From Microcaldota archaeon (GTDB taxonomy: Archaea; Micrarchaeota; Micrarchaeia; Anstonellales; Bilamarchaeaceae), in NCBI GenBank assembly GCA_018813505.1, contig JAHJBM010000087.1, positions 1-38,392 on the forward strand: a DNA stretch of 38,392 bases, given 5' to 3'. The first letter of the stretch is position 1; the number at the start of each line of letters is the position of its first letter. Shown here one piece after another: positions 1 to 38,392 of the stretch. The position numbers and the translations under genes were made by a program. The notes beneath the pieces are model-generated. The model was not told where the DNA came from. It did no database searches and was given only the letters and a program-made list of their open reading frames with translations.

Positions 1-2
1 AA

Positions 3-65
3 GGTATGTCTTTAAGGGAAAAATTAAGACAAAAGAAGCTGGATGCAAAAAAGAAAAAGAAGTGA
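3..65 (+). CDS. C-terminal end of a CDS entering from the left edge (Lys-rich tail ...SLREKLRQKKLDAKKKKK*)
   Basis: Open frame from the window edge to TGA at 63-65. Confidence 0.5.
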   Translation, partial: GMSLREKLRQKKLDAKKKKK

Positions 66-128
66 AATTATCTTTTTTCTTAGTGTACTACCACATTTAT
101 TAACCTTTCGACACATATAATATAGATT

Positions 129-224
129 ATGGATGATGACATAGTTAAACGGATAATTAATATGCTTAGAAGCATATCGATCAGAAAACAAACAGAAGAA
201 GATCCAAAAAAAGAAAGGTACTGA
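129..224 (+). CDS. possible 31-aa small ORF (MDDDIVKRIINMLRSISIRKQTEEDPKKERY)
   Basis: ATG shortly downstream of an AT-rich TATA-like stretch (cacatataatatag), charged peptide; no homology known to me. Confidence 0.2.
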   Translation: MDDDIVKRIINMLRSISIRKQTEEDPKKERY

Positions 225-234
225 TGAACTAGAA

Positions 235-987
235 ATGCTGAGAAACCAGTACTTAAAAGCAAATGAAAATGATGGAGACCAACTAATTTTAAGAGCAGTA
301 AAACAAGCGATGTGCGGTGTTGATCTGAACTCGGAAAATTTAGCAAAAAACCGCGAATATCGTGATTTCGTATATAACTGTCAGGAGAAAGCAAAAAGAA
401 TACTTGATATTCCTGAATTAAGAGAAACTACGATTGTACTGGCAATCGAAGGTGTAGGAGAACATGCAATCGTTGCTTGTAGTTGTAGCAGAAACGCGAC
501 TAAAAACCTAAATCGAGAGAACAGAGCACGTGTTTACAAAGTTCTTGAAAACGCAAGAGATTCGATTACAAGCGTTGCTTTTGCGATGAGTTGGCATGAC
601 GGGGATTTGAACGAATTTGGCCATCACCTCATACCCGTAGTAAAGAGATTTGCTGAACAGGGGGTTGATGATTTTAAACAAGAAGATATGTGGAGAATGC
701 TGAAGGAATTTGTAATGGATTCTTACGGGACAGTACCGACAAAATGTAAAGTAACAGATGAGGTAATGTTTGAGATTGTCAAGATATTTGCAAAAAATGG
801 ATTCTGGGCAAACCTGACTTTTATTTCCAATGTTGAACGATTCAGCGAAGTGGTACGACAAACAGCTAGAATGGCATTAAAGAATATGGAAATACCGACA
901 ATACACATGAAGATCACAGATTGTAGAACAGGAAAAACAACCGAAATACCGATTCGTAAGGAAACACGACCAAATAGATTGAACTAG
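235..987 (+). CDS. hypothetical protein, 250 aa
   Basis: Long ORF in an otherwise empty interval; no recognisable family. Confidence 0.7.
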   Translation: MLRNQYLKANENDGDQLILRAVKQAMCGVDLNSENLAKNREYRDFVYNCQEKAKRILDIPELRETTIVLAIEGVGEHAIVACSCSRNATKNLNRENRARVYKVLENARDSITSVAFAMSWHDGDLNEFGHHLIPVVKRFAEQGVDDFKQEDMWRMLKEFVMDSYGTVPTKCKVTDEVMFEIVKIFAKNGFWANLTFISNVERFSEVVRQTARMALKNMEIPTIHMKITDCRTGKTTEIPIRKETRPNRLN

Positions 988-1047
988 GGCATTGAATCGA
1001 AAATAGGAATTGAATACGAAAAGAAGTGAGAGATAGTTCAATTAATT

Positions 1048-2202
1048 CTAGATTTTCTTCATATATCTCTCGATTCGGTTAAATGCTTCTTCCAATTGTT
1101 CAGGTTGTGGAAGAAACACAAGCCTGAAATATTTCTCATTAAGAGTTGGTGCAAACCCGGAACCAGGAACAGTAACGACCCCTTCTTTGAGCAGACCGTG
1201 CACAAATTCAGTATCATTTTTCCATGGGCCATCGACTTTTACAAATGCATAGAAAGCACCCTTTGGTGCTGCGAGTGTTAGGCCATCAATTTCATTGCAT
1301 CGTTTTACGAGTATATCACGGCGTTTTTTGAGCTCGCTATTGAATTCTTTAATATGATTGTGAGGTCCTTTTATTGCGGAGATGTAAGCCCTTTGCATTT
1401 CCCAGTTCACTGAAAGCCTTTGATTGCATAAGCGCTGGATGGTTTCCTTTATGTCATCCCATCCTTCTCCCTGGAATGAAAGATATGCCACCCTTGCACC
1501 AGGATAGAGGTAATTCTTTGACATGCTATTGCCAGAAACAACTGGCACATCCTTTGAAAATCTTCTGAGCGGGGTCATCTCACCATCAAACACCATTTGA
1601 TCATAAACATCATCTGCGATTATAGGTAGTTTGTATTCACCTGCCAGATCGATTATGCCCTGAAGGGTTTTCCTTGAATAAACCGCACCAGTGGGATTGT
1701 TTGGATTTATCACAGTGATTGCAGTAGTAAACTCGTTGATGCGTTTTCTCATGCTATCAAGATCTGGTTCGAAATTTTCATCGCAACCATAGAATTCAAT
1801 GGTACCATAACTGATCCGTTCTTTTGTAAGATATAATGGATATGTTGGCGTTGGAAGTAGGATGTTCCTTCCTGGATCAAGCATTGCCTGGAAAACAAAA
1901 TCAATCCCCTCACTTAATCCTGCGGTGATAAAAACATCATCAGGTGAAACATGTTCATATTCTGCAACGGTTTTTCTAAGTTCCGGATCACCTTCAGATG
2001 GAGCATAGCCAGAGTAGTTCTGGTCAAGGGCTTCTTTTACCGCATCAAGAATATGTTTTGGTGGCCTAAAGCCAAATGGCGCAGGATCACCTATATTCAG
2101 ATAAATCATATCTGTACCCTGGGCTTCGATTTTCTTTGCTGCCTGTACTATGTCCCTTATTGGATATGAAACTAGCTCACTTCTTTTTGATGGTTCTATC
2201 AT
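1048..2202 (-). CDS. class I/II PLP-dependent aminotransferase (alanine/aspartate type)
   Basis: NIGDPAPFGF..., NPNNPTGAVYS, SGNSMSKNYLYPGARVAY (PLP lysine region). Confidence 0.9.
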   Translation of the reverse strand: MIEPSKRSELVSYPIRDIVQAAKKIEAQGTDMIYLNIGDPAPFGFRPPKHILDAVKEALDQNYSGYAPSEGDPELRKTVAEYEHVSPDDVFITAGLSEGIDFVFQAMLDPGRNILLPTPTYPLYLTKERISYGTIEFYGCDENFEPDLDSMRKRINEFTTAITVINPNNPTGAVYSRKTLQGIIDLAGEYKLPIIADDVYDQMVFDGEMTPLRRFSKDVPVVSGNSMSKNYLYPGARVAYLSFQGEGWDDIKETIQRLCNQRLSVNWEMQRAYISAIKGPHNHIKEFNSELKKRRDILVKRCNEIDGLTLAAPKGAFYAFVKVDGPWKNDTEFVHGLLKEGVVTVPGSGFAPTLNEKYFRLVFLPQPEQLEEAFNRIERYMKKI

Positions 2203-2320
2203 ATTGACACCTTAGAATAGTTTAACGCCTCTGCGTATTTGCTATCTATTGCTGGTAGTTGTTTAAATTTATAACTGTCAAGTACTGGAATTTCGACATA
2301 AGACGATGGTGAATAAAAAA

Positions 2321-2686
2321 TCATGTCTGCAATGATAATGTCAACGTCGTCAACTGACCATCATAAATAACAGTTTTTGTAATAGAAACAGTCTTTGAAT
2401 GTACCTTATCAGCACTGTTACGGCAGCTTGTGAATACTATGCCGTCAATAAAAACGCATAGGCCTGTTTGTTCTTTTATGATATCAAGATCTTTTTCCAG
2501 TCCAGGCCTGCTCGGATCATCAAAATCCTTGAAATTGTCTCTTAGATATAGTACCCTCCATGCATCTTCGGCAAGCTGGATATGGTAAAGCGAATTTGCC
2601 TGAGTATCATAGGAAAATGAAGGAATAATGTATGAACAGACAAACACGAAAAATAAAAAAGAAATTAACGCTTCAAATGACTGCAT
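2321..2686 (-). CDS. small membrane-anchored pilin-like/hypothetical protein (start MQSFEALISFLFF)
   Basis: N-terminal hydrophobic segment; the ATG at 2686 overlaps the TGA of the upstream gene, giving translational-coupling geometry; start chosen over the longer ORF start. Confidence 0.6.
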   Translation of the reverse strand: MQSFEALISFLFFVFVCSYIIPSFSYDTQANSLYHIQLAEDAWRVLYLRDNFKDFDDPSRPGLEKDLDIIKEQTGLCVFIDGIVFTSCRNSADKVHSKTVSITKTVIYDGQLTTLTLSLQT

Positions 2687-2687
2687 A

Positions 2688-3212
2688 TCAACCACCACAT
2701 ACAAAAAGCCTTGCGATTTGCCGGTCATCGCCAACAGCGACAATACGATAGATACATACTGAAAAATCCTGGGATGGCTTGTCAAGGGAAATAAAAATTG
2801 CATCGAGTGCCGTCTTGCGCCGTATTGATTCTGCATAGGTTTCAGTTATCGCATTTTCGTCAATCCAATTTGGGTATTTGATGCCATTACTTTTTCTTGC
2901 CAGTCCAGTTTTCACGCTATAATCGGCAGCCATAACAAGCTTATTGAAAACCTGTTGATCATGTGAATAGCCTGAGGTTGAATAAGACGTGTATGCGACC
3001 ATGGAGATAGTGTAGTGTGCCATCATCACGATGCAAAGCAGACTCACCAACGCATCAAACATCATGAAACCATGTTTGTTCGATTTTTTGTTTACCTGAA
3101 TAGCTGGCACAGCATAGCTATTGTTTGGAACTGTGCCTGATAGGAACAGTGTTGAGAAGCGATGAAATGCAGAAAGAAGATAAATGCCCTTGTTTGACCT
3201 AGATAGGTTCAT
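2688..3212 (-). CDS. pilin-like/hypothetical exported protein
   Basis: KHGFMMFDALVSLLCIVMMAHYTISMVAY hydrophobic segment; in a tightly packed cluster with class III signal proteins; start uncertain (3236 or 3212). Confidence 0.6.
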   Translation of the reverse strand: MNLSRSNKGIYLLSAFHRFSTLFLSGTVPNNSYAVPAIQVNKKSNKHGFMMFDALVSLLCIVMMAHYTISMVAYTSYSTSGYSHDQQVFNKLVMAADYSVKTGLARKSNGIKYPNWIDENAITETYAESIRRKTALDAIFISLDKPSQDFSVCIYRIVAVGDDRQIARLFVCGG

Positions 3213-3540
3213 TGTTGTCAACCTCGAATATGCCATCGATTTCTATTGTCTCGCTTTCGTGCTCGACATGGAATCGTCCGTTTTCAATCTGGTATGCGAT
3301 ATTCTCATCCCTGAAATCAAAATACATGTCAATACCTGAATTCAGCCATGCCTGCACAGCAGCTGCAGCAGCACTTGCCTGGTTAATGCGCTCGAAATCG
3401 TTGATTTTTTCAATGATCCCCTGATTCTGTGCAATCAAAGAACCGCCAATCAAAGAAACTGCCATCAACATCGCAAGAAATCCGAACATGAACTCGATTG
3501 ATACCTGTGCTTTCAAGTTGCGGCTGAATTGGTAAGTCAC
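3199..3540 (-). CDS. class III signal peptide-containing (archaeal type IV pilin-like) protein
   Basis: KAQVSIEFMFGFLAMLMAVSLIGGSL resembles the class III prepilin motif Q-x-S-x-E-(F/Y). Confidence 0.75.
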   Translation of the reverse strand: MTYQFSRNLKAQVSIEFMFGFLAMLMAVSLIGGSLIAQNQGIIEKINDFERINQASAAAAAVQAWLNSGIDMYFDFRDENIAYQIENGRFHVEHESETIEIDGIFEVDNNEPI

Positions 3541-4109
3541 CGGATCACCATCCCCTTAGGTATGTGTGCTTTTGCACTGATATCGAATTTTTCAGACTCA
3601 ATCGCAATCCTTACATCACCAACAAACCGAATGTAATCCAACGAATGGCTGTTTTTTGCCAGTGGATCGAATTTCGTAAATGCCTGCACAACAGGAATTG
3701 AAATTGAAACATAAAAATCAGGATCAAATGTATAACTCTTGAGAGAATCCAACTGTGCAGTTGCATAGTTTTCAGCTTCTTTTCGTGCATCTGATTCCCG
3801 GAAACATGAATCGCACATTCTCGTATCGCAGCGGTTTGGAGCCCTTGGATCAGGAGAACACCCAGCATCAGGACAATGACCGCAATTCTTTATGTCATGA
3901 CTAGAATCATAGACAAAAAAACCGTCTGTGGCACCCAGTCTTGCTGATTCCAAAATTAGTTCCTTGGCATTCATCTGTAGCGAATAAGTGCGTGAGATCA
4001 CGATGGATTTGGAAAAATCAGAATTGTTTACGGCTATCGAAAGCTGGATAAGAGAAAAGATAATGATTAGTGAAACAAATACGACCAAAAACGACAGATA
4101 TCCCCTCAT
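3537..4109 (-). CDS. membrane-anchored protein with Cys-rich insert, in pilin-like cluster
   Basis: N-terminal TM (YLSFLVVFVSLIIIFSLIQLSIAV) and CGHCPDAGCSPDPRAPNRCDTRMCDSC. Confidence 0.65.
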   Translation of the reverse strand: MRGYLSFLVVFVSLIIIFSLIQLSIAVNNSDFSKSIVISRTYSLQMNAKELILESARLGATDGFFVYDSSHDIKNCGHCPDAGCSPDPRAPNRCDTRMCDSCFRESDARKEAENYATAQLDSLKSYTFDPDFYVSISIPVVQAFTKFDPLAKNSHSLDYIRFVGDVRIAIESEKFDISAKAHIPKGMVIR

Positions 4110-4179
4110 TCAATCCCCCGATTACAAATAAGGGGAGAAGATATTAAAACGTATTGAAAAGGAGAAAAGGAGATAAAAG

Positions 4180-4362
4180 TTACTTTACTCTTATCGCATA
4201 GCTACCTACGACATTAACTCCTACGACTTTTGCAATTTCAGATTTTTCAGGTTCGAGTATGATGATAGTACCGGAATATTTATCAGTAAGCTCGCCTTGA
4301 CATTTCGGACAAAGTTTGTCCTTTGTCACAACAATATAGTTACATTGCTTGCACGCTCTCAT
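4180..4362 (-). CDS. spt4: transcription elongation factor Spt4 (RpoE'')
   Basis: 60 aa with CKQC...CPKC zinc ribbon; directly downstream of rpoE'. Confidence 0.9.
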   Translation of the reverse strand: MRACKQCNYIVVTKDKLCPKCQGELTDKYSGTIIILEPEKSEIAKVVGVNVVGSYAIRVK

Positions 4363-4952
4363 TTACCATCACCTTTTTTCTCTGCCTTTGCATGTTTCTC
4401 TACTTTTTTCGCAGGTGGTTTTTTCTCTACCCATTCTTGCTTGCCAAGACCATCAGGACGCATTGTAAGTCCGATTTTTGTATCAGAAGAGGTTGATTTC
4501 AAACTTACTGTAGATACCTTGACAATAACAATATCCCCTTTTTTCAAGGTTCTTTTAAGTGCCTTGGAACCCAATGTCTTGGATTTTTTATCATAATAGA
4601 ATTTTTCCCGATCGATTTGGGATACGTGAAGTAGTCCCTGGAATGGACCGATCGATGCGAATGCACCGAATTCCACGACTTCCTTTATCTCTGCATTGTA
4701 AACCTCATTTACATTTGGCAGAAATACAAGTGTCTCGAACTGGACAGAATAATATGCACCACAATCACCTGGAATAACAATACCATCCGTAAGTACACTG
4801 GGATTGTTTATGGATAGTACAATACCCAGATCTTTGTAGATACGACCTTCGTAACGTTCCCTGACAATTGATAAAACTGCATTTTCAAGAGTACTACCAA
4901 ACATTGATGGTGGTATTCTAACCCGGTCTTCGATTATTTTTAGATAATACAT
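4359..4952 (-). CDS. rpoE: DNA-directed RNA polymerase subunit E' (Rpo7), S1 domain
   Basis: EVVEFGAFASIGPFQGLLHVSQI S1 domain; overlaps spt4 as in the usual archaeal order. Confidence 0.92.
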   Translation of the reverse strand: MYYLKIIEDRVRIPPSMFGSTLENAVLSIVRERYEGRIYKDLGIVLSINNPSVLTDGIVIPGDCGAYYSVQFETLVFLPNVNEVYNAEIKEVVEFGAFASIGPFQGLLHVSQIDREKFYYDKKSKTLGSKALKRTLKKGDIVIVKVSTVSLKSTSSDTKIGLTMRPDGLGKQEWVEKKPPAKKVEKHAKAEKKGDGK

Positions 4953-5216
4953 AATTTGACCTCCGTCGTTCGCCTTCCATCATCATGATGGAAAGAGAGT
5001 CTAGCTAATTGCGTCATGAAGTCTTGAGTTTTGTGTCTCGTGCACCATGAACTTATTAGCAAAAAGATATTGTAAAGTGCGATTTATAAAGCAGAGGGTT
5101 TGGAATGTGTTTTGGTTTTCGAGATGGAAACTGCAAATTCCTTGCTCAGTTTCAGGTCCAATTCGATAAGCTTTGGATGAATTGGCTATCCTGAGGAACT
5201 GCCATTTATTAAAAAA

Positions 5217-6554
5217 TTAATCAGAATCAGTTGCTCGGACTTGTACAGTTGTTTCATTATTCGTATGGGGGTGGTTGCATGATTTGGATATTAATGCTCC
5301 CCCAAGAACAGCAACACTTAGAATTATAGTTCCAAACAATCCCCACACCCATTTTTTGATAGAACTCGCAGGTTCCTTTTGCTGAACATGAATTGGAACG
5401 CTTCTAATACGTGGATGGAGTGGTTCCATGAACCAGTGTTGTGGTGAATGTTCTGATGTTCTTGGCCTTTTGTTTGTTTCAACATTATTGGATTTAACTG
5501 GAGTGCCTTCAGGTTTTTTGCCACCATCAATTCCAAAACGAACGCCATTAGAATTGGAACCACCAGAAATTGCAACAGGTGATGGTATGCGATGTGTTGT
5601 TCTGGCTCGCATACAAGAGCCAAGTTCCCCATGAAGCTCCATCGCTGAGGATATCCTAATGCCAGGATCTTTCTCAAGACACCGGAGTATCACACGTTCC
5701 AGCTTAGGCGTCATTCCATTATTAAACTGACGTGGTGGTTGAACCAGGTAATTGACATGAGCATGTAAAAAACCAGCCCCAGACTCCCCCCTCATTGTAT
5801 AGGGGTACTTCTGAGTAAGCATCATATAAAGGATAACTCCCATTGGATAGATGTCCATACTAGACATTGCAGCAGATCCTTCTGCCTGTTCTGGTGCCAT
5901 ATACCTTGGTGTTCCGAATACCTCTCCCAATCTTCTTTCATCATCATCCCACTCACCAGTTTTAAGCGCAATACTAAAGTCAAGCAATTTTACCATAGGA
6001 TTTTGCCCAGCCTCACCTAAAACAAATATATTACCGGGTTTTATATCTCTGTGTACTATGTCATGTGAATGGACATACGCAATCGACTCGCAGACCAGTC
6101 TCATAAGTCGCAATGCCTGATCAATAGTTAACTTTTCAGTCCCATCAAGTGAATTAGGAAGTTCTTTGCCATTGAGCCATTCCAATACCATGTACATGCA
6201 CCCATTATATTCAGGTGCATTGGTTTGATCTATAACACCGCATTCGAGAAGTTCAACTATTGAAGGATGACTTAACTCAGCTAGATACCTCAGTTCTCTC
6301 TTGAAAAATCTGTTCACTGCATCGTTTCCCGCGACCCCAGGATTTTGAATCTTGATGGCGACATCTCTTTCGTGACATCCATCTTGTGAATTTGCTTTTA
6401 AAACGCGATTTCCGGCAGTAATATCAACCGTGTGTAACATATCATACATGCCACCACGATATGGTGCAAGAAAACGTGGTTCTTGCCTTTCTACAGTTAG
6501 GGCTGCATTTCCACGATATATCTTTCGTTTGTTTGCCACTGCCATTTTATCCAC
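5217..6554 (-). CDS. Hanks-type Ser/Thr protein kinase with C-terminal TM segment
   Basis: VAIKI, HRDIKPGNIF, LLDFSIAL (DFS not DFG), GTPRYMAPEQ; TM WVWGLFGTIILSVAVLGGAL. Confidence 0.9.
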   Translation of the reverse strand: MDKMAVANKRKIYRGNAALTVERQEPRFLAPYRGGMYDMLHTVDITAGNRVLKANSQDGCHERDVAIKIQNPGVAGNDAVNRFFKRELRYLAELSHPSIVELLECGVIDQTNAPEYNGCMYMVLEWLNGKELPNSLDGTEKLTIDQALRLMRLVCESIAYVHSHDIVHRDIKPGNIFVLGEAGQNPMVKLLDFSIALKTGEWDDDERRLGEVFGTPRYMAPEQAEGSAAMSSMDIYPMGVILYMMLTQKYPYTMRGESGAGFLHAHVNYLVQPPRQFNNGMTPKLERVILRCLEKDPGIRISSAMELHGELGSCMRARTTHRIPSPVAISGGSNSNGVRFGIDGGKKPEGTPVKSNNVETNKRPRTSEHSPQHWFMEPLHPRIRSVPIHVQQKEPASSIKKWVWGLFGTIILSVAVLGGALISKSCNHPHTNNETTVQVRATDSD

Positions 6555-6665
6555 TCACACCAATAACACGTATATACATATATTATTACAAGAAACCATT
6601 AAAAACCACACTATTTTTGATATTTGAGAGAATTCTGAAAAGAAGAGAGTATTTATAAAATATTT

Positions 6666-6689
6666 ACTATTTAACAATTGTTAAATAGT
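6666..6689. promoter_or_regulatory. perfect 24-bp palindrome ACTATTTAACAA/TTGTTAAATAGT upstream of ino1
   Basis: Sequence equals its own reverse complement; lies between the TATA-like tatttataaaat and the ATG at 6728. Confidence 0.6.
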
Positions 6690-6727
6690 TGTGTTTCTAT
6701 AGGTATGATAAATAGGGTGATATTAAT

Positions 6728-7810
6728 ATGGGAAAAATAAGATGCGCAGTAGTCGGGGTAGGAAATTGCTTTGCAGGATTGGTTCAGGGAATAGAATATT
6801 ACAAACAACATCAGGAACAAAAAGTAATCGGGATTATGCATGAGAATATGGGCGGATATTCCATCCATGATATCGAATTTGTAGCGGCATTTGATGTTGA
6901 TTCAAAAAAGGTAGGTATACCACTCAACAAAGCGGTTTATGCCGAACCGAACAAAGTGAAATGGGTTGAAACACTTTCAACAATGGATGAAATCACTGTA
7001 AAACAAAGTCCACAATTAGACGGTGTAGGAACTTATGTCGAGAAAGTCGTTACACCAGTACATGAAAGACCAACAGAAGAACTGAAAAAAGAAATTTTAC
7101 ACGAATTGAAAGAAAAGAAAGTTGAAATTCTAGTCTCATATTTACCGGTTGGTTCTGATAAAGCAACAAAATTCTGGGCGCAGGTTTGTCTTGATACAAA
7201 AATCGCTTTTGTAAACTGTATGCCTTCATTTATCGCATCAGAACCAGAATGGGCTAAGAAGTTTGAGGAAGCACAAATACCCATTATTGGCGATGATATT
7301 AAGAGCCAGGTAGGGGCAACAATAGTGCATAGAACTTTGGCCAGATTATGTGACATGCGCGGAACTAAGATAGATAGAACATATCAGATCAATGTTGGTG
7401 GGAATACTGATTTTCTTACTATGAAAGACCAGGATAGATTACAATCAAAAAAGATTTCCAAAACAGAAGCAGTTCAATCCCAACTCTCACAAAGATTACC
7501 AGATGATCAGATATATGTTGGTCCATCAGATTTCATCCCATTCTTGAGCAACACCAAACTGATGTTCATGCGTATAGAAGGCCATATGTGGGCAAATATT
7601 CCTTACAATATGGAAGTTAGATTGGAAGTAGATGATAAGGCAAATAGTGCAGGAATAGTAATTGATGCGGTGAGAGCTGCAAAAATATCATTGGACAGAA
7701 AATTAGGAGGTCCGGTATGGGCAGCTTCCGCATATCTGATGAAACATCCGCCAAAGCAAATGACAGATAATGAAGCCAGAGAAGAATTGGAAAAATTTAT
7801 CAAAGGATGA
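6728..7810 (+). CDS. ino1: myo-inositol-1(3)-phosphate synthase
   Basis: VGVGNCFAGLVQGIEYY, NCMPSFIASEPEWA, GDDIKSQVGATIVHRTL, GNTDFLTM. Confidence 0.93.
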   Translation: MGKIRCAVVGVGNCFAGLVQGIEYYKQHQEQKVIGIMHENMGGYSIHDIEFVAAFDVDSKKVGIPLNKAVYAEPNKVKWVETLSTMDEITVKQSPQLDGVGTYVEKVVTPVHERPTEELKKEILHELKEKKVEILVSYLPVGSDKATKFWAQVCLDTKIAFVNCMPSFIASEPEWAKKFEEAQIPIIGDDIKSQVGATIVHRTLARLCDMRGTKIDRTYQINVGGNTDFLTMKDQDRLQSKKISKTEAVQSQLSQRLPDDQIYVGPSDFIPFLSNTKLMFMRIEGHMWANIPYNMEVRLEVDDKANSAGIVIDAVRAAKISLDRKLGGPVWAASAYLMKHPPKQMTDNEAREELEKFIKG

Positions 7811-8866
7811 CTACCAAGAACCATCCAGATAATATGAACTTAGGACATCTGGATTTTGTCGCATAAACGCAACCAAACATAATGCACCAGGATGAAGCAG
7901 ATACTGTTCATCATCCGAACGATCTCTCCTGTTTTCCACAGCCCCTTTGTAATGCGCCCGGATAAACGAAAGTATCGCTTCGTTTGTTGCATGAATTGGA
8001 ATCAATTTGCTGTGCTCACCTTTATCCAGGTCCTTGTTGGAGGCATAACATTCACCAACTTCTGTGGCTGTCAATCCAGTTCTTACCAAAAATACATATC
8101 CAGAACCTTTGTCAATAGTTGGATCAAAAATGCGTGCAATGAAATGTGCAGAGTTTACATCTGTGAGCTGTATGCCAACTTCTCTTTGTAGTTCCTCTCT
8201 AAGGAAGAAATCGTAAATAGATTCACGCTGATTTATCATATCATCTGTAAGGCCAAGTGCACCGGCAGGTAGATGATAGGTATTTGGATATGATACACCT
8301 GCACGCAATGTAAGAATAAGTTGATTGTCAGAAGTTAGTATAACGCCATAAACAGAGATGCTACTGATTCCAGGAATGTCAACTCCAGACCGCACCAGTT
8401 GAGTTTCATATGAGTGTCTTGGTTCAAGCGCAATAGATTGAGATTCCAGATCTGGAGATATATCGCACCGTACTTCGCTTGCAGCAATTTCATTCCACCA
8501 TGGAATAACGATTTTATCTGCATCGTTTCTATTAATGCAAAGAAGGGATAATGCTCGTCGGAAGTTTTCATGATTCCGAAACCTGGCACGCACAGTATTA
8601 AACAGATCCCCAAGTTCATAGGTGTTCATTTCTTCCCCAGTTTCTTTTTTGTACCAGGAACTGACATCCCTACGTATACCTTCTATATGTAAAAATGCAT
8701 TGCGAAAATTTTCAAATGGAATGATACTTCCTGAAGCAGTTCTACGACTAGATGTGGAAACAATGTGTATCAGAGCTCGGGCGGACGTATTTGGAGCAAT
8801 CAAAACCACCTTGTCTTGACTGAACAATTGTTTTGATTGAGAATACATATTAATATGTTGTTGCAC
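7811..8866 (-). CDS. Nudix-domain-like hydrolase with N-terminal extension
   Basis: LPAGALGL...REELQREVGI Nudix-box-like pattern with insertion; start uncertain. Confidence 0.6.
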   Translation of the reverse strand: MQQHINMYSQSKQLFSQDKVVLIAPNTSARALIHIVSTSSRRTASGSIIPFENFRNAFLHIEGIRRDVSSWYKKETGEEMNTYELGDLFNTVRARFRNHENFRRALSLLCINRNDADKIVIPWWNEIAASEVRCDISPDLESQSIALEPRHSYETQLVRSGVDIPGISSISVYGVILTSDNQLILTLRAGVSYPNTYHLPAGALGLTDDMINQRESIYDFFLREELQREVGIQLTDVNSAHFIARIFDPTIDKGSGYVFLVRTGLTATEVGECYASNKDLDKGEHSKLIPIHATNEAILSFIRAHYKGAVENRRDRSDDEQYLLHPGALCLVAFMRQNPDVLSSYYLDGSW

Positions 8867-8984
8867 ATGGTTTATAATGTTGATGGTTGGAATCGTTTAA
8901 GATTGGGATATTTGACCACACTAAAATAATACAATAAAAAGAAAGAATAGTAACTTTTATATAAAATAGGTTCCAAAAACTCAT

Positions 8985-10793
8985 ATGAAGAACCCAATTC
9001 ATTTATCTAAGGAAAAATTAATTGAAAAATTATGGGCAGCAGATCCAAATATCAAAAAAATTCTGAGCAGTTCTGACAGTATAGAAAATGCAAGACGATG
9101 TGTTTTTGATTATCTTATCAGTCTTGAAAGGAAATATTATGATCTGAGCCAAAATCAGGCATCAAAAAAAATGCACGTGATAGAAATAAACAACTCAAAG
9201 AGATGTATAAGAGTCCTAAAGACCATAATCAATCCTGAAAACGAGAGTTTAACAAAATTTTCTGCACTTGAAACACTGTGGAAGATCAGCAGAAAAAAGT
9301 GCGATTTAAACTCTATAAGCAAAGGGTTTCTATGCGAATTCATCTATTTAATATTCGGGATAAACGGACACGCATTCAGATATCTTGATGTGCCAGAATA
9401 TGTCGGGAAAAAAGAAAACAGGCAAGCAGCACTTGTCAGATCAAGGAAATTGGATCACTATTCATCTGAGATGACAGAATCCATGAGTAGATATGCCAAT
9501 GGTTTAGATCCAAGTATAATAAAGAAAAGAGAGGTTCTGAAAAAAGATATCTTAAGGCATTTTGGTGCCACTGAAAAGGATTGGGAAAATTATCATTGGC
9601 ATCTCGAACATGTAATTTGTGATGCTAGTACAGTATCCAAATTAGTAAAATTGGATAAAGATGAACTAGAAGGACTGAGATTGGCTGAGAAAAATAAAAT
9701 TCCGTTCCAGATAACGCCACATTACCTTGCTTTGTTTAACAAAAATGGCAAGATAGATGCAGATCGTGCAATAAGAGCACAGGTTCTTCCAAGCACCAAT
9801 TATTCTAAAAATGTAGTTGAAAGCAGAAAAAAGAAATTAGATATGGATTTCATGGGCGAAAAATCCACAAGCCCAATTGATTGTATTACCAGAAGATATC
9901 CTCAAATAGTGATACTCAAACCATTTGAATCCTGTCCGCAGATTTGTGTTTATTGTCAAAGAAACTGGGAAATAAAATCAATACATGAGGCAAAGATTAC
10001 AAAAAATAAAATTATCGAAGCGCTCGAGTGGCTACGAACACATAAAACTGTGAAAGAAGTGCTTGTTACTGGAGGAGACCCATTAACCCTGCCAAATGAT
10101 TACCTTGAATGGCTATTCAGTGAATTGTCAAAACTCACACATGTTGAAAGGATAAGAATCGGAACAAGAGTACTGGTAACAGTACCACAAAGAATAGACC
10201 GTGGATTTCTCAACATATTAAAAAAATACCATCAATTGGGTAAACGTGAAATTTGTATTGTAACGCATTTTGAACACTCTTCTGAGATGTGCCCCGAGGC
10301 ATTGAAAGCAATAAAAGACATTAGAGAACTTGGAATCAGCATATACAACCAACAGGTTTTCACATACTATAATAGCAGAAAATATGAAACCTGCTTGTTG
10401 AGAAAGACACTGAAACTGTGTGGCATTGATCCATATTACAGCTTCAATACTAAAGGAAAGGCTGAAACGATTGATTTCCGGGTTCCAATACCGAGAATAG
10501 AACAAGAAAGAAAAGAAGAAGCAAGATTACTTCCAGGTATAGTAAGAAGCGATGAGCCAGTATTCAACGTTCCAAAACTTGGGAAGTCGCATCTTAGGTC
10601 ATGGCAGAACCATTCTGTGATTATGGTTCTTGCAGATGGACGCAGGGTGTATAGATTCTACCCATGGGAATCAAAGATACTTTTGACTGACACATATAAC
10701 TATACGGACGTGTCGATCTATGAATATTTGATGAGATTGTATAATGACGGCGAAGATCTTGAGGATTATAGATCGATTTGGTATTATTTCTAG
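8985..10793 (+). CDS. KamA-family (lysine 2,3-aminomutase-like) radical SAM protein
   Basis: CPQICVYC (CxxxCxxC), EVLVTGGDPLTLP, long N-terminal extension. Confidence 0.85.
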   Translation: MKNPIHLSKEKLIEKLWAADPNIKKILSSSDSIENARRCVFDYLISLERKYYDLSQNQASKKMHVIEINNSKRCIRVLKTIINPENESLTKFSALETLWKISRKKCDLNSISKGFLCEFIYLIFGINGHAFRYLDVPEYVGKKENRQAALVRSRKLDHYSSEMTESMSRYANGLDPSIIKKREVLKKDILRHFGATEKDWENYHWHLEHVICDASTVSKLVKLDKDELEGLRLAEKNKIPFQITPHYLALFNKNGKIDADRAIRAQVLPSTNYSKNVVESRKKKLDMDFMGEKSTSPIDCITRRYPQIVILKPFESCPQICVYCQRNWEIKSIHEAKITKNKIIEALEWLRTHKTVKEVLVTGGDPLTLPNDYLEWLFSELSKLTHVERIRIGTRVLVTVPQRIDRGFLNILKKYHQLGKREICIVTHFEHSSEMCPEALKAIKDIRELGISIYNQQVFTYYNSRKYETCLLRKTLKLCGIDPYYSFNTKGKAETIDFRVPIPRIEQERKEEARLLPGIVRSDEPVFNVPKLGKSHLRSWQNHSVIMVLADGRRVYRFYPWESKILLTDTYNYTDVSIYEYLMRLYNDGEDLEDYRSIWYYF

Positions 10794-10870
10794 ACAGATA
10801 CACTGGTTGGAGCAGTTGTAATTCAGTCCGTGCCCCACCTCGATTGGGGGATGACGCAGTTTGAAGTAAA

Positions 10871-11596
10871 TCATTTTACAGAAGTTGCTTCGATTATTAA
10901 AAAGGTGGGAATCTCCTGTTTGTGACGTAAAAGTTTAGCATATTTTATTATTTTACCGCCTATATGCTTGGTTGTAATTTCATAAAATCCAGAGATAATG
11001 AATTGGTTTTTGAAAAGCAATTTACAATAGTACTCGATAGGCCTGTGATAATGTTTTACACCTTTAAAATAATGATGATCTACAGTCATCAAAGACACGT
11101 AATTTTTTACTTTTTTAAAATATTCATTGTTTTCTTTTGCTCTTTTTGAAAGGTGGAAGGCAGGGTGTGGAATTGAAAAAATTAATTTGTGATTAGGTTT
11201 GATTAATCTAGAGCATTCATTGATAGTTTTTGAAATGTCTTTTATATCATGGAATGCAACATTTGAAATAATTGAATCAAAACAATTATCATCTAAAAAA
11301 ATCAAATTACTTGAAGAACCAACAAAAAAACTAATTTTTTTATTTGCATTTTCTTTTGCGATCGAGATAAATTCTTTTGAATAGTCCACGGCAGTCACGA
11401 TTGCACCATCATTAGCTAAAATTTTTGAAAAATAGCCATTGCCACAAGCAAGATCCAAAATTTTTCTATTTTTAACATTTCCAAGCAATTTCAATACCAA
11501 AGGATTGAGATAGGTGCTATGGTATACATCTCCAGAATCACGAATTAATTGGTTGTATTCTTTTGCAACACTATCCCAGGAGTTATTCTTTGTCAT
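10871..11596 (-). CDS. class I SAM-dependent methyltransferase
   Basis: ILDLACGNGYFSKILANDGAIVTAVDYS motif I. Confidence 0.88.
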   Translation of the reverse strand: MTKNNSWDSVAKEYNQLIRDSGDVYHSTYLNPLVLKLLGNVKNRKILDLACGNGYFSKILANDGAIVTAVDYSKEFISIAKENANKKISFFVGSSSNLIFLDDNCFDSIISNVAFHDIKDISKTINECSRLIKPNHKLIFSIPHPAFHLSKRAKENNEYFKKVKNYVSLMTVDHHYFKGVKHYHRPIEYYCKLLFKNQFIISGFYEITTKHIGGKIIKYAKLLRHKQEIPTFLIIEATSVK

Positions 11597-11683
11597 AGAA
11601 CTTAAACGGATAAGGGATTAATAAAATTTAGCTTATTTCGATTGACTTGGGATTCTTAGACGAATATGTGCGGTGTCGCTTAA

Positions 11684-12088
11684 TCACAATAATTTCTTTT
11701 TCACAAAAGAGATTGTTTGGTTGGCAAGACGAATGGCTTTTTCAGCATCATCTTTATCAAAAGCTTCTGCCGGAATACCTCCAGGTAAACTACCTGGATA
11801 ACGAGTTGGGATGTAATATTTGTCAAGAGAAGAAACTTTCTTTCTGAGTGGTTCGAATGATTTATCGAATTTTTCTGAGTCAAAGGAAAGTTCAGCAACA
11901 GAATGCCCCCAAACTTCTTCTGCACCTCTGGAATAAAGAAATGCTTTGAGTGCTTTTTCTGCTGATTGTTGTGCCATAAAACATGCAACATTATGCTTGT
12001 TATTTGCAGTCAGAAGTTGTGCAACTGACAAGTCTTCCTCTGCTTGTCTTAGCCAACGTTCTGCTTCTTTTTTTATATCAGGCTTCAT
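11684..12088 (-). CDS. HEPN domain protein (MNT partner)
   Basis: EAERWLRQAEEDLSVAQLL..., CFMAQQSAEKALKAFLYSRG...GHSVAEL; start MKPDIKK chosen at 12088. Confidence 0.88.
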   Translation of the reverse strand: MKPDIKKEAERWLRQAEEDLSVAQLLTANNKHNVACFMAQQSAEKALKAFLYSRGAEEVWGHSVAELSFDSEKFDKSFEPLRKKVSSLDKYYIPTRYPGSLPGGIPAEAFDKDDAEKAIRLANQTISFVKKKLL

Positions 12089-12461
12089 ACAAAATCTTAC
12101 CTTTTTCAAGCATTGTATGTATAAAAACATTGGTGTTTCTGAGCGTTTTTATCTCATTCGGAGTATAGATAAAAAAATCCACGGCAACACGTGGATTCAC
12201 TTTTGCATAAACCTCTTCCAATCTTTGAGAAAATGATTTTTTAGTATTTCTGATTATAGTAATATCAATATCGCTATTTCGCCCAACGGTTTTATCATTT
12301 AGTGAACCGAATAAGATTATCTTAAGAACGCCTAATTTTTTCAGTTCTGAGACTATGCGTTTCAATTCTAGATTAAGTAATTTTTCTCTTTTTTTACTAA
12401 GGCCAACCCGCATTCCCATAAAAAGGATATGATTCGTTGATTTTAAATAGTATAACGACAT
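12078..12461 (-). CDS. minimal nucleotidyltransferase (MNT) domain protein
   Basis: LFGSLNDKTVGRNSDIDI; overlaps downstream HEPN gene; true start may be 12413. Confidence 0.87.
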   Translation of the reverse strand: MSLYYLKSTNHILFMGMRVGLSKKREKLLNLELKRIVSELKKLGVLKIILFGSLNDKTVGRNSDIDITIIRNTKKSFSQRLEEVYAKVNPRVAVDFFIYTPNEIKTLRNTNVFIHTMLEKGKILYEA

Positions 12462-12470
12462 ATCTATTTC

Positions 12471-14198
12471 ATGCTTCTGTTCTCTGATGTGGCAAAGGTC
12501 TTTGATGAAATCGAAAAGCTCAGCGGCAGGCTTGAGATGACAGATATTCTTGCCGAACTTTTCAAAAAAACAGATGCAAAAGAAATCGATAAGCTAGTCT
12601 ATATTATGCAGGGTATTGTTGCTCCGCCTTATAGCGGAATAGACCTTGGAATAGGCGAGAGATTTGCAGTGGATGCAGTGGCTTCTGCTTCTGGATACAG
12701 TGTTTCACAGGTAGACGCAGAATACAGAAAAAGCGGAGATCTAGGAGATACTACTGAAAAACTTTTGGAAAAACGAAAACAAACCGCTCTTTTTACTAGT
12801 AACATGAATGTCAGATATGTTTATGACGCTGTGATGAAAATTTCAAAATCAAGTGGCCAGGGAAGCCAGGAACAAAAGATTAAATATTTGACAGAGCTGC
12901 TCAACAACGCAACTCCGCTTGAAGGTAGATATATTATAAGGTTCGTGCTTGGCAGCCTCAGACTAGGTGTCGGCGACCCCACAATACTTGATGCGATTTC
13001 AGTCGCGCATAAAGGTGACAAATCCCTTCGCGAAGAACTAGAAAGAGCATATAATGTATGTGCAGATATGGGGCTTGTCGCAAGATTGTTTTATGAAGAT
13101 CCAAAAAATATTGAAAAATTTAAAGTGCAGCCATTCAAACCGCTTATGCCTGCATTGGCAGAAAGACTTAGTACGCCAGAACAGATAATAGAAAAGATTG
13201 GCAAATGTGGAGTTGAAATGAAATATGATGGCCTACGACTCCAGTGCCATAAAAAAGATGGCAAGGTGGAGATATATTCAAGAAAGCTTGAAAAAATGAC
13301 AAGAATGTTTCCGGATGTTGTTGAAGCGATCATGAAACTGAAGCCAAACGAGATTATTTTTGAAGGAGAGGCACTTGCCTATGATAAGAAAAATAAACGA
13401 TATTTCTCGTTCCAGCAGACCATGCACAGAAGAAGAAAACATGGCATAAATGAAGCGTCAAAAGAATTTCCAATGAATGTATTTGTATTCGATCTTTTAT
13501 ATATTGATGGAAAAGATTTGACCAATGTTCCATACAAAGAAAGACGAGCTGTGATCAAGAAATTATTCAAAGGAAAGGGTATACTGAAACCAAGCGAAAG
13601 CAAACTTATTTCAAAATCTGAAAAATTAGAAGAAATGTTCTTAAAGTCAACAGAAAAAGGACTGGAAGGAATAATGGCCAAGGATCTGAATGCACCATAT
13701 ACTGCCGGAAAAAGAAAATTCGCTTGGATAAAGCTCAAGAAATCATATGGCAAATCTGTTGATACAATTGATGGTGTGATTGTCGGATATTATAGAGGGC
13801 ATGGTTCCCGCACAGAATTTGAATTTGGCGGATTATTACTTGCAGTGCAGAATAGCGATACCGGAAGGCTGGAAACCATTGCCAAGATAGGTTCTGGATT
13901 TACTGAAGATGAAATGATGAAGCTCCGCGAGACGCTCGATAAGATAAAAACAAAAAACCCCCCAACAATTCTTGACTATAAACTGGAAGCAGATTTCTGG
14001 GTTGAACCGAAGTACGTGATAGAGGTTGCGTTTGATGATATAACTATTTCCTCTATACACACCTGTGCTGCCAAGGATGGGAAAGGATATGCACTAAGAT
14101 TCCCGAGGATGGTTGCGCTACGGGATGATAAAGGCATTAGAGACATCACCACCAGCGAGGAAGTGGATGAAATGCATAATCTGCAACATCCAAGATAA
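12471..14198 (+). CDS. lig: ATP-dependent DNA ligase
   Basis: EMKYDGLRLQCHK (KxDG nucleotidylation motif), FEGEALAYD, EGIMAKDL, WIKLKK. Confidence 0.95.
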   Translation: MLLFSDVAKVFDEIEKLSGRLEMTDILAELFKKTDAKEIDKLVYIMQGIVAPPYSGIDLGIGERFAVDAVASASGYSVSQVDAEYRKSGDLGDTTEKLLEKRKQTALFTSNMNVRYVYDAVMKISKSSGQGSQEQKIKYLTELLNNATPLEGRYIIRFVLGSLRLGVGDPTILDAISVAHKGDKSLREELERAYNVCADMGLVARLFYEDPKNIEKFKVQPFKPLMPALAERLSTPEQIIEKIGKCGVEMKYDGLRLQCHKKDGKVEIYSRKLEKMTRMFPDVVEAIMKLKPNEIIFEGEALAYDKKNKRYFSFQQTMHRRRKHGINEASKEFPMNVFVFDLLYIDGKDLTNVPYKERRAVIKKLFKGKGILKPSESKLISKSEKLEEMFLKSTEKGLEGIMAKDLNAPYTAGKRKFAWIKLKKSYGKSVDTIDGVIVGYYRGHGSRTEFEFGGLLLAVQNSDTGRLETIAKIGSGFTEDEMMKLRETLDKIKTKNPPTILDYKLEADFWVEPKYVIEVAFDDITISSIHTCAAKDGKGYALRFPRMVALRDDKGIRDITTSEEVDEMHNLQHPR

Positions 14199-14292
14199 CA
14201 GATGACATTTGGGAAGTTTTTGATATCCGTATGATCCCAAGATTTTGAATAGTGGTGTATTTTAAATACTGAAATTGGATAATAAAAATTGC

Positions 14293-15258
14293 CTATAATG
14301 ATGATAGATAATTTATTTTATAATTTTCAATAAGCATGTAATATTCGTATCTTTTTATGTCGTTGGGAAAACATTTCCTAATCTGATCCATAACTGCCGT
14401 AAACTCTAGTATACCTTCCACTTCAATATCAAATTCTATATCAGATGTTATGATTGTCGTTTGGACATATGTAACGTTTGGATGGGAAAGAACATACTCC
14501 ATGATTTCTTGTTTCTTCTTCATATTCTGAATCCATATATCTACCTTAAACAACCTGTAACCGAGCATTTCATAATCAAGCACCGCCCTAAAACCGATTA
14601 TAATCTTCTTTTTAATTAAACTCTTAATTCTGGATCTGCAGGTTACGACAGATATTCCGCATTTTTTGGATGTATCCACAAGAGAACAACGGGCATTTTT
14701 TGAGAGGGCAGTTAAAATTTTGAAATCAGTAGTATCTAAATCGAACTTTTCAGTTTTTTGTAATATTGTAAACTGTTTTTTTTCTTCGTCTTGTTTCTGG
14801 TAGAGATATGACCTGCTAAATTCAGTATATTTAGTCTTTAATGCTAAATGATAATCCAGAAAATAACATCCAAATCGCTCAGTAAGATCATTCCAAAACA
14901 CTTCATATCCCCATATATCTCTCATCCAGACACTTAGGGTAAAGTCCCAATTGCCAGTGGTCCTATAAAAAATAGTGACGTTTTTATGATTCTTAAGATA
15001 TTCCACCAGTTCTTGAATTTTTAAAAGAGGGATGTCTGATAATTTAATATATAATCTAAATGACATAAAACCAAATTTAGAATAGTCAATGACAGTGTAA
15101 AAACCAGTAATAAGCCGATTTTTTATCATTCTTTCGATTCTGTATTTTACGGTATCTTTCTTTGCTTTTACTTTTTTAGCAAGTTCAAAATAATTCTGAC
15201 GGCTATTCCTATCTAGCTCGTATAGAATCTTTCTATCAAGCGAATCTAGATATGCCAT
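14293..15258 (-). CDS. Lrp/AsnC-family regulator, tandem double module
   Basis: LDSLDRKILYELDRNSRQNYFELAKKV and LDTTDFKILTALSKNARCSLVDTSKKCG, each followed by a RAM-like region. Confidence 0.85.
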   Translation of the reverse strand: MAYLDSLDRKILYELDRNSRQNYFELAKKVKAKKDTVKYRIERMIKNRLITGFYTVIDYSKFGFMSFRLYIKLSDIPLLKIQELVEYLKNHKNVTIFYRTTGNWDFTLSVWMRDIWGYEVFWNDLTERFGCYFLDYHLALKTKYTEFSRSYLYQKQDEEKKQFTILQKTEKFDLDTTDFKILTALSKNARCSLVDTSKKCGISVVTCRSRIKSLIKKKIIIGFRAVLDYEMLGYRLFKVDIWIQNMKKKQEIMEYVLSHPNVTYVQTTIITSDIEFDIEVEGILEFTAVMDQIRKCFPNDIKRYEYYMLIENYKINYLSSL

Positions 15259-15382
15259 ATTTCCATTTATTTAACTAATATAATAAAAATATTTCCTTTT
15301 TTCTGAAAAATATACACATTAATTATATAAAGAAAAAAACATATATAGTCACCTGAAACAACAGATAGGAGGTTTCTTATCC

Positions 15383-15904
15383 ATGAATAAGACATATGGC
15401 AGCATACATTTCGTGTTAACTGGTGGAACTATTGATTCTCATTTCAATCCTGCAAAAGATCAGGTAACCATAGGAGAAAAAACAAGTGTTGAAGAGTATA
15501 TAAAAAAACTTCAATTATATAATGAATATCAGTTTGAAATAGTTGTATTAAAAGACAGCAGAGATCTTAGGTACAAGGACAGACAGGAGATACTTGCAAC
15601 TGTTAAAAATTCACCCCATAAAATGATAATAATTACCCATGGAACATATACTATGCCGGATACTGGCCAATATCTAAAGGATAATCTTCATGAAACAGAT
15701 AAAACAGTTGTTCTGGTTGGATCCATGATCCCATTAAAAGGATTTGACTTATCCGATGCACCATTTAATCTAGGTTATGCAATTGCAAATGTCCAGATAC
15801 TCTCACCAGGAGTATACATCTGTATGAACGGGAAGTCATTTGATCCTGAAAAGGTTGATAAGAATAAAATGGAAGGAAGATTTGAAGAGATCTTGGATAA
15901 ATGA
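15383..15904 (+). CDS. single-domain asparaginase-like protein
   Basis: FVLTGGTIDSHF, ITHGTYTMPDTG, VLVGSMIPL, PGVYICMNGKSFDP; Shine-Dalgarno GGAGG just upstream. Confidence 0.8.
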   Translation: MNKTYGSIHFVLTGGTIDSHFNPAKDQVTIGEKTSVEEYIKKLQLYNEYQFEIVVLKDSRDLRYKDRQEILATVKNSPHKMIIITHGTYTMPDTGQYLKDNLHETDKTVVLVGSMIPLKGFDLSDAPFNLGYAIANVQILSPGVYICMNGKSFDPEKVDKNKMEGRFEEILDK

Positions 15905-15948
15905 TTGTTTGAAGAAATTTCGATTACATTTCAGGAAAAAGAATTGGA

Positions 15949-16038
15949 CTATAATTTCTTCTCATAAAGAACCAAACGTTCGGTCTTTAGAGGGCCGATT
16001 CCAACTTCCTTAAACCCGTATTTCTCATAATAAGACTT
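15949..16038 (-). pseudogene. GNAT acetyltransferase C-terminal relic
   Basis: SYYEKYGFKEVGIGPLKTERLVLYEKKL* reads from the minus strand; TGA two codons upstream and no N-terminal domain. Confidence 0.65.
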
Positions 16039-16100
16039 TCAATACCCCACAAAAAAATGATAATGACAAGTATTTTTATTCTATCCTGCGAAGTCAAATC

Positions 16101-17555
16101 ATGAAAATCGAATTCAAAAAAGATAACCTCGGTAATGTTAAGAGCGGACTTCTATGTGTTTTTGTATTGCAAGGAGAAAAACCACCTCATGAAATCACAC
16201 CACTTATGAAAGGCCTTGGAAAGGATAGATTCGAAGGAAAAACAGGCCAAACATATTATACTGAAACCCTTGGAAATGCAAAATTTGCACATCTACTTGT
16301 AGTTGGTATGGGTGAGAGAAAAAAGTTCATTCTTGATAATTTAAGAAGAGCTGCAGGAACGTCTGTACGCTATGCAAAAAGTATGAAGGAAAAAGAGATT
16401 ATAGTATTTGTTCCAAGTGTGCCAAAAACCACCGCCATACAGGTTGCTCAGGCAATCACTGAAGGAGTAATGCTTGCAGAATACAAATTTGACGAGTATA
16501 AAACCGAAAGAAAAGACATATTCAATCTGAAAACTGCAACCATTTTAAGCGAGCAGGATATTGGTGAAGGAGTGAGACTTGGGCAGATATATGCAAATGC
16601 ACAGAATTACTCACGACTTCTGGATGAGAAACCAGCAAATATAGCAACGCCAACAATGATCGCAAAGGAAGCCCAAAAACTCGCAAAACAAAACAAACTT
16701 GGATTAACGATTTATAACAAAAAATCAATGGAAAAGATGAAATTGGGTGGAGTGTTGGCAGTATCACAGGGAAGCGTGCAGGCCCCTGTACTTTTGAAAT
16801 TAGAATATAATAAAGGAAAGAATTACCCACTTTATTGTATCGTCGGAAAAGGAATTACTTTTGATTCAGGCGGAATAAGTATCAAGCCATCAAACGGAAT
16901 GCACGAAATGAAATATGATAAAACAGGTGCAATAAATGTGCTAGGTATAATGAAGGCGGTTTCTGAATTGGGACTCAATATAAGAGTAATTGGACTTGCA
17001 CCATTGTGTGAAAACACGCCATCAGGAAGCGCGCAAAAACCAGGAGATGTTATAACCATACGAAATGGCAAAACAGTGGAAGTGCTAAATACAGATGCAG
17101 AAGGAAGGCTTATCCTCGCAGATGCACTCAGCCTTGCAGTAGAAGAAAAACCAAAAGCGATTATAGATATGGCAACGCTTACTGGCGCGATTGTAGTATG
17201 TCTTGGAAGGCATGCTGCCGGATTGTTTTCAAACGATGATAAACTTGCAAAAGTAATTGAAGATGCTGGAATCGCAACGCATGAACGAGTATGGAGATTA
17301 CCAGTTTGGCCAGAATATTCAGAAATGATGAAATCAGACATTGCAGATCTGAAGAATATTTCTGAACAGCATGAAGCAGGATCTATTACCGCTGCCGCAT
17401 TTTTGAAAGAGTTCGTAGGCGAAGTACCTTGGGCACATCTTGACATTGCAGGGGTGGAGATGGTTAAGCTTCCGCACCCATATTTGGAAAAAGGAGCTAC
17501 ATGTACTGGAGTACGGCTTGTGACAAATGCGCTTGAAAAGATGCAAACAAAGTGA
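16101..17555 (+). CDS. pepA: leucyl aminopeptidase, M17 family
   Basis: GKGITFDSGGISIKPSNGMHEMKYDKTGA, NTDAEGRLILADAL. Confidence 0.94.
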   Translation: MKIEFKKDNLGNVKSGLLCVFVLQGEKPPHEITPLMKGLGKDRFEGKTGQTYYTETLGNAKFAHLLVVGMGERKKFILDNLRRAAGTSVRYAKSMKEKEIIVFVPSVPKTTAIQVAQAITEGVMLAEYKFDEYKTERKDIFNLKTATILSEQDIGEGVRLGQIYANAQNYSRLLDEKPANIATPTMIAKEAQKLAKQNKLGLTIYNKKSMEKMKLGGVLAVSQGSVQAPVLLKLEYNKGKNYPLYCIVGKGITFDSGGISIKPSNGMHEMKYDKTGAINVLGIMKAVSELGLNIRVIGLAPLCENTPSGSAQKPGDVITIRNGKTVEVLNTDAEGRLILADALSLAVEEKPKAIIDMATLTGAIVVCLGRHAAGLFSNDDKLAKVIEDAGIATHERVWRLPVWPEYSEMMKSDIADLKNISEQHEAGSITAAAFLKEFVGEVPWAHLDIAGVEMVKLPHPYLEKGATCTGVRLVTNALEKMQTK

Positions 17556-17572
17556 CCGAAAAATGATGCAAA

Positions 17573-17862
17573 TCATCTTTTGACAACAAACCCCCGGAAT
17601 TTACCTTTGGCTTCGAACCAAACGAATTCAAGATCAGAAACAGACGCTTCTGGCGGTCCATGGTAGCACCATTCCAAAAGTTCTTCGAGTTTTTCTTTTT
17701 CTCCCTGCGCCAGAATTTCAACCGAGCCATCTTCTGCATTGCGAACCCAACCAACAAGACCAAGTCGCTTGGCTATTTCCTGAGTGTTTGATCTAAAGCA
17801 TACCCCTGAACTATACCGAAAACATGAATGTGAATTGCAGCTTTGCCAGTTGCGGATTTCAT
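17573..17862 (-). pseudogene. acyP: acylphosphatase with one-base frameshift (or sequencing error)
   Basis: MKSATGKAAIHIHVFGIVQG then, after adding one G, VCFRSNTQEIAKRLGLVGWVRNAEDGSVEILAQGEKEKLEELLEWCYHGPPEASVSDLEFVWFEAKGKFRGFVVKR*; break in the CCCC run at 17803-17806. Confidence 0.85.
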
Positions 17863-17944
17863 AAAAGAAGAATAGGAAGAGAATAAATAAAAAATAAATC
17901 TATAGCAAACCACGAAAGTAATGCAACTTTTTCTGTTTCGCTAT

Positions 17945-18055
17945 AAATTCAATACCCGGAAACCAGAACACAAAAAGCTGGACTGGAAACCGGAAATATC
18001 AAATTCTGGATACAAGACACGAAACTCTAGACCCAAGACTTCTGGACACTAGACT
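17945..18055. repeat. degenerate GGAAACCGG / CTGGAxAC-type short repeats
   Basis: cccggaaaccagaacacaaaaagctggactggaaaccggaaatatc... ; same flavour near 23716-23830 and 32020-32055. Confidence 0.4.
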
Positions 18056-18056
18056 T

Positions 18057-19703
18057 TCACATATCCATATCCATGCCGCCAGGAGGCATTCCGCCTGGGC
18101 CGCCTCTTGAACCGCCTCTGGAACTGATGATATCATCAATTCTGAGCATAAGCCTTGCAGTTTCGGTTGCAGATGAAAGTGCTTGTTTCTTGACCTTTGC
18201 AGGCTCGAATATGCCAGAACCCTTAAGATCACCGACTTTTCCATTCATTACATCAACACCGACATTTTTGCCTTCTTTTTCCTTGTGTTTGTTTCTAAGT
18301 GAAACAATAGTGTCAATGACATCCATACCCGCATTCTCAGCCAATGCTCTTGGAATTGATTCCAATGCCTCTGCATATGCCTGAATTGCAAGCTGTTCTC
18401 TTCCACCGATTTGAACTGCATAGTCATGAAGTTCGCGGCTTATTTCCATTTCAACGCTGCCACCACCAACGACATATTTGCCATCTTCAAGTGCGCTTGA
18501 AACTGCACCACGAGCATCAACCACTGCACGTTCGACTTCGCTTACTACATGATCAGTTCCGCCTCTAACAAATACTGTGACAGACTTTGGATCTTTGCAT
18601 TCTTTCACAAATACCATCGCTTCGCCTGAGATCTTTTTCTCTTCAATAAGACCCGCACTTCCAAGCTCATCGGATTTCAGATCTTCAAGGCTTGATGCAA
18701 TACATGCACCTGTTGCTCTTGAGAGCTTTTCCATATCGCTCTTTTTCACTCTCCTCACTGCAGAGATTTTTTTCTTTGCAAGGAAGTGTTGTACAAGATC
18801 ATCAATGCCCTTTTGACAGAATACGAATGTTGCACCTGTTGCTGCAATCTTGTCAACCATGTTTTGCATCATCTTCTCTTCCTGGTGAAGGAATGCTTCC
18901 ATGTTCTCAGGTGATGTTATTTCGATTTTTGCATCTGTTTCAGTTTTTTCTATTTCAAGTGCAACATCGAGTAAAAGTACTTTTGCGTTTTTCACGCTTT
19001 TTGGCATAGCACTGTGAACAATTTCCTTGTCAACAACTACGCCTCTTATGAGCTCAGTATCCATTACTTCGCCACCTGCCTTTTTCTCGATCTTTATAAA
19101 GTCAAGGTCTACGTAGTGTTTGGATCCTTCTTTTGTTGATACTTGTAATACTGCCTCGGAAATTATACCAGAAATCTTATCTTTTTCCCGGTCGCTTCCT
19201 ATACCTTTTGACCCCATTGCAACCATTGCGATTTGTTTGAGTATTACTTTGTCATCAAGGTTTATTTCTTCTGCTGTTGCTGCAAGAACATCTTCTGCCT
19301 TTTTCGAAGCAAGCTCATAACCTTTTATAATGACTGTTGGATGGATGTTCTGATCAATAAGCTCACCTGCTTTCTTCAGAAGGTTTCCCGCAATAACTAC
19401 AGAAGTAGTTGTTCCATCACCAACTTCCTTGTCCTGTGTTTTTGCGATTTCAACCATCAGCTTAGCGGCTGGATGATCAACGTTCATTTCTTCGAGTATC
19501 GTAGCACCGTCATTTGTTATGACTATATCTCCAAGATCTGATACAAGCATTTTATCCATGCCTTTTGGACCAAGAGTGGTTTTTACGATATTTGCTACTG
19601 CATAACCGATTGCGATATTTATTCTCATCGCATCTCTTCCCAATACCCTTTGTGCCCCATCTGGCAATACATACATAGGTTCTCCACTTACTTGTTTCGA
19701 CAT
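18057..19703 (-). CDS. thsA: thermosome subunit (group II chaperonin)
   Basis: [35 protein letters not shown]-terminal [12 protein letters not shown]. Confidence 0.97.
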
Positions 19704-19922
19704 AATTTCACCTCTAGATAAATATTGTATATTTGATTAATTGTTGAAAAATACCTCTATAGCCTTAAAATTCATTAAAATTGTAATAGTTCTATTGTGA
19801 ACAAACGTTTAAAAAAATAGCGACGAAAGCGAAAATTAGGCTGTTTGACTTATATGATCAAATATACGAAGAATAAAGATTAGAATAGGGATTAAAATAA
19901 CGATTAAGTATCACTGTAATTG

Positions 19923-20846
19923 ATGAAATTCAATATGGTCGGTCGGGAAGTAGAAATGCAAAAAGACCACATTTATGCTGTACTCACTGCGTTTATTTTA
20001 ATGATTGCTGGGATTTTTATACTCGAAATACTATGCACATTGATTTTACCCATACCTATTGATACCACATACCCTATTGAGGAGGTTACGCAAGAAACAA
20101 TATTTTTTATGAAGTTGGGTGCTGTCGAAAAGATAATTACGGGAATTTTAACTCCCATATATAATCTGATTTTTGCCGCAATAATATTTGTAGCAGCAAC
20201 ACGAATTTACAAAATGAAAATGGAAACCAACATATGTGCATCACTTGCAGCTGCTGATTTTTGTATATTTTTGATCTTGGCAGTTTTAGGATTATTGACT
20301 TATGTCATGGCATATGGTACTGGCTCGGTAGTTTCTGCGATATTGGGAATATTTGGGGATATTGCAACATTTGGATATACGTCAATACAATTGGGCATGT
20401 GGCTGATTATACTTATGGAATGGAACAGAACGAAGATTATGAAATTAGTACCAGTTGCATTATTTTTCGCAATTATAATGCTCATTGCTAGACATGCAAT
20501 AGGTTTCTTTGTGGCATACAATTCCGAAGTAGCTTATACTTTTGATATTCTAAGTTTAACAACAGTAATTCAAACCATGATAGATTTGTTTTTTGCATTG
20601 CCAATATTATATTTTGCTAGTTACATAAAAGCAAAGGATAAGATGGTTTATCTTTTTGGTGGTTTGTATGCAATGTCGACAATACTTGATATCATACGAG
20701 TGGTATTAACTTCATACGTTACAGCTGATCACATACTTTTGATGATTATTGTTGCGCTTAAACTGGCTTTGTTATATCTCCTTGCAGTTAATCTTGAATC
20801 AGTATTGGCATGGATACTGTCTGGGAAGAGGGAACAACACGCATAG
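19923..20846 (+). CDS. multi-pass membrane protein, unknown function
   Basis: Roughly seven hydrophobic segments; start uncertain. Confidence 0.65.
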   Translation: MKFNMVGREVEMQKDHIYAVLTAFILMIAGIFILEILCTLILPIPIDTTYPIEEVTQETIFFMKLGAVEKIITGILTPIYNLIFAAIIFVAATRIYKMKMETNICASLAAADFCIFLILAVLGLLTYVMAYGTGSVVSAILGIFGDIATFGYTSIQLGMWLIILMEWNRTKIMKLVPVALFFAIIMLIARHAIGFFVAYNSEVAYTFDILSLTTVIQTMIDLFFALPILYFASYIKAKDKMVYLFGGLYAMSTILDIIRVVLTSYVTADHILLMIIVALKLALLYLLAVNLESVLAWILSGKREQHA

Positions 20847-20926
20847 AATAAGCACAATGATTACATAAATTTACATGAAAATAAACTTTAAATATGTTTG
20901 TATACAACCTATATTTGTGTTTTATT

Positions 20927-21952
20927 ATGGCAAATAGGCATATATATAGAAAACCACAACCTTACAAAACTCAGTTTGGCTGGCGTGTTGCTTTAAATGG
21001 AAGACCAACCAGACTTTCTGAATTAGCCAGACATTTTGATGATCAACACCTTCCAAGTTCTACTAGAATGCCACAATTCTATTTTAATAGACCACTCAGT
21101 GCTTTTGAAATTGGCGGTTTGGTCAATACCATGTTAGATGATCCGCTAATAACCCCAAGAAGAGTTTGTGCTGCAGCATATGTTATTGCAGCATTAGATC
21201 TTGTGAGAACAACATATGATGAAAAACGATACGGATCAGTACTCGATTATATAAGAACTGCACTTCGAGCAGCTAAGAAAAATATTGCACCGCAGATAGT
21301 TATTGCAGCACTTGAAATTACAAATAAACGTATTTCACCTTTAGTATATGGTGGTAAAGGACTTCAGCCAGAAAAACAACTTGTAACATTAATGGGAATG
21401 TGTACATCACCTGAAGAAACAGAAAGAATGACTACCCTGCTTGCGCTTAGTAGAGCCGAAATAGAAATGTATGGTGTGAATAAACAATGGCCAAGAGATT
21501 TGGATCATGAAACCGAATCATTTAGTGAGTTAGTATCTAGGTTTGATGATATGGTGATTCCAAGTGAACCCCCAACAATACCATACCGAATCATACGCAG
21601 ACCATTAAATGAAGAAGAGAGAAAACGATTGCTTGGTCTGATTGCCCCTGAACAAAATGAGATACTAACATGTGCGGCAATATACTTTGCATTGCAACTT
21701 GGCATAGAAGATACATTTGAGATTGTAAATGATAGATACAGTGAGGCAGGTATTCTTCTGCCATCCACACTTACTACATCTACACTTGCGCTCACACTGA
21801 ATCAACAGGATTGGATAAGGAGTAGGCTGATACGACAACAAGACCAAATCAGTCGCTTGACAGGTATGTTTTATTCTCCATACAAGGGCGAACAAAATAT
21901 TGCCAGGATAGTGATGGATGCTGCAAACCTGGATTTTACTAAAAGCCAATAA
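20927..21952 (+). CDS. hypothetical protein with internal tandem duplication
   Basis: ATG at 20927 follows TATA-like ctttaaatatg; LSELARHFDDQHLP...RPLSAFEIGGL vs FSELVSRFDDMVIP...RPLNEEERKRLLGL. Confidence 0.7.
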   Translation: MANRHIYRKPQPYKTQFGWRVALNGRPTRLSELARHFDDQHLPSSTRMPQFYFNRPLSAFEIGGLVNTMLDDPLITPRRVCAAAYVIAALDLVRTTYDEKRYGSVLDYIRTALRAAKKNIAPQIVIAALEITNKRISPLVYGGKGLQPEKQLVTLMGMCTSPEETERMTTLLALSRAEIEMYGVNKQWPRDLDHETESFSELVSRFDDMVIPSEPPTIPYRIIRRPLNEEERKRLLGLIAPEQNEILTCAAIYFALQLGIEDTFEIVNDRYSEAGILLPSTLTTSTLALTLNQQDWIRSRLIRQQDQISRLTGMFYSPYKGEQNIARIVMDAANLDFTKSQ

Positions 21953-21990
21953 ATAAAAGAAGAATCATATCTCATAACTATTGATCGATC

Positions 21991-23313
21991 ATGGATTTAG
22001 GCAAAAAACTAAGGCAGGCACTTGCAAAGCTGACCAATCGACCTTACGTCGACAAGGATGATGTAAAGGCACTGATAAAGGATTTGCAAAGAGTGCTGAT
22101 TTCATCCGATGTTAATGTAAAGCTAGTACTGAAACTTTCCAAAAGTATTGAAGAACGTGCGCTTAAAACAGACAAAATTGAAGCGCTTTCACTCAAGGAG
22201 CATGTCACAAAAGTAGTGTATGATGAACTCGTAAAGCTGATGGGTGAAACATATACGCCAAGACTTGATAAACATAGAATACTTCTTCTTGGACTATACG
22301 GATCTGGAAAAACCACCACAATTTCAAAACTCGCTCATTTTTACAAGACAAGAGGACTTAGTGTTGGAGTGGTTGCTGCCGATACTGATAGACCGGCTGC
22401 ACAGGAGCAACTTGAACAGCTTGCAAAGAAAGTGGGCTCGGCTTATTACACCATTAAAGGAGAGAAGAACCCATCGAAGATTGTTGCCGATGCGCTGAAA
22501 AAAGCAAAAGAAGACGTGATAATAGTCGATTCTGCAGGAAGGAATGCGCTTGAAGATGAGCTTATAGGTGAACTCAAATCAATAGCAGATGTACTGAAAC
22601 CTGATGAAAATTTCCTTGTTGTTAGTGGAGATATCGGCCAGATAGCAGGAAACCAGGCAATCGAATTCAGTAATGCAGTTCCAATTTCAGGAGTCATAGT
22701 TACTAAGATGGATGGTTCTGCAAAAGGCGGAGGTGCATTGAGTTCAGTAGCTGCCGCAAATACAAAAATAGCATTCATAGGAACTGGAGAAAAACCATCT
22801 GATTTTGAAATCTACAAATCCGAGAAATTTGTTGGGAGATTGCTTGGAGTTCCTGATATTGAAGCTTTGATAGAGAAGATAAATGAGATTTCAAAGGACG
22901 CGGATATAGGAAAGATAGAATCAGATGAATTAACCATTGAATCTTTTTATGAGCAACTTAAAGCTGCAAAGAAAATGGGACCGCTCGGAAGCGTGCTTTC
23001 AATGATGGGAGCTGCAGATGTACCAAAAGAGATGGTGCAACAAAGTGAGGAGAAACTAAAGAAATTTGAAAACATGATTAATTCCATGACAACGGCAGAG
23101 AAAAAGGATGCCGCGCTTTTGAAAAACCAACCAAGTAGGATTATAAGAATAGCAAAAGGCGCAGGTTGTACTGAGAAAGAAGTGCGTGAATTTTTGGCAC
23201 AATTCGAGAAGATGGAAAAGATGATGAACATGTTCAAAAAGAACAGGGGATTCAGGAAAAAAGTCGAGAAAATGATGAAAGGCGGGGGAATGCAAGGAAT
23301 GAATGTAGGATGA
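21991..23313 (+). CDS. srp54: signal recognition particle protein SRP54
   Basis: GLYGSGKTTTISKLA, DTDRPAAQEQL, VDSAGR, TKMDGSAKGGG, Met-rich M domain. Confidence 0.96.
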   Translation: MDLGKKLRQALAKLTNRPYVDKDDVKALIKDLQRVLISSDVNVKLVLKLSKSIEERALKTDKIEALSLKEHVTKVVYDELVKLMGETYTPRLDKHRILLLGLYGSGKTTTISKLAHFYKTRGLSVGVVAADTDRPAAQEQLEQLAKKVGSAYYTIKGEKNPSKIVADALKKAKEDVIIVDSAGRNALEDELIGELKSIADVLKPDENFLVVSGDIGQIAGNQAIEFSNAVPISGVIVTKMDGSAKGGGALSSVAAANTKIAFIGTGEKPSDFEIYKSEKFVGRLLGVPDIEALIEKINEISKDADIGKIESDELTIESFYEQLKAAKKMGPLGSVLSMMGAADVPKEMVQQSEEKLKKFENMINSMTTAEKKDAALLKNQPSRIIRIAKGAGCTEKEVREFLAQFEKMEKMMNMFKKNRGFRKKVEKMMKGGGMQGMNVG

Positions 23314-23558
23314 GGTGGAAGATATGGGTTTTGGGGAGAGAGAGTAATAGCAGCAGGAAAAAAAGTATTGGGTTGGATGGATCGTGTAACAGATAAAACA
23401 ATTGAAGTTGGAAGCGAAGCAGTTTCAGCAAACATGGAAAAAGTAAGCCATGCAAATGGCACGCTTGAACTAGAACCAGTAGTAGTTGCAACCCATACCC
23501 CGGATTTGGAAGCCATAAACGTAAAACACCTGACAAGCAAATGCATGATGACGGAATT

Positions 23559-23681
23559 ATGTCAAAACCGCCAAAACATTTCCTAAAAGGACTTGGCCAC
23601 CGGGGCGATGGAAATCCAGTTCAGGGAACAAAAAGAAGTGTTGGGTGTAAAGTTAAATGTCGCTGTGGAAGCGGACATTAA
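23559..23681 (+). CDS. possible small Cys/Gly-rich ORF (MSKPPKHFLKGLGHRGDGNPVQGTKRSVGCKVKCRCGSGH)
   Basis: Open frame extending back to about 23474; overlaps another open frame. Confidence 0.25.
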   Translation: MSKPPKHFLKGLGHRGDGNPVQGTKRSVGCKVKCRCGSGH

Positions 23682-23832
23682 AGTGCGCAACATCGAAGGC
23701 ACTGACCTTCTTAGGGGGTTTCTGTTGTCTGTTTCCAGTTCAGTAAGGCACTAAACCAAGATCCGAAATCATAAATACAAAGCTCGAAACAGAAACCCCA
23801 AAACTGGAAACCCGGAACTGGGAACGCAATTA

Positions 23833-24250
23833 GGTGAGGAACATAGCCTGCCTTTTGTATCCGAAAAAACCGTGAAAATATATCGCGGCTTCTGGTTTTC
23901 ATGAGTCGGATTTGGACCTCATAACAAAATCCAAGACCCCAAACCGAAAACGCAGTTCGGTGCAGCATTGGACTTGCATCTGACAAATTACTTTGCCAAA
24001 AGCTCCTGAATTCTTGCGAATCCAGAACGCGGCGGAAACGCCTTGCTCTGTCATTGGATAAAGGAATACGCGTTGCATCCCCGGAGGGTATCGTTTCTGT
24101 AGCATTCCCCAGCCCTTAAAGCTATGGCGATCTGCAATAGCAGATTGCCAGTAGCGAACATAGTTCGCTGTAGATTATCCTCGCAGAGGGCAGAACTTCC
24201 TCAGTAGTTGCATCCTACGACGCAACACCGTTGGCTGCATGTACCTCACC
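23833..24250 (-). ncRNA. rnpB: RNase P RNA
   Basis: Minus strand: P1 GGTGAGGTACATGCAGCC pairs with 3' GGCTATGTTCCTCACC; P3-like hairpin GTTGC...GCAAC; GAGGAAGTTCTGCCC (CR I-like); GCTACAGAAACGATACCC (CR IV-like); further hairpins AGCGAAC/GTTCGCT and GCAATCTGC/GCAGATCGC. Confidence 0.88.
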
Positions 24251-24299
24251 AAATTATTTTGTGTGTAAAACAGGTTAAAAATCTATGCAGAACCACTTA

Positions 24300-25232
24300 T
24301 CACCTAAACGGTCTTGAGTTTCTTCTAAGAGGCCGGATTCCGCAAAGAGAACAAAGAGTTTGTTCAACAGATTCAATTTCATTTGGGTCTAAAGCAGCGC
24401 ACATATCTGATTCTACTAATACAGCTGGATATGCAAATGCCTTGCTCAGGGAAGACAATGAATTTACAATTGATGCTGCTTTTTCTATATTTTCTTTACC
24501 AAGAACTTCAACCCGTAATGGGATATCTTCATCAGATGGTTTGATATAGAACAAGTAAATATTTGGGTTTTGATCGTGTGGAAATGCAACAGTCATCTCG
24601 TTTTCATTAAGCAGATATTGACAAAGCAGACTATCAGAACATTTGAGCCCAAACTTGCTGGAAAGTGTCCGTGATCTGGAATCCTTGATTACACCACAAA
24701 TAATGCAATTTTTTTCTTTTGAATATGAATAAAGCTTTTGATAAAGCCCCATGACTTCAGAATAAAGAACAGAAAGTTCGCTTTCTTTTTCAGGACGATC
24801 TGAAGGAAGTGTAGTCAGTGAGCCGTCAAGCAAAAGTATTTCAGGTGAGAAATTTTCAAGCAGTTCAATGGCGCATGAAATCTCGCTTTTAAGCCGCACC
24901 AAAGAGCGGAAGAGATTTGCCTCATGCTCATCAAGAGAATGTTTCAGCGAGGTCAGTGATTTTGGAGTACGATTTGGGAAATAATCGCATGATTTCAGTT
25001 TCGAGTTTTCATAGATAAAACGAACGCCTGCAGAACGATAGACCACTATGTCGGCACCGTGCATCCTGTGCGCAAGGATACCGCCATCAACAGCGCAAAC
25101 AGATATATCAATAACCAGAGAATTGATTTTTTTTATTAAATTTTCTGTTTTACGCAGCTCGTTTGCCTGGTTTTTCATGAATAAATAATTTGAATTAATT
25201 TCCTGTGCAAGAGCAGTAAGTTCGTTTCGCAT
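24300..25232 (-). CDS. NurA-domain nuclease
   Basis: AVDGGILAH, EILLLDGSL, GVIKDSRSRTLSS. Confidence 0.8.
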   Translation of the reverse strand: MRNELTALAQEINSNYLFMKNQANELRKTENLIKKINSLVIDISVCAVDGGILAHRMHGADIVVYRSAGVRFIYENSKLKSCDYFPNRTPKSLTSLKHSLDEHEANLFRSLVRLKSEISCAIELLENFSPEILLLDGSLTTLPSDRPEKESELSVLYSEVMGLYQKLYSYSKEKNCIICGVIKDSRSRTLSSKFGLKCSDSLLCQYLLNENEMTVAFPHDQNPNIYLFYIKPSDEDIPLRVEVLGKENIEKAASIVNSLSSLSKAFAYPAVLVESDMCAALDPNEIESVEQTLCSLCGIRPLRRNSRPFR

Positions 25233-25285
25233 GTGTAAATAGAGATGGAGTAAGATATTAAAATAGCCATTCGTGAATAGTATGT

Positions 25286-25801
25286 ATGATTCTTTCTGAT
25301 CAGGATATCAAAAAAATGCTTAAGCAAGGAAAAATCAAAGTCGAACCACTTGAAGATAGTCAGATCGGTCCGGCAAGTATAGACCTTACACTCGACGATG
25401 AGTGGCAGTTCTTCAAAGAACAACTCAAGAAGAAAACAATTGATCTTTCAAAAACAGGATTCCAGACAGCCTTTAAAACAACCAGAAGAAAAACAATAAC
25501 ACTGAAACCAGGGCAAATGTGTCTTGCAAAAACAGTAGAAATGGTTACACTGCCAGCAGATATTATGGGAAAACTCGAAGGCAGAAGCAGGTTTGCCAGG
25601 ATGGGGCTGGTCATACATATCACCAGTGCATTGGTCCAACCAGGAAGCAACAATCACCAGGTACTTGAGATAGTAAATCTTGCACCATTCCCAGTTAAGC
25701 TACATGCTGGTATGCGGATATCACAGATGGTACTTGAAAAACTTGAAAGCCCGACAACAAAACCATATCGCAAATTCGGATCAATAGCAGTAAAACAATA
25801 G
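25286..25801 (+). CDS. dcd: dCTP deaminase
   Basis: IGPASIDLTLDDEW, GKLEGRSRFARMGLVIHITSALVQPGSNNHQVLEIVN. Confidence 0.92.
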   Translation: MILSDQDIKKMLKQGKIKVEPLEDSQIGPASIDLTLDDEWQFFKEQLKKKTIDLSKTGFQTAFKTTRRKTITLKPGQMCLAKTVEMVTLPADIMGKLEGRSRFARMGLVIHITSALVQPGSNNHQVLEIVNLAPFPVKLHAGMRISQMVLEKLESPTTKPYRKFGSIAVKQ

Positions 25802-25809
25802 GTGGAAAT

Positions 25810-26445
25810 TTGCACGACATATCATCTAAAACAATAGTCACTGTAACAATAGCGATACTTGTAGTGATCATGATTGCATCCAACTATTTGTATAGTTCCG
25901 AATTCCAGAATCCAAAGATCGTTTTCAAAGAAGAACCAATACACAAAAACAAGGAATTGCAATTAAAAAATGGCGAACAGTACCAATATACCTATGTTGT
26001 AAACAGCACAGAAGTAAACATAACTTACATCGTCACAAAAAGTACCAATTGTACAAATATACGACTAAAAGAAGTAGTTGAGGATTCTGACATATGCCTT
26101 GATAAATGGGGGGTTGACCAAAGCGGATATAATGCAACGTTGCTTAACCCGACAGTTCTGATGTTCAGACCATGGATGCTGGCATTGGATAATAACTGGA
26201 AATGGAATACCAGCACATATATGATGCTTGGAAATGAACTGAACTATCTCGGCTCGACAAGATATCGGGTTGTAAGAACTGAGGAATATAACGGAAGAGA
26301 AAGTTTTGTAGTCGAGATTTCAACCAATGTGGGCATGCCGGAATATCAATGGGTTGATGTAGAAAAAAGAATATTGTTGAGAACAATAGGCCCCACTTAT
26401 GAAATCTTGTTTGTGAACGGACCAATCAAATTACAGAATAATTAA
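25810..26445 (+). CDS. hypothetical membrane-anchored protein
   Basis: N-terminal TM TIVTVTIAILVVIMIASNYLY followed by a soluble region; start uncertain. Confidence 0.65.
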   Translation: MHDISSKTIVTVTIAILVVIMIASNYLYSSEFQNPKIVFKEEPIHKNKELQLKNGEQYQYTYVVNSTEVNITYIVTKSTNCTNIRLKEVVEDSDICLDKWGVDQSGYNATLLNPTVLMFRPWMLALDNNWKWNTSTYMMLGNELNYLGSTRYRVVRTEEYNGRESFVVEISTNVGMPEYQWVDVEKRILLRTIGPTYEILFVNGPIKLQNN

Positions 26446-26474
26446 TGATAAAAGAAAAAAGAGATAATAAAATA

Positions 26475-26642
26475 TTACCTCACAACAACTAGAGGAATTG
26501 TTCCTGCATCCATTTCATTTTCTGCAATCTGGATAAATGATATTTTACCAGCAATAACCTTTACAAGAGGTGGTGCGCCCATGGAAAGTTGTAATGCTCT
26601 AGCGCCGATAATTCGTGCAATTTCGTATTTTGTAAGATCCAT
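26475..26642 (-). CDS. rpoK: DNA-directed RNA polymerase subunit K (Rpo6)
   Basis: MDLTKYEIARIIGARALQLSMGAPPLVKVIAGKISFIQIAENEMDAGTIPLVVVR* ; 55 aa, absent from the supplied ORF track. Confidence 0.92.
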   Translation of the reverse strand: MDLTKYEIARIIGARALQLSMGAPPLVKVIAGKISFIQIAENEMDAGTIPLVVVR

Positions 26643-26702
26643 AAGATTCACCGTATAAAATCCTAAGAGTCACAATAAGACAATTAGTAACATTATACGT
26701 AT

Positions 26703-27896
26703 CTACAAAACAATATAAACATTGCCTTTTTCTCCAAGGATCAGTGCAGTCTCACTTGAGAACTTAAATGATTTGGCCATGCCACCAGAAATCTTGATCA
26801 TCATACTGGTTTTTATAGCTGCACCGCGACCGTCAAAAAGATAAAGAACCCCTTCGTTTCCTTCCTCGTCATTAAGCAGGAATCGGGTGTATGTGGATTT
26901 TACCTTTTTTGTCTTTTGATATTCCCTGATCTCTATAGATACAACACGCAGAATCTCAGTATTGATGTTGCGCATCCGATCCCTGATCTTTGTTATATTG
27001 GTAATCTTTGTTTCCTTGAACTTCTTTTTTGCGAATTTGAATGCCAACGTTATTTCGTGCTTTGCCTGTTGAACCATATTGTTCATTTCGCGCTTCATTA
27101 TACCATCATCGCCACCTGAAAGCATCATGGTCTCGTATGCTTTTTTGAAAAATGAATCTGGTAAAAACTCAATCTCATTCTGTGTTTTTATTTCCTCGAT
27201 TTTTTCCAGTTCTATAGTAGCGATTTCGGATGAAATATGGTCTGCCGCATGAGATGAAATGCCACCGATGTGTTGTAAACCTTCGGAGATATGATCGATC
27301 TCTATTATCTGAGGCTCGTTTGACGATCCTGCAAGGGCTTCTGAGGGTTGAGTGGTCTCGGGATCAAGACCAGTTTGATCTGTGAGGCTTTCTGCATCAA
27401 TTCCAGAGATAACTTCGAGATAGCTAGTAAGGAACTCCTGCATGGCTTTTCTACCGTTTTCTTCAGTATCCATTTCACCGCGGTGCTTTTTGTTTACAGC
27501 TTTCATATAGATCTTTTCGATAGTCGGCATCATCTTCTTTTTTACTGCTGCACCCTTCTGTTTTCCGAGACGTTTTTCAAACATCTGACTTATAGGTCCA
27601 AGAACTTTCTGTTTTGTTTGCTCAGAAGGTTCGTCTTCTTTTTTCTCTTCTGAAGAACCATGGGAAAATATTTCTGCAAATGACATGAGCTCAGGCTCAG
27701 TCTTTTTCTTTCTATCCAATGTTTCCTGAGCCACCTCCCTTACGGAAGGTTCTTTATCATAACTCAATTCAACCAATGCAAAAAGTGCGGCAGGATCATC
27801 AAGCGTACCTAATGAAACAGCAGCTTTTTTTCTTACTTCTGGATTTTCGTCGAATGTAAGCGACACCAATTTATTCAAATTTGCACCAACATGCAT
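26703..27896 (-). CDS. hypothetical protein with N-terminal HEAT-like repeats
   Basis: ENPEVRKKAAVSLGTLDDPAALFALVELSYDKEPSVREVAQETL. Confidence 0.7.
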   Translation of the reverse strand: MHVGANLNKLVSLTFDENPEVRKKAAVSLGTLDDPAALFALVELSYDKEPSVREVAQETLDRKKKTEPELMSFAEIFSHGSSEEKKEDEPSEQTKQKVLGPISQMFEKRLGKQKGAAVKKKMMPTIEKIYMKAVNKKHRGEMDTEENGRKAMQEFLTSYLEVISGIDAESLTDQTGLDPETTQPSEALAGSSNEPQIIEIDHISEGLQHIGGISSHAADHISSEIATIELEKIEEIKTQNEIEFLPDSFFKKAYETMMLSGGDDGIMKREMNNMVQQAKHEITLAFKFAKKKFKETKITNITKIRDRMRNINTEILRVVSIEIREYQKTKKVKSTYTRFLLNDEEGNEGVLYLFDGRGAAIKTSMMIKISGGMAKSFKFSSETALILGEKGNVYIVL

Positions 27897-27936
27897 TTTA
27901 TTACCTCATCTCAACCCCAAGAATATCAAACTGAAA

Positions 27937-29001
27937 TTATTTAATTATTCTCTCGATTTTATCCAAAGCGAAATCGATATCTTTTAGATCGAAATTGCCC
28001 ATGTGTGCTATCCTCAGACCATTATCCTTGAATTTGCCTCTTGCACCGACGATCTGGATTTTATACTCAGCAAGAAGTTTGTTTCTTACATCCTTTGCAC
28101 TTATTCCGACAGGACAGACAAAACCAGTCACCGTGTTTGATTCAAACCCTTTTTCAGCAATAAGATCAAGACCCATACCAAGGATGCGTTTACGAGTATG
28201 TTCTGCAGCGGCTTTGTGGCGTTTTACGCATCCATTCAACCCACCATTGTTATCTAGGACATCAAATGCCTTTTGCAATGCCCAGAACAACGATATTGCA
28301 GGGGTATTGGGAGTTTGTTTGTCTTTTTCAAATCGTTTTTTATGCCGCCTCAAATCACAATAATAACTTGGAATAGAATTCCGAGTGGTAAAGCGTTCAA
28401 TTGCATCTTTACTTAGACCAATTAATGACATCCCAGGAGGGGATGCGATTCCTTTCTGGCTTCCTGATACAAACGCATCAACGTAAAAGTTTTTCATGTT
28501 AAATTCTGTACCTGGCCATGCAGATATGCCATCTACTATTGTGAGCATGTCTTTTGATTTTGCATATTTGCAGATTTCTTTTATATGGTTTGTCACGCCA
28601 AGGCTCGTTTCGTTGTAGACAATTGCAAGAACTTTTGCATCGCTACTGTCTATTGTTGCTTTTGTTCTTTCCAAATCCCAGCCTTTGCCTTCTTCGATCT
28701 TGTTTGCAATTGAATTTGCATAGACCTGAACAGTTTGTACTTGCTTTTCACCAAAGTCACCATTAGGAAAACAAATAACATTGTCATTTTTTTCACAAAG
28801 GTTCAGAACAAGAGTTTCAAGTCCAAGTGCACCAGATCCTGTGAGTACATATGCCTCATCTGCACCAAAATAGTATTTTAATCGGGTAACAAGATCACCA
28901 TAAAGCTCGGAGAATTCAGTAGAACGATGGGTTATCATAGGTTTGCATTGTGCTTTTGAGATTTCATCCAGAACAGGCACTGGCCCGGGCGTAAGCAACA
29001 T
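27937..29001 (-). CDS. class V aminotransferase (alanine-glyoxylate/serine-pyruvate type)
   Basis: LTPGPVPV, THRSTEFSEL, SGSQKGIASPPGMSL. Confidence 0.9.
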   Translation of the reverse strand: MLLTPGPVPVLDEISKAQCKPMITHRSTEFSELYGDLVTRLKYYFGADEAYVLTGSGALGLETLVLNLCEKNDNVICFPNGDFGEKQVQTVQVYANSIANKIEEGKGWDLERTKATIDSSDAKVLAIVYNETSLGVTNHIKEICKYAKSKDMLTIVDGISAWPGTEFNMKNFYVDAFVSGSQKGIASPPGMSLIGLSKDAIERFTTRNSIPSYYCDLRRHKKRFEKDKQTPNTPAISLFWALQKAFDVLDNNGGLNGCVKRHKAAAEHTRKRILGMGLDLIAEKGFESNTVTGFVCPVGISAKDVRNKLLAEYKIQIVGARGKFKDNGLRIAHMGNFDLKDIDFALDKIERIIK

Positions 29002-29069
29002 GAACTGATATTTGAAAAGAACATACTAAAAGGATTATGTGCAAGATTTTATTGTACGAAGTGTTACAT

Positions 29070-29372
29070 ATGGAAAAACCAAGAATAATTGTGTATTCTG
29101 TACCAACCTGTCAATTTTGCAATATGGCAAAAAGTTTTTTTAATGAAAAAAAGATCGAATTTCAGGATTTGGATGTTAGTACTGACGAGAATATAGCACG
29201 GCAGATGGTAGCAAAAAGTAGACAAACTGCAGTTCCGGTTATAGATATTAATGGAACGATATTGGTTGGATTTGATCAGGAAAAAGTTGAGAAAACGTTA
29301 AGCACGACAATGAGTATTGGCGCCAAGCGGGCAATGGTAAGAACGATGTTCTTTGATCCTTTTGATAGATAG
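29070..29372 (+). CDS. glutaredoxin-like protein
   Basis: VYSVPTCQFCNMAKSFF, TAVPVIDINGTILVGFD; start MEKPRI at 29070. Confidence 0.87.
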   Translation: MEKPRIIVYSVPTCQFCNMAKSFFNEKKIEFQDLDVSTDENIARQMVAKSRQTAVPVIDINGTILVGFDQEKVEKTLSTTMSIGAKRAMVRTMFFDPFDR

Positions 29373-29402
29373 TAATGGCATCAGATTTTCGGCATAGGAT
29401 TT

Positions 29403-29705
29403 TTGGTTCAGTTTGTATCAGAGATTGATCATATGGCAGATATCGTCGTAAAAAAATCAAAGATCGAAGGCAACGGAGTATTTGCAGCAAGGGATTTCAA
29501 AAAAGGAGAGATAATTCTAAGATTGGATACTGGTCATGTAATAAGCGAAATTGAACTCGCCACATTACCTGAAAACGAGAAAAGATATGTGGAACGCTGC
29601 AATGGAAAATATATCCTAGTGCAGCCACCTGAACGATATGTCAACCATTCATGCGATCCGAATACTAAAGTTGAAAGTTTCTGCGATATTGCAAAAAGAG
29701 AATAA
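29403..29705 (+). CDS. SET-domain protein, apparently truncated at the C-terminus
   Basis: GNGVFAARDFKKGEIIL ... YVNHSCDPNTKVESFCDIAKRE*. Confidence 0.75.
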   Translation: MVQFVSEIDHMADIVVKKSKIEGNGVFAARDFKKGEIILRLDTGHVISEIELATLPENEKRYVERCNGKYILVQPPERYVNHSCDPNTKVESFCDIAKRE

Positions 29706-29717
29706 AAAATTAACGAG

Positions 29718-30518
29718 TCAGTATATCACAACAACGGGCTCATAATATTTCCTGACATTGCCTGCATAGGCACGAAGAGTAAGCATCCGCTTCAGTTCTT
29801 CATCAGCTTCTTTTTTAGAGTTATGAAGCCAACCAAGGCGCATATTTAATCTGATTATCCTGCCTGGAATTGTATGACGTGTGGATTTTGGAGGAAGGGG
29901 AGCATGATCTTGGGCTGCTTTTATTATTTCAGATTTTGTATATGCCCTTCTGTAGAATATGGAATGACTCTCATCAAGCTGAGAACTGATTTCTTGATCA
30001 GGGATATACTCAATGACATTGTTGGATTTCTCAACCAGTGACATGATATAGTTTTGTTCTTCTACCATTTCCCTGAGTTTGTAATTTCCAGGGTTAAGAA
30101 GATAGTTTTCTTTTTTTGTTGATAACATAAATGGAGCCTTGAGATCATCAACTGCCTTTTTACCGTGATCATGATCAACTTTTTCATATTTTATGGAATC
30201 AAGCTTGAAAATCTGGTCAGGGCTTAGTTTCGTAGCTGGGTACCATGTACCAACTTGAATATCCTCGCGATCATAATCAACAACCTGGCAGGATGCAAGA
30301 GGACATTCGATTATTTCAAGAACCTTTAGCCTGTGATTGCCATCAAGAACCAAACTGGTTTTTTTATCAATGATGAGTGGGTCAACCAGGTATGCAGTAT
30401 TTAGCATGGCTTCCTTGAGTTTTTTCAGGTTGTATGAAATCACTTGCTCGTGTTGCAACAACGATTTAGTTTCCCTTACCTCTAGTTCATTTATTAGCTG
30501 GTCAACTAGGATTCCCAT
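29718..30518 (-). CDS. ParB/SerK-like protein (possible free serine kinase)
   Basis: LDGNHRLKVLE, VGTWYPA, PPKSTRHTIPGRIIRLNMRLGWL. Confidence 0.7.
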   Translation of the reverse strand: MGILVDQLINELEVRETKSLLQHEQVISYNLKKLKEAMLNTAYLVDPLIIDKKTSLVLDGNHRLKVLEIIECPLASCQVVDYDREDIQVGTWYPATKLSPDQIFKLDSIKYEKVDHDHGKKAVDDLKAPFMLSTKKENYLLNPGNYKLREMVEEQNYIMSLVEKSNNVIEYIPDQEISSQLDESHSIFYRRAYTKSEIIKAAQDHAPLPPKSTRHTIPGRIIRLNMRLGWLHNSKKEADEELKRMLTLRAYAGNVRKYYEPVVVIY

Positions 30519-30567
30519 AATTTAGTGTTGTTAGCGCTGGTTAAAAAATATATCGAAATTATTTTAG

Positions 30568-31512
30568 TCAGATGACGGAAAGATCACGCAAACAAGCTAA
30601 TGCCTCATCCATGTGAAGGGAAGCGAAGGCAAGTGGATCGCTAGAACCAAAGATACCTTTTGGAGTATATGTAGTATCAAGGAACTGACTGTGAGTTACG
30701 ATTTTTGCCATCACCAATGTCGCTTCTTCAGTCGTGATGATGCCCAAACCAATTGCAGCATTAAGATCACTTGAAAGAAACCGCAACTCTGCGTTATCAG
30801 GAGGAACTAGATAGGCGAGATGAGTGCTTTCCGGAGCATGCATAGTGTAAGAATTGGCGTAATGTTTCAGAGTAATACTCTCTCGATTATCATCAAGAAT
30901 AACGAAATATGGTCCGTGGCTTCCTGCACAATACTTGGAATTGCCTTTAATTAATTGACCAAAATTCCCATGGCGAATTTCTCCTTCAAGCATGATATTG
31001 AGAAGACTGACTATGCCTCCTTTTCTCCAATTAACACCCTGTGCACTGAGGCTTTCATCTTTGCCGCGGACCAGAATACTCTCCATTAGCAAATGATAGA
31101 TCGAAGGGGGAAATGGACCGCTTGAATTATTAGGCACACGCAAACATGATCCAAGTTCATCTACCGGACGATATTCCACAGGGAATTGATCGGATTGGAC
31201 TAAGGTAAGCGTGAGGTCTAGATAATTATTATGGCTTTCCGGGAGTTGTTTTCTGATAGCACGGATCAACCGGGCTTTGCGATCTTCAGATTGAGAAAGT
31301 AACGATGGTATTGCAAGGAGTATTTCAGGAGTTTTGTTGTCACCATCATGTACAAGAGAAACCAATGCCCGAGAAACGAGGGTATCGTCATCAAGTTTTG
31401 CAGCCATTTCTGCGAATCTGGCTAGTTGCCTTTGCCTTCGGGTTGCAGATGCACAAACACCAGGATTTTGCTGTATACTAGTGGATGGCGGCCAGTTTCT
31501 AAGAGTTGACAT
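30568..31512 (-). CDS. hypothetical protein, 314 aa
   Basis: Long ORF; no recognisable family. Confidence 0.65.
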   Translation of the reverse strand: MSTLRNWPPSTSIQQNPGVCASATRRQRQLARFAEMAAKLDDDTLVSRALVSLVHDGDNKTPEILLAIPSLLSQSEDRKARLIRAIRKQLPESHNNYLDLTLTLVQSDQFPVEYRPVDELGSCLRVPNNSSGPFPPSIYHLLMESILVRGKDESLSAQGVNWRKGGIVSLLNIMLEGEIRHGNFGQLIKGNSKYCAGSHGPYFVILDDNRESITLKHYANSYTMHAPESTHLAYLVPPDNAELRFLSSDLNAAIGLGIITTEEATLVMAKIVTHSQFLDTTYTPKGIFGSSDPLAFASLHMDEALACLRDLSVI

Positions 31513-31594
31513 ATAGTGATTAGTTGTGGGCAGGAGTGTTTATAATCACTTGTGTTGGGATAGATTTATATTGAACCAAAGCTATTGAACAGAT

Positions 31595-31864
31595 ATGGAA
31601 CTATCACAAGCATATATCCTGATGGCCATCGTAGCACTCGCAATTATTGTTGCAGGATTGTTTTTCATAAACAAGAATAAGAAGATTGAGTTGACTCCAA
31701 TGACTCCGCTTGGAGGGATAGCTTTTGTATTAGTTATGTTTGCATTCGTAATCGCAGGGATCGCTTTCGATGGAGATGTATTAGTTGGTTACAGCCTCAT
31801 GGTGGCGGGAATAATTCTTGCAGTAGCTGATACCATACTAAAGATGAAGAAGAATAAGAAGTAA
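31595..31864 (+). CDS. small membrane protein, 89 aa
   Basis: Three hydrophobic segments, Lys-rich tail. Confidence 0.65.
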   Translation: MELSQAYILMAIVALAIIVAGLFFINKNKKIELTPMTPLGGIAFVLVMFAFVIAGIAFDGDVLVGYSLMVAGIILAVADTILKMKKNKK

Positions 31865-31983
31865 AATGCGACAGAGAGGGGCAAGCTCCTCTTGTCCCAA
31901 AATTTTGAAAAAATTTTGCGATTGCTTGAACGGCGTTCCGTTCAAGGCTCGCATTTCACTTCGTTCAAATGCGATCGCCGGGA

Positions 31984-32116
31984 AAATCGTTGCGTGTCCT
32001 GTTGTCCATTTTCTGTTTCGTCACTGGAAACCGAAAACTTAAAACCGGAAACCAATTGAAACGATATTTCGTTTCAATGGTCCATTGAAATGTAATACAT
32101 TTCAATCGGACGCAAT
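31984..32116 (-). other. tRNA-Gly intron 2 (T-loop, 59/60), 133 nt
   Basis: Near-canonical BHB: CCGGG-TTCG-AT|A-TTGCG ... CGCAA-CGAT-TT|T-CCCGG (three Watson-Crick pairs plus a T.T in the central helix). Confidence 0.82.
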
Positions 32117-32160
32117 ATCGAACCCGGGCCCCGAAATTGGCAATCTCGGATCATAACCGT

Positions 32161-32202
32161 TGAGCTCTTTGTAAATTCAAATATTTGAATATTGCAAAGA
32201 TT
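32161..32202 (-). other. tRNA-Gly intron 1 (D-loop), 42 nt; boundary ambiguous by up to 2 nt (repeated AA)
   Basis: Relaxed bulge-helix-bulge possible: AGT-CTA|AA-TCTTTG ... CAAAGA-GCT-CA|ACGG; internal palindrome ATTCAAATATTTGAAT. Confidence 0.7.
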
Positions 32203-32312
32203 TAGACTACGATCGCAGCATAAACGATATGTGCAGTTCTGCATTTAGCGTTTGATGTTCACTATGGTTGATTGAAAAGTAATTAAATCATATCGAAAAG
32301 TTTTGTAGCAGT

Positions 32313-32359
32313 AGAATAATAAAAATTTATAAATAGTTGTACATAATTTTCCATAATGG
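32313..32359 (+). promoter_or_regulatory. promoter block copy 1 (AATAAAAATTTATAAATAGTTGTACATAATTTTCCA)
   Basis: TATA TTTATAAA about 26-29 nt before the ATG at 32356; similar to 32694-32740. Confidence 0.6.
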
Positions 32360-32667
32360 CTACCCAAAATTCAAGAACATATAATGTCAGTACAGTTGTT
32401 GGTGCAAGAACTCTTCTCCCCGGCGGCTGGAAACTCGAAACAACAAACAACGTTCCCGGCGGAGGAAACAAAACACATCGGTTCTTAGTATCAAGAAACG
32501 GAAGTGAACCAACAATAATGTGGATAGCAAGAGAACCGAAAACAACACATAGCAAAGGCATTGATAGTGGAGAACAGAGACTTGTTTTGCAGCGTTCATG
32601 GAATTGCCCACTTAGAAAACCAATAGTCGAGGCAATAATTGGCCATAATCCGGACCACAAAGAATGA
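32356..32667 (+). CDS. hypothetical protein, 103 aa
   Basis: ORF directly downstream of a TATA element, apparently leaderless. Confidence 0.55.
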   Translation: MATQNSRTYNVSTVVGARTLLPGGWKLETTNNVPGGGNKTHRFLVSRNGSEPTIMWIAREPKTTHSKGIDSGEQRLVLQRSWNCPLRKPIVEAIIGHNPDHKE

Positions 32668-32693
32668 AACCCAGTTTCCAGCTACAAAAAACC

Positions 32694-32740
32694 ATAAAAT
32701 AAAACTTTATAAACTGTTGCACATAAATTCCCACCAATAA
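32694..32740 (+). promoter_or_regulatory. promoter block copy 2 (AATAAAACTTTATAAACTGTTGCACATAAATTCCCA)
   Basis: Aligns with copy 1 over about 40 nt. Confidence 0.55.
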
Positions 32741-32808
32741 CTAAATTAAACAAAACAGGACACGCTTAGGTGTGTCGGATTATTTACAATAGAAAATGGA
32801 GGGGTATA

Positions 32809-33063
32809 ATGAGACAAAAAAGAGTAAACTTAAGATGTGGACAACAACCACAAGAACACAATATTAATGGCTGTCATTTCAAGATTAAACCGGAACCGGA
32901 TAGCAAACTAGTCACATTGCGTGTTAGGGCACCAAAAACAGATGAAACTAGATTCAGACTGGTTCAAGGCCAGCAACATAGGCAGGAATTCCCAGAACAC
33001 AGGATTCGGGTCAGGAGAGCAGGGGATAGTATACACCTCACGGTTGAAAAAAGGCGTGATTGA
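32809..33063 (+). CDS. hypothetical basic protein, 84 aa
   Basis: Strong Shine-Dalgarno GGAGGGG upstream of the ATG at 32809; overlapped reading MLGHQK rejected. Confidence 0.55.
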   Translation: MRQKRVNLRCGQQPQEHNINGCHFKIKPEPDSKLVTLRVRAPKTDETRFRLVQGQQHRQEFPEHRIRVRRAGDSIHLTVEKRRD

Positions 33064-33064
33064 T

Positions 33065-33637
33065 ATGAATGGAAATGGAATACAATTTTCAAGAACTCGC
33101 AAACTTCTAGTTGGATGTACCAGACCTAACGAGATTACTGCTCTAAGAGAAGGAATTTTTGTAGAACATATGAGCACGACAAACGGAACCAGCCTCTTCG
33201 ATGTAACTGCAGTTGGAATGAAACCAACACGAGTTATTATGCAAAAGGATGAAAAAGGAAAAATATTCGCAGAACCTCCAGAAGTAAGGATTGTGAATAA
33301 TGAAACCACGAACCATGTCAGATTATGCAATGGTAAAGGAGAAGTTAGAGCAATAATAGAAAGAACTGGAATTCAACTGACTGATGAAATGCCGATAAAA
33401 TTCGAAGGCGGCAATGCAGAAATAATTGGAAGTTCTGAAGATGGCGAAGCAATAACATGGTATGTACGATTGTGGAACCAAGAACATCAGAGTTTGATTA
33501 GTCTTGAATTCGGATATGGAACAGTATCGCGAGCAATTACTGAGATATTAGGAAATCACATGGTAAAAGTGGATGGAAGAGTCGGAGAATTCGGCAACAT
33601 CGAGTTTTTTGTCAGCTCAAAACAGATCAGCAGATAA
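33065..33637 (+). CDS. hypothetical protein, 190 aa
   Basis: ATG immediately after the previous TGA (coupled); start MNGNGIQFSRTRK. Confidence 0.6.
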   Translation: MNGNGIQFSRTRKLLVGCTRPNEITALREGIFVEHMSTTNGTSLFDVTAVGMKPTRVIMQKDEKGKIFAEPPEVRIVNNETTNHVRLCNGKGEVRAIIERTGIQLTDEMPIKFEGGNAEIIGSSEDGEAITWYVRLWNQEHQSLISLEFGYGTVSRAITEILGNHMVKVDGRVGEFGNIEFFVSSKQISR

Positions 33638-33659
33638 CCGAGCCATGAAGTTTGTTGAT

Positions 33660-33736
33660 ATGCGCTCCCAGTTAGTTGTTTGATGATATGAACACGCCTG
33701 GGACACGGCAACAATAGTGGATTGTTGCAAGTGCAT
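33660..33736. ncRNA. candidate structured RNA, three-way junction (strand undetermined)
   Basis: Closing stem ATGCGC/GTGCAT; arm TCCCAG...CTGGGA; arm GCAACAAT-agtgg-ATTGTTGC. Confidence 0.35.
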
Positions 33737-33748
33737 AGAATGATAGAT

Positions 33749-33961
33749 TTACAATAATTCGAATAAACTTTCCTTAGAGATACCTATCGTTTTAAGTATC
33801 TGAATTAATGTTCCTTTTTTCAAACTTTTATGCTGAGGAATCACTAGTAATTTATCTTCTTTTTTCAAAATAATGTGACTTCATTTCTGCCGTCTTATCT
33901 CAAACCCAAGCTTCAGTGCAACCTTCACTAGAGCTTTGCCACTTACAACAGGAAGCTTCAT
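33749..33961 (-). pseudogene. hicA: HicA toxin with in-frame TGA
   Basis: MKLPVVSGKALVKVALKLGFEIRRQK*SHIILKKEDKLLVIPQHKSLKKGTLIQILKTIGISKESLFELL*; TGA at 33883-33881 at the usual Gly position. Confidence 0.85.
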
Positions 33962-34033
33962 GAATATCAACTGTAGGAAAGTAATCGATTATTTAAAATG
34001 CTACCGTTTAGCAAAGATTAGATTATCATTATT

Positions 34034-34246
34034 TTAACCAGGAGAAGGCTCGATAACCTTGACCAAAGTAGTTGGATTTTTCAGATTAGAAGATTTTAGT
34101 TCTTCTAAATAAAGTTCCATTGCCTCCTCGATATTTTTCATGGTTTCTTCTTCACTGTCACCCTCAGAGATGCAGCCTGGTAACTCTGGGATATATGCAG
34201 TATAGCCACCTTCTTGTTGTTTTTCTAAGACAACATGATATTTCAT
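34034..34246 (-). CDS. hicB: HicB-family antitoxin
   Basis: MKYHVVLEKQQEGGYTAYIPELPGCISEGDSEEETMKNIEEAMELYLEEL; upstream of hicA. Confidence 0.9.
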   Translation of the reverse strand: MKYHVVLEKQQEGGYTAYIPELPGCISEGDSEEETMKNIEEAMELYLEELKSSNLKNPTTLVKVIEPSPG

Positions 34247-34317
34247 ATCAACTATCTTGCATTGATCTGTTTTTATTTTTTCTGTTTTTATGATTGCTAA
34301 ACCGAACAGCCGCGGAA

Positions 34318-35517
34318 ATGCACTGTCCAAATGCATTTAAAGCTCAAAAGCGAAAACATATCATGGGAATAGGAAAGGGCGCATATCTCAAAAAGATTAC
34401 AGCAGGTACAATGAAATGGCGCAGCATTGAAGTTGGCGAGAAAGTTGACGGCTCAAGCCCACCTTCGGTTTTTATCGGAGCATATGGCTATCCAAAAGTT
34501 TGTATAGGGCCAATGCTCACTCCATCCTATGGAGATACAACAATCCTTGACAGACCAGAAGAATGGATCCCAAAACAAAAAAATCAGGAAGATATAATTC
34601 GATTCAGACTTGATCTTGTAAGAGGAAAACAAGAAGTTGGAATAAAGGACCTTGAAAACAAAATGGTCGGAAAATTGCAAGAGATTTCTCTTGCAACTAA
34701 TTCTGTTGAAAGCGAAGCAATGTTCAAGCATAAACCAAAAGGCATTACTTTCAACGAGGAACATCAGCCATTCGGACCAAGCGGATCCATAGATAAATTT
34801 GATATAGGAAATGTAAAATGGGATCAGAATTTGGAATATACTTTTTACGATACTGATTTGAAAGCATCAAACGCTTTTTTTGATTTGTATAAAGAAGGAA
34901 CATTGATATCTCAGATACAAAAGGCATTATCAACTGGCACAATGGGAATAGGAAAAAATCGCAAACTTGTACCAACAAGATGGTCTATTACTGCTGTTGA
35001 TAGCAGTTTGGCAAGTGCATTGTACGGGCGCGTGAAATATTACGATGTCGTCGACAACTATCGAGTCTATGAGTTCTCAAGCCTGAACAATTATTATGCA
35101 ATAATATTGACTCCAACACCGTGGATGTATGAATGGCTTGAGGCTTTCATACATGTAATGGGTAAGGAAGAATTTGTTTTTTCTGATTATGAATACACAA
35201 AAGGTAAAAGCGAATATTCCTGTGTTGGTGGCTGCTATTACAGTTGTAAGTTTGGGGTTTTGGAAGCCTTGGAAAGAATGAAGAAGCAGGCTGGGGCAAT
35301 TGTATTGCGAGAAGCCTATGAAGGATATGTGCCGCTTGGCGTGTTCAATGTAAGGGAAAATGTGAGGCATGCATTAGAACAGCAACCAAGGGAATTCGAA
35401 TCTTTCAGAAGTGCAATGAATTATGTTTCCACAAAACTGAAATTGCCGATTTCAAGATTCATAGATCAGGGAGTTTTGATAAAAGAGATGTTGAAATATA
35501 GGCAGACTACACTGTGA
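34318..35517 (+). CDS. Nre-family (NreA/B-like) archaeal DNA repair protein; start 34318 or 34363
   Basis: GSSPPSVFIGAYGYPKVCIGPM signature region; N-terminal zinc finger not complete. Confidence 0.8.
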   Translation: MHCPNAFKAQKRKHIMGIGKGAYLKKITAGTMKWRSIEVGEKVDGSSPPSVFIGAYGYPKVCIGPMLTPSYGDTTILDRPEEWIPKQKNQEDIIRFRLDLVRGKQEVGIKDLENKMVGKLQEISLATNSVESEAMFKHKPKGITFNEEHQPFGPSGSIDKFDIGNVKWDQNLEYTFYDTDLKASNAFFDLYKEGTLISQIQKALSTGTMGIGKNRKLVPTRWSITAVDSSLASALYGRVKYYDVVDNYRVYEFSSLNNYYAIILTPTPWMYEWLEAFIHVMGKEEFVFSDYEYTKGKSEYSCVGGCYYSCKFGVLEALERMKKQAGAIVLREAYEGYVPLGVFNVRENVRHALEQQPREFESFRSAMNYVSTKLKLPISRFIDQGVLIKEMLKYRQTTL

Positions 35518-35606
35518 ATCGACTGCTTAAATGCACAACTATTTCTTTTTTAAACATAAGCCACTACCAGATGCAATACACGAGTAGTTAAAGACTTTTA
35601 GAAAGT

Positions 35607-37064
35607 GTGATGTTTTTGGACATAATTAAATACTTGGAAGAGCACGCCGCTGGCAGAATCACACTAATTTTCAAACAAAGGCAAATGAAAAAAGCGGCAA
35701 ACTGGATGACCAGACATACGATCATGGAAGAACCGGCTGATTATTGGACATGCAGACCAGAAATTTCAGACTTGGTCGGGATTCTTAAGAAAGGTGATAT
35801 TAGTGCAAAAAGAGATGCGATCACAAGACTTGTTGGGTTTGGACAGCCATATTGTGTTAAGTATTTCATCAAATATCTTGAGATCAATGGGCGAGATGCA
35901 TTATACCCAGATATTAATGGAGCGATGTCTTCCATTATTGACAAACACCCGCACAGTACTTCTTTGGCTGGTAGCAACTTTTCATGGCTTGTTAATGCAT
36001 GCGGTACTACATACGATGAGCTGTTTGGTATAAGAAGTACTGGTTTCGCTGCCAGAGATTATGAGATGCAACATGACATCAGACGCATGCTGTCCAGAAT
36101 TTGCATCGCAAACCCCATGAATGAAACGATAACAGAACATGCCGAATATCTCCATAAGTCAGTAGATATTGACTACAGATACATGGTTCTGCATTCGATA
36201 GCAATTGCAGAGATAATAAGCGAAAGACTGAAACGCTATCCCAATGATGAGACAGCGTTAAAACTGAAAACAAACGCAGCAGAACATAGTGGACAGATAT
36301 GTAATTGGATTATTTCTGCAAAATTAGGCGATGAGGAAGCGATTATCCGCTTGCTTCGCATTTTTCGGTTTGGTTTATTTGGTGATCCTGACAATGATAT
36401 TATAGGTTACTTTGCCGGGCTTGGAAATCCTCTGGCAATAGGACAAATAGCTGCCACTATACCGCAGGATATTACAAGTAAAAAAGATGATGATCGCCGC
36501 AACCGTAGTTATGATGCCATCGAACAGTTGGCTCAAAAAAACCAGGACTTCGAAATTGATAAAAATACTAAACAGACTTTGCTAACAAACCTGAAATTAA
36601 ACCATGTAACGTATCCGGCAGTAGCCATGGCATTTGCACATTTGGGGATTATTGAAGCTGTTTCGCTGCTTTTGATGGATTCCAGATATCCCCCTGTTTT
36701 TGCGAAGCAACCTGAAAACGATTCCGATTCGGATCCAATTCGTGATACATTGTTGGAAACCCCTTTGGCATGCGCTGCTGCAATCAGGCAGCTGCTCGCA
36801 AGATGTGATAGCAGTGATAAATTGAAATTGTTTGAGAAGGAACTTGGCAACGCTATAGACCTCTTAAAATCGCCACCCCAGGAATGGAATATGGAAAACT
36901 GGAAAACATTATCAAAGCTTAATAGGAGTGACAAACGACCATTGTTCGATGATATCGATAAATTCCGCGAACAAGAAACCCACAAACTGATTAATGAACT
37001 TCGCGAGGAAATTTCCAGAAAAACAAATGATGCTGGTATAAAACCGAATGGACCATACAGATAA
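35607..37064 (+). CDS. hypothetical all-helical (HEAT-solenoid-like) protein, 485 aa
   Basis: Long ORF, helical repeats (ISAKRDAITRLVGFGQPYCVKYFIKYL...). Confidence 0.65.
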   Translation: MMFLDIIKYLEEHAAGRITLIFKQRQMKKAANWMTRHTIMEEPADYWTCRPEISDLVGILKKGDISAKRDAITRLVGFGQPYCVKYFIKYLEINGRDALYPDINGAMSSIIDKHPHSTSLAGSNFSWLVNACGTTYDELFGIRSTGFAARDYEMQHDIRRMLSRICIANPMNETITEHAEYLHKSVDIDYRYMVLHSIAIAEIISERLKRYPNDETALKLKTNAAEHSGQICNWIISAKLGDEEAIIRLLRIFRFGLFGDPDNDIIGYFAGLGNPLAIGQIAATIPQDITSKKDDDRRNRSYDAIEQLAQKNQDFEIDKNTKQTLLTNLKLNHVTYPAVAMAFAHLGIIEAVSLLLMDSRYPPVFAKQPENDSDSDPIRDTLLETPLACAAAIRQLLARCDSSDKLKLFEKELGNAIDLLKSPPQEWNMENWKTLSKLNRSDKRPLFDDIDKFREQETHKLINELREEISRKTNDAGIKPNGPYR

Positions 37065-37113
37065 ACAGTGAAATAGTAACGATGTTGGAGTTGAATTGTA
37101 TTACTGAAGATTA

Positions 37114-37857
37114 TTACTTATCAGCAATCAGATCATAAACAGGTTCTATTGCATTGGTTATCTGTCTAAGTACGATATTAACACGCGATCTGGATCTACC
37201 ATTCCCAGAATTTGGAGATAATTCTTTGATCGCATCTCTCAATCGCCGGGTTCCATCAAGTTTCTTTGCTAGCAAACCGAATGCGACTGCAATGCAGGCT
37301 GCATTTTCTATTGCTTGCAATACAAACCATTCCGATAATTCAAACATCAAAACAGTTGTGGATTTTGGTCTATCCACGAGCATTGGCATTTGATTAAGAT
37401 CTGGATGTACAAGCCCGACATCGACAATATGGCCCACACCATTGGTATGTATACGTGCATCTTTTCCGTTTTGTTTCAGAACTTCATATAGTAATTGCAT
37501 TGCAGGAGTTGCTGGAACAGCAACAGAAATGAAAATGGGTGATGGAAGGCCATTTGTATGTGTTATTGGTATATCGACCATAGCATTAAATCTGGATGAA
37601 CGAAATTTTTCGGGGATATCGTCAGCTGGAATACTTACATTGTCCAACAGAGGGATTGCAAATGTCCTGCGCGAATATGCACGACCAAAATCATAAAGAT
37701 GCCATGCAGACAAAGGCATGTCACCGATAGAATGCACAACGCCAAAGCCAACAACACCGTTGTGCCTTGAACTTGTAGTATCAAAACTAAACTTCATTTC
37801 ACATGCAAGTTGAGTAGGATAACCAAGTGATCTTTTACACATACCATTAGAATGCAT
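37114..37857 (-). CDS. hypothetical protein, 247 aa
   Basis: Long ORF; no recognised family. Confidence 0.6.
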   Translation of the reverse strand: MHSNGMCKRSLGYPTQLACEMKFSFDTTSSRHNGVVGFGVVHSIGDMPLSAWHLYDFGRAYSRRTFAIPLLDNVSIPADDIPEKFRSSRFNAMVDIPITHTNGLPSPIFISVAVPATPAMQLLYEVLKQNGKDARIHTNGVGHIVDVGLVHPDLNQMPMLVDRPKSTTVLMFELSEWFVLQAIENAACIAVAFGLLAKKLDGTRRLRDAIKELSPNSGNGRSRSRVNIVLRQITNAIEPVYDLIADK

Positions 37858-37938
37858 AATTGTTGATTAATTGCAACGATTTATAAAGAAATGCAAACCA
37901 CCATGAAAAATAACAAAAATAAACGAAAAATTGAAAAA

Positions 37939-38392
37939 TCATACTCTAATCAAAGAGTACTTCTTCTCAATGTTCAGGAAGGAAAGATTAACTTTTGATG
38001 CAAATGCACTGAGCACCGAATTTATCGCATAATACGAAATTGTGATGCCCGAAGCAAATGCAAGTCTTTCCATCGCAACCACAGGTATCAATGCAATCCA
38101 GACTTCAGCCGGAAGATTGAATGCATAAAGGAATGCAGTACTTCCGATTGCATGCGCTGTAAATGTAGTTCCAAGACTCCTTACGAAAAGGTTTTGTTTG
38201 TAGAATGTTGCTGCAAGGGGGATTAACCAATATAATGCATAATACCATGATGCTGCACCGTTTGGATGCATCCAGAACAAAAGCATACATATCAAAGGAA
38301 TGTAGGCAATTTCTCTTTTTTTACTGCCAAAATAAATGGCTGCAAGAACCATTGGGAAGAGTCTTACAAAGTTCAGTATTGTGAGTTCCTTG
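37939..38392 (-). CDS. multi-pass membrane protein, N-terminus beyond right edge
   Basis: Frame stays open from 38352 to the window edge (...KELTILNFVRLFPMVLAAIYFG...). Confidence 0.65.
   Translation of the reverse strand, partial: KELTILNFVRLFPMVLAAIYFGSKKREIAYIPLICMLLFWMHPNGAASWYYALYWLIPLAATFYKQNLFVRSLGTTFTAHAIGSTAFLYAFNLPAEVWIALIPVVAMERLAFASGITISYYAINSVLSAFASKVNLSFLNIEKKYSLIRV

Follow-up and report, generated by a model that had tools for sequence, protein, structure and literature searches.

The window considered here, 38,392 nt in length, is contig 56 of a 95-contig, 1.54-Mb MAG (completeness 91%) of a DPANN archaeon. Sequence analysis confirmed that its minus strand carries a tRNA-Gly(GCC) gene at 32216-31970, in which three exons are separated by two introns (Table 1). 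The pairings on which a preliminary description of the locus had relied are all in place: the acceptor strands GCGATCG (32216-32210) and CGATCGC (31977-31971), the anticodon arm CGAGA-TTGCCAA-TTTCG (32148-32132), with the GCC anticodon at 32141-32139 of the minus strand inside exon 2, and the T stem formed by CCGGG (32127-32123) and CCCGG (31982-31978). The precursor spans ~247 nt, and removal of insertions totaling 175 nt leaves a product of 72 nt.

Table 1. Parts of the tRNA-Gly(GCC) gene and of its T-loop intron (positions in the window)
Feature	Position	Strand	Description	Evidence
Exon 1	32203..32216	-	acceptor 5' strand GCGATCG, TA, D-stem 5' strand GTCT, A14	sequence and spliced alignment to congener tRNA
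D-loop intron, 42 nt	32161..32202	-	boundaries slide 1-2 nt	
Exon 2	32117..32160	-	remaining D arm, anticodon arm, variable loop of 4 nt, 5' strand of the T stem, TTCGAT	
T-loop intron, 133 nt	31984..32116	-	relaxed bulge-helix-bulge	
Palindrome pair, 58 nt, nested in T-loop intron	32052..32109	-	in this genus, further copies in introns of other tRNAs and between genes	
Heptanucleotide-repeat core, GTTTYNN units	31995..32051	-	shares homology with T-loop introns in the tRNAs for Trp, Gln, Glu and Arg	
Exon 3	31970..31983	-	final base of the T loop, CCCGG (3' strand of the T stem), CGATCGC (3' strand of the acceptor stem), discriminator A	

The unspliced gene gave no tRNA call by ARAGORN and no Rfam match, in keeping with the expectation in the preliminary description that default annotation would probably miss it. 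Removal of the 42 and 133 nt proposed there yielded a 72-mer that ARAGORN called as tRNA-Gly(gcc), identical at 65/72 positions to the intronless tRNA-Gly(GCC) of a congener (G011) of the same length; the joined exons thus form a cloverleaf with identity elements, as in archaeal intron-containing tRNA genes. The difference from G011 in the acceptor stem, C5-G68 to T5-A68, is compensatory. A spliced aligner run against the intronless congener tRNA-Gly(GCC) recovered exactly the two introns with a score of 253; the highest score in 300 dinucleotide shuffles was 105, the rest of the window did not exceed this value, and chance is therefore excluded. In an independent DNA search of relatives, the middle exon was found in many of them at ~90% identity, and the match ended at query base 110 (32117), which is exactly the proposed T-loop splice site.

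In the bulge-helix-bulge suggested earlier for the T-loop intron, the outer helix is well supported, TTGCG (32115-32111) pairing with CGCAA (31994-31990) at a probability of 0.88-1.0, but the central helix (TCG/CGA) has only 3 bp and a probability of ~0.2, so that the motif is of the relaxed kind. The D-loop intron, likewise described as having a relaxed motif, is supported by the congener exons, and exon length conservation sets its position within 1-2 nt; its splice motif is weak, and an A/A slide leaves the junction uncertain by 1-2 nt. This intron contains the helix TCTTTG/CAAAGA and the palindrome ATTCAAATATTTGAAT, and an intron-intron similarity comparison found no relative of it among the other introns of the genome.

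The T-loop intron owes its unusual length to a nested repeat. It consists of a 75-nt core, of the type called B below, and the 58-nt palindromic pair, and with the palindromes removed the core could be aligned with T-loop introns from the tRNAs for Gln, Trp, Glu and Arg (z 6.3-8.7). Nesting of this kind also occurs in Gly-CCC, with an intron of 259 nt versus 75 nt in Gly-TCC (z 9.9), and in Gln-TTG, with 200 nt versus 78 nt in Gln-CTG (z 8.5); one 29-nt palindrome is identical between the Gln-TTG and tRNA-Gly(GCC) genes. A strict palindrome pattern occurred at 14 sites in 8 genomes, all of them, as judged by eye, inside tRNA introns. Restriction of the palindromes to tRNA introns was nevertheless rejected, since less strict members lie between genes in this genome (L258, L260-L263, L266, L268), where they form clusters of variable palindromes of the CCRATTGAA...TTCAATGG type. 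An assignment to REP elements mobilized by a Y1 transposase was also discarded, as a search of the genome for Y1_Tnp (PF01797) returned no matches.

The preliminary description had presented a T-loop intron of this length together with a D-loop intron as unusual. The introns are upheld by the present data, but the gene is not a lone oddity, as disruption extends to nearly every tRNA gene found in the genome. The tRNA genes were located with a composite query that combined congener tRNAs of 34 anticodon classes, and 36 of them were rebuilt with 71 intron calls, a few of them imprecise (Leu-CAA was split in two by the aligner and Ser-GGA was mis-parsed). Only Met, Ser-GCT and Leu-CAG are intronless; the other 33 genes are interrupted, most carry two to three introns, and ~10 carry three. 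ARAGORN accepted 35 of the 36 spliced sequences as tRNAs. Intron lengths reach 259 nt, and D-loop introns are located in most tRNAs at the place occupied in Gly(GCC).

Three types of intron were distinguished by eye: type A (CTTTTGACTT...GGCAAAACCC..GGGAAAAGCC.TGAGG...), type B, with heptad repeats and often TTGCG/CGCAA ends, and type C (CTTTTTAGTAAAAAG...CAAAAAC). No Rfam family matched the introns. Similar introns were paired across isoacceptors in 48 cases and across loop positions in 34, versus 0-1 in shuffled sets, which is the pattern of transposed introns. In this genome type A turned up only at tRNA loci, bar chance-level matches; the heptad pattern is dispersed, with 41 matches in tRNA introns and elsewhere versus 1 with a reversed control. 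One heptad repeat (L110, G000:C43:16829-16854) lies, by eye, within an apparent NAD(P)HX epimerase/dehydratase-like reading frame. The tRNA-Pro(GGG) gene (L256, G000:C67) seemingly has two T-arm introns with an exon of ~4 nt between them, and a congener locus (L100) is alike. Copies of tRNA ends were also observed. Those of at least 8 nt lie outside the gene for 4 of the 36 genes, versus ~0.1 expected (loci noted: L111, L254 and L241), and in Ser-GGA (L111) tandem units begin with the tRNA 5' end GCTGAGGT. At the tRNA-Gly(GCC) gene, TCGCA recurs on the minus strand at 31974-31970, 31921-31917 and 31871-31867, in downstream steps of ~50 nt between hairpins.

The remaining glycine genes of the genome are also interrupted, CCC by three introns and TCC by two. 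An intact second tRNA-Gly(GCC), the presence of which had been named beforehand as evidence against the gene, was sought with both a tRNA-Gly query and the congener tRNA composite, and none was found in the assembly; given its completeness of 91%, a second GCC gene could sit in the missing part. The genome encodes a 394-aa endonuclease that is a full-length homologue of the ARMAN-2 epsilon2 enzyme (4FZ2; E 4e-127), in which the catalytic triad (Y238, H253 and K284) and the loop lysine (K163) are conserved, corresponding to Y236, H251, K282 and K161 of ARMAN-2. The host is thus predicted, from sequence homology, to possess an activity suited to relaxed motifs. Enzymes of the epsilon2 class are described as having a broad specificity that includes such motifs (PMC6379350, PMC12397907), and introns in the D and T loops are known from archaea (PMC6379350). 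A second EndA-like protein of 176 aa (L044, 1258-1788), in which the catalytic Tyr and His positions are replaced compared with 1A79, is perhaps a structural subunit.

The two insertions, 175 nt in all and one of them containing dispersed repeats, could be taken as the mark of a decayed pseudogene, with the work of the inactivated tRNA-Gly done by another gene. This is highly improbable: the exons are intact and show the compensatory acceptor change, no further GCC gene was found, and if the 33 interrupted genes were all pseudogenes, the loss would be unaffordable for a living cell. Doubt of a narrower kind attaches to the D-loop segment. The weak splice motif, the A/A slide and the sequence GAGCTCAACGG, which mimics a D arm, would fit an alternative D arm in the pre-tRNA, in which case the segment would not be a separate intron and the true boundaries would lie several bases off. 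The congener exon gives GTCTA-xCGGTTATGAT with a total length of 72 in both tRNAs, and most tRNAs of the genome have D-loop introns at the same place, which together make an alternative D arm improbable.

The age of the introns is less firmly constrained. The SRP54 protein encoded in the window is 53-80% identical to those of MAGs labelled Micrarchaeota, Nanoarchaeota and 'ainarchaeum', LFW-283_2 included. LFW-283_2 is Candidatus Forterrea multitransposorum, whose genus NCBI assigns to Candidatus Iainarchaeota, and the window accordingly comes from a DPANN archaeon of this group. Presence and absence of the introns vary among close relatives, with an intronless tRNA-Gly(GCC) in at least nine congeners (G001, G002, G004, G005, G006, G009, G011, G013 and G016), and both introns are also absent in several genomes of other genera of the family (G023, G031, G032 and G035). 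In members of further genera of the family two introns interrupt the gene at exactly these points (L025, L030 and L040 are examples), as would be expected if the double-intron state were ancestral and the introns had been lost in the intronless congeners. The SRP54 tree places the genome among those congeners with moderate support (86/81); intron gain in this lineage is favoured, and loss in the relatives is still a candidate. An ancestral state is nonetheless rather unlikely in view of the many intronless relatives, and because the intron ends and repeats in the window match introns of other tRNAs in the same genome, which points to intragenomic spread. The number of Rfam-visible tRNAs per congener ranges from 3 to 39, and intron load thus varies within one genus.

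Taken together, the locus is very probably a functional, single-copy tRNA-Gly(GCC) gene from which both introns are cut by the epsilon2 endonuclease, and the T-loop intron a transposed one enlarged by the palindromic pair. The gene would be transcribed as a precursor of ~247 nt, and the ARMAN-type endonuclease would remove the D-loop and T-loop introns at relaxed bulge-helix-bulge motifs by two cuts per intron, after which a ligase would join the exons. The known exon-joining ligase of archaea is RtcB. The T-loop intron would have arisen as a member of an intron family common to many tRNA genes of the genome, with the dispersed palindromic pair inserted later. More generally, the endonuclease may permit introns to spread among tRNA genes, and nested growth by dispersed repeats may follow. 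It is possible, if doubtful, that new bulge-helix-bulge-spliced tRNA introns arise from the heptad arrays and palindromes themselves, which would make these an archaeal counterpart of eukaryotic introners. If so, a repeat landing in a tRNA loop would be tolerated, being excised by the epsilon2 endonuclease with its broad specificity, and repeats would then pass from one tRNA to the next. For off-target spacer integration as a source of introns, our literature search found no paper.

The contrast between congeners with 39 and with 3 Rfam-visible tRNAs means that the gain and spread of introns can be traced stepwise within a single genus, empty sites and nested insertions included. It is also of practical concern that default tools can badly undercount tRNAs in such DPANN genomes, with consequences for inferences that rest on these counts. 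A search of the literature outside the subscription journals for tRNA introns in Diapherotrites, Micrarchaeota and DPANN found nothing describing such a case.

Taken by itself, the gene is an ordinary example of a multi-intron archaeal tRNA gene. Among the complete genomes assessed in the tRNAscan-SE 2.0 survey, Pyrobaculum calidifontis has the most introns, with 71 in 46 tRNA genes (PMC8450103), and the Thermoproteales have multi-intron tRNA genes and large-scale intron transposition according to Fujishima et al. 2010, as cited in PMC4033280. The system described here resembles theirs in that a tRNA has up to three introns, in the D, anticodon and T loops, that introns of different tRNAs are alike, and that the endonuclease is of broad specificity. 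It differs in belonging to a DPANN phylum, in its epsilon2 rather than (alpha beta)2 endonuclease, and in its ~71 introns in the 36 genes found, with lengths of up to 259 nt and dispersed heptad and palindromic repeats inside; the intron density in this genus is equal to or higher than in the Thermoproteales. The endonuclease parallels that of ARMAN-2 (Ca. Micrarchaeum acidiphilum) over its full length, with triad and loop lysine retained (PMC12397907, PMC6379350), whereas the additional shorter EndA-like gene, with its changed Tyr and His positions, sets this genome apart. In Caldiarchaeum subterraneum, heterogeneity of tRNA-Thr led to a mobile-element model of tRNA disruption and intron gain (PMC3293823). 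Intron gain at the species level and partial copies of tRNA ends near tRNA genes are common to both organisms, but there a single gene and an integrase-bearing element are involved, while here almost all tRNA genes are affected and no element with an integrase emerged as the cause. What is new, compared with these systems, is the scale on which such introns occur in a DPANN genus, their epsilon2 setting, their length and the dispersed repeats nested within them.
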